From: Brooklawnia cerclae
Lineage (GTDB): Bacteria; Actinomycetota; Actinomycetes; Propionibacteriales; Propionibacteriaceae
Direction: 5' to 3'
NCBI RefSeq assembly: GCF_011758645.1
Contig: NZ_JAAMOZ010000001.1
Coordinates: forward strand, 2,604,001 to 2,668,000
DNA length: 64,000 nucleotides
Notes under the pieces: model-generated
The model's database searches: none
What the model was told of the DNA's origin: nothing
What the model saw: the letters and a program-made list of their open reading frames with translations, nothing else
Shown here: piece after piece, positions 1-64,000 of the stretch
How the letters are laid out: each line of letters starts with the position of its first letter
Position numbering within the stretch: position 1 is the stretch's first letter
Translations under genes and position numbers: made by a program

Positions 1-69
1 AGCTACGAGGCCCCCAACGGCCGGACCATCCACGTGACGATCGTCGAGGTGTCGCCCTTCAAGGGCTGA
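1..69 (+). CDS. greA: C-terminal end of transcription elongation factor GreA (partial)
   Basis: The frame starting at base 1 is open and encodes 22 residues ending in a TGA stop. The peptide SYEAPNGRTIHVTIVEV is like the end of the GreA C-terminal FKBP-like domain, where actinobacterial proteins carry a (S/T)YEAPNG motif. GreA rescues backtracked RNA polymerase by stimulating transcript cleavage. The rest of the gene lies before the window, so identity rests on one short motif. Confidence 0.5.
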   Translation, partial: SYEAPNGRTIHVTIVEVSPFKG

Positions 70-124
70 CACCGGGATCCGGCCGGACGACGCCTGCCGG
101 GCCGACCGTCACGCATCGTCGGAG

Positions 125-1291
125 TCAGTCCTCGATACGGACGACGGCGCGTCCCATCACGACACCGATCTCCAGCGCAGCCGCACCGGTGCCGACGACG
201 TACTCGTCCACGGTGCCGTGCGGTTCACCGGGCCAGCTCACCCGCCCGAGTTGCGTCTCGGAGCGGATAGTCACGTTGGCCCCCGCTGCGAGCCGCACGG
301 TGAGGTTTCCCGACTCGACGCGCACGCGCGAGCGTCCTTCGCTGATCGGCCCCGTCAGCGTCGCACCGCCGGCCTGGACGAGAGCGTCGGTCACCTCGGT
401 GACCCCGTTGAGGTTCGCGCTTCCCGCGCTGACGCGGATCTTCCCCAGGTGCGGCACCCCGATCGTGATGAGCCGGCTTCCCGTGACCTCCGCGTCCACG
501 ACGATCGCCGGGTTGACCCGGACGACCAGTTCTTGACCCAGCCCGATCGCCCTCAGATCGTCCAGAGTGCGCGGCGGGCGGATCACGCTGAAGCTGGACA
601 GGTCGACGCCGATCTCGCCTTCGGTGCTGACCTCCAGGTCGGAGCCCCGACGGCGCAGCGTGTGCGGGCCCTCGACCGTGATGGTGGCGACGCTCGCGTC
701 CCCGATGAGGCGGACGCGCCGGCCCACCGACCGCAGGACGACACGCTCGATCCCACGAGTGTTCTGCGTCCACCGGGGACCCTGGGGATCGGGGGCCGGG
801 GCCTCGGTGCCCGGCTCGCCGGCCGCCGGAGGCTCGGGGGCCGCCTGCCTCACCGACGAGGCGAGGTTGCCGATACGTTCGAAGGCATGCCGGGCGAAGT
901 CGCCGGCGTCCCGGACGAACCCTCCCGCGGTGGCGGCGATGTCGTCCATCTCGATGGTGAACAGCGGGGGGAGAGTGTTCTCGTCCTCGTCGCCCGGTTC
1001 GTTCCCGTCGGCGGGCGCGCCCTGGTCGGCGGATCGGTTCTCGTCGGCGGGCTCGTTCTCGTCCGTCCGGTCTTCTTCATCGGATTCGGGCGTCCCCGGT
1101 TCGGCGTCCTGAGGCGTGGCGGTGGCGGCACGCACGCGCTGGGGAGGCGCATCGTAGAGGGATTCGGCGTCGACGACCGGTTCCGGGTTCGGGTGCTCCA
1201 ACCCGGCGATCAGGTCGGCGGCCCGGGCGGTGTCGATGGCACCGGCTGCGAGGTCATCCAGGATGCGTTTCAGCGCGTTGGGATCGCTCAT
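125..1291 (-). CDS. DUF4097-like hypothetical protein with N-terminal helical segment
   Basis: This 388-residue protein begins with a short helical region (about 1-35), followed by a long acidic, low-complexity linker (about 45-110, rich in E, D, P, N and A). The C-terminal half (about 180-388) is a run of short beta-strand repeats with alternating V, G, T and N, as in the DUF4097 putative adhesin fold (beta-helix-like). There is no signal peptide or membrane segment. Function is unknown; DUF4097 proteins are often near envelope-stress or toast-rack proteins. It is convergent with the greA end and is followed upstream by the AI-2E permease on the same strand. Confidence 0.6.
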   Translation of the reverse strand: MSDPNALKRILDDLAAGAIDTARAADLIAGLEHPNPEPVVDAESLYDAPPQRVRAATATPQDAEPGTPESDEEDRTDENEPADENRSADQGAPADGNEPGDEDENTLPPLFTIEMDDIAATAGGFVRDAGDFARHAFERIGNLASSVRQAAPEPPAAGEPGTEAPAPDPQGPRWTQNTRGIERVVLRSVGRRVRLIGDASVATITVEGPHTLRRRGSDLEVSTEGEIGVDLSSFSVIRPPRTLDDLRAIGLGQELVVRVNPAIVVDAEVTGSRLITIGVPHLGKIRVSAGSANLNGVTEVTDALVQAGGATLTGPISEGRSRVRVESGNLTVRLAAGANVTIRSETQLGRVSWPGEPHGTVDEYVVGTGAAALEIGVVMGRAVVRIED

Positions 1292-1353
1292 GCGTTCAAA
1301 TCTAGACGCGTGGCAGGTGCTTCAGCAGCGACGGGACGGCTTTCAGGGGCTGG

Positions 1354-2538
1354 TCAGGGACCTTGCACGTCGTCGGGACGACGTCCCCTGGTGGGCAGTT
1401 GGAGATCGTGCAGGTTCGGCAGGCGTCGTCCGGGCGTCTCCGGGCCCGGGTCCGGGTCCGCGCTGCGGATGCACCCGGAGACGAACGCGATCAGCGGAAT
1501 GGCGAAGAACGCACCCGCGATGCCCGCGAGGATGGCCCCGGCCGTGATGCCCAGCAGCACCAACAGGGGATGGATCTCGACGGCCCGCCCCAGCAGCAGC
1601 GGCTGCAGCAGGTGTGACTCGACCCCCATCACCGCGACGAACACCACCAGCATGATCACCGCCTTGATCGGCCCGAGCGTGACCAGGACGACGACCACGG
1701 CGACAGTGCCGGCGATCATCGCCCCGAGGATCGGGACGAACGAGCACACGAAGGTGAGGGCCATGATCGCCAACCACAGGTTGCTCCCCAGGATGAGGGC
1801 GCCCAGCCCGGCCCCCACGCCGTCGATCGCTGCCACGGCGACAGCAGCTCGCACGTAGTGGGTCAGCGCCGTCCAGCCGCCCGACACCGCCGGCGAGATG
1901 GTGGCCAATGCGTAGCCGGGTAGCACTTTCGCGAACGCGCCAGTGATACGCCGTCCGTCCTTGAGGAAGAAGAAGGCCACGAACAGCGTCGTCACCAGCC
2001 CGGCGAAGAAGCTGCCGATGCCCGAGCCCGCGGTGGCCGCCCAGGTCGCGATCTGGTCCCTCGAATCCTCGACCGCCGAGACCATCTGCCTGATCCAGTC
2101 GTTGACCTGCGCCTCGCTGATCCTCAGCGGGCCGGTGGCCAGCCACTCCAGCACCTCACTGAAACCCGTGGTGGCAGTCGTGGACAGCTGCTGCCACTGG
2201 CTGGCGATCTGTGCCCCGACCAGGGCCAGGAGCCCCGAGACGACCAGCACCAGGACCAGCAGCGACGCGAGCGCACCGAGCCAGCGCGGCGCCCCCTTGC
2301 GCTGCAGCCAGGCGGTCATGGGCGACATGCCCGAGGCGATCAGCACCGCGAGCAGCACGGGGACGACGATCTGTCCCAGCTTCGACCCGAACGTCCACAG
2401 CCCGACCACCGCTGCACCCACCACGAGGAGACGCCACGACCAGCCCGCCCCCACACGCAGCCACAGAGGGACGTAGGCGAGGTCGTCGCGTGTGCTCGCA
2501 CGTGGATCCGTGGAATCCCCACTCGTGCTGGCTGGCAT
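1354..2538 (-). CDS. AI-2E family transporter (TqsA/PerM-like permease)
   Basis: A 394-residue membrane protein. After a short polar N-terminus there are paired hydrophobic segments near 35-80, a central soluble region (about 100-170), then five or so membrane helices to about 360, the layout of the AI-2E exporter family (PerM/TqsA). The stretch LKDGRRITGAF and the later HPLLVLLGI fit the family. Members export small molecules or ions, and the substrate is not predictable. The start is an ATG with GAGGGGG about six bases upstream; a much longer open frame exists upstream but is antisense to the next gene. The C-terminal tail is polar and Pro/Arg-rich. Confidence 0.82.
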   Translation of the reverse strand: MPASTSGDSTDPRASTRDDLAYVPLWLRVGAGWSWRLLVVGAAVVGLWTFGSKLGQIVVPVLLAVLIASGMSPMTAWLQRKGAPRWLGALASLLVLVLVVSGLLALVGAQIASQWQQLSTTATTGFSEVLEWLATGPLRISEAQVNDWIRQMVSAVEDSRDQIATWAATAGSGIGSFFAGLVTTLFVAFFFLKDGRRITGAFAKVLPGYALATISPAVSGGWTALTHYVRAAVAVAAIDGVGAGLGALILGSNLWLAIMALTFVCSFVPILGAMIAGTVAVVVVLVTLGPIKAVIMLVVFVAVMGVESHLLQPLLLGRAVEIHPLLVLLGITAGAILAGIAGAFFAIPLIAFVSGCIRSADPDPGPETPGRRLPNLHDLQLPTRGRRPDDVQGP

Positions 2539-2670
2539 CTGCACCCCCTCGTCGACTGCGCCCCAGCATAGGTGGGCACCCGCCATGTGCGGGCGCTTCG
2601 CAGTGCGGTCCATGCGCGAGTCGCAGTCGTCCGGCGTTCCGGTTTTCACCGGTCGGCTAGCCTGAGGCCC

Positions 2671-3861
2671 GTGACTCGCCTGCCTACCGGGCTCCCCCGC
2701 GACGTGTGGGTGCTCTCCCTCGTCGCGTTCCTCGTGGCCGTCGGGTTCGGGGTCATGGTGCCAGTACTGCCCGTGTTCGCCCGCGGTTTCGGCGTGAGCC
2801 AACTGGCGGTCGGCGCGGTCATCAGTGCGTTCGCGCTGTCGCGGCTGATCATGAGCCCGTGGTGCGGACGCCTCAACCGCGCGATCGGTGAACGCGTGGC
2901 GCTCGGCGTCGGAATCGGGATCGTCGCCGCGAGCACCGCCGGGGCCGGGCTGGCCCGGACGTACGCGCAACTGCTCGTCCTGCGCGGGCTGGGAGGCATC
3001 GGATCGGCGATGTTCAGCGTCGCCGCCATGACGCTGCTCCTCGCGTCCGCGGACGCATCGCTGCGCGGCCGGGCGTCGGCCCTCTACTCGGGAGGCTTTC
3101 TGCTGGGCGGCATGGCCGGGCCCGCCGTAGGCGGCGCGCTGGCCGCGATCTCGATCAGGGCGCCTTTCTTCTTCTACGCAGGCACCCTCGTGCTGGCCGG
3201 AGCCGCGGGCCTGCTGCTGTTGCGCACGCGGGCCGCGGCAACGGCCGAGGCTCCGGGCAGCGAGACGGGCCCGGCGCTGCGAGCCGTCGTCCGCGAGCCG
3301 CGCTATCAGGCGGCGTGCCTGGCGAACTTCGCGTCCGGCTGGCAGGCCCAGGGAGCCCGCTCGACACTCGTCCCGCTGCTGGTGGTCGAGGTGCTCGATC
3401 GCCCGACCTCGTGGACAGGTGTCGCTTTCGCGGTGGCGGCCGTCGTCCAGGGGCTGGCACTGGCCCCGGTGGGACGCGTCGTCGACACCTGGGGACGCAA
3501 GCAGGTGCTCGTCGGCGGGCTCACGGCGTGCGCCGTGTCGACGGCCGCGATCCCGTTCGCCCCCACGATCGCCTGGCTGATCGTCGCCCTGTGCGTCTTC
3601 GGCCTGGGGTCCGCCGCGATGTCGACCGCACCGACCGCCCTGGTGGGCGACGTGACGGGCGGAGCGGGCGGCACCCCGGTCGCGGTGTTCCAGATGTCGT
3701 CCGACGTCGGCTCGATCATCGGCCCGCTCGCCGCCGGTTTCCTGGCGGATCATTTCCCGCTGCCGGTTGCCTTCGCTGTGGGGGCGATCCTGATGGCGGG
3801 CGTCGGGCTGTGGGCGGCCGCGCTCCCGTCGAGTAGACGAGGCGATAGCGTGCAGGCATGA
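2671..3861 (+). CDS. Major facilitator superfamily transporter (drug-exporter type)
   Basis: This 396-residue protein has about twelve membrane helices. Loop 2-3 carries the MFS motif around [13 protein letters not shown], and the second half repeats it as [11 protein letters not shown]. Proteins of this DHA1-like type export drugs or metabolites using the proton gradient. I chose the GTG start because hydrophobic sequence begins a few residues later and the upstream codons are antisense to the AI-2E promoter region. The last four bases overlap the ATG of ung (ATGA), suggesting translational coupling. The substrate cannot be inferred. Confidence 0.83.
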
Positions 3862-4541
3862 CTCCCCGTCCGATCAACGAACTCATGGCACCCGACTGGG
3901 CCGCGGCACTGGCGCCGCAGGAGGACCAGATCCATCGCATGGGAGAGTTCCTGCGCACGGAGCTGCAAGCCGGTCGGGCCTACCTTCCGGCTGGTGACAA
4001 GGTATTACGCGCCTTCACCCGCCCCTTGTCCGATGTCCGGGTGCTCGTGGTGGGACAGGATCCATACCCGACTCCGGGGCATCCGATCGGGCTGAGCTTC
4101 GCCGTTGACCGGGGCGTCCGGCCCCTGCCGAAGAGCCTGATCAACATCTACCGCGAGCTCCAGTCCGACCTCGGCATCGCCCCGGCGGAGCACGGTGACC
4201 TCAGCGGATGGTTCGAGCAGGGCGTCCTGCTGCTCAACAGGTGTCTCACCGTCCAGCCCGGCAAGCCCGCGTCGCACCGGGGCAAGGGCTGGGAGCCCGT
4301 CACTCAGGCGGCCATCGAGGCACTCGCCGCGCGCGGCGGCCCGCTCGTCGCGATCCTGTGGGGACGCGACGCGCAGGGTCTGACTCCCCTGCTCCAGTCG
4401 GCGGGTGTCCCGGTGATCGCTTCACCGCATCCCTCGCCGCTGTCGGCGAGTGCGGGCTTCTTCGGATCGCGGCCTTTCAGCCGCGCGAACGAGGCGCTCG
4501 CCCAGCAGGGGGCAGCCCCGATCGACTGGAATCTCGGCTGA
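3858..4541 (+). CDS. ung: Uracil-DNA glycosylase, family 1
   Basis: This 227-residue enzyme removes uracil from DNA to start base-excision repair. The water-activating motif [10 protein letters not shown] is at about 66-75, with the catalytic Asp at 68, and the Leu-loop motif HPSPLS begins at His191. GQDPYP with TPGH rather than GQDPYH is normal in actinobacteria. Length matches the family. It overlaps the MFS gene by four bases and is followed by a strong hairpin facing a convergent gene. Confidence 0.95.
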
Positions 4542-4573
4542 TCCCGTACCGAATGCGGCCCGTTGCGATGAGC

Positions 4574-4613
4574 GTGGAAGATTGTGGTTCGACTACGCAT
4601 CACAATCTTCCAC
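4574..4613. terminator. 13-bp perfect hairpin between convergent genes
   Basis: The arm gtggaagattgtg pairs exactly with cacaatcttccac across a 14-base loop. It lies 32 bases after ung and 30 before the end of the convergent gene, so it can serve both as terminator. There is no U-tract. A closely similar hairpin, including its loop, occurs at 9896-9949, so it may also be a dispersed palindromic repeat. Confidence 0.55.
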
Positions 4614-4643
4614 ACTGTTCCTACGGCCCTGTCACAACGATCC

Positions 4644-5180
4644 TCATGAGCCCCGAAACGACGTCTCCTTCGCGATGATCCCCTCGATCATCGCGAGCGG
4701 TACGTCGAAACTGCGTGCCGGGAACTTCCGCGTCCGGAACCCGGGGCACGACAGCCGCAACCAGTCATGCCCGAAACGACGCACCACGGACACGCTCACG
4801 CGAGCCAGGGGCCAGCGCTCCTCAGCACGCCCGAAAGCCGACGGGAACACGACCTCGTTCCCCTCGATCGCGAATGCGTGAGGCGCCGCGAACGGCACCG
4901 GATCGTCCACCGAGCCTGGAGGAAGATCCCGCAGGCCGCGCAGGTGACGCACACCGTTCCAGACCGCCACGGCGCCCGCACCCGCGAGAAACGCCATCCC
5001 CAGCAGTTCCCACGTCGGGCCCAGAAGCACGCGGACCGTTGTGCCTGCCAGCGCCGCGACGATCAGCACACCGCCGAGCCAGCAGTTCGCGACGGCATTG
5101 CGACGCACGCTGCGACGAGTGGGCGCAGAAGAACCTTGCGTCCACTTCGAAAGCTCGATGACGATCCTCGACTGGCTCAC
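4644..5180 (-). CDS. Small membrane protein of unknown function
   Basis: The protein has 178 residues. Two hydrophobic helices (about 33-50 and 57-76) are followed by a roughly 100-residue soluble C-terminal half rich in short beta strands (for example FAIEGNEVVFPS and WLRLSCPGF), resembling the membrane-anchored PH-like or DUF-type proteins common in actinobacteria. I do not recognise the family. It is convergent with ung and shares its terminator hairpin. Confidence 0.6.
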   Translation of the reverse strand: MSQSRIVIELSKWTQGSSAPTRRSVRRNAVANCWLGGVLIVAALAGTTVRVLLGPTWELLGMAFLAGAGAVAVWNGVRHLRGLRDLPPGSVDDPVPFAAPHAFAIEGNEVVFPSAFGRAEERWPLARVSVSVVRRFGHDWLRLSCPGFRTRKFPARSFDVPLAMIEGIIAKETSFRGS

Positions 5181-5318
5181 GCGGGCAGCCTAATGGGCTG
5201 TTGGCCCATGCCGCGGGACACAGCCCGGACCCGGCGACACCGCCTGCCCATACGACCCCCGGTAGCCGACGGCCACCGGTGCGGGCAGTGTCCACCAGAC
5301 ACGCCCTAGAGTGCGGGC

Positions 5319-5666
5319 ATGCGGGACGACTACCTCCGGCGTTTTCGGGCCACGGTCGCGGCACTGGCCATGGCGTCGGCCGCGTGGGCCGCACTGATCG
5401 TCCGCACGCCCGCTTCGGCGGTCGACCGCTCGAACCTCGTCACGTTCCTGGCGATGTTCCCGGTCGCCGGCGCGGTGACGTCGCTCGCCGGCCGCTGGCC
5501 GTCCCGCATCGCCGGTTGCCTCGGCGGGCTGGCCTCCGTGACCGGCGTCGTCGGCTACCTTGCCTCGGCCGGTTGGGCGCCGTGGGTGTTCGCGGGAGCC
5601 GCCATCATGAACGTGGCGACCCTCGTCACCACGGTTGCATCCAGGGGTGACACCCGCCGGCCCTAG
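5319..5666 (+). CDS. Small three-helix membrane protein, unknown
   Basis: The protein has 115 residues with three predicted membrane helices (about 9-28, 42-62 and 68-104) and a short basic N-terminus (MRDDYLRRFR) consistent with the positive-inside rule. No family is recognised. It sits 11 bases before the WXG100-like gene in the same direction, so the two may be co-transcribed. Confidence 0.55.
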   Translation: MRDDYLRRFRATVAALAMASAAWAALIVRTPASAVDRSNLVTFLAMFPVAGAVTSLAGRWPSRIAGCLGGLASVTGVVGYLASAGWAPWVFAGAAIMNVATLVTTVASRGDTRRP

Positions 5667-5677
5667 GCTTCCGGCAC

Positions 5678-6739
5678 ATGTACTACAGCGCGCCCTACCT
5701 GGCCACTGGCGCATCAGATCTGCTCGCCCTGCGTGGGGACGTCTCGCAGGCCAGCGCGTTCGCGACGACCCACCTGTCGAAGGTGTCCGCGAGCGACGGC
5801 GGCCTGATCTACCGCCACTTCCTCGGCGGGCACGAAGATGCGATGGCGAAGCTCGATGGTCTGCTCGACGCGATCCACAAGCTCCTGGGGAACTCGGCCG
5901 ACCGTATCGACGAGACGATGCTCGCGTACTCGTCGACCGAGCAGGCCAACCTCGACGAGGTCGAGAAGCTGTGGGAGGCCCTCGACAACGCACCCGACAT
6001 CCCTCCGCTCGGGCCGCCACCCGACGGCGGCCTCACCGCCGGGCCCCTCCCCTCGTCCGGCCTCGCCACCCCCGAAACCAACATCGGGCACTGGATCTTC
6101 GATGTCCTGAGCTGGCCCGATTACCTGTCGATAGGTTCTTGGCTACGCAAGATATTCGGCTGGATCTGGCAGGCAGTCGCAGGGGACGATCCCTGGCAGA
6201 TGCTGTGGAAGTGGCTGGGCGGAGACTTCGAAGCCATCGGGCTGGCCGCCGGAGCATGGCAGGAACTGGGCGACTGGTTCGACGACATGGCCGGCGAACT
6301 CGGCGTCCGCATGCAGATCATGTTCGGCGGCTGGTACGACAGCACCGATGCCACCGCCGCCGGATCCTACTTCGCCCAGGCCACCCAGGCCATCGCCGCC
6401 GCCGAAGGCCCGATGGACGACCTGTTCCGGCTCTACAACGACGTCGCCTGGTCGTCCTACGGGTTCTTCCAAGCCATCTACAGCCTCATCGACGCGGCGA
6501 TCGACGCCCTCGTCGCCACGCTGATGGGCGGGACGAGCGTGCTCGAGGCGATCGCGGCAGTGTTCTCAGGGGGTGCCACAGCAGTGCCTGCGGCGGCCAG
6601 CGCGATCATCGCCGCGGTCGAGACCCTGTCGGCGGCGTGGGGCTACATGATGACCGCGGTGTACGGGGTGGTCGGCATCGGGGCCCTCGTGGGCGCCGCG
6701 ACCACCCAGATCGAATGGGTCGCGATACCGGAAGGCTGA
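5678..6739 (+). CDS. WXG100/ESAT-6-superfamily-like helical protein, possible type VII-linked
   Basis: This 353-residue protein is almost wholly helical. Residues 1-105 resemble an Esx/LXG-type helical hairpin with regularly spaced small and hydrophobic residues. A Pro/Gly linker (about 108-130) follows, then a Trp-rich segment (about 135-190: WIFDVLSWPDY, WQMLWKWLGG). A second Esx-like stretch contains GGWYDSTD, a possible WXG-type turn, and the protein ends in hydrophobic Ala-rich helices. It lacks a signal peptide. No EccC or other secretion gene is in the window, so export by a type VII system is inference. It is followed after three bases by a small acidic helical gene. Confidence 0.5.
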   Translation: MYYSAPYLATGASDLLALRGDVSQASAFATTHLSKVSASDGGLIYRHFLGGHEDAMAKLDGLLDAIHKLLGNSADRIDETMLAYSSTEQANLDEVEKLWEALDNAPDIPPLGPPPDGGLTAGPLPSSGLATPETNIGHWIFDVLSWPDYLSIGSWLRKIFGWIWQAVAGDDPWQMLWKWLGGDFEAIGLAAGAWQELGDWFDDMAGELGVRMQIMFGGWYDSTDATAAGSYFAQATQAIAAAEGPMDDLFRLYNDVAWSSYGFFQAIYSLIDAAIDALVATLMGGTSVLEAIAAVFSGGATAVPAAASAIIAAVETLSAAWGYMMTAVYGVVGIGALVGAATTQIEWVAIPEG

Positions 6740-6742
6740 ACC

Positions 6743-7180
6743 ATGTCACTGCCCCAGATGAATCCGCTGGCCGCCAAGCTCATGGGCGGCACCGATTTCC
6801 GCCGCCGGTTGCGCGACCAGATCCTCGCCCGGGCCGCCGAGACCGACGACCCGGCCTTCGCACAACGCCTCCGTGAGGCAGCCGACGGCAAGCGGCCCCT
6901 GCGCACCCTGCTGCACGATCCCGCCTTCCTCGCGTCCATGAAGATGGACGGCCCGGACGCCGAGCGGCGGCTCGACGAGGCGATCGCCGAGGCCGGGCCG
7001 CCGGCGGGGACGCCGGAAGAGGTACGCGAGCAGTGGCGCGAGAAGCTCGCCGAGATCGGCATCCCTGTACCCGATGCCGAGGAGGCCCGTGCGCTGCTGC
7101 CCGACGTCCTCGAGTTGCAGCAGCGCGCCCGCGAGGTGCTCGCCGCCGACCGTGCGAACAACTGGGGGCACGACCGCTGA
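6743..7180 (+). CDS. Small charged helical protein, unknown
   Basis: The protein has 145 residues with high Ala, Glu, Arg and Asp content and is predicted almost entirely helical, with no membrane segment or signal. It starts three bases after the preceding WXG100-like gene, so the two form one transcription unit. A chaperone or partner role for the upstream protein is possible but only from position. No known domain is recognised. Confidence 0.55.
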   Translation: MSLPQMNPLAAKLMGGTDFRRRLRDQILARAAETDDPAFAQRLREAADGKRPLRTLLHDPAFLASMKMDGPDAERRLDEAIAEAGPPAGTPEEVREQWREKLAEIGIPVPDAEEARALLPDVLELQQRAREVLAADRANNWGHDR

Positions 7181-7226
7181 CGCTTTCGGGCGCCCACACG
7201 GCGTGCCTCCCCGTAGGCTGGGGGCC

Positions 7227-8141
7227 ATGCGCATCTCCCTCGTGCTGGGTTCCGGCGGCGCCCGCGGCTACGCTCATGTCGGCGCGATCCGTGAGCTCGA
7301 GGCCAGGGGACACGAGATCGTCGCGGTGGCCGGGGCATCCATCGGCGCGCTGGTCGGCGGCGCGCTGGCCGCCGGAAAGCTGGACGAGCTCGCCGACGCC
7401 GCACTGCATCTGTCGCGCACCGACGTGTGGATGATGTTCCGCCCCTCGCTGAATCAGGCAGGGCTCATCAAACCCGACCGGGTGATGAACGCGTTGCGTC
7501 GCATCATCGGCGACGTCCGCATCGAGGACCTGCCGGTCCCCTACACCGCCGTCGCCACCGACCTGCTCTCCCGGCGGGAGGTCTGGTTCCACGAGGGCCC
7601 GCTGCTCGCGGCGATCCGGGCGTCCATCTCGATCCCGTCGGTGTTCACCCCCGTCATGTTGCAGGGGCGCCTCCTCACTGACGGCGGGCTCGTCAACCCC
7701 CTGCCGATGGAGACCTCGCTGCGTCTCGACGCCGACGTCACCGTCGCGGTCTCGCTGTTCGGCCCCGATCCCGGCCTGGGCGCCGCAGGGGCGATCGAGG
7801 TGTCGTCCGACAAGCACGACACCACCAACCCGCTGACCCGCCTCTCGGAGCGCATCGCCGGGGCGCTGCCCACCATTCCCGCGTTGAGCCATGCCGGCCC
7901 CGAGCAGGACGACCCGTTCGACCCGCTGCCCCCCGATCTCGACATCGGGGACATGGTCGTCATGTCGCTCAACGTCATGCAGGCACGCATCCAGGCGTCC
8001 CGCATCGCGGTCAACCCGCCGGACGTGCACATCGAGGTGCCGGTCAGCCTGGCGTCGACCTTCGATTTCGGCGACGCGGAGCGCATCATCGAGACCGGGC
8101 GCGAACTCGCCGCCGCGGAGTTCGACCGCGTGGGGCTCTAG
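7227..8141 (+). CDS. Patatin-like phospholipase family protein (RssA/YchK type)
   Basis: The protein has 304 residues. The oxyanion-hole motif GSGGARGYAHVG is near the N-terminus, the nucleophile elbow GASIG has Ser38, and the catalytic Asp is in DGG at 152-154, so the Ser-Asp dyad is complete. Family members are lipid acyl hydrolases, and the RssA-like subgroup is cytosolic and poorly characterised. I chose the ATG where the family homology begins; the open frame upstream belongs to the overlap with the previous gene. The stop codon abuts a MITE-like element. Confidence 0.87.
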   Translation: MRISLVLGSGGARGYAHVGAIRELEARGHEIVAVAGASIGALVGGALAAGKLDELADAALHLSRTDVWMMFRPSLNQAGLIKPDRVMNALRRIIGDVRIEDLPVPYTAVATDLLSRREVWFHEGPLLAAIRASISIPSVFTPVMLQGRLLTDGGLVNPLPMETSLRLDADVTVAVSLFGPDPGLGAAGAIEVSSDKHDTTNPLTRLSERIAGALPTIPALSHAGPEQDDPFDPLPPDLDIGDMVVMSLNVMQARIQASRIAVNPPDVHIEVPVSLASTFDFGDAERIIETGRELAAAEFDRVGL

Positions 8142-8251
8142 GGAAACGCTGATCAATGATCCCTGAGCCTGTCGAAGGGTCGTGGAACTGTCGTCCGGAA
8201 ACGGGCTTCGACAGGCTCGGCCAGCGTTGCTCGCATTGATCAGCGTTTTCC
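8142..8251. repeat. MITE-like palindromic element, copy 1
   Basis: A 110-bp element bounded by near-perfect inverted ends: ggaaacgctgatcaatg on the left and cattgatcagcgttttcc on the right. Inside are inverted copies of the TTCGACAGGCTC motif. A second, expanded copy with the same right half lies at 38061-38280. The first bases coincide with the stop codon of the patatin gene. It encodes nothing. Confidence 0.7.
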
Positions 8252-8308
8252 TGGGGCTCCGGAACTTCTTCCACCTGGCGTGCTTCACCCCGCGCATACG
8301 ATTGAAAC

Positions 8309-8944
8309 ATGTACAACTTTGCTCGTCCCACCCCGATCCAGGTGGATGCCGCGCATGCGCTGCCCGGACGCACCGCCCCCGTGCTGCGCATGCCGTTCGT
8401 CCACCGCATCTTCGGCGAGCCCCTCGACGCCGAGCATCCCGGCACCGACGTGGCGTACTTCGCTCTCGGCTGCTTCTGGGGTGCCGAGAAACTGTTCTGG
8501 CAGGTTCCCGGCGTCGTGTCGACCGGGGTCGGCTACATGGGCGGATACACCCCGAACCCCACCTATGAAGAGGTGTGCTCCGGGTTCACCGGTCACGCAG
8601 AGACCGTCCGCGTCGTGTTCGATCCCGCGCGCGTGTCGTACGGCGACCTGCTGACCGTGTTCTTCGAGAACCACGACCCGACGCAGGGTTTCCGCCAGGG
8701 CAATGACGTCGGGACGCAGTACCGCTCCGCGATCTTCGCGACCTCGCCCGAGCAGCGCGGACAGGCGATCAGCGCCCGCGACGCGTTCCAGAAGAAGCTG
8801 GGGGACGCCGGCTACGGCACGATCACGACCGCTGTCGACAATGCCGGCGACTGGTACTGGGCCGAGGACTATCACCAGCAGTACCTGGACGCCAACCCGA
8901 ACGGCTACTGCCCCGTTCACGCCACCGGCGTGAAGTGCGGTTGA
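8309..8944 (+). CDS. msrA: Peptide methionine-S-sulfoxide reductase
   Basis: This 211-residue enzyme reduces methionine-S-sulfoxide in proteins and free Met, protecting against oxidants. The active-site motif GCFWG has its nucleophilic Cys at 55. The conserved YMGGYTPNPTYEEVC and GHAE segments follow, as do DPTQ and GTQYRSAI. A C-terminal Cys near the end (VKCG) is a likely resolving cysteine. The N-terminal extension of about 45 residues is typical of the longer MsrA form. An array of short repeats follows. Confidence 0.95.
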   Translation: MYNFARPTPIQVDAAHALPGRTAPVLRMPFVHRIFGEPLDAEHPGTDVAYFALGCFWGAEKLFWQVPGVVSTGVGYMGGYTPNPTYEEVCSGFTGHAETVRVVFDPARVSYGDLLTVFFENHDPTQGFRQGNDVGTQYRSAIFATSPEQRGQAISARDAFQKKLGDAGYGTITTAVDNAGDWYWAEDYHQQYLDANPNGYCPVHATGVKCG

Positions 8945-8954
8945 GCTGGATCCT

Positions 8955-9152
8955 CGTCCCTTCGACAAGCTCAGGGAGCGTACGACAGTTGAGTTGAGTC
9001 CCTTGTCCCTTCGACAAGCTCAGGGAGCATACGACAGTTGAGTTGACTCCCTCGTCCCTTCGACGAGCTCAGGGACCGCACAACGGCCGAGTTATGCCTT
9101 GTCCCTTCGACAAGCTCAGGGAGTGTACGGCGGCTGAGCTTGTCGAAGCCCC
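8955..9152. repeat. Four tandem 47-49-bp repeats built on cccttcgacaagctcaggg
   Basis: The core begins at 8958, 9007, 9056 and 9103, with intervening sequence like gagcgtacgacagttgagt. An inverted copy (gagcttgtcgaag) closes the array near 9135. The array fills the gap between msrA and a convergent gene and may act as a transcription barrier. It belongs to the same core family found in five other gaps of the window. Confidence 0.85.
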
Positions 9153-9155
9153 TGG

Positions 9156-9713
9156 TCAGCCCTGACGCTCGACCCAGGCCGTGAACTCGTCGTCCGGGAC
9201 GAGGCTCCACTGGGTGGGCACATCGGCGTCGAACTCGTCGGCCACCCACTCACGAAATGGCTCCAGGGCCGCGATGGCCTCCTCGTCGTCCGGGGGCTCG
9301 TCCAGGAACATCGGCACGAGTTCGACGTAGCCGATCGCGATCGCCCGCAGGAAGTCGACACCGGTGTCGGCTATCAGGAACGCATCACCCTCCGATGTCA
9401 GGCCCACGAATCGCTCGCGGTCGCCCTCGTCCAGCCACAGGCAGGCCAGGCTCCCGTCCGGCGCGATCTCACCCAGCGGCACGAGGCGCTCAGGGGCGGG
9501 CGAGTCGTCGTTGAACCATCCGTCCAACGAGGCGTCGGACGCGAAGACGACGCCCAATTGGCTGTCGGGCTCGTACGGGGTGAGGAAATAGCCGTTCTCG
9601 TCCGTACGGCCCCACCCCTGGTCCTCCATCCACTCCCAGGCCCGCTCCAGTGGCTCGGGGACGAGCAGACCCGCTGGCAGACTGGGCGTGAGGTGATCGA
9701 GCATGGTCGACAT
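9156..9713 (-). CDS. SMI1/KNR4 (SUKH)-like protein
   Basis: The protein has 185 residues. The order of features fits the SUKH fold: an early helix with WMEDQGWG, a strand pair LVPLGEIAPDGSLACLWLD, then a helical segment FLRAIAIGYVELV. SUKH proteins are often immunity proteins against secreted toxins, but single genes like this one occur widely without a toxin, and no toxin gene adjoins. The similarity is by pattern, and no catalytic residues are expected. Confidence 0.5.
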   Translation of the reverse strand: MSTMLDHLTPSLPAGLLVPEPLERAWEWMEDQGWGRTDENGYFLTPYEPDSQLGVVFASDASLDGWFNDDSPAPERLVPLGEIAPDGSLACLWLDEGDRERFVGLTSEGDAFLIADTGVDFLRAIAIGYVELVPMFLDEPPDDEEAIAALEPFREWVADEFDADVPTQWSLVPDDEFTAWVERQG

Positions 9714-9895
9714 GCGTACACGCTAACAGTCGCCCGCTTGGCGCGTTGACCAGACGATTCACACCGTCGGGCCGATACCGGGGCACTGCCTCGCACAGGC
9801 GCGACCGACGACCGGGAGCGCCCGTTCGCCCGCCCTTCAAGGTGCTCGGCCGAGCACCGCATATGCCTGCCGAAGGCGTCACCTGGGTCAGCCGG

Positions 9896-9949
9896 GATCA
9901 ACGTGGAAAGTTGTGGTTCGAGTACGCACCACAACTTTCCACGTTGATC
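9896..9949. terminator. 22-bp perfect hairpin, twin of the 4574 hairpin
   Basis: Arms 9896-9917 and 9928-9949 are exact reverse complements around a 10-base loop. The inner part gtggaaagttgtggttcga differs from the 4574 hairpin at only two positions, and the loops (tcgagtacgc and tcgactacgc) also match. It sits 14 bases after the HAD gene stop (minus strand), where it would terminate that transcript. Confidence 0.6.
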
Positions 9950-9962
9950 ACCACGGCCTCGA

Positions 9963-10772
9963 TCAGCCCGGGATCAGCTCGTCGAGGACGACCGCGACGC
10001 CGTCCTCGGTGTCGGCGAGCGTCACACGGTCGGCCGCCGCGAGAGCCTCCGGCACCCCGTTGGCCATGGCGACGCCCAGCCCGGCCGCCTTGAGCATCGG
10101 AATGTCGTTGTGGTTGTCACCGAAGGCGATGGATCGCTCGACAGGTATGCCCAGTGCCTCGCACAGGCCGGCCAGTGCCTCGCCCTTGGTGACACCACGC
10201 GCGTTGACCTCCAGCAGGAAGTCGGCCGAGAACAGTATCTCGGTCTGCTCACCGAACCGGGAGACCAGATCCGCCTCCAACCGCACCAGTTCGGCGTGGT
10301 CGCCGCCGAGGAGCACCTTGCACGGAGCGAAGCCGATGATGCTCGGGTCGGCGAGTTCGACCGAGGTGGTGCCGTTCGCGCCCGTCTCGAAGGCGACCGC
10401 GTAGCTGTCGGGGCGGTTCGTGAACACCTCCGCGCCCTCGGGCACCATCACGACGACGTCGAAGGCGAGCGCCCGTGCGATGACCTGCCTGGCCAGAGCG
10501 AGGTCGAGGCGGTGGGAGAAGAGCGTCGTGCCGTCCCATGCCTGCACCGCGGAGGCGCCGTTGAAGCCGATGAGATAGAGGCCGTCGGTGTCGATGTCGA
10601 ACTTCCGGGTGATGTTCAGGAGCCCCGTCGTGGCCCTGCCCGAGACGATCACGAACCGGACCCCCTGACGCCGCACGCGGCGAATCGCCTCACGCGTGCG
10701 GGGAAGGATCTCGTCGTGACCGATGGGGAGCAGAGTGCCGTCGAAGTCGGTGGCGACCAGCGCGTAGTCCAT
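9963..10772 (-). CDS. HAD superfamily Cof-type phosphatase
   Basis: This 269-residue enzyme has the HAD nucleophile motif DFDGTLL starting at Asp9, a motif II Ser in IVSGRAT, and motif IV GDNHNDIPML near the C-terminus. The intervening Cof-type (C2B) cap covers about 80-190. Relatives dephosphorylate sugar phosphates, flavin or PLP-type metabolites in the cytosol; the substrate is not predictable. It is transcribed divergently from the ABC exporter pair. Confidence 0.88.
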   Translation of the reverse strand: MDYALVATDFDGTLLPIGHDEILPRTREAIRRVRRQGVRFVIVSGRATTGLLNITRKFDIDTDGLYLIGFNGASAVQAWDGTTLFSHRLDLALARQVIARALAFDVVVMVPEGAEVFTNRPDSYAVAFETGANGTTSVELADPSIIGFAPCKVLLGGDHAELVRLEADLVSRFGEQTEILFSADFLLEVNARGVTKGEALAGLCEALGIPVERSIAFGDNHNDIPMLKAAGLGVAMANGVPEALAAADRVTLADTEDGVAVVLDELIPG

Positions 10773-10874
10773 GGTGTCCTTCGTCGGGAGGGCGGGTGGG
10801 CACAGGCCCCCTCAAGTGTGCCCCACCGCTGGATGTCATCCAGAACCTGACCGAGAACCGGTATCATCTACGAG

Positions 10875-12632
10875 GTGGCCGAAGCCGATCCGATCGTGAC
10901 ACGTCCGCCGCATGAGCCCGGACGCCATGGCCCGGCCTCGCGCTCGTCGGCTCCCGGCGAAACACCCCACCACGGACCCGCCCCCAAGGCGCCGCTCGCG
11001 CGCGGCGTGCGGGACGCGACCCCGCGATGGGTGCTGTGGCTGTCGATGGGGCTCGCGTGGGCCGAGGCCGTCGCGGTCGCCCTCGTCTTCGTCCTCGCCG
11101 GGGAGGCCATCGACCTCATCGCCGCGAACGAACCGCTACGAACCGGCCGGATCGCAGGAATGATCGGGCTCGTCTGGTTCGCCGCGGTCTGCGCGGGCGC
11201 GGGCGCCTGGCTGTCGCAGTGGGCGGCCTCGGACACAGAACGTCACCTGCGCCGGCTCGTGGTCGCGCGGGTGTTCCACAACGGGGTCACGCGCACCACG
11301 GGACGCTCCGGGGAACTGCTCTCGCTGGGGACACACGCGGTCGAGCGCGCCGCTCACTATCGTGCCGGATTCCTGGGCCCGATCATCGGCGCTCTGACCA
11401 CACCTCTGCTCGTCCTGGCCATCATGGCGCTCACGGTCTCCCCGGGAATCGCAGGCCGGCTCGCCCTGCTGATTCTCCTGGTGCCCTTGGCCATCGGCGG
11501 GTTCCAACGCCTCGTCCGACCGATCGGAGCCGCATACCGCAGGTCGCAGGCGCGTCTGACCGCCGGCTTCCTCGAAGCGATCCAGGCGCTCGACACGCTC
11601 GTGTACGCCCGGGCGGCGGGCCGCACGGCGGCCGACCTCGCCAGGCGGGGCGAGGAGCACCGGCGCAGCCTCATGCGCCTGCTCGCCGGCAACCAACTGC
11701 TCATCTTCGTCGTGGACGCCGCCTTCTCGCTCTCGATCGTCGTCGCCGCGGCCGGCCTGGCCACCGCACGCGTCGCCGACGGCCGCCTCAGCCTCGGCGG
11801 CGCCGTCGCAATCCTGCTGATGACGGTGCTCGTCATCGGCCCGGTCGACGTCGTGGGCCAGTTCTTCTACATCGGCATCGGCGGGCGTGCCGCCCAGCGG
11901 CAGATCAGCACCCACCTGACGGCCACCGGCGAGCCCGCCTCGGGCGAATCGTCCTCCGCCGCACCATCGGGGGACGCCGGCGACGCTCTCGTCCTCGACG
12001 GGGTGGACGCCTCCTGGCCGGGCGGGCCACCCGTGCTGCGTAACGTCTCGTTCCGGGTGGGACGCGGCGAGCGCGTCGCCCTGGCCGGGCCGAGCGGGGT
12101 CGGGAAGTCCACGGTGAGCGCGCTGTTCCAGGCCCATCTGCTTCCCACCGCGGGGCATGTCGTCGTCGACGGCCTCGACACCGTGCGATCCGACCCGGCC
12201 GCCGTCCGTGCCCGCCTTGCCGTGGTCGAGCAGCGCACGTTCCTGTTCGTGGGCACGATCGCCGACAACCTCCGCGTCGCCGCGCCCGGCGCCGACGAAT
12301 CCGCGATGTGGCGGGCGCTCGACCTCGCGGGCCTCCGGCAGGAGGTCGAGGCCATGCCCCGGCGGCTGGACTCCCCGGTCGGTGAGCACGGCGCGCTGCT
12401 GTCGGGCGGGCAGGCCCAGCGCCTCGCGATCGCACGGGCGGCGCTCCGCGACGCACCCGTCCTGATCCTCGACGAGCCGACCTCCCAGGTCGACCTCACG
12501 TCCGAGACCGCGATCGTCGACGCGCTCGACAGGCTCGCGGCCGGGCGGACGGTGCTCGTCATCGCCCACCGGCCCGGCGCGATCCTCGCCGCCGACCGGG
12601 TCATCAACCTCACCGGGGAGGACAACCGATGA
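10875..12632 (+). CDS. ABC exporter, fused permease/ATPase, first half (CydD-like)
   Basis: The protein has 585 residues. A polar 50-residue N-terminus is followed by six membrane helices (about 50-340), then an ATPase domain with Walker A GPSGVGKST (about 404-412), signature LLSGGQ (about 507) and Walker B LILDEP (about 529). It starts with GTG and overlaps the next ABC gene by four bases, so the two form a heterodimeric exporter. Layout and pairing resemble CydDC, which exports thiols and heme-related compounds for cytochrome bd assembly, but no cydAB is nearby. Siderophore or drug export is an alternative. Confidence 0.8.
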   Translation: MAEADPIVTRPPHEPGRHGPASRSSAPGETPHHGPAPKAPLARGVRDATPRWVLWLSMGLAWAEAVAVALVFVLAGEAIDLIAANEPLRTGRIAGMIGLVWFAAVCAGAGAWLSQWAASDTERHLRRLVVARVFHNGVTRTTGRSGELLSLGTHAVERAAHYRAGFLGPIIGALTTPLLVLAIMALTVSPGIAGRLALLILLVPLAIGGFQRLVRPIGAAYRRSQARLTAGFLEAIQALDTLVYARAAGRTAADLARRGEEHRRSLMRLLAGNQLLIFVVDAAFSLSIVVAAAGLATARVADGRLSLGGAVAILLMTVLVIGPVDVVGQFFYIGIGGRAAQRQISTHLTATGEPASGESSSAAPSGDAGDALVLDGVDASWPGGPPVLRNVSFRVGRGERVALAGPSGVGKSTVSALFQAHLLPTAGHVVVDGLDTVRSDPAAVRARLAVVEQRTFLFVGTIADNLRVAAPGADESAMWRALDLAGLRQEVEAMPRRLDSPVGEHGALLSGGQAQRLAIARAALRDAPVLILDEPTSQVDLTSETAIVDALDRLAAGRTVLVIAHRPGAILAADRVINLTGEDNR

Positions 12633-14344
12633 GTTCCCGCGCATCCGGAAGAATCGCCCTGACCCGCTGGCTGGTCGGCCACACGCGCAACCTCCTTCCG
12701 CCGCTGTGGGGCTCGGTGATCGCGCGGGTGCTGGGCCAGTTGCTCGGCGTGGCGCTGTTCGTCGTCGCGGCCGATGCCCTGACCCGGGCGGCCACGGGGC
12801 AGACGGTGCCGATCCTCCCGCTGGTCGCCGGCCTCGCGGGCATTTCCCTCGTCAAGGCCCTGTTGCGCTACCTGGAGCACTACGCCGGCCACTGGGTCGC
12901 CTTCACCGCGCTCCAGCGCCTGCGGGAGCTCTTCGTCGACCGGCTCGTCCCCCAGGCCCCGGCCGCGACTCAGGGGCGTGCGGGTGCAGAGCTCACCGAA
13001 CGCGGCACCCGCGACATCGATCGGATCGAGGTCTTCTTCGCGCACACGCTTCCCCCCGCCGTGGCGGCTGTCGTCGTGCCCGCCGTCGCCCTGGTCTGGC
13101 TGGGCGTGGGTGTCGACGCCCGGCTCGCCCTCGTCCTCGCACCGTTCATCCTCGGGGTGCTCGTCGCGCCGTTCGCCGCGGGGCATGCGACCTGGCGCGC
13201 CGCCCGCAGGGTCGCCGCCCGCCGCGGACAAATCGCGGCTCACCTCGGCGACGACGTCCAGGGCATCCGTGAGGTGCTCGCCTTCGACGCGTCCTCGCGC
13301 CGCCTGGCCGAGATCGACCAGCTCGATCGGACGTTGCGGGACACGCGCTCGCGGGCCGGGGTGGGCGAGGGAGCACGCAGGGGCGTCTCGGTCGTCCTGC
13401 AGGGTGTCTCGCTGGTGGCGGTGCTCGCGGTGGCGGCCGCCTCCGGCCTGCCCGTCTCGCACACCGTCACCGCGCTGGCGGTGGGGGTCGCCCTGTGGGG
13501 CCCGGCCCGGGGTGTGGACGACTTCGTCTCCGGCCTCGACGCGGCGTTCGCGGCCACGGCTCGCGTCCGGCAGATCGTCGACGCCGCGCCCGTGGTCGGC
13601 GACCCACCCGACCCCGTTCCCCTGGGCACCGGCTCCGCGATCTCACTGTCCGATGTGACGTTCAGCTACCCGGACTCCGGCGAGCCGGCGCTGGCCGACG
13701 TGTCGCTGGAGATCGCCGAGCATGCCTGGACCTACGTCGTCGGCGTCTCCGGCAGCGGGAAGTCCACGCTCGCGGGGCTCGTGCTGCGCGGCTGGGACCC
13801 GGGCTCGGGTGTCGTCCGGGTCGGCGGGACCGATATCCGCACCGTTGCGCTCGACGCGTTGCGCTCCCGGGTGGCACTGGTGTCGCAGCGTCCGACCCTG
13901 CTGAGCGGCACCCTGGCGGACAATCTCCGCCTGGCCGACCCGGATGCCGACAAGGCCCGGCTCCATGCCGCACTGGAGACCGTGGGCCTGGACGACTGGG
14001 TGGCGAGCCTGCCGAAGGGCCTGGAGACCCCTGTCACCGAACGCGGGCTCGGGGTCTCCGGCGGGCAGCTCCAACGCCTCGCACTGGCCAGGGCGCTCGT
14101 CGCCGATCCCGGTGTCCTGATCCTCGACGAAGCCCTCAGCCAGCTGGACGCGGACACCGCCGTGCTCGTCCGGACGCGGCTCGCCGCCCGGGCCGGTGGG
14201 CTGACGATCGTGGAGATCACGCACAGGGCCGACCTGATCGGGGACGAAGCACCCGTGGTCGTGCTCGACGCGGGCCGTCTGGCGCAATCAGGACGTGCGG
14301 GCGACCTGCGGGCGGCCGAAGGGCCCTTCACCCGCCTGGAGTAG
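12629..14344 (+). CDS. ABC exporter, fused permease/ATPase, second half (CydC-like)
   Basis: This 571-residue partner of the preceding gene is translationally coupled through an ATGA overlap. Six membrane helices (about 25-305) precede an ATPase domain with Walker A GVSGSGKST (about 372), signature VSGGQ (about 476) and Walker B LILDEA (about 497). The Walker B Glu is replaced by Asp-Glu-Ala in the normal order (DEA), so the Glu is kept. In heterodimeric exporters one site is often weak, but both look intact here. Substrate is unknown. Confidence 0.8.
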   Translation: MSSRASGRIALTRWLVGHTRNLLPPLWGSVIARVLGQLLGVALFVVAADALTRAATGQTVPILPLVAGLAGISLVKALLRYLEHYAGHWVAFTALQRLRELFVDRLVPQAPAATQGRAGAELTERGTRDIDRIEVFFAHTLPPAVAAVVVPAVALVWLGVGVDARLALVLAPFILGVLVAPFAAGHATWRAARRVAARRGQIAAHLGDDVQGIREVLAFDASSRRLAEIDQLDRTLRDTRSRAGVGEGARRGVSVVLQGVSLVAVLAVAAASGLPVSHTVTALAVGVALWGPARGVDDFVSGLDAAFAATARVRQIVDAAPVVGDPPDPVPLGTGSAISLSDVTFSYPDSGEPALADVSLEIAEHAWTYVVGVSGSGKSTLAGLVLRGWDPGSGVVRVGGTDIRTVALDALRSRVALVSQRPTLLSGTLADNLRLADPDADKARLHAALETVGLDDWVASLPKGLETPVTERGLGVSGGQLQRLALARALVADPGVLILDEALSQLDADTAVLVRTRLAARAGGLTIVEITHRADLIGDEAPVVVLDAGRLAQSGRAGDLRAAEGPFTRLE

Positions 14345-14374
14345 CCGGGCGAAGGGCACCGTCGGGCCCGGTTT
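14345..14374. terminator. Short GC hairpin with T-run after the ABC operon
   Basis: The arm ccgggc pairs with gcccgg and is followed by ttt, immediately after the ABC gene stop. The convergent MHS transporter gene ends at the same place. Confidence 0.45.
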
Positions 14375-15721
14375 CTATGCCGGCAGCGGGTCGAACGCGG
14401 TCTCCTTGATGGTCAGGGCCGCGATCGCCGCACCGGCGGATGTGACGACGAGGTAGACGGCAGGCACCCAGATGCTCCCGGTGGCGCCGATCAGGGCGGT
14501 GATGACCGCCGGCGCCGCACCGCCGAAGATCGCCGTGCCGATGTTGTAGCCGAAGCCGTAGGCCACGGTGCGGATGTGGGTGGGGAACAGTTCGAGGAGC
14601 GTGGTCTGCAGCACCCCGTTCGTCCCGGTGAAGATGACGGCCATGACGATGGTCCCGACGAGGGCAAGGCCGATCGATCCCCGTGTGAGCAGCCAGTAAC
14701 CGGGGAACCCGAAGACCACCATCAATCCCGCCGAGCCCGCGAGCATGGGTTTGCGTCCCACGCGGTCGGACAGACGCCCGGCCAGCAGCGCCGTGAAACA
14801 GCTCACGAGCAGGGCCGCACCGGTGACGACCAGGCCCTGCACCTGGCTGAAGTCGAGGTAGGAGGTCATGAAGCTCGGCATGTAGGTGAACAGGACGAAA
14901 TAGCCGGAACTGTTGAACAACGGCAGCACGATGGTGAGGAACATCCCGATGCGGGCCTGACGGCTCCTGAATGCCTCGGCCAGCGGATTTCGGGAGACCA
15001 GACCGGAGGACTTGACCTTCGTGAACTCCGGGGATTCCCCGGCGCTGAGCCTGATCCACAGGGCGGCTATTCCCATGGGAAAGGCGAGCAGGAAGGGAAT
15101 ACGCCATCCCCACCTGACCATCGACTCGGTATCGAGGCCCGCGGTGAGCGCGGCGGCCAGGCTGATCCCGAAGAGCATCGCCACGAATGTCGAGGAATTG
15201 GCGTAGCTCACCACTCGGCCGCGTTTCCCGGCGGGCGCGTGTTCGGCGAGATAGGAGTTTCCGATGCCGGTTTCCGCGCCCATCGAAAACCCCTGCACGA
15301 AACGAAGGAGCACCAACAGGACGGCCGCCGCCGGCCCGATCGAGGTGGCGGGCGGCAGGAGCCCGATCAGGCCGGTCGCCGCGCTCATCAGCGTGATGAG
15401 CAGGATGAGCACCGTGCGCCGTCCGATCCTGTCTCCCAACTGGCCTCCGACCGCGGCACCGAGCGGACGCATGAAGAACGGGATCCCGAACGCGATGAAC
15501 GTCAGCAACAATCCGGTGGACGGGCTGCTTTCCGGGAAGAAGACGAGCGCGAGGGTTCCCGCCAGGAACCCGTACACGACGTTCTCGTACAACTCGACGA
15601 AAATGCCCGCCAGTCCCGCGGGAATCGCCTTGTTGTCGAACGGTGTCGGTTCTTCCGGACTGCTGTCGATCATGGGATCGGCATTCACGTCACCGACGCC
15701 GGTCACAGGGTTGTTGCTCAT
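14375..15721 (-). CDS. MHS-family (metabolite:H+ symporter) transporter
   Basis: The protein has 448 residues with about twelve helices. MFS signatures typical of the MHS subfamily (ProP, KgtP, ShiA, CitA relatives) include GDRIGRRTVL and the GFSMGAETG segment in helix 5. Members import organic acids, amino acids or betaines with protons. It has an AAGGAG-type RBS (GAAGGAG) before its ATG. It is the last gene of the long minus-strand catabolic operon, so it probably imports the substrate degraded by that operon. Confidence 0.87.
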   Translation of the reverse strand: MSNNPVTGVGDVNADPMIDSSPEEPTPFDNKAIPAGLAGIFVELYENVVYGFLAGTLALVFFPESSPSTGLLLTFIAFGIPFFMRPLGAAVGGQLGDRIGRRTVLILLITLMSAATGLIGLLPPATSIGPAAAVLLVLLRFVQGFSMGAETGIGNSYLAEHAPAGKRGRVVSYANSSTFVAMLFGISLAAALTAGLDTESMVRWGWRIPFLLAFPMGIAALWIRLSAGESPEFTKVKSSGLVSRNPLAEAFRSRQARIGMFLTIVLPLFNSSGYFVLFTYMPSFMTSYLDFSQVQGLVVTGAALLVSCFTALLAGRLSDRVGRKPMLAGSAGLMVVFGFPGYWLLTRGSIGLALVGTIVMAVIFTGTNGVLQTTLLELFPTHIRTVAYGFGYNIGTAIFGGAAPAVITALIGATGSIWVPAVYLVVTSAGAAIAALTIKETAFDPLPA

Positions 15722-15906
15722 CGTTCTCCTTCGTCATCATTGCCGAAGTACACCAGAGATGCGTGGACCATGTCATGGGTGCCCGCGCACGTCCGGCGTG
15801 AGAGAAATCGGCCCTGCGCGGCACCGCTGCACCACATTCTTGGCCGTCAGTGCCCGTCGGCAACCGAATATCCCATAGCCGATCGGTATGGGGACAGAAC
15901 AACCGG

Positions 15907-17397
15907 TTATGCGTCGGCCGACGCCCGCGTGGCGCCCTGGCCCTGCGACAGGGCACGCGACACCTCGTCGAACGTCATGAGGCCCTCCGCCACCACGAGT
16001 TCGGCCAGGGAACGCCCGCTGGCGAGTGCGGTCCTGGCGATCCGCGCCGCCGCGCCGTAACCGATGTGCGGCGTGAGCGCGGTGACGGCCCCGACGTTGT
16101 CCGACACCATCCGGGTGAGTCTCGCGGTGTTGGCCGTGATGCCGTCCACGCATTCGAGGCGCAGCATGCGGCACCCGTGTTCGAAGATGCCCAGCGCACT
16201 CAGCAGCGAATGAGCGATGACCGGCTCGAAGGCGTTCAGTTGCAGCTGGCCGGCCTCCGCGGCCAGCGTCACCGTCAGGTCGGCCCCGACGATCGTGAAG
16301 GCGATCTGGTTCACTGCCTCCGGTATCACCGGGTTCACCTTGCCGGGCATGATGCTGGAGCCGGCCTGCCTGGCGGGCAGGTCGATCTCGTGCAATCCGG
16401 CCTGGGGACCAGAGGCGAGCAACCGCAGGTCGTTGCTGATCTTGGACAGCTTCACGGCGGCCCGTTTGAGCGCCGCCGAGCAGGTCAGGAAGGCCCCGGG
16501 GTCGCTCGTCGCCGCGACGAGGTCGTCCGCGCCACGAATCGGGCGCCCGGTGATGCGCGCGAGTTCGGTCAGCACACGCTGCCGGTAGCGAGGATCCGTG
16601 GTGATGCCGGTACCGATGGCCGTGCCCCCGAGATTCACCTCGTAGAGCAGGGGCAGCGCCTCGTCGAGACGCTCGGCATCGGCCGCGAGCGTCGAGGCGA
16701 ACCCGTGGAACTCCTGCCCGAGCGTCATGGGGACGGCGTCCTGCAGCTGCGTGCGCCCCATCTTCGGGATCGAGTCGAACTGGTCGCCCTTCCGGTCGAA
16801 CGCGTCGCTGAGCGCACGGAGCTCAGCGACGGCCGACACGAGACGCGCCGCGACCGCCAGCTTGACCGCGGTGGGATACACATCGTTGGTGCTCTGCGAG
16901 CGGTTGACGTCGTCGATCGGATGGATACGGGCCCCCTCACCGTGGCGCCCGGCCAGCTCCAGCGCGCGGCTGGCGATGACCTCGTTCGCGTTCATGTTGG
17001 TGGACGTGCCCGCACCCCCCTGGAGCACGTCGACGGGGAACTGATCGCGCAGGCCCCCGTCGATGATCTCCTGGCAGGCGCGCTCGACCGCATCGGCCTT
17101 CCATCCGGCGATGAGCCCGAGGGAGGCGTTCGCCCGGGCCGCGGCCTGTTTGACCTGTGCGAGCGCGGTGACGAGCCCCGGGTGGGACGCGACGCTGATC
17201 CCGGTCACGGTGAAGTTGTGCCGCGCGCGCTCGGTCTGCGGCCCCCAGTACGCGGACGCCGGAATGCTCGCCAACACATCCTCCGGCGTGGACGCGTCCG
17301 GAGCGTTCCGCGCGGTGTCGCTGTTCCCCACCGTGGACGAGTTCACCCCCTCGGGGGCCGTGTCCTCTCCGGGTCCGTGTGTGACGACGGCATGCAT
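15907..17397 (-). CDS. aspA: Aspartate ammonia-lyase
   Basis: This 496-residue enzyme converts L-aspartate to fumarate and ammonia. The superfamily signature GSSIMPGKVNP sits near residue 345, with its catalytic Ser, and the early YWGPQTERA and GTSTNMNANEV segments favour AspA over class II fumarase. The N-terminus is about 25 residues longer than usual and low in structure. I chose the second ATG because GGAGG lies eight bases upstream of it, whereas it abuts the first ATG. The gene ends the enzymatic part of the catabolic operon; 185 bases separate it from the transporter gene. Other substrates of this fold cannot be excluded. Confidence 0.88.
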   Translation of the reverse strand: MHAVVTHGPGEDTAPEGVNSSTVGNSDTARNAPDASTPEDVLASIPASAYWGPQTERARHNFTVTGISVASHPGLVTALAQVKQAAARANASLGLIAGWKADAVERACQEIIDGGLRDQFPVDVLQGGAGTSTNMNANEVIASRALELAGRHGEGARIHPIDDVNRSQSTNDVYPTAVKLAVAARLVSAVAELRALSDAFDRKGDQFDSIPKMGRTQLQDAVPMTLGQEFHGFASTLAADAERLDEALPLLYEVNLGGTAIGTGITTDPRYRQRVLTELARITGRPIRGADDLVAATSDPGAFLTCSAALKRAAVKLSKISNDLRLLASGPQAGLHEIDLPARQAGSSIMPGKVNPVIPEAVNQIAFTIVGADLTVTLAAEAGQLQLNAFEPVIAHSLLSALGIFEHGCRMLRLECVDGITANTARLTRMVSDNVGAVTALTPHIGYGAAARIARTALASGRSLAELVVAEGLMTFDEVSRALSQGQGATRASADA

Positions 17398-17464
17398 CTG
17401 CGACATCCTCCGTAGTTGATTCAGGGTTGGATGGAACCGGACTCAAGAGGGGACGGACTCGCCG

Positions 17465-18229
17465 TCACCGGGCGAGGTAGCCGCCGTCCACGGGAAGGAT
17501 CACCCCGTGGACGTAGCGGGCAGCGCCGGACGCGAGGAACAGTGCCGCCCCGGCGATGTCGGCCGGATCGCCCCACCGGCCCGCCGGGATACGTTCGAGG
17601 ATCTGCCGGTTCCGCACCTCGTCGGCCCTCAGGGGAGCGTTGAGCTCCGTGTCGATGAATCCGGGCGCGATCGCGTTCACGTTCACTCCCTGGGACGCCC
17701 ACTCGTTGGCCAGCGATTTCGTGAACTGCCCGACCGCGCCCTTGGACGCCGCGTAGGCCGCAGCGGTGAACCCGCCGGTGAAGGAGAGCATCGAGGCGAT
17801 GTTGATCACCGTCCCCGACCCGCGGGCGAGCATGGGCCGTCCCAGGGCCTGGGTCAGCTGCGCGACGGCCCGGAGGTTGACCCGCAGCACCTGGTCCCAC
17901 TCGTCCAGCGGGAACTGCTGGAAGGGGTGGCGGATGTTGACCCCTGCGTTGTTCACCAGGATGTCGACGCGATGCTCCCCGAGGATCTGCTCGACGACCC
18001 CGGCGACGGCATCGGAGTCGGTGAGGTCTGCGGGAACGAACCGGAACCTGTCCCCCAGCCCGTCGGGCTCGGTGCGCTGCACCGAGATCACTGTCGCCCC
18101 GCTCGCCACGAACGCATCGGCGATGGCCCTGCCGATACCCGCCCGGGCGCCTGTGACCACCGCCGTGCGGCCGGTGAGGTCGACCTCCAGGCCCGGCCGT
18201 TCGACACGGCCGCCGTCGATGTCAGCCAA
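17465..18229 (-). CDS. SDR oxidoreductase, KduD/gluconate dehydrogenase-like
   Basis: The protein has 254 residues with a Rossmann fold: cofactor motif TGARAGIG (about 23-30), NNAG (about 92), catalytic Ser in IASMLS, and YAASK with Tyr and Lys, then PGFIDTE. The pattern is like 2-deoxy-D-gluconate 3-dehydrogenases and 3-oxoacyl reductases. It appears to start with TTG and overlaps the end of the upstream SDR gene by eight bases. The substrate is likely a hydroxy or keto intermediate of the operon's pathway. Confidence 0.8.
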   Translation of the reverse strand: MADIDGGRVERPGLEVDLTGRTAVVTGARAGIGRAIADAFVASGATVISVQRTEPDGLGDRFRFVPADLTDSDAVAGVVEQILGEHRVDILVNNAGVNIRHPFQQFPLDEWDQVLRVNLRAVAQLTQALGRPMLARGSGTVINIASMLSFTGGFTAAAYAASKGAVGQFTKSLANEWASQGVNVNAIAPGFIDTELNAPLRADEVRNRQILERIPAGRWGDPADIAGAALFLASGAARYVHGVILPVDGGYLAR

Positions 18230-18989
18230 TGCGGATGCCCCCGTTGATGTTGTAGGTGGCGCCGGTGATGTAGCCGGCGTCCTCGCCGATGAGGAACTCG
18301 ATGAGTGCCGCGACCTCGTTCGTGGTTCCGAGGCGGCCCACCGGCAGCTGCGCCAGGAAGGCCGGCTTGCGATCGTCGGTGATGCGTCCGCCCATGATGT
18401 CGGTGTCGATCGTGGCCGGCGACACCACGTTCACGGTCACCCCGTAGGGGGCCGTCTCGAGCGCGATGGCACGGCAGAAGCTCTCCACGGCACCCTTGGA
18501 CGCCGCGTAGCACGACTTGCTGTAGGTGCCGCCGCCGTTCTGCGCGGCGGTGGAACTGAGCCCGACCACTCGTCCGTACCCACGGTCGACCAGGCCGGGC
18601 ATGACACGCCGGGTCATCAGGAACGTCCCGGTCGCGTTGATGCGCAGCACGCGCTCCCACGTGGCGAGGTCGAGGTCGAGGAACGGCACCGGCGAGCTCA
18701 CACCGGCGATGTTCACCAGGGCGGTCACCGCGGGCAGCCCTGCCTCGACGCGCGAGACCGCGGAATCGACGCTCTGCTCGTCCGATATGTCGACCCCCAC
18801 CCCCAACGCCTGAATACCGTGGTCGGCGGCCAGCGAGGCCGCCAGTTCGGCGACCACTCCCTCGTCCAGGTCGAGAAGGGCGAGGTTCCACCCGGCCCGC
18901 GCGAGCCGGGTGGCCAGCGTCCGGCCTATGCCTCTGGTGGAACCGGCACCGGTTATCACGGCCGTCTGCACGGCGTTGTGTTGAGTCAT
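18222..18989 (-). CDS. SDR oxidoreductase (FabG-like)
   Basis: The protein has 255 residues. The glycine motif TGAGSTRGIG is near residues 13-22, followed by the catalytic Ser in GLSSTA, YAASK and a C-terminal NINGG that fits the classical SDR C-terminus. The ATG at 18989 was chosen for AGGAAGGG seven bases upstream; the longer open frame is antisense to the aminotransferase. Two adjacent SDRs of different subtypes suggest two redox steps, or an epimerisation by oxidation and reduction, but this is inference. Confidence 0.8.
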   Translation of the reverse strand: MTQHNAVQTAVITGAGSTRGIGRTLATRLARAGWNLALLDLDEGVVAELAASLAADHGIQALGVGVDISDEQSVDSAVSRVEAGLPAVTALVNIAGVSSPVPFLDLDLATWERVLRINATGTFLMTRRVMPGLVDRGYGRVVGLSSTAAQNGGGTYSKSCYAASKGAVESFCRAIALETAPYGVTVNVVSPATIDTDIMGGRITDDRKPAFLAQLPVGRLGTTNEVAALIEFLIGEDAGYITGATYNINGGIRIG

Positions 18990-19053
18990 GAGTCCCTTCC
19001 TCGGATCATTGCGGATTGCCCATCGAATCGGTGACGCTGCTGCCGACCACGCG

Positions 19054-20262
19054 TCAGACGAGGGTGCGCACCGCGGCGTCGATCGCCGCGAGTGCCTGGC
19101 TGATGGTCGCCTTGTCGGTCGCGAACGAGATGCGGAAGTACGGCGACAGCCCGTAGGCGGCACCGTGCACCACGGCCACACCGGCCTCGTCGAGGAGGAA
19201 CAGCGCGACGGCCTCGTCGTCGTCCAGTCGCACCCCCTTCGGGGTGGTCCTGCCGATCAGGCCCGAGCAGTTGACGTAGGCGTAGAACGCCCCGTCGGGC
19301 TTCACAGCGCTGAGCCCCGGTACGGCGTTGATACCGGCCACGACGAGGTCGCGTCGCTCCTTGTAGACCGCGACGGTCTTCGGGACGAAGCTCTGGTCAC
19401 CGCTCAGCGCCGCGGCCGCGGCGGCCTGGCTGATGGAGGCCGGGCACGAGGTGATCTGCGAGATCAGCGTGTTGATCGCCTTGACCAGGAACGACGGCCC
19501 CAGGCCGTACCCGATCCGCCATCCGGTCATCGCGTAGGTCTTGGACACTCCGTTGACGAGGAAGACGCGCTCGCGCAGGCCCGGCGCCGCCTCGACGAGC
19601 GAGATCACCTTCCCGTCGCCGTAGTAGATCTCGTCGTAGATCTCGTCGGTCAGCACCATGACTCGCGGGAAGTCGTCCAGCACCGCGGCCAGCGCGCGCA
19701 ACTCGTCGGCGGTGTAGACGGCACCGGTGGGATTGCTGGGGGTGTTCAGGATGATCCAGCGGGTGCGTGGGGTCAGGGCCGCGCGCAGCGAGGCTGGGGT
19801 GAGCTTGAACCCGTCGTCCTCACGGGTGTCCACGATCACCGGCGTGCCGTCGTTGGCGAGGACCATGTCGGGGTAGGAGACCCAGTAGGGGGCGGGGATG
19901 ACGACCTCGTCGCCGGTGTCGAGGGTGGCCATGAGGGCCATGAAGATGACCTGCTTGCCGCCGACGCCGACCGTCAGTTGATTCACGTCGTAGGCGACGC
20001 CGGTGTGCCGCTCCACCCGGTCGAGGATCGCTGTGCGGAGCGCAGGGGTGCCGTTGACGGAGGTGTACTTCGTCTCGCCGTCCGCGGCGGCCCGGATGGC
20101 GGCCTGCTTGATGTGCTCGGGAGTGTCGAAGTCCGGCTCGCCGACGGTCAGCGACAGGATGTGCCTGCCCTGCGACCGCAGCTGCCGGACGCGCTCGGCA
20201 GCCGCGGTGCTGGGGGATTCCTTGATGCGCTGGACGCGGGCTGCGATCTGGGAAGTGGACAA
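19054..20262 (-). CDS. Class I/II aminotransferase (aspartate aminotransferase-like)
   Basis: This 402-residue PLP enzyme has the fold-type I motifs SNPTGAVY, DEIYDEIYYGDG and GVSKTYAMTGWRIGYG, whose Lys (near 240) forms the Schiff base with PLP. The C-terminal Arg in YFRISFA binds the substrate carboxylate. It most resembles Iβ/γ aspartate aminotransferases. The start is TTG preceded by AGAAGGG. In the operon it could link oxaloacetate to aspartate for AspA, or transaminate a pathway-specific keto acid. Confidence 0.87.
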   Translation of the reverse strand: MSTSQIAARVQRIKESPSTAAAERVRQLRSQGRHILSLTVGEPDFDTPEHIKQAAIRAAADGETKYTSVNGTPALRTAILDRVERHTGVAYDVNQLTVGVGGKQVIFMALMATLDTGDEVVIPAPYWVSYPDMVLANDGTPVIVDTREDDGFKLTPASLRAALTPRTRWIILNTPSNPTGAVYTADELRALAAVLDDFPRVMVLTDEIYDEIYYGDGKVISLVEAAPGLRERVFLVNGVSKTYAMTGWRIGYGLGPSFLVKAINTLISQITSCPASISQAAAAAALSGDQSFVPKTVAVYKERRDLVVAGINAVPGLSAVKPDGAFYAYVNCSGLIGRTTPKGVRLDDDEAVALFLLDEAGVAVVHGAAYGLSPYFRISFATDKATISQALAAIDAAVRTLV

Positions 20263-20390
20263 TGGAAGCCCTTCTGTGTTCGCTGGATTCGCTGGCAGGA
20301 CGACTGCAACGCTATTCGCGTGCCGCGCGGCCCCGCCTCGTTTCGGCCATCGGTGATTCGTATGCCGTCATAGGGATGGCCGGACGCCGG

Positions 20391-21185
20391 CTACTCGAGC
20401 TCGGTGAGACCGTCGATGGCGGTCATCTCGTCGTCGCTGAGTTGGAACCAGCCGACATCGAGGTTGGCGACCATGCGGTCACGGTGACTGGACTTCGGGA
20501 CGACGGCGACGCCGTGCTGCACGTCCCATCGAACGATGACCTGCGTCGGGCTTGCCTGGTGTGCGGCGGCCACGCGTGCCAGGATCGGATCGCTCAGGCG
20601 GGCGCTGCGGAGGGGGCTGTGCGCACCGACCACGATGCCGCGTCCGGTGCAGGCCGTCAGATAGCGCTGGCTGAAATGAACCGGGCTCCACTGCAGCTGC
20701 GCCACTTCCGGATAGACGCCGGTCGCCCTGTGCAGTTCGTCCAGGAGCGCGACCCGGTAGTTGCTGACCCCGATCGCCCGGACGAGCCCCGCCTCGCGTG
20801 CCCCGACCATCTGTTCCCAGGCCGACACACCCGCACTGCCACCGGGCGGCCAGTGCATCAGCCAGAGATCGACGTAGTCGGTGCCGAGATCGGTGAGGCT
20901 CTTCTCAAGGGTCTCGCGCTCGTAACCCACGGCGTCCGGCGGCAGCTTGGTGGTCACGAAGATCTGGTCACGCGGGATGTCGGTGGCCTGCAACGCGCGG
21001 CCCACGGCGTCCTGGTTGCGGTACCGGGTCGCGGTGTCCACGCTGCGGTAGCCGACGTCGAGCGCCTCCAGGATCGCCCTGGTCGCCTCCTCGCCGCGCA
21101 GCGGATGCGTGCCGAACCCGATCAGCGGCATCGTCGCGCCCGCGGTCAGGCAGACAGCGGGAGTGGTGATGGTGTGTGAGCTCAT
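20391..21185 (-). CDS. Aldo/keto reductase
   Basis: This 264-residue TIM-barrel oxidoreductase of the AKR5-like (2,5-diketogluconate reductase) type contains VGYRSVDTATRYRN with the catalytic Asp and Tyr, TTKLPPD with the catalytic Lys, and LWLMHWP with the catalytic His. NADPH-binding residues are near the C-terminus (VVPKSSHRDRM). RBS GAGAGGGAG lies close to the ATG. It belongs to the catabolic operon; substrate unknown. Confidence 0.87.
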   Translation of the reverse strand: MSSHTITTPAVCLTAGATMPLIGFGTHPLRGEEATRAILEALDVGYRSVDTATRYRNQDAVGRALQATDIPRDQIFVTTKLPPDAVGYERETLEKSLTDLGTDYVDLWLMHWPPGGSAGVSAWEQMVGAREAGLVRAIGVSNYRVALLDELHRATGVYPEVAQLQWSPVHFSQRYLTACTGRGIVVGAHSPLRSARLSDPILARVAAAHQASPTQVIVRWDVQHGVAVVPKSSHRDRMVANLDVGWFQLSDDEMTAIDGLTELE

Positions 21186-21219
21186 GGCTCCCTCTCTCGA
21201 AAGGCGTGCCCGCCCCGGG

Positions 21220-22374
21220 CTAGTACAGGTGGATCAGACGCAGGGGGACGATGTTCAGGAGTTCATGCCCCGTCCCCGTCACGACGAGGCTGGTCTGGTA
21301 GACGATCCCGGGTACGCCGGGGACGTCCGAGGAGGCACGGACCGTGAACACCATCCCGGGTTCGAGGACGTCGGACGTGCCCGCCGCGATGAGCGGGTAC
21401 GTCAGGCCGGTCCCGAGACCGTAGCCGATCACGTCCTCCGCCGGTGTCGTCCCATGATCGGCCAGGACCGAGGCGAACGCGGCGTGCACCTCCCCCGTCG
21501 TGACGCCCGGCCCGATCCGTGCGATCGCTGCCTGCATCGCGTCGGTCAGCTGACTCGCCTGCGATCGCAGAGCTGGCCCGGGCTCGCTGAGCGCGATGGT
21601 CGCGGCGATCGCACCCGCGTAGTTCTCGCTGAGGGGGTGAATGCCGAACGGCAACAGCTGCGCAACGTCCAGCACCCCGGTCTCCGGGAGGCGGTCGAAC
21701 AGGGTCACGATCGACCCGTGTGGGTAGTGGCTCCAACCGGTGACCCCGGCCGGCTCCTCCAGGGGGCTCCAGTATCCCCCGCCTCCGGCGGCACGCAGCG
21801 ACCGGTCGACGTTGCGGACGATCTCGTGCACTCGCAGGTCGGGAGTCATCCGGTCGACGACCGCGGTGTAGCCGATGTCGGCGAGGTTCGCGGCCTGCCG
21901 CAGGCGACGCAGTTCGTCCTCGTCCTTCACGCGAGACGCGTCGGCGAGCACCTGCTCGGCCTCGCCGATGACCCAACCGGGATGGGCCCGCGACACGAAC
22001 GGCTCCCACACCGCGCGCGACCGCCAGTCGAACGCGCCCCGGGCCTCCTGGCCGTACGGGAGGCCGACGGCCAGCCCGCGCATCACGGCCTCACGATCGG
22101 CGAGGGCCGACGGCCCATGTGACCAGTGGGTGACGCGGCCCTGATACCCCGAAGCAGCCACGGCGGCCCCGTCGGCGTCGGACGTGACCAGGACAGTGTT
22201 CGCGTCCCGATCGACGAGCACGGTCGTGCCATGGTCGCTGAACCCGCGGGGGTCGACATCTGTCAGGTAGGCGACGGCGGCCGGCGCCGATACGACGCAG
22301 AAGTCGTATTCCCGTGCCTCCATCGCCGAGGCAAATCGCTCCTGCCGGGCGCGTGGTGCCTGTGTGTTCGTCAC
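21220..22374 (-). CDS. M24 (creatinase/Xaa-Pro aminopeptidase-like) family protein
   Basis: The protein has 384 residues. An N-terminal creatinase-N-like domain (about 1-130) precedes a pita-bread domain. Unlike metal-dependent M24 peptidases, the expected D-D-H-E-E ligand pattern is not obvious: HYPHGSIVTLFD and YGLGTGLTYP lie where ligands are expected. It may be a non-metal creatinase-type hydrolase acting on C-N bonds of small molecules. GTG start chosen for AGGAGAG at eight bases. It lies 49 bases after the RraA-like gene in the operon. Confidence 0.7.
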   Translation of the reverse strand: MTNTQAPRARQERFASAMEAREYDFCVVSAPAAVAYLTDVDPRGFSDHGTTVLVDRDANTVLVTSDADGAAVAASGYQGRVTHWSHGPSALADREAVMRGLAVGLPYGQEARGAFDWRSRAVWEPFVSRAHPGWVIGEAEQVLADASRVKDEDELRRLRQAANLADIGYTAVVDRMTPDLRVHEIVRNVDRSLRAAGGGGYWSPLEEPAGVTGWSHYPHGSIVTLFDRLPETGVLDVAQLLPFGIHPLSENYAGAIAATIALSEPGPALRSQASQLTDAMQAAIARIGPGVTTGEVHAAFASVLADHGTTPAEDVIGYGLGTGLTYPLIAAGTSDVLEPGMVFTVRASSDVPGVPGIVYQTSLVVTGTGHELLNIVPLRLIHLY

Positions 22375-22423
22375 CGGGATGCTCTCCTGTCGGGCTGCTG
22401 AAGTGATGGTGCTGGTCGGCCGG

Positions 22424-23101
22424 TCAGCTCTCAACGAGCAGGCCCTTGGCCGCGAGCTTCTCGGTCAGGCCGTGGATCTCGAGGATGCTGCGCTCCTGCT
22501 TGCGATGCTCGGCGCGAATGTACAACTCGTGGTCCTCGCGCTCCTGGCACAGGCGGATGACCTCTTCGGCCTCGTCGGGGCGGACGACGACGATGCCGTC
22601 CGCGTCCCCCTTGAGGATGTCGCCGGGGTTGACCAGCTGGCCACCGACCACCAGCGGGTAGTTCACCGGCCCGAGGGTCTCCTTGACGGTGCCCTCGATG
22701 CAGATCGAACCCGAGAAGACGGGGAAACCGAGAGCGCGGATGTCGGCGCTGTCGCGGATGCCGGAGTCGGTGACGAACGCGGCGAGCCCCTTGGACTGCG
22801 AGGCGGTGGCCATCACGTCGCCGAAGGAGCCGGCCTGCGCGAGTTCGCCGGCGGCCGCGATGACGACGTCCCCGGGCTGCGCATAGGCGATGGCGACCTG
22901 CACCATGATGTTGTCACCGGGGTGCGCGCGAACGGTCACGGCCGGGCCGCAGAAGCTCATGGACGGGTCGATGGGCTTGATGCGGTACGACAGCGCACCC
23001 TTGCGTCCCTGGGCCTCATGGATCGTCGCCGAGGAGAACTCCCCGAGCCGGGCGACGATGCCGGGATCGGGACGGGTGAACTTGGTGCGGACGTGGATCA
23101 T
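22424..23101 (-). CDS. RraA / 4-hydroxy-4-methyl-2-oxoglutarate aldolase-like protein
   Basis: This 225-residue protein of the RraA fold carries the GDVVIAAAGELAQAGSFGDVM segment region (phosphate or carboxylate binding), then DSGIRDSADI with the Arg and Asp that bind substrate and Mg in HMG/CHA aldolases, and GDILKGDADGIVVV. HMG/CHA aldolases cleave 4-hydroxy-2-oxo acids to pyruvate plus pyruvate or oxaloacetate. RraA itself (RNase E inhibitor) lacks the catalytic set. The operon setting favours an aldolase or decarboxylase. It overlaps pxpC by four bases. Confidence 0.8.
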   Translation of the reverse strand: MIHVRTKFTRPDPGIVARLGEFSSATIHEAQGRKGALSYRIKPIDPSMSFCGPAVTVRAHPGDNIMVQVAIAYAQPGDVVIAAAGELAQAGSFGDVMATASQSKGLAAFVTDSGIRDSADIRALGFPVFSGSICIEGTVKETLGPVNYPLVVGGQLVNPGDILKGDADGIVVVRPDEAEEVIRLCQEREDHELYIRAEHRKQERSILEIHGLTEKLAAKGLLVES

Positions 23102-24177
23102 GACAGGACTCCTTCGTGAATGGGTGCCGGACGTGTGGGTGACAACGAACGTGAACGGGCAACGCCCTCGGCGGGGCGACCGGGCGTGGGGGACGCGGGT
23201 GGCGGGGGCGCATCGAGTTCGGGCACCCCGTTGAGCCGCAGGAACTCGGCGCAGCGGCGCCGGAAGCGCTCCTCGGCGACGTGCTGCTCCAGCCGCAGGA
23301 AGGACGCCTCCCGCGACGTGATCCGGCGGAACCGCACCCGCTGCCCGGGACGCACCTGCGCCATCACGTCCAGCCCCACCGTGGTGACAACCCCGAGCAC
23401 CGGGTAGCCGGCGGTCACGCCGCGACCGCGGTGCAGAACCAGCAGTTCCGAGCGTGACGGCACCTCGATGGCGCCCACCGGGACGCCGCGGGACAGCACC
23501 TCGTCCGCCGACATGCGCTGTGGCGTGGGGCCGGACAACCGCAGCCCCACATGGTTGCTGCGGGGACTGACCTCGTAGGGTTGCGCGAACAGCTCGCGCG
23601 CACTGTCACCGAACTCGTGGGCGTCCGGCCCGTCGGTGACGGGGACGGACGGCTCGTCGTCCAGCGGACGCGGGCGGTCACCGGGTGGGAAGAACGGGAC
23701 GCCGAAGAACGGGTTTCCCGGCATCGGGGTGGAGACGAGTTCGCGGACCTCGGTGCCTGGCGTGAGCCGCAGCCCGAAGCCGATCATCGTGTCGGGAGCG
23801 CAGCTGCCCAACAGCAGGGGGACGTCGAGGGAACCCCGGATCGCGATGTAGCTGCGCAGCCCGCGATCCCCCACCGTGATGCGCACCGTGCCGCCGCGCG
23901 CGACCACCACGGGGGTGTGCATGCCGGCGGCCACGCCGTCCACCTCGACCGATGCCGGCGCACCGGATACCGCGATCAGCGCGTCGCGGTCCAGCTGGAT
24001 CGTCAGGGTGCTGATGGTCAACTCGATGAGTGGCGCGCCCGCCGGGTTGCCGACCAGGTGATTCGCGGTCCGGGCAGCGTGCTGGTCGAGAGCCCCGTTG
24101 ACCGACAGACCGGTGGCCGGGCCGGCGAACCTGCCCAGGTCGGTGACGACGGCATATCCCGCGTCGTGCACCCTCAT
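23098..24177 (-). CDS. pxpC: 5-oxoprolinase subunit C (biotin-dependent carboxyltransferase family, KipA)
   Basis: The protein has 359 residues. PxpABC hydrolyses 5-oxoproline (pyroglutamate) to glutamate with ATP. The family start (VHDAGYAVVTDLGR), GNPAGAPLIE and the segment SNHVGLRLSGP near 260 are diagnostic for PxpC. The C-terminal about 40 residues form a Pro/Ser/Arg-rich tail not seen in E. coli PxpC. It overlaps both neighbours by four bases (pxpB stop with its ATG, its stop with the RraA-like ATG), so the unit is tightly coupled. Confidence 0.88.
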   Translation of the reverse strand: MRVHDAGYAVVTDLGRFAGPATGLSVNGALDQHAARTANHLVGNPAGAPLIELTISTLTIQLDRDALIAVSGAPASVEVDGVAAGMHTPVVVARGGTVRITVGDRGLRSYIAIRGSLDVPLLLGSCAPDTMIGFGLRLTPGTEVRELVSTPMPGNPFFGVPFFPPGDRPRPLDDEPSVPVTDGPDAHEFGDSARELFAQPYEVSPRSNHVGLRLSGPTPQRMSADEVLSRGVPVGAIEVPSRSELLVLHRGRGVTAGYPVLGVVTTVGLDVMAQVRPGQRVRFRRITSREASFLRLEQHVAEERFRRRCAEFLRLNGVPELDAPPPPASPTPGRPAEGVARSRSLSPTRPAPIHEGVLS

Positions 24178-24887
24178 ACCGCGGCCAGTTCGTGAAGGTG
24201 GGTTCCCGCGTAGGAGTCCCACCGGGCCTCGTCGATTGACTCGAACCGGATGAGGTCGCCAGGACGATAGGGCACGAGCGCGGACGCCGACCTGTCCATG
24301 ATCTCCACCGGCGACTGGCCGATGAGCCGCCAACCGCTCGGGGAACGGACCGGCCCGATCACCCCCTGCACCCCCGCGACCGAGACCGCGTTGGGCGGCA
24401 CCTCCAGCCGGGGATCCGGGAGCCGGGGAATGGGACGCGAGAACCCGGGTCCGTCGATCATGCAGGACGCGGCAGGGCCTCCCAGGCAACGCACGACGTA
24501 CTCCGACCCGGTGTGCAGGTCGATGACCTCGGTCTCCGTCAGCCCCAGGTAGTCGGCGACGAATCCGAGGTCCGGCCCGAACCTGCCGCCGTAGACGACG
24601 GGCAGGGTGAAGCGGCGCGGGCTGCGATGCCCGCGATCGTCCCCGTTCATCACCTCCTGCGCCATGAGGTTCAGCAGGGGCGCCACCGAGTCGAAGGACC
24701 AGACGATCGCGTCGAATTCGAGCAGCAGGGAGTCGTAGGTGGGAACCGCGCCGTACATCCCGTTCGGGGGAGCGTCGTTGATGCGCTCGGCGACCCGGTG
24801 CACCAGGGCCCAGGCGTCCTCCGCGCGTGCGTCGGCGACGACCAGACGCACCGCCGCGTCCCCACAGGCGAAGAGTTGAACTCGCAT
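24174..24887 (-). CDS. pxpB: 5-oxoprolinase subunit B (KipI)
   Basis: The protein has 237 residues. The conserved P-type segments VPTYDSLLLEFD (about 55), HRSPRRFTLPVVYGGRFGPDL and the C-terminal DLIRFESID match the KipI/PxpB cyclophilin-like family. With PxpC and PxpA it forms the ATP-dependent 5-oxoprolinase. Its start is five bases after the pxpA stop. The family also includes allophanate hydrolase subunits, but the triad with PxpA favours 5-oxoprolinase or a related lactamase. Confidence 0.88.
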   Translation of the reverse strand: MRVQLFACGDAAVRLVVADARAEDAWALVHRVAERINDAPPNGMYGAVPTYDSLLLEFDAIVWSFDSVAPLLNLMAQEVMNGDDRGHRSPRRFTLPVVYGGRFGPDLGFVADYLGLTETEVIDLHTGSEYVVRCLGGPAASCMIDGPGFSRPIPRLPDPRLEVPPNAVSVAGVQGVIGPVRSPSGWRLIGQSPVEIMDRSASALVPYRPGDLIRFESIDEARWDSYAGTHLHELAAV

Positions 24888-24892
24888 CGGGC

Positions 24893-25675
24893 TCAGGCAG
24901 CCCGCCCGGCGATCAGCTCGCCCAGGGGCGCCAGTTCCACACCGGCTGCGAGCAGTTCCGTCCGCACTCGCCGAGCCAGCTCGAGCGCCCCGTCACCATC
25001 GCCGTGTAACAGGATGGCATCGGTCCGGACGGGCAACACCGCGCCGGTCCTGCTCACGACGGTCCCGTCCACGACCATGCGGAGTGTGCGCGCGAGGATC
25101 ACCTCGGGATCGTGCAGGACGGCCTCAGGAGTGCCCCGGGGAGTGAGCGTGCCGTCGTCCTCGTAGTTGCGGTCGATGACCCCGACCATGGCGATCCGTG
25201 CGTCGCGTTCCTGCGCGGCGCGGACGACCTCGCCGTCCTGCGTGACGATCACCAGCGACGGATCGAACGCCTGGGCCGCCTCGACCATGGCCTGCGCGTA
25301 GTCGGGCCGCGTGATCACCAGATTGCCGAGCTTGCCGTGCGGAGTCAGGTGGGTGACCCGCGTGCCGTGGGCGGTGGCGAACGCCGACAGCGCACCGATC
25401 TGGTAGAGGATGTCGGTGCGAACCTCTTCGGCTGCGAGGTCCATCGCCCGGCGTCCGAAGCCGATGAGGTCGGGGAAGCTGGGGTGCGCCCCGATCCCGA
25501 CGCCACGCTCGACGCACGCCCGCACGGTACGGTCCATCACCCGGGGGTCTCCGGCATGGAAGCCGCACGCGATGTTCGCGCCGGTGACGATCTTCAGCAG
25601 CTCCTCGTCGTCGCCCATCGAATATGCGCCGAAGCTCTCCCCGAGATCGGCTATCAACGCGATCCTTGCGCCCAC
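24893..25675 (-). CDS. pxpA: 5-oxoprolinase subunit A (LamB/YcsF family)
   Basis: The protein has 260 residues. The family's N-terminal ADLGESFGAYSMGDD, NIACGFHAGDP, GAHPSFPDLIGFGR and C-terminal ILLHGDGDGA motifs are present; the Asp and His residues in these motifs are metal or substrate ligands. First gene of the long minus-strand operon, with a GTG start preceded by GAGGGAG at about eight bases. A longer open frame extends upstream over the regulatory gap but is not protein-like. Confidence 0.9.
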   Translation of the reverse strand: MGARIALIADLGESFGAYSMGDDEELLKIVTGANIACGFHAGDPRVMDRTVRACVERGVGIGAHPSFPDLIGFGRRAMDLAAEEVRTDILYQIGALSAFATAHGTRVTHLTPHGKLGNLVITRPDYAQAMVEAAQAFDPSLVIVTQDGEVVRAAQERDARIAMVGVIDRNYEDDGTLTPRGTPEAVLHDPEVILARTLRMVVDGTVVSRTGAVLPVRTDAILLHGDGDGALELARRVRTELLAAGVELAPLGELIAGRAA

Positions 25676-25852
25676 GACTCGTCTCCCTCTTCCGTGACCC
25701 CGCCCGTCCGCCGGCGGCCGACGGATACCCATGTCCCTAGTCAAGTTACGATCCGGATCCGGGCCCGTCCAATACACCTTTCGCATGGGGACACGCACAC
25801 CGCTTATGGATGGCGGTCCTCCACCACCTCGGTTCGCGCATAGCGTGGAGCC
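25676..25852. promoter_or_regulatory. Divergent control region between pxpA operon and LysR gene
   Basis: The 177-base gap carries the promoters of both the 11-gene operon and its divergent LysR regulator. It is less GC-rich than the coding flanks and holds the palindrome cggatccg near 25750 and short A/T blocks such as gtcaagttacg and aatacacctttcg. LysR regulators bind T-N11-A sites in exactly such gaps, but I cannot assign a specific box with confidence. Confidence 0.45.
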
Positions 25853-26773
25853 ATGGACACTCGGCGATTGCGGTATTTCGTCACGATCGTCGACTGCGGG
25901 ACGATCACGCGCGCGGCCGAGATGCTGTACCTGGCCCAGCCCGCATTGAGTCAGCACGTCTCGGCGTTGGAGGCCGAACTCGGCCAGCAGTTGCTGGTGC
26001 GCAGCCACAAGGGAATCACCCCGACGAACGCGGGACGCTCACTCTACCGGTACGCGCAGGAGATCCTGAGGCTCGAGGAGTCCGTCCAGCGCGAGATCCG
26101 CAGTGACGACGACAGCCCGTCGGGCACTGTAGCGATCGGTCTGGCGTCCTACAGCCTGGCCTCCACGATGACCGTCCCACTGCTGCAGGCCATCAGGTCG
26201 CGGTATCCGCGGATCGTCATGCGATTGGTGGAGACGCTCACGGTGATCCACAGCCAGGCGCTCCGGATGGGGCAGATCGACGCGGCGCTCATCTACGACC
26301 CCGGACCCGTGCGGGGAGTGCGGTTCGAACGGGTCTCCGTGGACGAGCTCTATCTCGTGGCGCCCGATTGGTTCGAGATCCCGCTGGACGAGAAGGGCGA
26401 TGTGCCCGTCGCGGCCCTCGGCGGCCTGCAGTTCCTGCTCCCGAGCCGGACGCACACCCTGCGCAAGCTGGTCGAGCAGGCCGTCCATCAGGCCGACGGG
26501 GAACTGGAGGTCGTCATCGAGATCGAGAGCACCCGGCTCCTGGCCGATGCGGTCGCCCTCGGTCTCGGAGTGACCATCCTGCCCAAGCCCGCGGCCGAGG
26601 CGCTCTTCCCCGGCGACCCGTTCGTGTTGCGGAGGATCGTGGATCCGCACCTGGTCGCCGCCTTCGCGCTGGCGACACCCGACCAGCAGCCCCTGTCGGC
26701 CGCGGCCGAGGCGGTCGTGGAGGTCCTCCGCGAGTTCACGGTGCCCAGACCGGCGTCGTGCCTCGGCTCCTGA
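25853..26773 (+). CDS. LysR-family transcriptional regulator
   Basis: The protein has 306 residues. The winged helix-turn-helix covers about 1-60 (LRYFVTIVDCGTITRAAEML, LAQPALSQHVSALEAELG), followed by a linker helix and a periplasmic-binding-like effector domain (about 90-300), as in CynR/Nac types. Divergent orientation from pxpA is the classical arrangement, so it probably senses the pathway substrate and activates the operon. The effector is unknown. Confidence 0.9.
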   Translation: MDTRRLRYFVTIVDCGTITRAAEMLYLAQPALSQHVSALEAELGQQLLVRSHKGITPTNAGRSLYRYAQEILRLEESVQREIRSDDDSPSGTVAIGLASYSLASTMTVPLLQAIRSRYPRIVMRLVETLTVIHSQALRMGQIDAALIYDPGPVRGVRFERVSVDELYLVAPDWFEIPLDEKGDVPVAALGGLQFLLPSRTHTLRKLVEQAVHQADGELEVVIEIESTRLLADAVALGLGVTILPKPAAEALFPGDPFVLRRIVDPHLVAAFALATPDQQPLSAAAEAVVEVLREFTVPRPASCLGS

Positions 26774-27105
26774 CCAGGACCCGGAAGGCTCCCCCACTCC
26801 CATCCCGGACAGAACCGCTCGGATCCCGCAAGCCCGGAACCCTCGCCGACGCTGCGAGCCAATGTGCGGGTCTTGTCGTGACCGTCAGCACCGCCACAGT
26901 GTTTTGGCACCGCTCCCCCATTCTCGCATCCGGGCCGCATATCTCGTCTCCGCTCGGGCGCTGATCGGGCGCTCAGGAACCACTCGGGAACAAAGAATCG
27001 GGGAAGTACGTTAGGGGTATGGCTAATTGCGTATCTGTTGTGTAATATTTCGCACGCATGCGTGTAGCTGTGACACTCGGATAATTTTTGGGGGGAGAGT
27101 GCCCG
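26774..27105. other. Non-coding gap between LysR gene and transposase remnant
   Basis: I see no gene here. The left 200 bases are GC-rich without a convincing terminator. The right 100 bases are AT-richer, and contain the perfect 12-bp palindrome cacgcatgcgtg at 27053-27064 and a GGGGGGAGAG ribosome-binding site for the following reading frame. The composition change near 26990 probably marks the left edge of the insertion sequence. Confidence 0.4.
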
Positions 27106-27645
27106 ATGGCTGCTCGGGGGACGACTGCTGCTCGGGCCGAGATCGCGGAGGCGTACGCCAAGGCGTATCAGACGGCAACGAAGAAGGATAAATCCAGGCT
27201 GCTCGACGAGATCGTCGAAGCCACAGGCTGGTCGAGGGACAACGCACGACGGAGGTTGCGCGAGGCGATGTTGCCGCGCCCGGCCACTCCGAGAAAGCGG
27301 CGGCGTTCCCGAAAATACTCGAACGAGGCGCTCAAATCGCTCCAGCGAGTCTGGGCGTCCACCGGAGGATCATGCGGTAAAGCTCTGGCCGCGTCGATGG
27401 ACTCGCAGCTCGCATCGCTGGAGGGCAAGGGAAGACTTGCCTTTGGCAAGGGAGGATACTCCCCTGAAGTGCGAGAGGAACTCCTCGCCATGAGCCCCGC
27501 GACGATCGATCGCTACCTGGCGCCGACGCGCGCCAAGGCAGCGTCCCGCGCGAAGGCGACTACGAGACTCGCCCCCTCACAAGGCGGGCCCCACAGACGC
27601 CTCGGCGTCGGGGGTATCCGCGAGCGTGAGCTCCGAGCCAGCTGA
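27106..27645 (+). pseudogene. Truncated integrase-core transposase (N-terminal remnant)
   Basis: The product has 185 residues. Residues 1-150 match the N-terminal part of a family of DDE integrase-core transposases recognised by EIVEATGWSRDNARRRL (HTH) and SPATIDRYLAPTRAKA just before the catalytic domain. The full proteins are about 400 residues or more; here sequence after about 155 diverges to an unrelated Arg-rich tail and the DDE core is absent. It is therefore a deleted copy. It lies directly upstream of the pilus genes and marks a likely integration boundary. Confidence 0.75.
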
Positions 27646-28341
27646 CAGGTCTGCCCCGAGCAATCGGCGCGTGACCGACGAAGCGCGCCGCACGGGTTTT
27701 CGCGGGCAGGAACGGGTCCTCGGGCGTGCGCTTGGCGCCCGGCCAATGGATCGCTGGATTTCGCGGTTGCGGCGGGTGGGCGGATAGCCCCGACTTGCTT
27801 GGGTTGCGCCCGGAATACCCGGGCTTTCTTGGTCGCAATAAGGCCTGTTGCGCCCTGGATTGCCCGACGGTACAGCACGTGAACGAACTCGCGGACCATG
27901 TTTAGTGAGGCACAGTCCACGTTTGACGGACACATCTCCGTGATTCACTACAGCGCATTTCGCGTACGTTACAGATGAGGCATTTTCATAGGTTTAGCGG
28001 GCGACCGTAGTGAGGCATGTCGACCCTCTCGCGGGCATATAAACCTGAGTCAAAACCTCGATTTACGGGCATTCTTAGTTGAGGCAGCCGCTGAGAGCAG
28101 GCCGCTACGTTCGCTTTCGGCTCAACCCAAGTGAGGCAAATTTATTTGCCCGGATTCACCGGTTTAAACTGAGAAATACCTAGTCAACAGGACATTAGTG
28201 GCGATTCTCATTTCTCGAAAAAAGCCATTGTGCTCCGGTTGCATCATGCGCTATCGTTCGGAACGTTGCGTGCTCAACCATGTTGTTTACCGTGTACGCA
28301 ACACCAATTCGGTACTCGACTCTTGCTATAGGGGGAAAGCA
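27646..28341. repeat. Gene-free, AT-richer stretch with five TGAGGCA boxes and the pilus promoter region
   Basis: No convincing gene is present. The box (g)tgaggca occurs at 27905, 27976, 28010, 28080 and 28131, all in the same orientation. Between boxes are short A/T tracts such as atttacgggcattctt and aatttatttgcccgg. The boxes may be transposase-binding subterminal repeats of the truncated insertion sequence. The last 150 bases, AT-rich, should hold the promoter of the pilus operon; GGGGG about eight bases before the ATG at 28342 is its ribosome-binding site. Confidence 0.5.
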
Positions 28342-31300
28342 ATGGTCGAGCGACCACCCGTACGCGCCCGCGAGCCGCAACGTCGCCTTTCATTGCGATG
28401 GGGCATCTCAATCCTGGTGGCTTCGATGGCTCTGTCCGTGGGTGGTGCTGGCGGGGCCAGCGCGACTCCCGACCCCACGCCTTCGGACACCACCGGGACA
28501 TCGTCGAGCTCGAGCACCTCCTCGCAGGAGGAGTCGCCGACGACGGAGCCGACCGACACACAGGCCGCACCGGAGACCACCGGTACGCCGACCGAGACCC
28601 AGAGTTCGACGACCGAGAAGTCGACCAGCGATGACCCGACGACCGAGAAGTCGACGACCGATCAGACTGCTGCGGCAGACATCGGGATTGCGCCCATGTC
28701 GATCCCGACCGCCTCGGCCGACGCCACGCACGCCGTGGTGAGCGTCAAGGTCGGTTCCTACCGCTCCGGCACGACCACCATCGAACCGCTGGCAGGCGCG
28801 CAGCTTGCGCTGTACGACAGCTTGAACTCGTCGACGCCCGTCGTAGGCGACTGGGCCATCTGCACCTCGGACGCGGATGGCGACTGCAACTTCGTCATCC
28901 CGAACACGAACCAGGGCGGGACCAACCGTGACCGCGCTCTCTATGTGAAGGCATACGCGGCACCCAGCGGCTACAGCCAATACGTCGCAGGTCAGCTCGG
29001 CACCGGCAGCGATGTCTCCACCAGCACGTACGGCTTCCGCGTCGGATCAGGCAATCAGTTGCGCGCCAACAACACCTACACCTCCAGTGGCCAGGGTGCC
29101 GACTTCATGATCTCCACCGGCCAGACCGGCAACGCCTCGGGCGGTGTGTTCCAGTTCGTCCGCGACAATCCCGTCATCCAGCAGTGTGGCCTCGACGTCG
29201 CCCTGGTCCTCGACCTGTCCGGATCGATCGCCGGGTACGAGGATGATCTGGCCGGCGCGGCCAACACTCTGGTGGATTCGCTGACCGGGACCGACTCCAG
29301 CGTGTCGCTCTACACGTTCAGCACCAGCTCACCGGCCCGCACCTGGGTCGGCTCCAACAACGACACCGGCCCGGTCATCGTCGCGAACCACACCAATCAG
29401 CAGAGCGTGTCGACTGGGTCCGGGGCGAACACGGTCAAGTCGTGGTACAGCAATTCCTCCGGTGATGCGACCTTCACCGCCAGCGGTGGCACCAACTGGG
29501 ACCGCGGGCTGTGGGCGGCCAGCACCAGCGGCAACGACTACGACGTTGCCATCGTGATCACCGACGGCAACCCGACCTTCTACGCCGCGCCGCCGGTCGA
29601 AGGCTACGGCAGCTACACCCGCTTCCGTGAGCTGGAGAACGGCATCTTCTCCGCCAACTCGATCAAGGAGGACGGGACCCGCGTCATCGCCCTGGGCGTC
29701 GGCGAAGGTGTCGACTCCACCGCGTCCGGCCTCAACCTGGCATCCATTTCTGGCCCGACCGAAGGTAGCGACTACTTCCAGACCGATGACTACGGCCAGG
29801 CGGCCGAGGTGCTGCAGCAAATGATCTCCGAGAGCTGCGCGGGCACTGTCACCGTGGTCAAGCAGGTCGTGCCGTCCACCTCCGACGAGTCACCCGAAGA
29901 CATCACCGGCGCCACACCCGCGGGTGGATGGACCTTCGGCACGAGTTCTTCCAACACCGATGTGACCTTGCCGGCCTCCGGCACCACGAGCACGGGAACC
30001 GGCGCGGTCAACTTCCCCCTCACCTTCCCCACAGGAACCGAGACCACCGACCTGACGATCACCGAGCAACCGACCACTGATCAGGCCGGGAGATACACGT
30101 TGGTGACCCAGGGAGGCAAGAACGCCGTCTGCACCAACCTGACCACCGGTGATCCCGTAACCGTCACGAACAACGGTGAGGCCGGGTTCACCCTGTCCGG
30201 GGTCGACGGAGGATCGAACATCTCCTGCACCGTGTACAACCGGGAGCACGAGGTGAGCGCCTCGGTCGCCGTTGACAAACAATGGGTGGTCAACGGGACG
30301 AACTATGCCAACGGTGACCAGCCCGAAGGACTACTGGCTGGTCTCACCCTCAGTGGCCCAGGAACCGCGACTTCGACGACCCAACCATGGGCGACCACCC
30401 GGACCGGCTACACCGAGGGCGACCAGCCGTCGATCGACGAGACCACCACGATCGACCCGATCCTGGTGGGCTGCACGCTCGACTCACAGCAGGTCACCGA
30501 GGCCAATGGCGAAACCGTGACCGAGAGCCTGCCGTACTCGCCGACCCTGCAGGCAGGCGAGAACGAGTACGTCGTCACCAACGTGGTCACCTGTGTCACC
30601 AAACTCACCCTTATCAAGCAGGTGATCGGCGGCGACGCCGAACCCGACGAGTGGAGTTTCACCGCCTACACGGTGCCAACGGTCCCGAGCGAAGGAACCG
30701 CGGTCAGCGGGTTCGACGGCGTGACGCCCGCGGACACCCTGCCCAACGACCAGTGGGGCGTGACCGACGAGATCGACCCCGGCACTTATCAGTTCGCCGA
30801 GCAGAACGGGCCGGCCGAGTACTACCAGCAGTTCCGTGGTGACCCGGACACCCAGCAGGCCACGCGTCCGCTATCCACTGGATCTTGGGACTGCACCCAC
30901 GTGGACGACGACCTGAACCGTGTTGACGAGTGGAACGACGGCCTCAACGGAGGCGCCGTGATCGCCCAGGGCACCCACGTCGCGTGCATCGCCTACAACC
31001 TGACCGGACAGATGACGATACTCAAGTACGTCGACGGCGGCAGCAGCGAGGCCAGCGACTGGAACCTCACCGCTACCCCGGCCAGCGGCGTGGACGGGCT
31101 GTCCGCGACCACGGTCACCGGCGACGAGACGATCACCGACGACAACACCTTCTACGTCCGCCCGCTGCACGACTACTCGATCACCGAGGAGTCGCTCTCC
31201 GGCAACCTCGCCTACGGGCAGGTCAAGGTGCAGCAGTACACGGGTGAGATCCCGTCCGATGGTGTGGTCGATCACACCGACGACAGCCTGTGGACCGACG

Positions 31301-31506
31301 TCGACCCGAGCGCGATCCAGGTGCCCAACGACGACAACGCCCACTCCGTGTACCGCATCGTCAACGTGCCCGCACCCTCGATCGTCCTGCCGCTCACCGG
31401 CGGCACGGCCCAGGACCTGTTCGTCATCACGGGAACCGGTCTCCTGATCCTCACCGCGGGGGCGGCTGCCTGGCGCAGGCGTCGTGAACAGGCGGCGGCG
31501 AAATGA
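28342..31506 (+). CDS. LPXTG-anchored VWA-domain pilus tip adhesin (SpaC/FimQ-like)
   Basis: The protein has 1054 residues. A signal peptide spans about 1-47, followed by a Ser/Thr/Glu-rich linker to about 115. After a SpaA-like domain comes a VWA domain with MIDAS residues DLSGS (about 290), Thr in GGTNWDRG (about 383) and Asp in ITDGNP (about 407). Four immunoglobulin-like CnaB/DUF5979-type modules follow, starting TVVKQV, VAVDKQW, LTLIKQV and MTILKYV. The sorting signal is LPLTG (about 1016), a hydrophobic helix and RRRREQ. The family places such proteins at pilus tips for host or surface binding. The ATG was chosen for GGGGGAAAGC; a longer frame upstream has no signal. Confidence 0.87.
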   Translation: MVERPPVRAREPQRRLSLRWGISILVASMALSVGGAGGASATPDPTPSDTTGTSSSSSTSSQEESPTTEPTDTQAAPETTGTPTETQSSTTEKSTSDDPTTEKSTTDQTAAADIGIAPMSIPTASADATHAVVSVKVGSYRSGTTTIEPLAGAQLALYDSLNSSTPVVGDWAICTSDADGDCNFVIPNTNQGGTNRDRALYVKAYAAPSGYSQYVAGQLGTGSDVSTSTYGFRVGSGNQLRANNTYTSSGQGADFMISTGQTGNASGGVFQFVRDNPVIQQCGLDVALVLDLSGSIAGYEDDLAGAANTLVDSLTGTDSSVSLYTFSTSSPARTWVGSNNDTGPVIVANHTNQQSVSTGSGANTVKSWYSNSSGDATFTASGGTNWDRGLWAASTSGNDYDVAIVITDGNPTFYAAPPVEGYGSYTRFRELENGIFSANSIKEDGTRVIALGVGEGVDSTASGLNLASISGPTEGSDYFQTDDYGQAAEVLQQMISESCAGTVTVVKQVVPSTSDESPEDITGATPAGGWTFGTSSSNTDVTLPASGTTSTGTGAVNFPLTFPTGTETTDLTITEQPTTDQAGRYTLVTQGGKNAVCTNLTTGDPVTVTNNGEAGFTLSGVDGGSNISCTVYNREHEVSASVAVDKQWVVNGTNYANGDQPEGLLAGLTLSGPGTATSTTQPWATTRTGYTEGDQPSIDETTTIDPILVGCTLDSQQVTEANGETVTESLPYSPTLQAGENEYVVTNVVTCVTKLTLIKQVIGGDAEPDEWSFTAYTVPTVPSEGTAVSGFDGVTPADTLPNDQWGVTDEIDPGTYQFAEQNGPAEYYQQFRGDPDTQQATRPLSTGSWDCTHVDDDLNRVDEWNDGLNGGAVIAQGTHVACIAYNLTGQMTILKYVDGGSSEASDWNLTATPASGVDGLSATTVTGDETITDDNTFYVRPLHDYSITEESLSGNLAYGQVKVQQYTGEIPSDGVVDHTDDSLWTDVDPSAIQVPNDDNAHSVYRIVNVPAPSIVLPLTGGTAQDLFVITGTGLLILTAGAAAWRRRREQAAAK

Positions 31507-31562
31507 ACACCACAAACCACAACGACCTTCAACCTCAGCAGCACCAATCAGAAAGGGAAAAG

Positions 31563-33068
31563 ATGTCCACAACCAGTCGGGGGCTGAGCCGGTGGATCAC
31601 TGGCGCCTTGGGGGCAACGGCCCTGGCCATGTTCAGCCTCTTCGCGCTGACAAGCCCCGCATCGGCCATCGAGCCAGTCGATATCGACTCTGCACAGGAC
31701 GGGCAGTCGAGCATCATCGTGCACAAGTACGAACAACCGTCCGAGGTGGGTGATCCAGCCTCCGGTGCCGAGCAGACTGTCTCGTCCGACCCCATCGAGG
31801 GCGTCGACTTCACCCTCTATCAGTTGGACGGCATTGACCTCACTGACCCGGATGATTGGGACATCGTCAACGACCTCAACGACGCGATCGAGGCAGGCGC
31901 TACACCGGTGGTCGATCTGACCGCCACTCCGGCAACCGTGACGGTGGGCACGCTCGCATTCACCTTGACCGAAGAGGCGACCGACACAACCGATTCGACC
32001 GGAACCATCACCTTCGACACACTCAACTTCGGCGTCTACATCGTGGTCGAGGGCGACGGCCCGGCGAGCATCGTCACCAAGGCAGCTCCGTTCCTCGTGT
32101 CGCTTCCCTTCGCGTCCCCGGACAACACGTGGAACTACGACGTGCACGTCTACCCCAAGAATGCCGTGACCGGTATCACGAAGACGGCCGAGGACCTGTC
32201 CAGCACCACCTCCCCGAACTACCAGGTCGGTGACGTGGTTCAGTGGACCATCGATGCCAACATCCCGTACCTGACCGAAGAGGGCCTGACCCAGTTCGCG
32301 ATCTCGGACGACCTCGACTCGCGTCTGTCGTACATCGCCTCCGGCGCCACCGTCACCATCACGAACGCGGGCGGCACCGAGGTCACCGGCTTCATCTCCG
32401 GCACCGACTACACCCTGACGTCCACCGACGGCACTGATCCCGTTGAGTTGACCTTCACGGCCGCTGGACTCACCAAGCTCGAGGCCGTCCAGGGCGGCAA
32501 GGTCACCCTCACCTTCAACACCCAGGTGACCTCGCTCGGCGAAACCGGTGAGATCCCCAACACGGCCGTCCTGTTCGTCAACGACAGCAGCAACGAGGCC
32601 GACACCGAGACCGCTTTCGGCCAGCTGACCGTCTTCAAGTACGCCACCAACGATGACGAGAAGAAGGGTCTTGAGGGCGCGACCTTCAAGCTCTACCGCG
32701 ACGAGGCCAAGACGCAGCCTGTGACCGTCGACGGTGCCGAGTGGGAGGGCACCACCGACGACAACGGCCTGGTCACCATCCCGGTGCTCAAGCCCGGCAC
32801 CTACTACCTGGTCGAGACCGTGGCCCCGACCGGCTACCAGCTGATCACCGACCCGATCCCGGTGACCATCTACCCCGGTCTCACGAGCACCGACAGCGCT
32901 GAGCCGCTCAACTACGTCGAGGTCGAGAACGAGCAGGTGCCCGTGTGGCAGCTGCCCCTCACCGGTGGCAACGGCACCCTGACCTTCACCTGGGTGGGCG
33001 TCGCCCTCCTGGTGGTCGCCGGTGGCGCGGCTCTGGTCTCACGGCGCAAGGCTGCCACGGCCGCCTGA
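31563..33068 (+). CDS. Major pilin subunit (SpaA/FimA type, LPXTG)
   Basis: The protein has 501 residues. A signal peptide ends near SASA|IEP (about 36). The pilin motif VYPKN near 197-201 supplies the Lys that sortase C joins to the next subunit's Thr. An E-box-like YYLVETVAPTGYQ (about 414) follows in the last CnaB domain. The sorting signal is LPLTG (about 463) with a hydrophobic helix and SRRKAA tail. Intradomain isopeptide bonds are expected. The second ATG is preferred for GAAAGGG upstream; the first ATG overlaps the adhesin stop and would extend the signal peptide. Confidence 0.92.
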   Translation: MSTTSRGLSRWITGALGATALAMFSLFALTSPASAIEPVDIDSAQDGQSSIIVHKYEQPSEVGDPASGAEQTVSSDPIEGVDFTLYQLDGIDLTDPDDWDIVNDLNDAIEAGATPVVDLTATPATVTVGTLAFTLTEEATDTTDSTGTITFDTLNFGVYIVVEGDGPASIVTKAAPFLVSLPFASPDNTWNYDVHVYPKNAVTGITKTAEDLSSTTSPNYQVGDVVQWTIDANIPYLTEEGLTQFAISDDLDSRLSYIASGATVTITNAGGTEVTGFISGTDYTLTSTDGTDPVELTFTAAGLTKLEAVQGGKVTLTFNTQVTSLGETGEIPNTAVLFVNDSSNEADTETAFGQLTVFKYATNDDEKKGLEGATFKLYRDEAKTQPVTVDGAEWEGTTDDNGLVTIPVLKPGTYYLVETVAPTGYQLITDPIPVTIYPGLTSTDSAEPLNYVEVENEQVPVWQLPLTGGNGTLTFTWVGVALLVVAGGAALVSRRKAATAA

Positions 33069-33095
33069 TCCGCTCCGATCCACATCACCAACCCC

Positions 33096-33137
33096 GATGT
33101 GGCGGGGGGACGATCCGTCTCCCCGCCACATCTTTTT
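33096..33137 (+). terminator. Intrinsic terminator/attenuator between pilin and sortase genes
   Basis: The arm gatgtggcgggg pairs with ccccgccacatc across a 13-base loop, followed by TTTTT. The sortase gene starts 12 bases later with its own GAGGAG, so read-through is probably partial: abundant pilin and less sortase. Confidence 0.8.
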
Positions 33138-33149
33138 GTGAGGAGTCCG

Positions 33150-34061
33150 ATGTCTGCAACCCAGGTCCGCGACAACGCGCCCGCACATGGCGCGGGTTCC
33201 CCGGACAGGCGAACGCGGCGCCGTCCCCGCCGATCGGCCGTCCTGATCGCTCTCGTCGGGCTGATCGGCACACTCGTGCTCCTCTACCCCACCGCTGCCG
33301 CCTGGATGTCCCAGTACCAGCAGTCGCAGCAGATCGACTCCTACAGCAGCGAGGTGCAGCAGATCGGTCCCGCGTCCCGGCTGGCCGCACTCCAGGCGGC
33401 GCGCGATTACAACGCGAGCCTCCTCGGCGGTCAGGCGCTGGTCGGCGCGGGAGAACGCATCCCCACCAGCGACGGCGCCTCCGGCAGCACCTACGACTAC
33501 AGCGAACTCCTCAAAGCCGATTCCACGGGTCAGATGGCCCGCATCAAGATCCCGTCGATCGACGTCGATCTGCCCATCTACCACGGCACCAGCGACGCCA
33601 CCCTCGAGAAGGGCGTCGGGCACCTCGAAGGCACCGCCCTGCCGGTCGGCGGTGAGAACACGCACGCCGTACTGACCGGCCACCGGGGGCTGGCCTCGTC
33701 CACACTGTTCACCCATCTCAACCAGGTCGAGGTGGGCGACGAGTTCACCATCGAGGTCTTCGGTGAGGTGCTGACCTACCGCGTCACCGAGACGAGGGTG
33801 GTCGAGCCGGAGGACACCACGACCCTGTACCCGGTCGCGGGCAAAGACCTCGTCACCCTGGTCACCTGCACCCCTCTCGGCGTCAACAGCCACCGCATCC
33901 TGGTGACCGGCGAGCGGGTCGATCCGACCCCGCCCGAAGCCGTCGCCGATGCCGGCAAGTCTCCCGATGTCCCCGGATTCCCCTGGTGGGCGCTGGGCCT
34001 GGCAGCCGCGACAGGCGTGCTCAGCGTCTACGTGTGGCGTTCCGGACGCGCGCAGCGCTGA
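33150..34061 (+). CDS. srtC: Class C sortase (pilin-specific)
   Basis: The protein has 303 residues. One N-terminal membrane helix (about 28-48) anchors the enzyme. The catalytic triad is visible as His in LTGHRG (about 178), Cys in LVTCTP (about 240) and Arg in SHRILV (about 249). A second hydrophobic helix near the C-terminus (about 275-293) is typical of class C enzymes, which polymerise pilin through the YPKN Lys. RBS AGGAG precedes the ATG by five bases. Confidence 0.92.
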   Translation: MSATQVRDNAPAHGAGSPDRRTRRRPRRSAVLIALVGLIGTLVLLYPTAAAWMSQYQQSQQIDSYSSEVQQIGPASRLAALQAARDYNASLLGGQALVGAGERIPTSDGASGSTYDYSELLKADSTGQMARIKIPSIDVDLPIYHGTSDATLEKGVGHLEGTALPVGGENTHAVLTGHRGLASSTLFTHLNQVEVGDEFTIEVFGEVLTYRVTETRVVEPEDTTTLYPVAGKDLVTLVTCTPLGVNSHRILVTGERVDPTPPEAVADAGKSPDVPGFPWWALGLAAATGVLSVYVWRSGRAQR

Positions 34062-34075
34062 CCCGGTCTGCCCAC

Positions 34076-34360
34076 GCTCGTTGAGCCTGTCGGAACGAGC
34101 CCTTCGACAAGCTCAGGGACCAATTACTGCTCGTTGATCCCGTCGAAATGTCCCTTCGACAGGCTCAGGGACCAACAATGCTCGTTGAGCCCGTCGAAAC
34201 GAACACAACACCCGGAGCCTGTGCCTCAACACGCTCGTTGAGCCCGTCGAAACGTCCCTTCGACAGGCTCAGGGACCAACAATGCTCGTTGAGCCTGTCG
34301 AAACGAGCCCTTCGACAGGCTCAGGGACCAATAGTGCTCGTTGAGCCTGTCGAAACGAGC
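34076..34360. repeat. Array of palindromic TTCGACA(A/G)GCTCA repeats
   Basis: Five or so copies of gctcgttgagcctgtcga followed by cccttcgacaggctcaggg form inverted pairs at roughly 55-110-base intervals, separated by words such as accaacaatg. The array fills the 320-base gap between the sortase and kduI genes, and ends shortly before the convergent kduI stop. No gene is present. Confidence 0.85.
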
Positions 34361-34382
34361 ACCGACGCCCGAAACCTCCGCC

Positions 34383-35210
34383 TCAGAGCAGGGTGTCGAT
34401 CGGCTGGTGGTCCATGTCGTCGAAGTCCTGGTTCTCGCCGGCCATCGCCCAGACGAACGAGTACGCCTGCGTGCCGACGCCCGAGTGGATCGACCAGCTC
34501 GGGGAGATGATCGCCTCGTGGTTGGCCACGATCAGATGCCGGGTCTGCTCCGGGTCACCCAGCAGATGGACGACGCGAGCATCGTCCGGCACGTCGAGGT
34601 AGAGGTAGGCCTCCATCCGGCGATCGTGGGTGTGGGCGGGCATCGTGTTCCACATGCTGCCCTCGTGGAGCACCGTGTGGCCCATGGCGATCTGGCACGA
34701 CTGGATGCCGTCCGCGTGGATGTAGCGGTTGAGCGTCCGCCGGTTGGCGTGCTGCTGGTCGCCCAGCTCGCGGATGTCTCCTTCGCCCGGAAGGACCAGA
34801 GCACTCGGGTACGACGCGTGGGCCGGGGCGCTGAACAGGTAGAACCGGGCGTCCTGCCCCTCGTCGGACGCGAAGGTGACGTCGCGCACCCCGCGGCCCA
34901 GGTAGAGGCAGGCCCCCTTCGGCATCGCATACGCGGTGCCGTCGGCGGTCACGACGCCCGACCCCTGGATGACGATGATGCCCGCCTCGCGACGCTGCAG
35001 GAAGTACTCGGCGCGCAACTCGTCCGGAGCCTCGAGCGCGACCGGCTCGGTGGACGGCGCGACGCCACCCAGCACCACACGGTCCTCGTGGCTGTGGACC
35101 AGCGTGACCTTTCCCGGCTGGAAGAGGCCGGGGACGAGGAAGTTGGCGCGCAGCTCATCGGTGGTCATCCGTGAGACCTGTTCCTTGCTGACGGTGTGGC
35201 GGTTCTCCAT
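34383..35210 (-). CDS. kduI: 5-dehydro-4-deoxy-D-glucuronate isomerase
   Basis: This 275-residue cupin-fold enzyme converts 5-keto-4-deoxyuronate from pectin or glycosaminoglycan breakdown into 3-deoxy-D-glycero-2,5-hexodiulosonate. The zinc-binding signature MPAHTHDRRMEAYLY (two His and Glu) is present. Length matches E. coli KduI (278). Start chosen for AGAGGAG before the ATG. A KduD-like reductase is not next to it; the nearest SDR genes are in the pxp operon. It lies near dgoA and dgoK, separated by repeats. Confidence 0.93.
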   Translation of the reverse strand: MENRHTVSKEQVSRMTTDELRANFLVPGLFQPGKVTLVHSHEDRVVLGGVAPSTEPVALEAPDELRAEYFLQRREAGIIVIQGSGVVTADGTAYAMPKGACLYLGRGVRDVTFASDEGQDARFYLFSAPAHASYPSALVLPGEGDIRELGDQQHANRRTLNRYIHADGIQSCQIAMGHTVLHEGSMWNTMPAHTHDRRMEAYLYLDVPDDARVVHLLGDPEQTRHLIVANHEAIISPSWSIHSGVGTQAYSFVWAMAGENQDFDDMDHQPIDTLL

Positions 35211-35336
35211 CACGGCTCCTCTGCTGCTTGGACGAATCTGCGGCTCTTCTGAAACGGGCGTTTCGCTGAATGGCACCGCCAATGCTAGCGGTGCCGCACG
35301 TCGTGAGCCACACCCGATTGCCACGGATGCAGACGA

Positions 35337-35663
35337 CCCCTGAGTCTGCCGAAGGGCCCCTGAGCCTGTCGAAGGGCCAGCAAAGGTCGTTTCGACAAGC
35401 TCAACGACCGTCCTCTGAGCCTGTGGTGAAGGGCCCCTGAGCCTGTCGAAGGGTTGGAACCTCCAGCAAAGGTCGTTTTGACAAGCTCAACGACCGTCCT
35501 CTGAGCCTGTGGTGAAGGGTCCCTGAGCCTGTCGAAGGGTTGGAACCTCAAGCAACGGTCGTTTCGACAAGCTCAACGACCGTCCTCTAGGCCTGTGTTG
35601 AAGGGCTCCTGAGCCTGTCGAAGGGCCAGCGAATGTCATTTCGACAAGCTCAACGACCGTTCC
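35337..35663. repeat. Tandem array of about 95-bp repeats with TTCGACAAGCTCA core
   Basis: Three and a half copies of a unit combining cctgagcctgtcgaaggg, a short ttggaacctcaagcaa-type spacer, and gtcgtttcgacaagctc. The bases 35211-35336 before it should hold the kduI promoter; no gene is seen in the whole 480-base gap. Confidence 0.85.
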
Positions 35664-35691
35664 GGTGCCTCAGCCGATGGGGATCGTCGCA

Positions 35692-36306
35692 CTACATCGT
35701 GCGCTTCCCGGTCCAGGCGGCGACCAGGTCATGGGCGCGCTGACCGACCACGTCGGCACCTCGCCCCGGCCGGTACAAGGCGCCCCCGATGCCCGCCCCG
35801 TCCGCACCGTTGACGGCCCACGTGCCGATGGTGGACGCGTCCACTCCGCCCACGGGTAGAAGAGACACGTCCCGCGGCAGGACGTCGCGCCAGGCCTTCA
35901 TCGTCGCGACGCCCAGCACGTTGGCCGGGAAAATCTTGAGTTGCCGGGCCCCCGCCCGGTATGCCTGAAACGCCTCGGTCGCAGTCGCGACCCCCGGGAT
36001 CGGAGTCATGCCGAGTTCGAGCGCGGCGGTGACGACCTCGGTGTCGATGGTGGGTGCCACAACGATCTGCGCGTCGGCCTCATGGCACTTGCGCACGTCC
36101 TCGACGCTGAGCACCGTCCCGGCCCCGACGACAGCGCTGCTCCCCAGGCGCTCGCGGAGCCGCGAGATGGACGTGAAGGGATCGGGTGAGTTCAGGGGCA
36201 CCTCGAGGGTCGAGATCCCGGCGGCGACGATCGCGTCGGCTATCTTCGTCGCCTCCGCCGGGGTGATGCCGCGCAGGATCGCGATCAGGCCAAGCTGGTC
36301 AGCCAT
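35692..36306 (-). CDS. dgoA: 2-dehydro-3-deoxy-6-phosphogalactonate aldolase
   Basis: The protein has 204 residues. A class I TIM-barrel aldolase of the Eda/DgoA family with AILRGIT (carboxylate-binding Arg), VEDVRK, and the Schiff-base Lys in LKIFPA (about 124). VVGAGTVL and LLPVGGV are family motifs. It splits KDPGal (or KDPG) to pyruvate and glyceraldehyde-3-phosphate. It overlaps dgoK by 22 bases and has an AAGGAGG ribosome-binding site, so translation is coupled. Specificity for galactonate rather than gluconate derivatives is assumed from pairing with DgoK. Confidence 0.88.
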   Translation of the reverse strand: MADQLGLIAILRGITPAEATKIADAIVAAGISTLEVPLNSPDPFTSISRLRERLGSSAVVGAGTVLSVEDVRKCHEADAQIVVAPTIDTEVVTAALELGMTPIPGVATATEAFQAYRAGARQLKIFPANVLGVATMKAWRDVLPRDVSLLPVGGVDASTIGTWAVNGADGAGIGGALYRPGRGADVVGQRAHDLVAAWTGKRTM

Positions 36307-37271
36307 TGTTCCTCCTTGATCAGTCCGGCGCCGAGCGCCGAATGCCACAGGCCACGGACCGTGGCGTCCGCGGGAGCCGGCCGGCTGGCCAGCCCGGCGC
36401 GGTCGAGCGCGCGCCGGTATCGCTCGACCAGCGCCTCGCCGCCACACACGAGGATTGGGCCCTCGAACGTCTGCGCCACCGACCTCGTGGCGACCTCGGA
36501 GCCGATCAGCAGACCCGAGAGACAGTCGATCACCTGAGTAGGCGGCAGTTGCTCGTCCAGCACCGCACTGCGGATGGTGAAAGCCTTGAACAGGACGTCA
36601 CCCGGCACTCCCCCGGTGGCCAGCTCAAGGCCGCGATCGAAACCGATCCGCCAGTCGTGGCCGGGAGCGGGGGGTTCGGCGACGCGTGCGACCATGCTGT
36701 CACCGCTCAGGAGCGCGAACACCTCGCCGGTCATGGCCGTGTGGAAGTCGAGCAGCCGTCCGTCGCGGACGAGCGCCCACTTGCTGTGGGTCCCCGGCAA
36801 GAGGACAGTCGAGGCCTGTCCCTCGGGCAGGCCCGGGGCGAGCCCGGCCAGTTGGGTCTCCTCGCCCCGTATGACGTCGGGCTCCGGGGCACTCTTCTTG
36901 ACTCCGGCGATGACCGGCAGCGGCCCGCGTGGCGTGTCGATGACGACCAGGCCGCCAGCCCCTGCGAGCTCGGTCGGCAGCGTGCGGTACTGCGCCGTGC
37001 GCCAACCCTGGGAAGCACCGATCATGCCGCAGGCGATCATCGGCAGCCCCGGATACTCGTCGAGGAAGCCGCCGACCATCCTCTCGAGGATCGCCGCGAA
37101 CGCCCCGTCACGGTCGGGATCGTCTGCCGCGACCGACAAGATTCCCTCCCCGGACGACTGGTCGCGGACGACCGGGCCATCGGCAGATCCGCCCAGAAGA
37201 TAGGCGCGGGCGTGCGTGGTGCCCCAATCGAGCGCGATGAGTCGAGGACGGCCGACGCTGGCTGAGGTCAT
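36285..37271 (-). CDS. dgoK: 2-dehydro-3-deoxygalactonokinase
   Basis: The protein has 328 residues. The DgoK signature ALDWGTTHARAYLL at the N-terminus is an ASKHA phosphate-1 motif, followed by ACGMIGASQGW and LLPGTHSKWAL near the centre, which are diagnostic. It phosphorylates 2-keto-3-deoxygalactonate at the 6-position for DgoA. A promoter-like sequence with a palindrome lies about 70 bases upstream. No dgoD or transporter is adjacent. Confidence 0.92.
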   Translation of the reverse strand: MTSASVGRPRLIALDWGTTHARAYLLGGSADGPVVRDQSSGEGILSVAADDPDRDGAFAAILERMVGGFLDEYPGLPMIACGMIGASQGWRTAQYRTLPTELAGAGGLVVIDTPRGPLPVIAGVKKSAPEPDVIRGEETQLAGLAPGLPEGQASTVLLPGTHSKWALVRDGRLLDFHTAMTGEVFALLSGDSMVARVAEPPAPGHDWRIGFDRGLELATGGVPGDVLFKAFTIRSAVLDEQLPPTQVIDCLSGLLIGSEVATRSVAQTFEGPILVCGGEALVERYRRALDRAGLASRPAPADATVRGLWHSALGAGLIKEEQWLTSLA

Positions 37272-37336
37272 GACTCCAGCCAACTGCGCCCGGTCGCCCG
37301 CTGTCAACGAGGCTGGCCCCGATCGATCGAAGAACG

Positions 37337-37369
37337 TATAGTTACCTGAGGATCGCTCAGGTCTTTCAA
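37337..37369 (-). promoter_or_regulatory. Candidate promoter with operator-like palindrome upstream of dgoK
   Basis: Reading the minus strand, TTGAAA (37369-37364) and TAACTA (37344-37339) are separated by 19 bases that hold the palindrome CCTGAG-N5-CTCAGG. An operator between the -35 and -10 elements would give simple repression, as with sugar-acid regulators of GntR or IclR type. The spacer is slightly long, so the assignment is tentative. Confidence 0.35.
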
Positions 37370-37405
37370 ATGGTCCGCACACATGGTCCACTCGGGAGGG
37401 GCGAG

Positions 37406-38041
37406 ATGGCAGACGAAGACAACGCCGCAGATGCCCTGCCCCCGAAGCCGGACGACACCATGATCATCCCTGTGCAGTCCCCGTCGTCCCCCAACCCCGA
37501 GCCCGCCACCGCACCGACGCGAGCCTCGCTGCTCGGTTTCCTGGGGCGCAACTCCTCCGACTCGGACGAGAGCCGCGGTTTCGTCGGTGCACTCATCGTC
37601 GGCGCCGTCGCACTGGTGATCGCCCTCATGGCACTGACCGTGGCGATCGGACGCTCACCGCAGAGCGCTATCGCGGGTACGACCCCGGTGGCCTCCAGCG
37701 CGAGTGCCTCGGCCGCCGTGCCGACCACCTACTCGTCCCCGCCGCAGACCGGCGTCCGCTACACCCCTCAGCCGATCGTCACCGGCGTCACCCAGCACGC
37801 CCCGTCGTACGAGGCCTCCACCCCGACGCCGAGCGCGACGTCCAGCACGACCACCGCGAACGATCAGGGACGCGGCAACAGCGAGACCACCGACACCGCG
37901 ACCGCCGCGATCACCTTCTCGTGGAACATCCCGACGGTCACGCTCGACTACCCCGGGAACAACCCTTGGCAGCCCGGTAACAACAACGGAAACGGCAACG
38001 GTGCGGTGACCCTCGACGGTGCGGCCCAGCCCGCCGCCTGA
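37406..38041 (+). CDS. Single-pass membrane protein with Ser/Thr-rich extracellular tail, unknown
   Basis: The protein has 211 residues. The cytoplasmic N-terminus is Asp/Pro-rich (about 1-65), then one membrane helix (about 70-90, LIVGAVALVIALMALTVAI). The outside part is Ser/Thr/Pro-rich with an Asn/Gly-rich end (about 190-211), likely a disordered, possibly glycosylated stalk. RBS GGAGGGG lies before the ATG. No domain is recognised. Confidence 0.65.
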   Translation: MADEDNAADALPPKPDDTMIIPVQSPSSPNPEPATAPTRASLLGFLGRNSSDSDESRGFVGALIVGAVALVIALMALTVAIGRSPQSAIAGTTPVASSASASAAVPTTYSSPPQTGVRYTPQPIVTGVTQHAPSYEASTPTPSATSSTTTANDQGRGNSETTDTATAAITFSWNIPTVTLDYPGNNPWQPGNNNGNGNGAVTLDGAAQPAA

Positions 38042-38060
38042 CCTGCGCCGGGCCTGCTAG

Positions 38061-38280
38061 GGATACGCTGATCACCGATCCCTAGAGCCCGTCTCAACGA
38101 TCCCTGAAGCCTGTCTCAACGATCCCTGAGCCTGTCTTCAACGACCCCTGAGCTCGTCACAACGATCCCTAAGCCTGTCTCAACGATCCCTGAGCCTGTC
38201 GAAGGGTCACGCGGAACCGCCGTCCGGCAACAGGCCTCGACAGGCTCGACCAGCGTCGCCCGCATTGATCAGCGGTTTCC
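38061..38280. repeat. MITE-like palindromic element, copy 2, with internal tandem expansion
   Basis: The ends match copy 1 at 8142: ggatacgctgatcaccg on the left, cattgatcagcggtttcc on the right. The right 90 bases align closely with copy 1. The left half has gained about six tandem copies of a 21-24-base unit like atccctgagcctgtctcaacg. No gene is present in this 246-base gap. Confidence 0.7.
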
Positions 38281-38287
38281 TGAGCCC

Positions 38288-38659
38288 TCACTCGCCGTTC
38301 GGGGCGTTCTCCGGCTTGGGGTCGGTGACATGGCGATCGGTGGGAGCGCTGGACGAACCGGTGAATCCGGCCGCACGGGCTTCGGCGATCTGCTCGGCCT
38401 TGCGCACCTCGGCATAGCGGGCCTTGAAGGTCTTGTTCGGCAGGATGAGAGCGATGCCCAGCAGCAGACCGGCCAGAAGACCCAGTGCGGCGCCGATCAG
38501 CACCCAGTTGCGTGGGTTCGGGAAACCGGTGCTGCGGTTGGCGATGGCCACCGCGTGCATCTGGTTGATCTCGATGACGTTGTAGATCATCACGCCGACG
38601 AACGCCAGCAGGGCGACGACACCGAGGATCATCATCAGCGTCTTGGAGAACTTCATCAT
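38288..38659 (-). CDS. Small two-helix membrane protein, unknown
   Basis: The protein has 123 residues. Two membrane helices (about 7-27 and 52-73), then a charged cytoplasmic tail (about 75-123) with K/A/E-rich helix and a disordered end. Family not recognised. It borders the palindromic element. Confidence 0.6.
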   Translation of the reverse strand: MMKFSKTLMMILGVVALLAFVGVMIYNVIEINQMHAVAIANRSTGFPNPRNWVLIGAALGLLAGLLLGIALILPNKTFKARYAEVRKAEQIAEARAAGFTGSSSAPTDRHVTDPKPENAPNGE

Positions 38660-38747
38660 GGCTTGAGCCTAATGCCCAGGGCATGCTCCGGCCCGGTTCT
38701 CGCGGTCATCCGCGAACCGGGCCGGTGTAGGTGACGGGCAGATCCCG

Positions 38748-39158
38748 TCAGAGGCACTCGCTCTCAATGCGCTCGAGGGCGGCCGACCACCGGTCCTCGA
38801 CGCGTTCACGGTTCGCGGACTCCGGCAGGTTGGAGTGCTGGATCTCGATCCGGGTGGCGTCGGTGCCCTCGGACCTCAGGTTCACCGCCACCATCGACGG
38901 TGCGCAATCCTGATTGAGACGCCAGGAGAACCGGATCTGCTCGAAGGGATGGAAGCTGCGGACGACTCCCTCGCGTCCGTCGTGCGACTGCCAGGTTTCT
39001 CCCTTGTTGCCGAGTTGGGCGCCGGGGCCGAGCAGAGCCTCCGAGCCCTCGGCCGTCAGCAGGACGTTCCAGACGTTCCTGATCGAGTTGGGCACCGTCC
39101 GGCCGACGATGACGGCGGTGCCCGTGGTCTCTCCAGTGGCCTCGCTCAACAGTTCCAT
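38748..39158 (-). CDS. SRPBCC (START/AHSA1-like) family protein
   Basis: The protein has 136 residues. The helix-grip pattern VWNVLLTAEGSEALLG, then FHPFEQIRFSW and RIEIQHSNLPES, and a final helix with AALERIE, match the AHSA1-type SRPBCC fold, which binds hydrophobic ligands or protein clients. An AGAGG ribosome-binding site lies upstream. No catalytic role is evident. Confidence 0.75.
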   Translation of the reverse strand: MELLSEATGETTGTAVIVGRTVPNSIRNVWNVLLTAEGSEALLGPGAQLGNKGETWQSHDGREGVVRSFHPFEQIRFSWRLNQDCAPSMVAVNLRSEGTDATRIEIQHSNLPESANRERVEDRWSAALERIESECL

Positions 39159-39319
39159 GGGGACCTCTTTTCGCTGGTGGAGTTGTGCTTCACCGAGCCG
39201 CCGTCGGCCCGGCTTGCTGTCACAGTAATGCGCCGCCGAACCGAAAGGGAGCGTTCCGGAGCGATTGGCCCGGACGGCGCGTGGTCCGGTTTCGCCCAGA
39301 GCGAAGGTAGCCTTCCCAT

Positions 39320-40351
39320 GTGGTCACCAAGAGCGATGCACGTGTGCGCGGCTGCCGACGCCTCGCGGGCTTGGCGCGCGCCGGATGGGTCGCGACGCTG
39401 ACTGCCCTCGCGCTGCTCGGCGTCTCCTGCGGCGAGCCCATCGGCCCCGCCGCCTCCACCAGCACCCCCGCATCCACCTCCGCCGACTCGGCCACACCCG
39501 GAGCGGACGAGTCGTCCTCGGCGTCGAGCATCTCCCCCGAGTACGACCTGTTCGTCCCCGGCCGGGCCAGGGAGGTCGTGGACGCGTTGACCGCGGCCGC
39601 GAACGGACGGCCGGTCGTCCGCCTCGTCCTCGACCGGACGCAGGCCCGTCTCACCTACGTCGACCAGGGTGATCGACCGCAGTCGTTCGTCTGGTCCGCC
39701 GGTGAGATCACCCCGAGCGACGACGGGAACGACCTCGTGGCAGCGGCCAGTTTCGACCCGTCCGACTTCGACCTCGACGACGTGGCCTCTCTCTTCGACC
39801 AGGCCAAGCAGATCTCGGGCTCCTCGGGCAAGCAGGAACTCCAGATCAGCGAGTACGACCACGGTCAGACGCTCATCACCATCACCACCACGCCGGAATC
39901 GACGACCGTGTTCTTCACCGCCCAGGGTGATCTCATCCCACGGCTCGATCTCAAGGACGAGGACGACCTCGCCCAGGGGCTGGCCGACGTGATGGTCGAC
40001 CGCCTGTTCGTCGTGGCCATCGGGGTCAAGGACGCCGACCAGATCTGGGCCGACGTCGTCGCGAGCCCCGGGGTCATGGAGCGTCGCATCCGGGGCTCGA
40101 AAGTGCCCATGTACCTGACCCAGCGGCACGAGACCACCAGCGCCCACCAGTTCGATCCCTCGGTCATCGACATGTCCGTGCTCGCACGGCTGGTCCGCAC
40201 CGCGCCGGGGATCCTCGGCAAACCGTCCGCCGATCAGGTCACCATCACCGTCCAGCAGCCGAAGGACGCCAGCGAGCCGCGTATCTACATCGATGTGGAC
40301 GGTGATCAGCTCGTCACCGACCTGCAGGGCTCACCGGTCAGCGAGTCCTGA
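39320..40351 (+). CDS. Secreted or lipid-anchored protein with LppX/LprG-like fold, unknown
   Basis: The protein has 343 residues. A basic, hydrophobic N-terminus (about 1-36) ends in LLGVSCGE, an imperfect lipobox (Gly at -3), so lipidation is possible. A Ser/Thr linker follows, then a domain (about 80-340) of beta strands and helices similar in layout to LppX/LprAFG-type mycobacterial lipoproteins. GTG start. No certain family match. Confidence 0.55.
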   Translation: MVTKSDARVRGCRRLAGLARAGWVATLTALALLGVSCGEPIGPAASTSTPASTSADSATPGADESSSASSISPEYDLFVPGRAREVVDALTAAANGRPVVRLVLDRTQARLTYVDQGDRPQSFVWSAGEITPSDDGNDLVAAASFDPSDFDLDDVASLFDQAKQISGSSGKQELQISEYDHGQTLITITTTPESTTVFFTAQGDLIPRLDLKDEDDLAQGLADVMVDRLFVVAIGVKDADQIWADVVASPGVMERRIRGSKVPMYLTQRHETTSAHQFDPSVIDMSVLARLVRTAPGILGKPSADQVTITVQQPKDASEPRIYIDVDGDQLVTDLQGSPVSES

Positions 40352-40416
40352 CCGGTCGCGGTCGGCCCGGGCTTCGCCACCGGGAAACCGGTTGCCCGCC
40401 GTGGGAGGATGGGCAT

Positions 40417-41112
40417 ATGCGCATCGTCGGAGTGTTGGCCCCTGGTGCCAGCATCTGCGTCGAGGGCGAGGTGGAGCACGGGGACGACCCCCGCATGATG
40501 TTCTGGCGCCGCGGCTGGGTTCTCACCCGCCTGCTGAGCGCCCATCTCGACGAGGGCGAGGTCGTCCTCACCACGCAAGTGACACCGCGCCAGCACTCCT
40601 CACGCCCCCCGCGGGTGAAGGTGAGGGGAACAGACGCCGACCTCACCACGTCCGAGGGTGAGGTGCCCGAGCCCCGTCAGCGCGTCGCGGCGTATGCGAT
40701 CGTGCGCTCGCGGCGGGGTGTACTGGGGACGCAGTGCTCCGACCTCACCGCGATCCCGGGGCTGTGGCAACTGCCCGGTGGCGGCCTCGAGTCCGGCGAG
40801 ACACCGAGCGAGGGCGTCGTCCGCGAGATCACCGAGGAGACGGCCCAGCGCGTACGCATAGACCGGCTCATCGACCTCCAGTCGGACCACTGGATCGGCC
40901 GCTCCCCCACCGGCGTCCTGGAGGACTTCCAGGCCCTGCGCATCATCTACACCGCGGTCTGCGATGAGCCCACCCAGCCGCAGGTGCTCGACATCGGTGG
41001 GACGACCATGTCTGCGAGCTGGGTGCCGTTGCGCCGCTGGCGTTCGCTGCGGTGGACGTCGGGGGCACGGTCACTGCTCGACCGCCACCTCGGGCACGTT
41101 CCCGTCCTCTGA
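40417..41112 (+). CDS. Nudix hydrolase with N-terminal extension
   Basis: The protein has 231 residues. The Nudix box starts near residue 123 (GGGLESGETPSEGVV, then REITEET), giving the GX5EX7REUXEE pattern that binds Mg. It is preceded by VAAYAIV and PGLWQLPG. The first 80 residues are not Nudix and are not recognised. Substrates of single Nudix enzymes (nucleoside diphosphate derivatives) cannot be predicted from this. Confidence 0.85.
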   Translation: MRIVGVLAPGASICVEGEVEHGDDPRMMFWRRGWVLTRLLSAHLDEGEVVLTTQVTPRQHSSRPPRVKVRGTDADLTTSEGEVPEPRQRVAAYAIVRSRRGVLGTQCSDLTAIPGLWQLPGGGLESGETPSEGVVREITEETAQRVRIDRLIDLQSDHWIGRSPTGVLEDFQALRIIYTAVCDEPTQPQVLDIGGTTMSASWVPLRRWRSLRWTSGARSLLDRHLGHVPVL

Positions 41113-41117
41113 GGAAC

Positions 41118-41167
41118 ATATTGGGGTTGATCGTGGGTCATACTCGACCCACGATCAACCCCAATAT
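41118..41167. terminator. 22-bp perfect hairpin between convergent genes
   Basis: Arms 41118-41139 and 41146-41167 are exact reverse complements around a six-base loop (atactc). The stem centre is GC-rich and the ends AT-rich (atattggggttg), a bidirectional terminator between the Nudix gene and the convergent Bax inhibitor gene. Confidence 0.8.
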
Positions 41168-41242
41168 TTCTGTGCCCGGACACAACACCGGCCCGGGGGT
41201 GACTCCGGGCCGGGGCTGTCTTCGGGGTGAGTGCCGAGGTTT

Positions 41243-42082
41243 CTAGTTGCGGAAGAAGCTCAGGATCCGCAACAGCTGGGTGTACATCCACACCAGCGAG
41301 GTGATGAGGCCGAAGGCCCCGCGCCAGGACTCCTTCTCGGGAGCGCCCATGCGGACGCCGTTCTCGATCGCGTCGAAGTCCATCAGCAGGCTGGCGGCCG
41401 ACAGGACGACGCCGATGCCTGCCATCAGCCAGGCGAACGGCCCGGCGCCGGCGCCGATCGCGAACGCACCGGTGTTCACTCCGAACAGCGTGAGAACGAG
41501 GCTGAGCAGAGCAAAGACCGCATAGGCGATGATCGACACGGTGACGATCTGGGCCAGGCGCCCACGCACACGTGCGTTGAGGTACTTGTAGGCGCCGAGC
41601 ACGACGAACGCCGAGATGACCGTCCCCACCACGGCCTGGAGCACGATTCCGGGGTACATGTATTCGAAGAGCTTGCTGAACGCGCCCAGGACGAGGCCTT
41701 CGACACCGGCGTAGACGAAGACGCCTGCCACCGGGAGCTCACGTCGCAGGGCCACCATCCACACGGTGATCGCCGTCACGATGGAGCCGATGACCGCGAC
41801 CGGCGCGAGCAACTGGGCGGGCAGCAGCAACCACACGAGCCCGGCGCCCGCGACGATGACGAGCATGAGCGTCGCGGTCTTCGTGATGACGTCGTCGATA
41901 GTCATGCGGCCGGTGACCTGCTGGGGCATGTTGGGCCCGCTCTGCGCGCCATAGGGGCCCTGGGCACCGTATCCGTAAGGCGCTTGGGCGTAGCCCTGGT
42001 TGGGCGCGTAGGTTGTCGTGTAGCCGGGGGTGAAAGCGTCCGCGCGGGAAAGGATCGGGTTGTTCGTACGCACCGACATCAT
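41243..42082 (-). CDS. Bax inhibitor-1/YccA family membrane protein
   Basis: The protein has 279 residues. A Pro/Gly/Tyr-rich cytoplasmic N-terminus (about 1-60) precedes seven hydrophobic helices with short loops, the layout of actinobacterial Bax inhibitor-1-like proteins. The last helices carry LLMDFDAIENGV and the MGAPEKESW(R) loop typical of this subfamily, with Asp residues of a possible pH-gated calcium leak. Physiological role in bacteria is poorly known. Confidence 0.88.
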   Translation of the reverse strand: MMSVRTNNPILSRADAFTPGYTTTYAPNQGYAQAPYGYGAQGPYGAQSGPNMPQQVTGRMTIDDVITKTATLMLVIVAGAGLVWLLLPAQLLAPVAVIGSIVTAITVWMVALRRELPVAGVFVYAGVEGLVLGAFSKLFEYMYPGIVLQAVVGTVISAFVVLGAYKYLNARVRGRLAQIVTVSIIAYAVFALLSLVLTLFGVNTGAFAIGAGAGPFAWLMAGIGVVLSAASLLMDFDAIENGVRMGAPEKESWRGAFGLITSLVWMYTQLLRILSFFRN

Positions 42083-42210
42083 CCTCCTGATCGGGGTTTG
42101 CAGCCCGCGTGGGGCCGATGCGGCAATTCTACGAGAGGGTGTTCACTGACCCAATGAGGGTTTTCCCGGAGCAGCGGCGACGAAACCGAGACCGTGGCAT
42201 CATCAGCGCC

Positions 42211-43674
42211 ATGGCGACGAATCCGTCCCCGGACGACGAGCCCTTCCAGACCGTTCGCCGACCGATCCCCTCACGCCGGGAACGACGGGAGTACGGCAAG
42301 TCGCTGCGCCGCACGGTCCCGCGTCTCTCGCTGGGTGACTGGCGGCCCGCGGACGACCGGCCCGATCCCGTCGACATGATCCGCGCCTCGCACGCCGACC
42401 GGATTCCCTACCTCGTCCCGGTGCGGTTGGAGCGCATGCTGGCGTCCCCGTACGGGTTTCTGCGCGGCTCGGCCAACGTCTGCGCGTTCGACTGCGCGTC
42501 CCTGCCGTCGACGGGCATCACGGCGATCATCTGCGGGGACGCACACCTGGGCAACTTCGGTTTCTACGGCTCGCCCGAGGGCGAGCTCGTCCTCGACCTG
42601 AACGACTTCGACGAGGCGCATCCCGGAGCCTGGGAATGGGACCTAAGGCGCCTGGTGGCGAGCGTATGGGTGGCCGGACGCCAGAACCGCCTGACCGAGC
42701 AGCAGTGTGGCGACGCCGCATACACATGCGTCCGCGCCTATCAGGACGAGTTGGCCCTGCTGTCGGAGACCCCGCTGCTGGCCCGTTCGTTCATGAAGGT
42801 CGACGTCAACCGCCTCAACGAGACCGTGAGCGAGCCCACGCTGCGCGACGAGGTCGAGCGTGCGGTCACCAAAGCGCGCCTGCGCACCTCCGATCGCGCG
42901 CTGCCGGAGCTGACGGACTGGAGCGGCGGCTCGTATCGCATCATCGAGGCTCCCCCGCTGGTCATGCGTGTGTCGCCGGAGCGCTTCGACCAGGTCGGCA
43001 CCTGCCTGGACGCCTACCTGCACACCCTTCCGCTGCAGTGGCGCCGCGTCATCGGCAGCTACACGCTGCTCGACGTCGCCCACAAGGTGGTCGGGGTGGG
43101 ATCTGTGGGGCTTCGGGCATTCATCGCGTTGCTCGGCGGGTCGAGCCCCGACGACGTGCTGTTCCTGCAACTCAAGGAGGCCCGCCGCTCGGTGCTGGCC
43201 CGCCACGTGCACGGCGACCGTGCCCGGCACGCCCACCAGGGCCAGCGGGTCGTCGAATACCAGCAGGCGCTGCAGACGGTCAGCGACCCGCTGCTCGGCT
43301 GGGCCGACCTTCCCGGACTGGAGACGCCGACCACGATGCGTCCCTTCCCGGGCCAGACGCGCAGCTACCACGTACCCGACGTGCAGGTGTACGTGCGGCA
43401 GTTCCGCAACATGAAGGGGGCCGTCGCTCTCGACGGCCTCGACTCGGGCGCGCTCGCCGACTACGCGGGGGTGCTCGGGCTGCTTCTGGCGAAGTCGCAC
43501 GCGCGCACCTCGGGCGCCTCCCGCATCTCGGGCTATCTGGGACGATCGGACGCCGCCGCCACGGCCCTCGTCCGGTTCGCTCAGGCGTACGCCGACCAGA
43601 CCGAGGCCGATCACGCGGCGCTGCGGGCCGCGGTCGCCGACGGGCGGCTGTCGCTCGACCCGGAGGGACGCTGA
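42211..43674 (+). CDS. DUF2252 family protein
   Basis: The protein has 487 residues. Family motifs seen are FLRGSANVCAFD, ICGDAHLGNFGFYGSPEG, LNDFDEAHPGAWEWDL and FIALLGG; the GDxHLxNFG and DFD motifs resemble kinase-like phosphotransferase active sites (aminoglycoside phosphotransferase fold). The biochemical function of DUF2252 is not established. Start chosen at the ATG after which homology begins. Confidence 0.87.
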   Translation: MATNPSPDDEPFQTVRRPIPSRRERREYGKSLRRTVPRLSLGDWRPADDRPDPVDMIRASHADRIPYLVPVRLERMLASPYGFLRGSANVCAFDCASLPSTGITAIICGDAHLGNFGFYGSPEGELVLDLNDFDEAHPGAWEWDLRRLVASVWVAGRQNRLTEQQCGDAAYTCVRAYQDELALLSETPLLARSFMKVDVNRLNETVSEPTLRDEVERAVTKARLRTSDRALPELTDWSGGSYRIIEAPPLVMRVSPERFDQVGTCLDAYLHTLPLQWRRVIGSYTLLDVAHKVVGVGSVGLRAFIALLGGSSPDDVLFLQLKEARRSVLARHVHGDRARHAHQGQRVVEYQQALQTVSDPLLGWADLPGLETPTTMRPFPGQTRSYHVPDVQVYVRQFRNMKGAVALDGLDSGALADYAGVLGLLLAKSHARTSGASRISGYLGRSDAAATALVRFAQAYADQTEADHAALRAAVADGRLSLDPEGR

Positions 43675-43675
43675 G

Positions 43676-43865
43676 TCTGTCGAAAGCCGGTCCCTACCCT
43701 TTCGACAAGCTCAAGGGACGTTCGCCACCAACAAGCTCAAAGGGCGTTCACTACCGACAAGATCAAGGAGCGTCTCGACAAACTCAAGGGGCGTCCACCA
43801 CCGACAAGCTCAAGGGACATCTCGACAAACTCAAGGGACGTCCACCACCGACAAGCTCAAGGAGC
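43676..43865. repeat. Degenerate 27-28/54-bp tandem repeats with cgacaagctcaag core
   Basis: Eight or so degenerate units such as ccaccgacaagctcaaggg follow the DUF2252 stop at 27-28-base spacing, with paired units repeating at about 56 bases. It is a variant of the TTCGACAAGCTCA family. No gene is seen in the 280-base gap. Confidence 0.8.
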
Positions 43866-43954
43866 CCCCTCAAGATCAAGCCCGTCGACCGGCCCGAGGG
43901 CAAGACCCGGCCGGATGGACGACACCACCGCTCGGCGACCCCTACTCTGGGGCC

Positions 43955-44983
43955 ATGAGCACTCACCTTGTCCTGGTGGCGAACTCCCGGGACGGTTCCA
44001 TCAGCACCTTCGAGTATGCGGGAGGCGACCTCACTCCCCTGGCAACCAGCGACGTCGGCCAGGCAGGGCTCCCGTTCGCGGTCGACGCCGACCGCGGCCT
44101 CGTCCACGCGGGCGTCAAGGATCCCAACGGCGTCGTGACCCTGAAGCTCGACCGCGCCAGCGGGCGCCTCGAACGGCTGGGTCGCATCGACGCCGAGGGG
44201 GCGCCCACCTATCTGGCGCTGTCACCCGACGGCCGCCTGCTGCTCAGTGCGTCCTACCACCAGGGTGTCGGAGAGGTCTGGCAGATCGGCGACGACGGCC
44301 TGCCCACCCCCGCGGGCGAACCCATCCATCGTCCCAACCTGCACAGCGTCGCCGTGAGCGCCGACGGTCAGTTCGCCTACTTCGTCACGCTGCGGGACGA
44401 CGCGGTGCTGCAGTACCGGCTGGCGCCGACGGGCGAGCTCATCCCGCTCGATCCGCCGCAGGTGGACGCGCCCGCCGGTTCGGGACCGCGCCACATCATC
44501 CTCGACGCGGACGAGACCTCGGTGTACGTGAACACCGAGTACTCCGGCGAAGCGCTGCATTTCCGGCGCGACCCCGACTCGGGGCTGCTCTGGTTCGCAG
44601 GGGCGACTCCGTGCGTCCCGGCCGACCGTGGGCTCGGGCACAGCCGCTTCGGGGCCGATCCGCGCGAGGAACATCTGATCTGGGGCGCCGATCTGCACCT
44701 CGACGCCGCGGGACGCGTCCTGTTCTGCTCGGAACGCAACGAGGGCACCATCTCCGCGCTGCCCGTCGCCGAGGACGGGTCGCTGGGAACGGCCGTCGCG
44801 CACTCGGCCGTCGTCCCGCAGCCCCGGAGCTTCGCGGTGCTCCCGGACGGCGCGCTGCTGGTCGCCTCGGAGATCACCCCCGAGGTGGGGGTCTACGACG
44901 TGGACGCGAACGGGACGCTCGGCCTGCGGGTGACCCACCCGGTGGGCGAGGGTGCCAACTGGGTCGAGATTCTCACGCGATGA
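43955..44983 (+). CDS. Lactonase family protein (6-phosphogluconolactonase-like beta-propeller)
   Basis: The protein has 342 residues. A seven-bladed propeller is suggested by repeated blades such as ISTFEYAGGDLTPL, PTYLALSPDGRLLLS and GPRHIILDADETSVYV. The family includes YbhE/Pgl, which hydrolyses 6-phosphogluconolactone in the pentose phosphate path, and carboxy-muconate cyclase relatives. The actual substrate is not certain. It overlaps the convergent CPBP gene by 11 bases. Confidence 0.82.
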   Translation: MSTHLVLVANSRDGSISTFEYAGGDLTPLATSDVGQAGLPFAVDADRGLVHAGVKDPNGVVTLKLDRASGRLERLGRIDAEGAPTYLALSPDGRLLLSASYHQGVGEVWQIGDDGLPTPAGEPIHRPNLHSVAVSADGQFAYFVTLRDDAVLQYRLAPTGELIPLDPPQVDAPAGSGPRHIILDADETSVYVNTEYSGEALHFRRDPDSGLLWFAGATPCVPADRGLGHSRFGADPREEHLIWGADLHLDAAGRVLFCSERNEGTISALPVAEDGSLGTAVAHSAVVPQPRSFAVLPDGALLVASEITPEVGVYDVDANGTLGLRVTHPVGEGANWVEILTR

Positions 44984-45995
44984 TGTCGGGCGGCGGGGGC
45001 GGACGCAGCGGCACCACCGGCGCTGCCGGACTGCGTCCGCGTCCGTCGTAGGGACGAAGGCCCTTGACGACGAGGATCGCCGCCACCACCAGCACCCACA
45101 CGGGCCAGCCGCCCCAGCCCATCACCGTTCCGCCGAGCATGTCGACGTCGAAATCCGCGTCCCCGAACATCACCAGGAACGACCCCACTGCCGCGTTGAA
45201 GGTCCCGTGGCCGAGCGCGGCGGGCCAGACCGACCCGCCGCGCTGGCTCACCCACGCGAGCAGGGCGCCGAGCCCGATGGTGGGCACGCACATCGCGAAC
45301 GTCCCGAGCACGGGATCGCCCGGATAGTTGTAGCCCAGCAGGATCAGCGGCGCATGCCACAGACCCCAGATCACGCCCGAGACGAGCACCGCGGGCACCG
45401 GCCCGAGCAGGTCACGGAGTCGCGGGAACAAGTACCCGCGCCAGCCGATCTCCTCGCCGAGCGCCGGCAGCGTGTTGATCACGGAGGCCACGGCCACGTT
45501 GACGAGCTGTAGGGCCCACAGGACGCGCAGCGGCATGCCGAGGTCGTCCGGCGTCCGGCCGGTGGCCCCGAGTTGGGTGGTCAGCAGTTCGCGGAAGGCC
45601 GACATGCCGCCGATGTCGAAACGGAACGTCCCCAGCAGCGCGCTGGAGGCCAGTCCGAGCACCACGACCACCAGCACCGACGCCAAGGCGATGCCCAGCC
45701 ACAGCGCTGTTCGTCCGGCATCGGGCGGGCGCAGCCCCAGGGTGCGGACGATCGGTCGCCGCTCGACGAACCGGACGACCACCAGAGACGCGACCGTCGG
45801 CGTCAGCATCATCGCGATGGAGATCGGGAAGAACAACGGGCTGCTGAGGCCGTCACCGAGCCACAGCGGAAGGCAGACGAGCCAGGCGAGCCCGTAGGCG
45901 ATCACGCAGTACACGGCGACCGCGACCCGACTCGTCGGCGCAGGAACCGCCGCCGGGGAATCGGTGGGCGGTTCAGAACCTGTCGTCGTCGACAT
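44973..45995 (-). CDS. CPBP family intramembrane metalloprotease
   Basis: The protein has 340 residues with eight or so membrane helices. Conserved motif 1 is EEIGWRGYLF (about 179), with the Glu pair and Arg; motif 2 is WHAPLI (His about 211); motif 3 is GHGTFNA (His and Asn). These form the metal site of the CAAX-protease/bacteriocin-processing family. Physiological substrates are unknown. The C-terminal tail is Pro/Arg-rich. Confidence 0.88.
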   Translation of the reverse strand: MSTTTGSEPPTDSPAAVPAPTSRVAVAVYCVIAYGLAWLVCLPLWLGDGLSSPLFFPISIAMMLTPTVASLVVVRFVERRPIVRTLGLRPPDAGRTALWLGIALASVLVVVVLGLASSALLGTFRFDIGGMSAFRELLTTQLGATGRTPDDLGMPLRVLWALQLVNVAVASVINTLPALGEEIGWRGYLFPRLRDLLGPVPAVLVSGVIWGLWHAPLILLGYNYPGDPVLGTFAMCVPTIGLGALLAWVSQRGGSVWPAALGHGTFNAAVGSFLVMFGDADFDVDMLGGTVMGWGGWPVWVLVVAAILVVKGLRPYDGRGRSPAAPVVPLRPPPPPDIIA

Positions 45996-46227
45996 GGCTT
46001 CTCCGTTCCACGAACGTGTTCAGAGCGACGGCCGCCACTCGACAACCGCTTCAAAGCTCGATCATTCCGTTGTTCTGAGATCACTAGGGCGCACACAAAC
46101 CGTAACCCAGGTTGATCCAGCGACCCGCCGCAGGATCGCGCGCCCCCGACCAATCGCAGGAGCCCACATCGTCCGACGGACGAGGGTCTGCGGCCGGAGT
46201 CCGGTCATCCGGCGACGGCGTGCGGCC

Positions 46228-47271
46228 TCAGAGGTCGCGCCAGGGATCGATACCGCGCTCGACCAGGCCGTTCAACGTCTCGGCAGCGGTGTCGGGGTTG
46301 GTCAGGGTGATGCAGAGGGGACGCGCACCGGCGCGTTCGATGCGGAGGGCCGGGCCGGGCGCGGTCGTGATTCCGTCACGACCGTCGGCGGCATGACGCA
46401 GCCCCCAGCCGCCGAAGTCGACCTGGGGATCGAGCGGGACGACATCTGCCCGCTCCACCTCGCACAGCGGGAGTTCGACCCAGGTGTCCTCGCCCCTGTG
46501 CACGACGACCCCCTCCGGGTTGATCTCCACCTCGAGGGGGCTTGCCAGGACGAGGGCGAGGACAACGAGCGTCAGCGTCGCGTTCACGACGAACAGCGGC
46601 CACACGCCATGGACGACCACGGGCACGCTGCCCCCCACCAGGGCGAGCACCGCGACAAGACCATTGGTGAGGACCCCACGGTGATAGCGCGTACGTCCCG
46701 CCCACGTGAGCGGAATGCGGCGCCTCGCAACCGCGTCGGTGGCCGTGTTCGATCCGGTGGACGGAAGCCCCGGTTCGAAGTCCGCGGGTCCCGGAAGACG
46801 CCGCATCACCCACGCCAGGATCAGACCGATGCCGACGCCCCCGACCATGCCGATCAGCAACGGCACACCCACGGAACCGGAGTGATCCACTTCCGACAGC
46901 CCGCGCTGCTGCCAGATCGAGCCGAACACCAGGCAGAAGAGAAAGAACGCGACGCCCGTCCCGATCGGCGTCGTCCGGCGGTTCTGGCTCGTGACGATGC
47001 CCATGGCGATCAAGAACGTGGGGATCAACGTGGTGATGAGTGTGCCGATGATCAGGGAAGTGCCGAGCGGGGAATACCCGTTCGCCTGGCCGACCTGTCC
47101 GCTCGCCATCGCCGAGAACTGATCGCGCATCCCCCACAGGACTATCGCCCCGCCGACGGAGATCACGAGTGTGCCCGCAATGGCGGCCATTCCGACCAGC
47201 GCACCCCACACATCATCTGCAGGAAAAGGAAAGCGCCGGGAACCCGTGCTGAAGACCAGAGAACTACTCAA
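46228..47271 (-). CDS. Multi-helix membrane protein, unknown
   Basis: The protein has 347 residues. About six hydrophobic segments (including ~26-46, 71-95, 99-115, 128-151, 201-221 and 222-242) precede a C-terminal soluble domain (about 245-347) rich in strands, similar in shape to bacterial PH-like domains (VEINPEGVVVHRGEDTW). No family is recognised. The 230 bases downstream (45996-46227) hold no visible gene. Confidence 0.55.
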   Translation of the reverse strand: MSSSLVFSTGSRRFPFPADDVWGALVGMAAIAGTLVISVGGAIVLWGMRDQFSAMASGQVGQANGYSPLGTSLIIGTLITTLIPTFLIAMGIVTSQNRRTTPIGTGVAFFLFCLVFGSIWQQRGLSEVDHSGSVGVPLLIGMVGGVGIGLILAWVMRRLPGPADFEPGLPSTGSNTATDAVARRRIPLTWAGRTRYHRGVLTNGLVAVLALVGGSVPVVVHGVWPLFVVNATLTLVVLALVLASPLEVEINPEGVVVHRGEDTWVELPLCEVERADVVPLDPQVDFGGWGLRHAADGRDGITTAPGPALRIERAGARPLCITLTNPDTAAETLNGLVERGIDPWRDL

Positions 47272-47405
47272 GGCAGCCTCCGAAGGAGGCGGTCGCTCGG
47301 CCGCCCCCAGCTAGACCGCCGTTGGAGCGCCGTGCCACAGAGGACACAATACTCCAACAATCAAACACTTCCTTCCGGGGGACCGTTCCCCGGGACGCGC
47401 CGCGA

Positions 47406-48131
47406 TCAGCTTCGCAACGTGCCTTCGCAGGAATCCAGCCAGCCACCGAGGATTCGAGCGCCTATATCTGCGAGCCGCGGGCCGAAAGCTGCGGCATCGA
47501 CCCGAATGCGATTCGGGTCGACCCCCGCTCCGGCCAACTCGACGGCGTGCCCGACGAGCCACTGCTCGATGCGCGACCAGTCCGCCTCCAGATGGAACTG
47601 CAGGCCGAGCGCCGCGTCCCCGAGATTGAACGCCTGGTTGGGGAAACCGGGTGTCTCGGCGAGCCGGACCGCACCCTCGGGAATCCCGAATTGGTCACCA
47701 TGCCAGTGCAGGACGGGCGTCTCGTCCAGCGGGGCGAGGACCGAGCTGCGCCCCGCTGGAGTCAGGGTGAGCGGCGAGTAGCCGATCTCCTTGCGGCCGG
47801 TCGGGGCCACCTCCGCACCCAGGGCGCGGGCCATCAGTTGTGCCCCGAGGCAGACCCCGAGAGTGGGACGCCCGGCGTCCAGGCGTTTCCCGATCGCCTC
47901 CAACTCGTCCACCAGGAAGGGATAGGCGTCCGTCTCGTAGACGCCGATGGGCCCACCGAGCACCACCACGACGTCGGCGCCCACCACAGCGTCCGCGACG
48001 ATCGGGTCCACCCCCGCGTCCAGATACTCCACCGCGTAACCGCGTCCTTCGAGCAGCGGACCGAGGATGCCGAGGTCCTCGAAAGCGACGTGACGAACCG
48101 CCAGCGCAATACCTGTCATGAGCATCAACAT
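47406..48131 (-). CDS. Class I glutamine amidotransferase-like protein
   Basis: The protein has 241 residues. GuaA-type GATase fold: VVVLGGPIGVYE near 50, nucleophile GVCLGAQL (Cys about 92), and LQFHLEAD with His and Glu about 178-180, completing the triad. The lone domain without a synthetase partner resembles YfeJ-type or GMP-synthase-like stand-alone GATases. I chose the first of three close ATGs because GGAGG lies 12 bases before it and further from the others. Confidence 0.82.
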   Translation of the reverse strand: MLMLMTGIALAVRHVAFEDLGILGPLLEGRGYAVEYLDAGVDPIVADAVVGADVVVVLGGPIGVYETDAYPFLVDELEAIGKRLDAGRPTLGVCLGAQLMARALGAEVAPTGRKEIGYSPLTLTPAGRSSVLAPLDETPVLHWHGDQFGIPEGAVRLAETPGFPNQAFNLGDAALGLQFHLEADWSRIEQWLVGHAVELAGAGVDPNRIRVDAAAFGPRLADIGARILGGWLDSCEGTLRS

Positions 48132-48240
48132 CGCAGGGATGTTCCTCCGGGCGCAAGCTTCTTGCACGACGGAAGACGCCTCCGTCAAAGCCGTAACCTC
48201 CCCGCAACGCACGGCTCAGCCCGGTGCCTCCGCCCCTGCG

Positions 48241-48346
48241 TGACTCAGTTCCTTCAAACTGCCCCGCGCTCCATCGGCACCAGCCTGTGGCTAGGGAAAA
48301 CTCAGCATGCGGCGGATGTTGCAGACAAAATGAAGGAACTGAGTCA
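48241..48346. repeat. 106-bp element with perfect 16-bp inverted ends, in a gene-free gap
   Basis: The end tgactcagttccttca at 48241-48256 is the exact reverse complement of tgaaggaactgagtca at 48331-48346. The 74 bases between are not coding. Size and structure resemble a MITE or solo palindromic repeat, though no second copy was seen in the window. The remaining part of the 340-base gap (48132-48471) shows no gene or clear terminator. Confidence 0.65.
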
Positions 48347-48471
48347 CGGATCGGCCAACGGACACCTCGGGCGCCGGGCCCGCCAGGCCGGCGCGGCACC
48401 CGCGAGGGCGATTTCCGCGCGATTCCGCCGCGCGACGCCGGGGCCGGGGTCGGCACCCACCCGGCAAGGGC

Positions 48472-49491
48472 TCACAACCAGCGCTTGCGCCTGAAGACGC
48501 CCCAGAGCACCGCACAGACGGCGACCATGAGCGCCAACGACAGGGGGTAGCCGGCAGACCATCCGAGTTCGGGCATGCGGGCGAAGTTCATCCCGTAGAT
48601 CCCGCTGACGAGCGTGGGCGCGAACAGGATCGCGGCCCACGAGGAGATCTTCTTGACCTCCTCGTTCTGCGCGAGGTTGAGCTCGGTCATCCGGCGCATC
48701 TCGTCGTTCTGGCGCTGGGCCACCAGCGTCGCCTCGACGGTCAGCGCGTTCTCGAGGACGGAGCGGAAGACCCCCGTGCGGTCGGCGATCCGGAGCGCGT
48801 GGTCGAGCACATCGCGCAGGTAGCGCTGCAACTCGTCGTCGACCTCGTACTTCTCAGACCCACGCAGGAGCCCTTCCAGCATGCCGATCAACGGCTGGGT
48901 GGCCCGCTGGAAGCCGATCACCTCGCGCGCGAGTTCGTAGATGCGGCGGGAGACCGTCTCGGTGCCGTCGAACAGCTGGTCCTCGATCTCGTCGATGTCG
49001 TTCTCCAGCCCGGCGACCACCGGTCCGTACTGGTCGACCACCTCGTCGAGGATGGCGTAGAGCACCGCCTCCGGCCCCATGGCCAGCAGCTCCGGTGAAG
49101 CTTCGAGACGACGCCGGACGCCGGCCAGGTCGGGCGACTCGGCGTGGCGGATGGTGACGACGAAGTCTCTGCCGATGAAGACGTGGAGCTCGCCGAAGTC
49201 CACGCGTTCCGCGTCGTCCACGTACTGGGCCGGACGCAGGACGACGACCAGCGTCTCGCCGTAGCGTTCGAGCTTGGCCCGTTGATGCCCCTTGAGCGCG
49301 TCCTCGACGGCGAGCGGGTGAAGGGAGAACTCCTCGGCGATCGAGCGGACTTCCTCGTCGGTCGGCCGGTAGAGGCCGATCCAGGCCATGCCGCCGCGAC
49401 CTCGCATGACCCGATAGGTCTCGGCCAGATCCGCCGGGTCGGCGGTGCGGAATCCCTGGACGTAAACGGCGTTGTCGATCAGGGCCATCAT
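48472..49491 (-). CDS. corA: CorA-family magnesium/cobalt transporter
   Basis: The protein has 339 residues. The large cytoplasmic N-domain (about 1-270) includes the long helix with ERYGETLVVVLRP and YAILDEVVDQYGPV. Two C-terminal membrane helices carry the channel signature GMN at about 300 (IYGMNFARMPEL). The loop motif after GMN is MPEL, as in many actinobacterial CorA. Forms a pentameric channel for Mg2+ or Co2+/Ni2+. A 200-base leader lies upstream. Confidence 0.92.
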   Translation of the reverse strand: MMALIDNAVYVQGFRTADPADLAETYRVMRGRGGMAWIGLYRPTDEEVRSIAEEFSLHPLAVEDALKGHQRAKLERYGETLVVVLRPAQYVDDAERVDFGELHVFIGRDFVVTIRHAESPDLAGVRRRLEASPELLAMGPEAVLYAILDEVVDQYGPVVAGLENDIDEIEDQLFDGTETVSRRIYELAREVIGFQRATQPLIGMLEGLLRGSEKYEVDDELQRYLRDVLDHALRIADRTGVFRSVLENALTVEATLVAQRQNDEMRRMTELNLAQNEEVKKISSWAAILFAPTLVSGIYGMNFARMPELGWSAGYPLSLALMVAVCAVLWGVFRRKRWL

Positions 49492-49690
49492 TGTTCACCT
49501 CGTCTGCTCGATCCGAATGGCGCCCCGTCACGGGGGCTCCGATGACCGCGCGCCTGGACAGCACGCGACGGACGCCACCGAACTTCTTCGCGGATTCAGC
49601 GCAGGTGGCAGCAGATCAGCGAGGACGACTCGGCGGCGCGACGACTGTGACTTCGCATCGCACCTCACCGCCTCTCACTGCCGAACAGGA
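49492..49690 (-). promoter_or_regulatory. Long 5' leader of corA, possibly structured
   Basis: The corA leader is about 200 bases, unusually long here. Hairpins are visible, including (minus strand) agcccccgtgacggggc near 49530 and gccacc...ggtggc around 49580-49620. Mg2+ transporter genes are often under Mg riboswitches (M-box), but I could not match the M-box core, so this is only a candidate. Confidence 0.25.
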
Positions 49691-49696
49691 TGAAAC

Positions 49697-49724
49697 AACC
49701 CCCCGCGAGGTTACGCGGGGGGTT
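49697..49724 (-). terminator. Intrinsic terminator of the fur-family gene
   Basis: The arm aaccccccgcg pairs with cgcggggggtt around six bases. On the minus strand the stem is followed by tgtttc, a short T-run. It lies 30 bases after the fur stop. Confidence 0.75.
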
Positions 49725-49754
49725 GCAGATAGGTCAATGCGGGTTGATCGATTC

Positions 49755-50177
49755 TCAGCCGTGCACCTCGTCCTGCTTCGCTGAGGAGCAGGACGGGCAC
49801 AGCCCGAAGATCTCCAGGACGTGATGAGTAACCGTGAAGCCGTGCTCGTGGGCGACAGCCTGATACCAGTCCTCATCGGGCGGCCCGACCTCGACGGCCT
49901 TGCCGCAGTTCTCGCACACCAGGTGGTGATGGTGAGCACCGGGCTTGCAGGCGCGGAACAACTGCCCGCTGGCGACCGAGATCGTGTCGGCCTGCCCGTT
50001 GGCGGCCAGGGTGTTCAGTTGCCGGTAGACGGTCGCCAGGCCGACCGGGGTGCCCTCTTCGCTCATGAGCTGGTGCAGCTGCTGGGCCGAGACGAACCCG
50101 GGCGCCGCCTGCAGGGCACGACGGATGGCCTCCTTCTGGGCCGTGGCTCGCGTCGGCCGGAGCGTGGTTGGGGGCAT
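49755..50177 (-). CDS. Fur-family transcriptional regulator
   Basis: The protein has 140 residues. Winged helix (about 10-80) includes VGLATVYRQLNTL, the recognition helix. Metal sites are suggested by the HHHH run (about 89-92) and the structural zinc pair CENCGK and CPSC. The group includes Fur, Zur and PerR; Zur is my best guess for actinobacteria from the short length and Cys pattern, but specificity is not certain. ATG chosen for GGAGGGAG upstream. It is 71 bases after the MarR gene in the same direction. Confidence 0.88.
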   Translation of the reverse strand: MPPTTLRPTRATAQKEAIRRALQAAPGFVSAQQLHQLMSEEGTPVGLATVYRQLNTLAANGQADTISVASGQLFRACKPGAHHHHLVCENCGKAVEVGPPDEDWYQAVAHEHGFTVTHHVLEIFGLCPSCSSAKQDEVHG

Positions 50178-50248
50178 GCTGTGGTCTCCCTCCGGAGATG
50201 GTGTCAGAGAACGCCTCTCATCAAATATAACGTCACGCCACACAGACC

Positions 50249-50968
50249 TCAGCCGCGCTCGTGGTGGTGCCGCCCGTGCCGTCCGTGGGGCCCGCCGGGG
50301 AATCCCCCGCGCCCACGGGGACCGGTACCGGGCTCGTCGTCCGGGTCGAATCCCCCCTCGGCGCCCGGGCCGGCCTCGTCCTCAGGCTCATCTTCCGGCC
50401 AGCGCCCGCCGTACGGCCCGAACTCGCCGGGGAATCCGTGAGCCCCGCGCGGACCGTGATGCCCGCCCCTGGGGCCACGTCCGGGACGAGGCTCGGGACC
50501 GTATTCCGACAGTTCGTCGTCCAGGCTCTCGATCAACCGGGCCAGGAACCCGTTGAGCATCCGGAGTTCGTCCGCGGTCAGCGCGTCCAGGAACCCCGCC
50601 TCGGGATCGTCCGGAACCGCCAGTTCCTCGGCGGCTGCACGGCCGGCCTCGGTCAGCCTCACCAGGAGCACCCGGCGATCCTGCTCCGAGGGCTCGCGTG
50701 TGACCAGCCCGTCGGTCTCCAGCTTGCCGAGCAGTTCGGCGAGCCCCTGCTTGGACATGTCCAGCAGGTACATCAGCTCCCGCTGACTGGTCTGGGGCTT
50801 CAGCGCCAGCGCCGACAGCACGCGTCCCTGCCCGCGGCGCGGGTTTCCCCGCCGGCCCGCGAATCTGCCACGCCTGGCCTGTTGACGATGGAGCAGCCGC
50901 TGCAGCCTGGCGAGCCGGCCCAGCACTTCTTCTTCGATATCACTCATGTCTGGTTCGATGTCACTCAT
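50249..50968 (-). CDS. MarR-family regulator with long Gly/His/Pro/Glu tail
   Basis: The protein has 239 residues. Residues 1-14 show a duplicated MSDIE start, so either ATG could be used. The winged helix (about 50-125) has SQRELMYLLDMSKQGLAELLGKL and the wing DRRVLLVRLTEAG. From about 165 to the end is a disordered tail rich in Gly, His, Pro, Arg and Asp/Glu (HGRHHHERG end), which could bind metals. Regulates genes from the operator pair upstream of its own start. Ligand is unknown. Confidence 0.82.
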   Translation of the reverse strand: MSDIEPDMSDIEEEVLGRLARLQRLLHRQQARRGRFAGRRGNPRRGQGRVLSALALKPQTSQRELMYLLDMSKQGLAELLGKLETDGLVTREPSEQDRRVLLVRLTEAGRAAAEELAVPDDPEAGFLDALTADELRMLNGFLARLIESLDDELSEYGPEPRPGRGPRGGHHGPRGAHGFPGEFGPYGGRWPEDEPEDEAGPGAEGGFDPDDEPGTGPRGRGGFPGGPHGRHGRHHHERG

Positions 50969-51011
50969 GTTCTGATCCTTTCGGTTCAACTCGGGCCTCC
51001 TGCCCGAATCG

Positions 51012-51065
51012 GTCAAGTACTAGACTTATTGTGCGTCGGGAGTTCCAGAAAGTCAAGTACTGGAC
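51012..51065 (-). promoter_or_regulatory. MarR autoregulatory promoter with two matching operators
   Basis: Two near-palindromic boxes, gtcaagtactagac (51012-51025) and gtcaagtactggac (51052-51065), lie 40 bases apart, about four helical turns. On the minus strand the second contains -35 TTGACT (51056-51051), and ACAATA (51032-51027) forms a -10 after 18 bases, so the boxes flank the promoter of the MarR gene that starts at 50968. The matched, phased pair strongly suggests autorepression. Confidence 0.65.
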
Positions 51066-51212
51066 GAAATCGGATCCCTGGCCGTCCCCCTACCGGCCGT
51101 CACGCCCGCGTCCGCCCGCCGCCGACACCGGTGAACACCGCGGAACGAGCGGCGGGCACGCGGCCTGCCGCGAGTAGACTCACCGTGCACGGCGGATGGA
51201 GGCGATCTCGGC

Positions 51213-52121
51213 ATGGGTGTGACGACGGACGAGCGGCCGGTGGCTGTCATCGGCGCGGGAGCGATCGGCCTGTCGCTGGCCTCCGCGATGGCCCGGGCCG
51301 GACGGTCCGTTCTCGTCTGCGGACGGACGCCCATCGACCGGATCGAGATCACCGAGGAGAGGACCACCGAGTCGTGGCCGGTCCGCCATACGACGACCCC
51401 CACAGACCTGGTCGGCGTCGACACCGCGATCCTGGCCGTCAAGGCCCACCAGACCGCCGATGTCGCGGACTGGTTGCACGTACTGGCCAGACCTGGGGTG
51501 ACCGTGCTCCTCGCACAGAACGGCATCGAACAGCGTGAGCGTGTCACGCCGTTCACCGGGGACGCTCACACCGTCCCCGCCGTCCTCTACCTGAACGTCG
51601 AGCGCACCGCCCCGGGCCGGGCGATCCTCCGCAGGGTCGGCGACCACGACCTCGCACTCCCGGACGACGATGCCGCCCGCTCGCTGGCGTCCGACCTCGT
51701 GACAGGGCACATGCGGGTGGCGTTCGAGCACGACTTCGACGTCGCGGCCTGGACGAAACTGCTCGCCAACATCACCGCGAACCCGCTCACCGCACTGACC
51801 GGACGGCGGGTCGAGGTGCTGCGCGAGCCCTCCATCGCGCGTCTGGCCAGGCAGATCATGGACGAGGCCGCTGCGGCAGCACGCGCCGACGGTGTCGCTC
51901 TCACCGCCGACCAGGTCGACGAGACCCTGGGGTGGCTGCAGGACGCACCCCCCGGCGCCACGACGTCCATGCTGCAGGACCGGCTCGCCGGGCGTCCGCT
52001 GGAGTACGACGCGCTGACCGGGGCCGTCGTCCGCGCGGCCGAACGCCACGGTGTCGAAGTGCCGGTGAACCGGTTGGTTCTCGCTCTGCTGGCCGCCATC
52101 GGGCCGGAGAGCCACGAATGA
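51213..52121 (+). CDS. panE: Ketopantoate reductase (2-dehydropantoate 2-reductase)-like protein
   Basis: The protein has 302 residues. The N-terminal Rossmann motif GAGAIGLSLA (about 12-21) binds NADPH. LAVKAHQT and LLAQNGIEQ are typical, and the C-terminal domain has KLLANITANPLTAL, including the catalytic Lys. Family members include ketopantoate reductases of coenzyme A synthesis and related 2-keto acid reductases. It overlaps the next aminotransferase by four bases, an unusual partner for panE. Confidence 0.8.
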   Translation: MGVTTDERPVAVIGAGAIGLSLASAMARAGRSVLVCGRTPIDRIEITEERTTESWPVRHTTTPTDLVGVDTAILAVKAHQTADVADWLHVLARPGVTVLLAQNGIEQRERVTPFTGDAHTVPAVLYLNVERTAPGRAILRRVGDHDLALPDDDAARSLASDLVTGHMRVAFEHDFDVAAWTKLLANITANPLTALTGRRVEVLREPSIARLARQIMDEAAAAARADGVALTADQVDETLGWLQDAPPGATTSMLQDRLAGRPLEYDALTGAVVRAAERHGVEVPVNRLVLALLAAIGPESHE

Positions 52122-53299
52122 AGCTCTCACAACGTGCGGCGCTGAGCGAGCCGTTCTACGCGATGGCGTTCGGCAAACAGGCCGCCGCCCTGGAGGCCGA
52201 CGGGCACAGCGTGATCAAGCTCAACGTCGGCGAGCCCGACTTCGGTGCTCCCCCGGCCACCCGCGCGGCGATGCGCGAGGTCATGGACGGGCGCCCGCTG
52301 CCCTACACGCTCGCGTTCGGCCTGCCCGAGCTGAGAGACGCGATCGCGGGCTTCTACCAGGACCGGCACGGCGTCACGATCGACCCGGCCCGCATCGCGG
52401 TCACCTCGGGAGCCTCCGGCTCGCTGCTGCTGGCCACCGCGGCCACGATCGACCCGGGTGACGAGGTGATCATCGCCGACCCCTCCTACCCCTGCAATCG
52501 CGAACTCGTGAAAACCTTCGGGGGACGACTGGTCATGGTCGAGACGAGCCCCGAGACCCGGTTTCAGCTGGACGCGTCCTTAGTGGAGCGGGCGTGGACC
52601 GACCGGACCGCGGCGGTGATGATCGCGAGCCCCTCCAACCCGACGGGCACGACGATCCCCTTCGACGACCTCGACGCCATCTGCGGCCTGGCACGCGACC
52701 GCGACGCCTGGCGCATCGTCGACGAGATCTACCTGGGCCTGGCCGACCGTGGCCCCGGCGGATCGGCTCCGCGCAGCGTCCTGACCTGCGACCCCGACGC
52801 GATCGTCATCGACAGCTTCTCCAAGTACTTCGGCATGACAGGCTGGCGGCTCGGCTGGTGCGTCCTGCCCACCGAACTCGTCGGTGCGGCCGAGCGCCTG
52901 GCGATGAACTTTTTCCTGTGTGCGTCCTCGCCCGCGCAGATGGCGGCGCTCGCCTGCTTCACCCCGGAGTCGCTGGCCGTGTGCGAGGAACGCCGGAACG
53001 ACCTCGTGGAGCGCCGCATAATCGTGCTCGACGGTCTGGCGGAGCTCGGCCTGCCCGTGCCGGTGCCCCCCGACGGCGCGTTCTACGTGTACTGCGACGT
53101 CTCGGGCACGGGACTGGACGCATGGGAGTTCTGCCAGCGCGCCCTGGACGAGGCCCACGTGGCCCTGACCCCGGGGAAGGACTTCGGCCCCGCCACCGCC
53201 GACAGGTTCGTCCGGCTCTCGTACGCCGCGTCCCGGGAGGAACTCCGGGAGGCCTTCGCCCGGCTGGAACCCTTCGTCGCCGGTCTGCGCCGGGGCTGA
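52118..53299 (+). CDS. Pyridoxal-phosphate aminotransferase, class I/II
   Basis: The protein has 393 residues. Fold-type I motifs: NVGEPDFGAP, SNPTGT, DEIYLGL, and the PLP Lys236 in SFSKYFGMTGW. The C-terminal Arg in FVRLSYAASRE binds the carboxylate. It resembles alanine or aspartate-type enzymes of the Iγ subgroup. Translation is coupled to panE, so the two may act on related keto acids (for example a branched-chain or ketopantoate-type substrate), which is inference. Confidence 0.85.
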   Translation: MKLSQRAALSEPFYAMAFGKQAAALEADGHSVIKLNVGEPDFGAPPATRAAMREVMDGRPLPYTLAFGLPELRDAIAGFYQDRHGVTIDPARIAVTSGASGSLLLATAATIDPGDEVIIADPSYPCNRELVKTFGGRLVMVETSPETRFQLDASLVERAWTDRTAAVMIASPSNPTGTTIPFDDLDAICGLARDRDAWRIVDEIYLGLADRGPGGSAPRSVLTCDPDAIVIDSFSKYFGMTGWRLGWCVLPTELVGAAERLAMNFFLCASSPAQMAALACFTPESLAVCEERRNDLVERRIIVLDGLAELGLPVPVPPDGAFYVYCDVSGTGLDAWEFCQRALDEAHVALTPGKDFGPATADRFVRLSYAASREELREAFARLEPFVAGLRRG

Positions 53300-53356
53300 C
53301 CCACACGCTCGCCGACCGCACGGCTCGGCCCCCGCACAACCGTTCGGGAAACGCGC

Positions 53357-53391
53357 GGACGGCACGCGCGACGGGAGTGCGCGTGCCGTCC
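53357..53391. terminator. 13-bp hairpin after the aminotransferase gene
   Basis: The arm ggacggcacgcgc pairs exactly with gcgcgtgccgtcc around nine bases. Likely terminates the panE-aminotransferase unit and the convergent DUF4352 gene. Confidence 0.65.
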
Positions 53392-53428
53392 TCCGTTCCG
53401 CCGCCCCCTCGTCGGCGGAGGCTCATGC

Positions 53429-54124
53429 TCACCCGAGGGTGAACTCCGCGGTGTTCATGCCCCAGAACCCCTCGGACACCTCCACGACGGTGGGCTGCGC
53501 GTCCACCGGGATGTCGAAGACGAACTTCGCGTCGAGGGAGTTGCCCGGGTTAATGTCCTTCGCCAGCGGGCTGTCGTCGAGGTAGGCCCATGCCTCGTCG
53601 GACGCGCTGTACTCGGTTCCATCGGGGCTGCGCAGCGCCACCATGTCGCCGATGACGGTGATCGCGTCCTGCCCGATGTTCTTGACCGTGAGCGTGACGA
53701 TCACGAACTGGCCCTGGGGAGTGGTGTTGAAGTACTCGTTGCCCAGGCTCGTGACACCGGGGGTGTAGTCGAGCAGCGTGTACTGCACCTCGCCCACCGT
53801 GAGCGTGCCCCCGATGCCGACGGCCGGGGCCTCGGTGACCGGCTCCGCGGTGGTCGGATCAGCCACGGGGGCCTCGGTGACGACGCCGTCGACCGCCTGG
53901 GTCGTCGTCCCGGCCGGCTGGGTCGTCGCCGCGTCGTCCCCACCACCACCCAACTGGGAGATGAAGGAGATCAGGACGATGACGCCGATCACCCAGACCC
54001 ACCACCGCTTGTACCAGGGCTTCTTCGGCTTGGTGGTGGGCTGCTGGGGGACGTACGGGTAGGTGGGTGCGTACTGCTGGCCCTGCGGGACGCCGGGCTG
54101 CTGAGGGTAAGGGGGCTGGCTCAT
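53429..54124 (-). CDS. DUF4352 domain membrane-anchored protein
   Basis: The protein has 231 residues. A Pro/Gln/Tyr-rich cytoplasmic N-terminus (about 1-38), one membrane helix (about 45-60, WVWVIGVIVLISFIS), a Thr/Pro/Val linker, and an extracellular beta-rich DUF4352-like domain (about 105-231) with FVIVTLTVKNIGQD. RBS AGGAG lies nine bases before the ATG. Function unknown; such domains are immunoglobulin-like (telomeric-repeat-like). It is divergent from the two-component genes and may be a target of theirs. Confidence 0.78.
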   Translation of the reverse strand: MSQPPYPQQPGVPQGQQYAPTYPYVPQQPTTKPKKPWYKRWWVWVIGVIVLISFISQLGGGGDDAATTQPAGTTTQAVDGVVTEAPVADPTTAEPVTEAPAVGIGGTLTVGEVQYTLLDYTPGVTSLGNEYFNTTPQGQFVIVTLTVKNIGQDAITVIGDMVALRSPDGTEYSASDEAWAYLDDSPLAKDINPGNSLDAKFVFDIPVDAQPTVVEVSEGFWGMNTAEFTLG

Positions 54125-54293
54125 GGTCGGGGACTCCTGTCTGTCGGTTCGCGAGTCCATGAGACCGCCGGATGCCCTCCGGCCACATCGCCCGATCCGC
54201 GTCGCGGGGGTCATCCTTTCGGCCGATCGTTCGATGGGGCTCGTCGATGATCGGGCGATTACCTTGTCAGTGCTCGTCCCTACGCTCGAAGAC

Positions 54294-55595
54294 ATGCCGG
54301 CCATTCATCCGTCCCCCACAGTGAGACGCATCGCAAGCGTCGTCTGGCTCGTCGTAGGGGCGCTCCTGGGCGCCGCGGCGTGCCTCGTCTCCGGGGTGGC
54401 CGCGATCTCCGCGGAGGACGTCTACATGGTTTCGGGTGATCCACAGGGCGAGCTCACCGACGTGGGGGTGCTGGCGATGCTGGCGGTGCTCGCGTCGCTT
54501 CCCGCCCTGCTCATGCGGCGGCGCGAACCGTGGATCGCGGTCGCGGGAGGCGCCCTGCTCACGTCCGTGCTGCGGCTGGACAGCCTGCTGCTCCTGCTCG
54601 GCGCAGGCGCCGTGGTGGTCCATCGCGATCGTGCGGAAGCACAGGTCGCCAGCGTGATCGCCGGCCTCATCACGATCTGGGCGGGCGTCCGCGACGGATT
54701 CCGGCCATGGCTGCAGACGGCCTGGGCGGTGTACATCGATCCCGACCCGCTGGAATACGGCGAGGCCGACCAGATGCTCCAGTTGGGCATCAGCGTCGGG
54801 ATCGCGGTGCTCACCGGAGCGGTCGTGCTCGGCGCCGCGTGGTTCGTCCGCTTCCGCGGCGATCTGTCGGCAACGCGGGAAGCCAGGGCCGCAGCCGAAC
54901 ACCGCGGGGATCGCCTCGAGGAGACCGTCTCGCGCCAGGACGAGCGCGAGCGCCTGGCCAGGGAGGTGCACGATGCACTGGCCCACCGGCTGTCACTCAT
55001 CTCGTTGCATTCCGGGGCGCTGGAGGACGCCGCCGCCAGCAGCGACCCGGCCGTCTCACAGGCCGCCCATGTACTCCGCGACAACGCCCATCGCTCGCTC
55101 GAAGATCTTCGAGACCTCGTCTCGGCGTTGCGCGAGCCGACGGAGGGCACTCATCCGGCCGTCCCCGAGGCCCCGGACCACGAGCCGTCGATCGGCTTCG
55201 GTGCACTACCCGACCTGATCGACTCCGCCCGCGCCGCCGGCGTCCCCGTCGACGTCACCGTGCTGGTGCAGGACGCCGGATCTGCCAGCGACCTGCTCGA
55301 TCGTGGCGTCTACCGGATCGCTCAGGAGGCACTGACCAACGCGGTCAAGCATGCCCCGGGCTGCCCGGTCAGGTTCGATCTCCGCGCCTCTCCGGCCACG
55401 GGTGTTCACCTCGTGGTCGCGAACCTGCTCAACGGCGTCGACAGCGGGCTCCCCGGGGCGATGGCCGGCATCATCGGCATGCAGGAACGGGCGAGCAGGC
55501 TGGGCGGGGTCGTACGGGCCGCCCCCGACGGCCGTGGCGGCTTCGTCGTCGACGCCCGGATCCCGTGGTCGAGCCGCAGCACACCCCGGCGCTGA
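54294..55595 (+). CDS. Sensor histidine kinase, NarL-type (HisKA_3)
   Basis: The protein has 433 residues. Five or more membrane helices (about 12-185), a linker helix, the dimerisation/phosphoacceptor region with His226 in REVHDALAHRLS, and an HATPase domain (about 325-430) with NAVKHA. Sensing is probably intramembrane as there is no large outer domain. The ATG is chosen because the preceding frame is antisense to the divergent gene region. Partner response regulator follows. Confidence 0.85.
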   Translation: MPAIHPSPTVRRIASVVWLVVGALLGAAACLVSGVAAISAEDVYMVSGDPQGELTDVGVLAMLAVLASLPALLMRRREPWIAVAGGALLTSVLRLDSLLLLLGAGAVVVHRDRAEAQVASVIAGLITIWAGVRDGFRPWLQTAWAVYIDPDPLEYGEADQMLQLGISVGIAVLTGAVVLGAAWFVRFRGDLSATREARAAAEHRGDRLEETVSRQDERERLAREVHDALAHRLSLISLHSGALEDAAASSDPAVSQAAHVLRDNAHRSLEDLRDLVSALREPTEGTHPAVPEAPDHEPSIGFGALPDLIDSARAAGVPVDVTVLVQDAGSASDLLDRGVYRIAQEALTNAVKHAPGCPVRFDLRASPATGVHLVVANLLNGVDSGLPGAMAGIIGMQERASRLGGVVRAAPDGRGGFVVDARIPWSSRSTPRR

Positions 55596-55659
55596 GGTTC
55601 ACCGGCGCGGCGACCACATGCGAGCAAACCTGTCGGACGTGCGATCTACAGTGCTGTTC

Positions 55660-56343
55660 GTGAGCACACGCACCACTGTCCCCGCTCGCCCCATCCGCGT
55701 CCTGGTCGTCGACGACGACGCCATGGTCCGCACGGGACTCCGCGCCATCCTCGGTCACGACCCGGGGCTCGTGGTGGTCGGAGAGGCATCCGACGGGGAC
55801 GAGGTGCTGAGGGCTGTCCAGGTGCACCACCCGGACGCGGTTCTCATGGACATCCGGATGGAGCGCATGCACGGCATCCAGGCCATCGCCCGGCTGCAAC
55901 GGGAGGTCAATCCCCCGAAGGTCATCGCACTGACGTCCTTCGACCTGGGCCGCTACGTCTACGAGGCCCTGGACGCCGGAGCCAGCGGGTTCCTGCTGAA
56001 GGACACCTCACCCGAGGACCTGCGATCGGCCATCCGTGTCGTCATCCAGGGCAACGCCATCCTCTCCCCTCGCAGCACCCGCCACGTCATCGAGCAGTTC
56101 GCCCGGTCGTCCGATCACGAGCGCATCGCCGAGGCCGCGCGCAGCCTCGCGTCGCTGAGCGGCCGTGAGCGCGAGATCGCCGAACTGGTGCACGACAACT
56201 TCTCCAACGCGCAGATCAGCCGGCGGCTGGGCTGCAGCGAGGCCACGGTGAAGACCCACCTCAGTCACATCATGGCGAAGCTGGACGCCACCACCCGGGT
56301 GCAGGTCGCCGTCCTGGTCGAGCGGGCCTCGGGGGCCCACTGA
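55660..56343 (+). CDS. Response regulator, NarL/FixJ family
   Basis: The protein has 227 residues. Receiver domain with phosphoacceptor Asp64 in VLMDIRM, acidic pair DDD near the start, and KDTS near 115. A LuxR-type helix-turn-helix (about 160-222) with LSGREREIAELV and SEATVKTHLSHIMAKL. It follows the kinase by 64 bases. Start uncertain: GTG at 55660 is preferred, an in-frame ATG at 55618 would add 14 residues. Confidence 0.88.
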   Translation: MSTRTTVPARPIRVLVVDDDAMVRTGLRAILGHDPGLVVVGEASDGDEVLRAVQVHHPDAVLMDIRMERMHGIQAIARLQREVNPPKVIALTSFDLGRYVYEALDAGASGFLLKDTSPEDLRSAIRVVIQGNAILSPRSTRHVIEQFARSSDHERIAEAARSLASLSGREREIAELVHDNFSNAQISRRLGCSEATVKTHLSHIMAKLDATTRVQVAVLVERASGAH

Positions 56344-56378
56344 CCGAGGCCGGCGATCTCGCGCGGTGCTACCGGACG

Positions 56379-57371
56379 TCAACGCGCCCGGTAGACGAGC
56401 TTTCCGCGCACGTGCCGGCCGGCGAGCGCGGTCAAGGCGTCCGGCACCTCGTCGAGAGACAGGACGCGGGAGACCATGGGATCGAGCCTTCTCGCGTCGA
56501 CCAGCCCCAGCAACGTTCCCAGCATCACCGACAGGTCTGTGCGCGGGCGCGGGTCGGCATGACCATAGGCCGCACCGAGCGCGATCTCGTGCACCGAGGG
56601 CGCGATCGTGAACGCGGGCACAGCGTCGAGATCCGGACGCGCCCCGACCGCGGCGAGCCCACCGCCGTACGCCAGCAGGCCGAGGTTGGCCGTGGCCGAT
56701 TCCCGATCGAGCGTGTCGACCACACCATCGACTCCGCGGCCCCTCGTCAGCTCGCGTACCCGGGCGGCGACATCTTCCGTGCGATAGTCGATGACCTCGT
56801 GGGCGCCCAGTCGCTTCACGTGGTCGGCGTTCGCGGCGGACGCCGTCGCGATCACCCGGGCTCCCGCCGCTGCCGCGAGCTGAACGCTGAACCCGCCCAC
56901 CCCGCCTGCTGCCGCCGTGACCAGGAGCGTGTAGTCCTCCGTGACGCGCAAGCGGCGCACCACTGCCAGGTACGCCGTCATGCCCGCGCACGGCAGCGCG
57001 GCCGCCGCGCCCGGGTCGACGCCCGCGGGCACCACGGCGACAGCACTGGCGTCCGTCACGGCGTAGTCTGCCAGGCCTCCTGGACGACGCAGGTCTCCGT
57101 GGTAGGCGACACGATCGCCGGTCAGCACCCGGTCGACGCCCTCACCGACCGCGTCGACGACCCCCACGACATCGATCCCCGGCACATGAGGCCAGTTCCA
57201 CGCCGGATGCCCGCCCCGGACCAGGTGGACGTCGACCGGGTTCAAGCCGCAGGCTTCGACCCGTACCCGGATCTCACCCCGCCCGGGTTCGGGCACCGCG
57301 ACCCGGCCCAGGCGCAGGCCTGCCGGCTCGCCCGGCTCGTCCAGCAGCAGCGCACTCATCGACTCCGGCAT
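56379..57371 (-). CDS. Medium-chain alcohol dehydrogenase/quinone oxidoreductase family protein
   Basis: The protein has 330 residues. GroES-like N-domain with VEACGLNPVDVHLVRG and PGIDVVGVV, then NADPH-binding TAAAGGVGGFSVQLAAA. The pattern fits zinc-free quinone oxidoreductases (QOR type), as the structural and catalytic zinc Cys residues are absent. Start chosen for GAGGAAGAGG at short distance. It follows the OYE gene by 35 bases on the same strand, so they are likely an operon. Confidence 0.82.
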   Translation of the reverse strand: MPESMSALLLDEPGEPAGLRLGRVAVPEPGRGEIRVRVEACGLNPVDVHLVRGGHPAWNWPHVPGIDVVGVVDAVGEGVDRVLTGDRVAYHGDLRRPGGLADYAVTDASAVAVVPAGVDPGAAAALPCAGMTAYLAVVRRLRVTEDYTLLVTAAAGGVGGFSVQLAAAAGARVIATASAANADHVKRLGAHEVIDYRTEDVAARVRELTRGRGVDGVVDTLDRESATANLGLLAYGGGLAAVGARPDLDAVPAFTIAPSVHEIALGAAYGHADPRPRTDLSVMLGTLLGLVDARRLDPMVSRVLSLDEVPDALTALAGRHVRGKLVYRAR

Positions 57372-57406
57372 GGAACCTCTTCCTCGCGCTCGTGTCGCAG
57401 ACAGCC

Positions 57407-58489
57407 TCAGCGCCGGAAAGCCCGTTGGTAGGGGTACGGCACGTAGGGCAGTTGCACCTTGAGGCGCTCCGCGGCATGCAGGCCGAAGCTGGTGTCGCGC
57501 AGGAATTCCCGGCCCACCAGGACGATGTCGGCGAGCCCTGTGGCGACGATCTGCTCGGCCTGGAAGGGCTCGTCGATCATGCCGACAGCAGCCACCGTGA
57601 GCCCGGTGGCCTGCTTGACCGCCGTTGCCAGGGGCACCTGGTAGCCGGGGCCGACCGGGATCGGAGCCTGGGCGACGTTGCCGCCCGACGAGATGTCGGC
57701 CAGGTCGACCCCATGCTGGCCGAGCCAGGTCACGACCTGGGAGGTCTCCTCGACGGTGACGCCCCCGTCCACCCACTCGGTCGCCGACAGCCGCACGCTG
57801 AGCGGTACGGAGTCCTCGATCACACCGCGGACCGCGTCCACGACCCTCAGCAGCAACCGGGCGCGGTTCTCCAGCGACCCGCCGTACTCGTCGGTGCGCA
57901 AATTGCTCAGAGGTGACAAGAACTCGTGCAACAGGTATCCGTGCGCGGAGTGGATCTCCAGGAAGTCGAAGCCCGCGTCCACCGCCCGGCGAGCGGCGGC
58001 GGCGAACGCGTCCACGACTCCGGCGATCCCGGCCTCGTCGAGCGCGACGGGCTCGGCCAGGCCGGGGAAGGCCACCGCGGAGGGTGCGACCGTCTGCCAC
58101 GCGCCGTCCTCGGGCGACATCGCGCCGCTCCGCGGCACACCCCATTCCCTGTAGACCGATGCCTTGCGGCCGGCGTGGGCCAGTTGGATGCCGATCTTCG
58201 CACCGAGGCCGTGGACGAGGTCGACGACCGGACGGAAACCGTCGCGCTGGGCGTCGTTCCACAGACCGAGGTCGTTGGCGCTGATGCGTCCCTCGGGAAC
58301 GACACCGGTCGCCTCCACGATGATCGCCCCGGCGCCGCCGCGCGCCAGCGAGCCGTAGTGCATCAGATGCCACGGGACGGGAACTCCGTCGCGTGCCTCG
58401 ACGACGTACTGGCACATCGGGGGCACCCACAGGCGGTTGCGGATCTCGAGCCCGCGCAGGGTGATGGGCTCGAACAGTGCGTGACTCAT
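57407..58489 (-). CDS. NADH:flavin oxidoreductase (old yellow enzyme, YqjM-like)
   Basis: The protein has 360 residues. A TIM-barrel FMN enzyme of the YqjM-type OYE class. WVPPMCQY holds the Cys of the YqjM class that tunes FMN, and HAGRKAS, EIHSAHGYLLHEFLSPL with catalytic His pair and LVGREFLRD are visible. Reduces activated alkenes or enones. Divergent ArsR-family gene is a probable regulator. RBS GAGGAG precedes the ATG. Confidence 0.92.
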   Translation of the reverse strand: MSHALFEPITLRGLEIRNRLWVPPMCQYVVEARDGVPVPWHLMHYGSLARGGAGAIIVEATGVVPEGRISANDLGLWNDAQRDGFRPVVDLVHGLGAKIGIQLAHAGRKASVYREWGVPRSGAMSPEDGAWQTVAPSAVAFPGLAEPVALDEAGIAGVVDAFAAAARRAVDAGFDFLEIHSAHGYLLHEFLSPLSNLRTDEYGGSLENRARLLLRVVDAVRGVIEDSVPLSVRLSATEWVDGGVTVEETSQVVTWLGQHGVDLADISSGGNVAQAPIPVGPGYQVPLATAVKQATGLTVAAVGMIDEPFQAEQIVATGLADIVLVGREFLRDTSFGLHAAERLKVQLPYVPYPYQRAFRR

Positions 58490-58621
58490 TGGTTTGCTCC
58501 TCGGAATCGGTTCGCTGGGGGAATCGGCGCGACGCCTGCGGGCTGCCGAGCGTCCGGGATCCTTGGCATGCTCGGTTTCCTTCCAGGATGGGGCGGTAGC
58601 CCGCGGTCCGCTGATACGGCA

Positions 58622-58644
58622 GACATCGTAATACGATCGATGTC
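58622..58644. promoter_or_regulatory. Operator-like inverted repeat between OYE and ArsR genes
   Basis: GACATCG-N9-CGATGTC spans 23 bases within the 207-base divergent gap, close to an AT-rich segment (gtaatacgat) that could be the promoter. It is the most likely binding site of the ArsR regulator. Confidence 0.5.
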
Positions 58645-58696
58645 GTACAACGCACCATATACTGCACAAGAACGTCACCGGAAAGGGGGCCTCAGA

Positions 58697-58999
58697 GTGC
58701 GAGAACTGGAACACCCGGAGATCGACGACATCCGCATCGATGCGGTGCTCGCCGCGCTCGCCGACCCCGTGCGCCGCAGCATCGTCACCGAACTCGCCGC
58801 GGGGAATCACGACATGGTCTGCAGTGCCTTCGACCTACCCGTGACGAACTCGACGAAGACCCATCACTTCCGCGTCCTGCGCGAGGCCGGCATCATCCGG
58901 CAGGAGTACCGCGGCACCTCGATCCACAACTCGCTGCGCATCGACGACCTGGACGCCCGCTTCCCCGGTCTGCTCTCCGCGATCCTGACGGCCGACTGA
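58697..58999 (+). CDS. ArsR-family transcriptional regulator
   Basis: The protein has 100 residues. Winged helix with LADPVRRSIVTEL, NSTKTHHFRVLREAGI and a beta wing REYRGTSIHNSL. No metal-binding Cys pair typical of ArsR/SmtB metal sensors except a single Cys (MVCSAFDL), so it probably senses a small molecule, with the adjacent OYE as output. GTG start with AAAGGGGG upstream. Confidence 0.85.
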   Translation: MRELEHPEIDDIRIDAVLAALADPVRRSIVTELAAGNHDMVCSAFDLPVTNSTKTHHFRVLREAGIIRQEYRGTSIHNSLRIDDLDARFPGLLSAILTAD

Positions 59000-59010
59000 C
59001 CACCAGCGGT

Positions 59011-59070
59011 CGCATCGGGACGCGGCGCGGGCATGCCCGATGCGCACGGTTCTCGCGATCCCCGTGCGCA
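59011..59070. terminator. Overlapping hairpins between arsR and the anf cluster
   Basis: The pairs cgcatcggg/cccgatgcg (59011-59019/59036-59044) and tgcgcacgg/ccgtgcgca (59041-59049/59062-59070) form two alternative stems. They lie between the convergent ArsR gene and anfO, and likely end both transcripts. Confidence 0.6.
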
Positions 59071-59091
59071 GGATGTCGCCCCGGGCGGGGA

Positions 59092-59718
59092 CTATCCGGA
59101 CGACTTGACCGGATGGACGTGGACGCGCGTCAGATCCGAGTGCGACTCCACGTCCGCCCGGAGACCGAGAGTGGGCAGTTCGTCGGAGAACCAGCGCGGG
59201 ACGTGGTCGCAGATGATGTCCAACCGCAGGAAGTTGGCCTCGCGGAAGAACGGCAGGAGCACCTGCCGGGAATTGTGGGCGCCCTTGACCGCCATCGCCT
59301 CACGCAGGTCGACGCGGTAGTGACCCGCCCTCTCGGGCACCGGCTCGATCACGGCGATCGGCTCGATCGTCTCCGCTGGTGCCGCCGCCCTGGCCTGGGC
59401 GTAGAAACGCTCGATCTCCTGGACGAACTGCTCCGGGTAGCCGTTGACCTCCCACAGGACGACGCCGAGGCTGCCGAAGGCGACCCGGTAGTAGCCGTTC
59501 GCAGCCCTGGCGGCCAGCACCTGGCAGTCGCCCAGCCACTCGGTCACGGTCGCGAAATAGGCTCGCAGGTCGTCCATCGAGTCGCACTCACCCGCGAAGA
59601 ACTCGAGCCGCTGTGAGGACGACCACGTATCGCCCTCACGCTCGTACACGTAGATGGTGCCGCCCCTCTTGGGGCTGGCCGCACGACCCGACTGGTCGAG
59701 CAACGCCGCGATCTTCAT
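59092..59718 (-). CDS. anfO: Iron-only nitrogenase accessory protein AnfO
   Basis: The protein has 208 residues. The family pattern runs from MKIAALLDQSG through SRQVLLPFFREA and LDIICDHVPRWFSDEL, close to the AnfO of Azotobacter vinelandii as I recall it, including the FxxLDIICDHxPRWF block at about 172-187. AnfO is needed for Fe-only nitrogenase-dependent growth, role unclear. RBS AAGGAC before the ATG. It is the last gene of the anf cluster; 67 bases separate it from the 314-residue gene. Confidence 0.9.
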   Translation of the reverse strand: MKIAALLDQSGRAASPKRGGTIYVYEREGDTWSSSQRLEFFAGECDSMDDLRAYFATVTEWLGDCQVLAARAANGYYRVAFGSLGVVLWEVNGYPEQFVQEIERFYAQARAAAPAETIEPIAVIEPVPERAGHYRVDLREAMAVKGAHNSRQVLLPFFREANFLRLDIICDHVPRWFSDELPTLGLRADVESHSDLTRVHVHPVKSSG

Positions 59719-59785
59719 GAAACTGTCCTTCGGTTCGTTCGGTCGGCTCGCCGGGGGTCAGCCGTCCACCGGGGATGGTGTGGGC

Positions 59786-60730
59786 TCACGAGACGCAGCC
59801 GAGGGCGCATGTGTCGCACCCGTCGGCGCACAGCCCCATCACGTCGATGTCCGGGAGCACCAGGAACCGGCTCTGGGAGATGACGAACGCCTCGGTCTGC
59901 CGGTCGTTGGAGATCGTCACGGTGTCGTTGCCGAACGTGATGCTGATGGGCAACTTCACGGGCACGTCCTTCGACAGCGCCATCCGCGTCCTGGACGAGA
60001 ACCGCTTGTGACCGACGGCCGGGCTGTTCGCGATGACATCGCCGGAGGTGGCGACGCGGACGAGGTTGCCCGTGGCGTCGAATCGCACCGAGTTCTCGTC
60101 GGCGTCCATCTCCAGGGCGTCCACGTCGTAGGCCATGACCGGCCCGATGGGGGTGGTCAGGCTGACGGGTGCGGCGGGCTCGAACGACTCGAGCTCTCCG
60201 GTCTCGAACACGCGGACGCCGGCCCTGCCCTGGAAGACGCCGAGCGGCGTGGCCACGGGGACGACCTCGCCGGGCCACAGGATGACGCTCTTCACCTTCC
60301 CGCTGGGATAGAAGCGGACTCCGATGATCTTCGCCGTGATGGACCCGAAACCGAACTCGAAGGTGAAGTCGTCAGCGAGAGCCTTCTCGTCGTCCTGTGA
60401 CCAGGAGAACCCGATCTGGCCGTTGAGCGGGAAAACGCTGTCGAGGACACCGTCCTCGAAGAACGTCACCAGTTCGGCGGGAAACGCGCCCAGCGGTGTG
60501 TCCACCATGGTCTGCGCGTCCAGGCAGATGCTGCGAATCGCTCCGCTCTCGCAGAACGACAGGGACTTCATGTCCTTGCTGCGAACGTCGGGCCGCGAAT
60601 AGCGGGGCACAAGATCGCCGCAACTCGTGTGCACCACGTTCGGCTGATCCACGTGACATTCCCGCATCCCGCCCGAGGCGTATGTGGTGTAGCTGGAGAT
60701 CCCCTGGAGATCCAACGCAATGGTCGGCAT
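59786..60730 (-). CDS. Uncharacterised repeat protein with CxxxCxxCxxxC tail in the anf cluster
   Basis: The protein has 314 residues. Five beta-hairpin-like repeats are visible: LSFCESGAIRSI (57-68), VTFFEDGVLDSV (88-99), VRFYPSGKVKSV (138-149), VRVFETGELESF (172-183) and VRFDATGNLVRV (215-226), similar in shape to MORN or WG repeats. TP(L/I)G words precede repeats at 78, 161 and 193. The last residues hold Cys301, 305, 308 and 312 (CADGCDTCALGC), with Cys25, 37, 60 and 69 more. It sits between the PPOX-fold gene and anfO, so a role with the nitrogenase is inferred; the Cys tail could bind Fe-S or metal. I do not recognise the family. Confidence 0.7.
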   Translation of the reverse strand: MPTIALDLQGISSYTTYASGGMRECHVDQPNVVHTSCGDLVPRYSRPDVRSKDMKSLSFCESGAIRSICLDAQTMVDTPLGAFPAELVTFFEDGVLDSVFPLNGQIGFSWSQDDEKALADDFTFEFGFGSITAKIIGVRFYPSGKVKSVILWPGEVVPVATPLGVFQGRAGVRVFETGELESFEPAAPVSLTTPIGPVMAYDVDALEMDADENSVRFDATGNLVRVATSGDVIANSPAVGHKRFSSRTRMALSKDVPVKLPISITFGNDTVTISNDRQTEAFVISQSRFLVLPDIDVMGLCADGCDTCALGCVS

Positions 60731-60752
60731 GCCGATGTCCTTCCCCGCGGCC

Positions 60753-61283
60753 TCAGGCCTGCGAAGTGAAAAGCTCTTCTGGGTCCGCGCGATTCGCCTT
60801 GGCGGTCAACCTGTCCGGGGTCACCCGGAACACGGCGACGGCGTTGCCGTCCTTGGACGACCGATACCGTTCGACCAGGCCGTCGGCGATCGGCGCGCGG
60901 TAGTAGCCGGGCAGCAGCTTGTCCACGAGCGCCTGCAGTGCCCGGGCGGCCTCCCCGGAGTCGTCGACCCGATGCGCCGTCCCGAAGACCATCACGCTCA
61001 TGTAGGCCGTGTCCGCATGACAGGCCATCGGCGCAGTCACCGTCCCGTACTCCTCGTAGACGGTGAAGCACACCTTGGGTTCCGCCTCGAGCATGCCGAC
61101 CTTCCGGCCCGACCCCATGCCGTGGAAGTACACGCTGCCGTCGAGGTAGACGTAGTTCACCGGCACCGCATAGGGATAGTCGTCCGCCGGCAGCCCGAGG
61201 ATCCCCACCCTCTGGGTCTCCAGGAAACGCGATATCTCCTCGCTGTCCTCACACACTCGTTCCGTGTAGGCGATCTCGGTCAC
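60753..61283 (-). CDS. PPOX-fold flavoprotein (Nim-like; possible Anf3 counterpart)
   Basis: The protein has 176 residues. The pyridoxamine 5'-phosphate oxidase-like split barrel is marked by RVGILGLPADDYPYAVPVNYVYLDG, then YFHGMGSGRKVGMLEAEPKVCFTVYEE, with the conserved His of Nim-type proteins. Members bind FMN/FAD or heme. Azotobacter Anf3, an oxidase of Fe-only nitrogenase loci, was reported to belong to this fold; homology is plausible but unproven. GTG start taken because AGGAG lies just upstream; in-frame ATGs at 61301 and 61364 are possible. Lies between anfK and the 314-residue gene. Confidence 0.7.
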   Translation of the reverse strand: MTEIAYTERVCEDSEEISRFLETQRVGILGLPADDYPYAVPVNYVYLDGSVYFHGMGSGRKVGMLEAEPKVCFTVYEEYGTVTAPMACHADTAYMSVMVFGTAHRVDDSGEAARALQALVDKLLPGYYRAPIADGLVERYRSSKDGNAVAVFRVTPDRLTAKANRADPEELFTSQA

Positions 61284-61395
61284 AACGCTCCTCGGCGGCA
61301 TCGTCTCGTCGTTCGGGGTCGGGATGGGCCGGGACGACGGCGGATCCGCAGGGCGCTCGCCCATGCCGTCCCCGCCGCCGACCCGCGTGCTGGTG

Positions 61396-62787
61396 CTACC
61401 AGACGTTCAGCACCCATTCCTTGCTCTTCTTGTATTCCATGTCGGTGAACAGGGCGTTGGCCATCTCCTCGGCCAGGTGGATCGCCCCCGCGTAGCCCAT
61501 GACCGGATGGCGGTATTTCCCGGCCCGGTCGTAGACGGGGAAGCCGACCCGCACCATCGGCACCTTGTGGTCGATGGAGATGAATCGTCCCTTCGAATGC
61601 CCCAGGATCAGGTCCAACTCCAGACCCTCGTCCTTTATGCGGCCCTCCAGGTCCCACAGGTCGGCGTTCGTGACGATCTCCATGCCGTGCGTGATGTTGG
61701 CCTGCAACGCCTGGATGCGCGGATCCCGGTCGTAGTGACTGTTGTCGTCACCCAGGAGCAGGAGCACCGGCTTCATCTCCAGGTCCAGGCAGAACTCGGC
61801 CAGGCCGACCACTAGATCCGGATTGCCGTAGATGGCCACCTTCTTGTCCGCGAAGAACATGTGGGTCAGATCCGTGATGGCGTCGAGGGCGATGCCCCGC
61901 TCCCGCACCAGGGACTCCGGAATCGGCTTGCCCGTCATGGTGCTCAGGTTCTTCAGCAGGGTGTCCGTGTTGCGGATGCCGATGGGCGAGGGGCCGACGA
62001 TCGCGGGGACGCCGAACTTGTCGGAGAGGAACGCCGCGGCCTGACCTCCCTCGTAGCGGTTGAGCGCGATGGTCCCGATGGCGTTGGCCGTCCCGGCGAT
62101 GTCTTCCACCGTCGTCTCGCCGTGCGCGACGTGGTTGCCCGAGGGCATCAGGGGCGCGTCGAAGGTCTCGGTCTCGAACAGCACGGTGGCGTCGATGTCC
62201 ATCTCGGCCAGCAGGTGCTTCAAGGCCGTCACATCCCCGGGGTTGACCCATCCGGTGATGAAGTTGATCTTCCCGTTCGGCTCACCCTTCTCGGCGAAAT
62301 GGCTGACGAACTCCTTCACCGCGAGGTCGTAGCCGCTGATCATGCTCCCCACGAAGCTGGGCGTGTGGATGGGGATCAGGTGCACCTCGCGACCGGGGAA
62401 CTTCTCCTTGAGCAGGCCGTTCTCGAGCTTCGTCACGACCCCGTCGATGTCGTCACCGATCACCTCGGTGGAGCAGGTCGAGATGATGGGCACCACCTTG
62501 ACATCGGGGTACCGAGTCAGGAGCACGTCGACCGCCTCCTCGACGCGGTTGAGTGCACCGAACACCGCGCCGTCCTCGTGGAGCGAGGACGAGGCGATCT
62601 CGAAGCTCTCCTTGAAATGCTGGGAGAAGAGCAGCCGGACGAACATCACGCAACCCTGACCGCCGTGGACGATCCCGATGCAGTCCTTGATGCCGATGCT
62701 CGCGTATTGGGCCCCGCACGGCTGGCAGGTGAAAATGGGGTTGATCGTCCCCGCCCGTTCCTTCTCCTTCAACTGACACGTGTCCAT
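61396..62787 (-). CDS. anfK: Iron-only nitrogenase FeFe protein beta subunit
   Basis: The protein has 463 residues, one more than Azotobacter AnfK. P-cluster Cys ligands are Cys21 (FTCQPCG), Cys46 (GGQGCVMF) and Cys105 (STCSTEVIGDD). AnfK-type motifs include SFVGSMISGYD, TGWVNPGDV, PTPIGIRNTD-like GPSPIGIRNTD, and the C-terminus SKEWVLNVW. Similarity to Azotobacter AnfK is high along the whole length, and the VnfK and NifK forms differ in these regions. RBS GAGGAGG at six bases supports the ATG after an earlier in-frame one. Partner of AnfD and AnfG in N2 reduction. Confidence 0.96.
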   Translation of the reverse strand: MDTCQLKEKERAGTINPIFTCQPCGAQYASIGIKDCIGIVHGGQGCVMFVRLLFSQHFKESFEIASSSLHEDGAVFGALNRVEEAVDVLLTRYPDVKVVPIISTCSTEVIGDDIDGVVTKLENGLLKEKFPGREVHLIPIHTPSFVGSMISGYDLAVKEFVSHFAEKGEPNGKINFITGWVNPGDVTALKHLLAEMDIDATVLFETETFDAPLMPSGNHVAHGETTVEDIAGTANAIGTIALNRYEGGQAAAFLSDKFGVPAIVGPSPIGIRNTDTLLKNLSTMTGKPIPESLVRERGIALDAITDLTHMFFADKKVAIYGNPDLVVGLAEFCLDLEMKPVLLLLGDDNSHYDRDPRIQALQANITHGMEIVTNADLWDLEGRIKDEGLELDLILGHSKGRFISIDHKVPMVRVGFPVYDRAGKYRHPVMGYAGAIHLAEEMANALFTDMEYKKSKEWVLNVW

Positions 62788-62838
62788 GCGTGTCCTCCTC
62801 ATCTACGTTTCGCGATCCGCATTCCGCGCCGCGAGGGC

Positions 62839-63192
62839 CTAGTAATGGGTGTCCGTCAGCTCTTCGTTCAAAGACCCCGTGATGGTCAGGTAGTCCAGCT
62901 TCTCCCGCAGGGCCTGCATCACCTGCCGGATCTCCTGGGCGCTGAGGTCGTCGAGCCAGCCGAACTTGTTCCGGTAGGCGCGCGAGAGGTCAAGAGCATC
63001 CGCGTAGTAGCACTTGTCCTCCGGCGTGGAGGGCACGATCTCCTCCCCGCACAACAGGTCACAGGTCATGCCGAGGATGTGCTCGTTCTGCCGTTCCCGG
63101 TCCCAGGCACGGGAGTGGAACTGCCACAGGCATTTCTTCATGATGTGGTCCAGCAGCAGTTCCATGTACTCGCTCTGCTTTTCTTCGGTCAT
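62839..63192 (-). CDS. anfG: Iron-only nitrogenase FeFe protein delta subunit
   Basis: The protein has 117 residues. CLWQFHSRAWDRERQN (about 21-36) and C-terminal DYLTITGSLNEELTDTHY match AnfG. VnfG has different residues at these places (for example VTITRSTNRELN-type end). The delta subunit is found only in alternative nitrogenases and caps the alpha subunit. ATG with GAGGAGG upstream; lies 13 bases after anfD. Confidence 0.96.
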   Translation of the reverse strand: MTEEKQSEYMELLLDHIMKKCLWQFHSRAWDRERQNEHILGMTCDLLCGEEIVPSTPEDKCYYADALDLSRAYRNKFGWLDDLSAQEIRQVMQALREKLDYLTITGSLNEELTDTHY

Positions 63193-63205
63193 CGCGGATA
63201 CCTCC

Positions 63206-64000
<795 letters not shown>

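Follow-up and report, generated by a model that had tools for sequence, protein, structure and literature searches.

A cysteine-tailed protein family tied to nitrogenase genomes in Propionibacteriaceae, with a paralogue in an Fe-only nitrogenase operon

When a protein of no recognised family is encoded inside an Fe-only nitrogenase operon, does it belong to that enzyme, to nitrogen fixation more broadly, or to neither? The question is raised by the window, the whole 64,000-nucleotide stretch of Brooklawnia cerclae DNA analysed here, in which a 314-residue protein, referred to below as X, is encoded within an anf gene cluster. We find that X is a real, well-conserved and undescribed family that is tied to nitrogenase genomes in one bacterial family and has an anf-linked paralogue, and that it is not Anf-specific; it may be an unrecognised nitrogen-fixation helper.

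The open reading frame is real. It is a single frame of 314 codons on the minus strand, the plus-strand frame being interrupted by a stop, with a GC content by codon position (59/46/90%) similar to that of anfK (60/38/92%) and with GGGGAAGGA located 7 nt ahead of its start. The gene is under purifying selection, with dN/dS values of 0.05-0.40 over eight pairs (NG86; dS is high in the distant pairs) and of 0.22 between the window copy and the copy in L011, the corresponding locus of UBA5174 (genome G444). All genes of the cluster lie on the same strand in the order anfH-anfD-anfG-anfK-PPOX-X-anfO (Table 1), with anfH and the remainder of anfD just outside the window (L008), and the vnfK model scores 763 bits on anfK, under its own cut-off of 874. 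The original prediction had placed X between anfK and anfO; anfO does adjoin it, whereas its upstream neighbour is the gene of a PPOX-family flavoprotein and not anfK. The short gaps from which co-expression had been argued are present, at 31 nt (anfK-PPOX), 22 nt (PPOX-X) and 67 nt (X-anfO), and a scan for promoters and terminators returned none of either.

Table 1. Coordinates of X and its neighbours in the window, with the basis of each assignment
Feature	Position	Strand	Basis or remark
X, 314-aa beta-repeat protein with CX3CX2CX3C tail	59786..60730	minus	ORF, codon bias, homologues
Cys tail of X, residues 301-314 (C301, C305, C308, C312)	59789..59830	minus	low model confidence
anfO	59092..59718	minus	PF09582 1.2e-44; TIGR02940 121 bits, just below 129 cut-off
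PPOX-family flavoprotein (Pyridox_ox_2), Anf3-like by superfamily	60753..61364	minus	Pfam 9.7e-33; start codon uncertain
anfK (Fe-only nitrogenase beta)	61396..62802	minus	TIGR02931 912 bits, cut-off 854
anfG (delta subunit)	62839..63192	minus	TIGR02929 156 bits, cut-off 125; vnfG model under cut-off
anfD, 3' part, continues past window edge	63206..63997	minus	TIGR01861 1.8e-138

The same anfK-PPOX-X-anfO order, PPOX partner gene included, recurs in UBA5174, where the locus reads anfD-anfG-anfK-PPOX-X-anfO and the anfK frame is broken. Among 198 genomes of the family anfK was detected in three, namely the window's genome (G000), G459 and G444 (in two pieces, below the cut-off), and anfG was detected in one of 396 phylum genomes, again G000. 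X is thus part of the operon in two of three anf loci, and in the third it does not come directly after: the G459 contig ends 246 nt past anfK, those 246 nt hold no PPOX-like or X-like frame, and the X of G459 is of the unlinked kind. Actinobacteria are not among the groups listed for the Fe-only nitrogenase (Alpha-, Gamma- and Deltaproteobacteria, Methanosarcina and Firmicutes) in the portion of a 2021 survey used here (PMC8399215). Literature searches on Propionibacteriaceae with nitrogenase or anf returned unrelated papers only, the extracts retrieved on Propionicimonas and nitrogen fixation held no nif result for Propionicimonas, and a search on anfK with a hypothetical protein and pyridoxamine 5-phosphate oxidase returned nothing. 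The AnfO proteins of the two other loci were seen to differ in form from that of the window. The UBA5174 AnfO (L011:5703-6416) has an extra C-terminal tail with three Cys that is absent from window AnfO, and a 141-aa anfO-like gene of G459 (L052:5303-5728), divergent and upstream of anfH, was recognised by eye; since it was the N-terminal part that was matched, its product is a possible docking-only AnfO.

That X belongs to no described accessory family, as had been supposed, is borne out by the searches, which gave no Pfam, NCBIfam or PDB match (AnfR was outside the comparison), and by this measure of sequence relatedness X is an undescribed protein family. The best Pfam match of window X is MORN_2 (11.9 bits, E 0.29), which also matches two of ten X homologues (E no higher than 1, lowest 0.06); at 11.9 bits against a gathering cut-off of 29.6, window X does not classify as a MORN repeat protein, and a literature search on nitrogenase with MORN repeat returned one unrelated paper only. 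The only NCBIfam match is unrelated (10.6 bits, E 0.17), PDB sequences gave nothing at E 1 for window X or at E 5 for the family profile, and the ten homologues scanned singly reached a best E of 0.0082 (Slr4, two of ten). No radical SAM or ferredoxin family in Pfam or NCBIfam matched X.

The predicted five repeats of the form aromatic-x-x-G-x-hydrophobic-x-S are there only loosely, because three units are strict (residues 91, 141 and 175) and the other two are variants (residues 59 and 217). TP[LI]G occurs three times as well, and the repeat count and the TP[LI]G count were each reached in 0 of 2000 shuffles. The tail was predicted correctly, as four Cys in the spacing CX3CX2CX3C, and four Cys within the final 14 residues arose in 0.035% of 20,000 shuffles. 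All 13 X copies have a Cys-rich tail. The exact CX3CX2CX3C is found in six, comprising both anf copies and those of groups g1 and g224; in the seven g9 copies the tail spans 49-55 residues and includes 9 to 11 Cys, a count that omits a doubtful Cys further upstream in L019 and L051. The short tail contains the CX3CX2C cluster motif of radical SAM proteins and the long tails, with their C-x4-C runs, look metallothionein-like. The spacing in X varies between groups, and a single well-defined cluster site is less likely for that reason.

AlphaFold models of two X members (mean pLDDT 75.5 and 65.1, both built on the same 10 sequences) each show an all-beta hairpin chain in which a single short helix occurs and the tail is modelled at low confidence. 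Foldseek gave no match at E 0.001; RHS toxin shells and DDB1 folds, which led its list, were discarded at E 0.016 or above and TM 0.23 or below among the best 50 rows. In VIA-align the single-layer sheets of the CPAP G-box and OspA come first for both models (Z at most 7.1, rmsd about 4.5-10.8 A), with a best Z for the first model of 7.1 (4lzf, rmsd 9.1, 135 aligned), OspA at 6.7 or below, and a best Z for the second of 6.3; such Z scores are also obtained for models that match nothing clearly, and a Z below 8 may reflect only a common arrangement. MORN_2, TCP10/CPAP G-box, OspA and RHS/YD beta repeats share with X the aromatic-x-x-G hairpin unit, and none of these families is known for a Cys tail. 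Clostridial proteins of similar look may exist; one candidate sequence of this kind had no match in plasmids. On the models, residues from about 10 to 293 of X probably form a free-standing antiparallel beta sheet, one layer thick and made of tandem hairpins, which would suit protein binding, and the last 13-14 residues (up to about 55 in other members) are predicted to be a flexible, disordered Cys-rich arm.

Profile searches recovered 13 X copies in 11 of 198 family genomes. In an order sample X was present in 7 of 332 genomes, all of the same family, and in a phylum sample in 1 of 296, the window's own (searched with the smaller alignment A1). A peptide-pattern scan, whose two 8-residue patterns would let distant relatives escape, gave nine loci labelled Propionibacteriaceae, Propionibacterium, Propionicimonas or, once, only Actinobacteria; Propionicimonas is placed in Nocardioidaceae at NCBI and is counted here with the window's family. 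So far as the family, order and phylum samples were searched, X therefore appears to be a narrow family of Propionibacteriaceae. Seven plasmid-collection records from other phyla were also scanned and 0/7 matched, an empty answer that carries no weight. Candidate mobile origins were discarded: plasmids yielded no relative (three chance Rhodococcus matches, 39 bits, E about 1), phages yielded none (one chance 34-bit match), and viral contigs yielded 69 and 49 pattern matches in two scans, none of them confirmed.

Strict co-occurrence of X with anf, proposed as a check in the original prediction, is not what we observed. All three anfK-bearing family genomes have X, eight of the 11 carriers are without anfK, and only two copies of 13, those of the window and UBA5174, are in anf operons. 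Homologues found mostly outside nitrogenase loci had been named in advance as telling against the prediction; since 11 of 13 copies lie there, an Anf-specific protein is rejected. What X does follow is nitrogenase in general. Matches of the nifH type, at 290 bits or more, were present in 13 of 198 family genomes (G000, G007, G427, G444, G445, G447, G448, G450, G452, G459, G476, G494 and, less surely, G503), which places them in 10 of 11 X carriers and in 3 of 187 non-carriers; nine of the 11 carriers also have a nifK-level match to the anfK model. The association is strong (Fisher P 1.5e-13; genus-stratified P 1.3e-8), but kinship inflates both P values, so that they amount to about three separate co-occurrences (g9, G427 in g224, and the g1 genomes) and one joint absence (G453). 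On a galU tree of g9, covering 26 of 30 genomes and with several weakly supported forks, the six carriers placed need two changes; G453, 99% complete and situated amid nif-bearing X carriers, is without both nif and X. In g224, G427 alone of four genomes has nif, and alone has X.

Exceptions occur in both directions. The 100%-complete genome G006 carries X but lacks nifH, and its sister G007 has nifH with a truncated nifD whose frame runs into unrelated sequence, with no nifK seen (L056:5996-10076), so that the G007 nif cluster is decayed or misassembled although X is retained. The converse, nif in the absence of X, is seen in G476 and G494; in G454 a 108-bit match to a nitrogenase component is accompanied by neither nifH nor X, and seven further actinobacterial genomes of the phylum sample exceed the nifH cut-off without X. 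Where the two are unlinked they are on different contigs, or more than 400 kb apart in G000; draft contigs do not give the true X-nif distance, the X contig of G450 being only 3.6 kb. X presence is thus tied to nitrogenase in general within the family, through few independent events, and the pattern fails outside it.

The anf-linked copies have a history of their own. The second X copy of G000 is 54-55% identical, is located 1.2 Mb away and has no nitrogenase gene nearby. The X tree groups the anf copies of the window and of UBA5174 with this second copy (96/95 support), and the second copy of UBA5174 stands apart from the anf copies and sits with its own genus. Because the tree splits the anf copies from the UBA5174 second copy, X probably travelled with the anf cassette, and it probably came into G444 in this way. 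Both G000 copies have long end branches, and the place of the second in the tree is consequently unsure.

As to function, which we infer, our preferred reading, with a probability of roughly 0.4, is that X would be a cytoplasmic, lineage-specific nitrogenase accessory protein of Propionibacteriaceae, whose tail handles metal or thiols in maturation or protection. Speaking for it are the operon position kept in UBA5174, the co-occurrence with nif genes, the X tree, the purifying selection, the agreement of the two all-beta models and the Cys-rich tail of all 13 copies; speaking against it are the 11 copies outside nitrogenase loci, the exceptions to the co-occurrence, the G459 locus and the tail spacing that varies between groups. 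The mechanism is proposed by analogy with other anf-operon helpers. In R. capsulatus, anf1 (anfO), anf2 (anfR) and the PPOX-family flavocytochrome gene anf3 are reported to be cotranscribed behind anfHDGK (PMC6579470), and the helper region of the window operon comprises AnfO, the PPOX protein and X. The N domain of AnfO, a fidelity factor of the Fe-only nitrogenase, is described as docking on the immature FeFe protein, and its cofactor-binding C-terminal domain, on a flexible linker, as catching wrong cofactors (PMC11938142). By analogy with this docking and cofactor-catching in a protein of the adjacent gene, a docking sheet and a Cys arm are proposed for X: the sheet would dock on a nitrogenase component or a maturation partner, the arm could bind Fe, a heterometal or an Fe-S fragment, or act as a thiol buffer, and in so doing might deliver or scavenge metal during maturation, with the anf copy as a version specialised for the FeFe enzyme. 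The likeness has limits, as no AnfO model matches X, the N domain of AnfO is NifX-like where X has a predicted beta-hairpin sheet, and in AnfO it was a conserved His, rather than the two Cys tested, that proved important for function (PMC11938142). AnfR (Anf2) is likewise an anf-operon helper, located beside anfO in A. vinelandii and described as of unknown role, and anfR mutants there are reported to grow poorly on N2 (PMC9310841). In a bolder version, X would be the first of a new kind of nitrogenase maturation factor, its single-layer beta-hairpin platform bearing an extensible Cys arm that carries or scavenges Fe, heterometal or Fe-S fragments; the paralogue at an unlinked locus would act for the Mo enzyme, and the one in the anf operon would be dedicated to the Fe-only enzyme. 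We consider this version unlikely.

The neighbourhoods of the unlinked copies bear on whether X might instead be a general metal or thiol homeostasis protein (for Fe, Mo or W) that tracks nitrogenase through shared lineages and niche, with one copy recruited into the anf operon. In L015, a MoaB-type gene and a PBP/ABC set immediately precede X. The ATPase of this set has tungstate WtpC as its best match (229 bits, cut-off 440); moaA, moeA-type and moeB/thiF-like genes are also upstream and near X, the whole region covering L015:278-9802, and L018, a near relative, has the same gene clusters. These Mo cofactor genes and the tungstate-type transporter favour such a role, as do the fact that most copies are unlinked to nif, the near-single clade formed by the nif-bearing X carriers of g9 with its two changes on the galU tree, and G006, with X and no nitrogenase. 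The Mo/W cluster, however, adjoins X in just these two closely related genomes. In the other g9 loci nothing Mo-like adjoins X except a MoeA-type gene, which lies within about 4 kb of X together with a GNAT gene and the gene of a membrane protein that weakly matches MauE (as scanned in L016); we take this neighbourhood to be the actinobacterial glp locus and the MoeA-type gene to encode the divisome protein Glp. A 1572-codon ORF intervenes in L015, where the MoeA-type gene is about 6 kb from X. Around the unlinked copies of G000, G006/G007 and G427, the scanned neighbours showed no metal theme, the one exception being a periplasmic SBP_bac_6 protein in L012. The joint presence and absence of X and nif, seen again in g224 and at G453, also argues against general homeostasis, which we regard as a somewhat doubtful alternative. 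An alpha/beta hydrolase gene adjoins the unlinked X of both G000 (L005:10612-11904) and G007 (L012:8566-9507), of different types and on different sides, an adjacency that is probably chance.

The PPOX gene suggests another role, in which X would be a thiol or redox partner of the flavoprotein, passing electrons or protecting the O2-sensitive FeFe enzyme, as proposed for Anf3. PPOX adjoins X in both operons and matches Anf3 (6rk0, 2.5e-9), itself a PPOX-family flavocytochrome in the R. capsulatus arrangement with anf1 and anf2 (PMC6579470), yet it is nearer to 2hti (1.1e-48). Moreover, among the ORFs picked in 12 clustered loci, the PPOX cluster has two members only, both from anf operons, so that the unlinked X copies have no PPOX neighbour in those loci, and a partnership of this kind appears distinctly improbable. 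That X is a mere passenger with no role in nitrogen fixation, a duplicate caught in the anf operon by rearrangement, as the diverged second copy in the same genome, the long end branches of both G000 copies and the G459 operon seemingly without X might suggest, is very unlikely given an operon position kept in two genera, the purifying selection between window and L011 copies and the persistence of the anf copy beside a second copy in both genomes.

The Fe-only nitrogenase is regarded as the simplest to move between organisms, as fewer gene products are needed (PMC8085987). Should the accessory-protein reading of X prove true, a further helper family would widen the Fe-only nitrogenase parts list by a small, testable candidate, in a phylum that the 2021 survey, in the portion used here, does not list for this enzyme (PMC8399215). 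If X is instead a general metal protein, it would present a case of operon position alone being misleading.

Other nitrogenase-related genes of these genomes were noted in passing. A Cys-rich module that seemed to be shared by the nif clusters of G000 and G476 was set aside, its C-terminus being that of NifB. G000 carries a third nifH next to a second nifB (L093:8491-10859, about 2.016 Mb), apart from the nif and anf clusters. The same genome also has a nitrogenase-like gene (L055:6554-8131, about 1.857 Mb) whose best match is NifE, far below the cut-off, near ORFs that by eye resemble cysK and ABC transporter genes; it might encode a sulfur-compound reductase.
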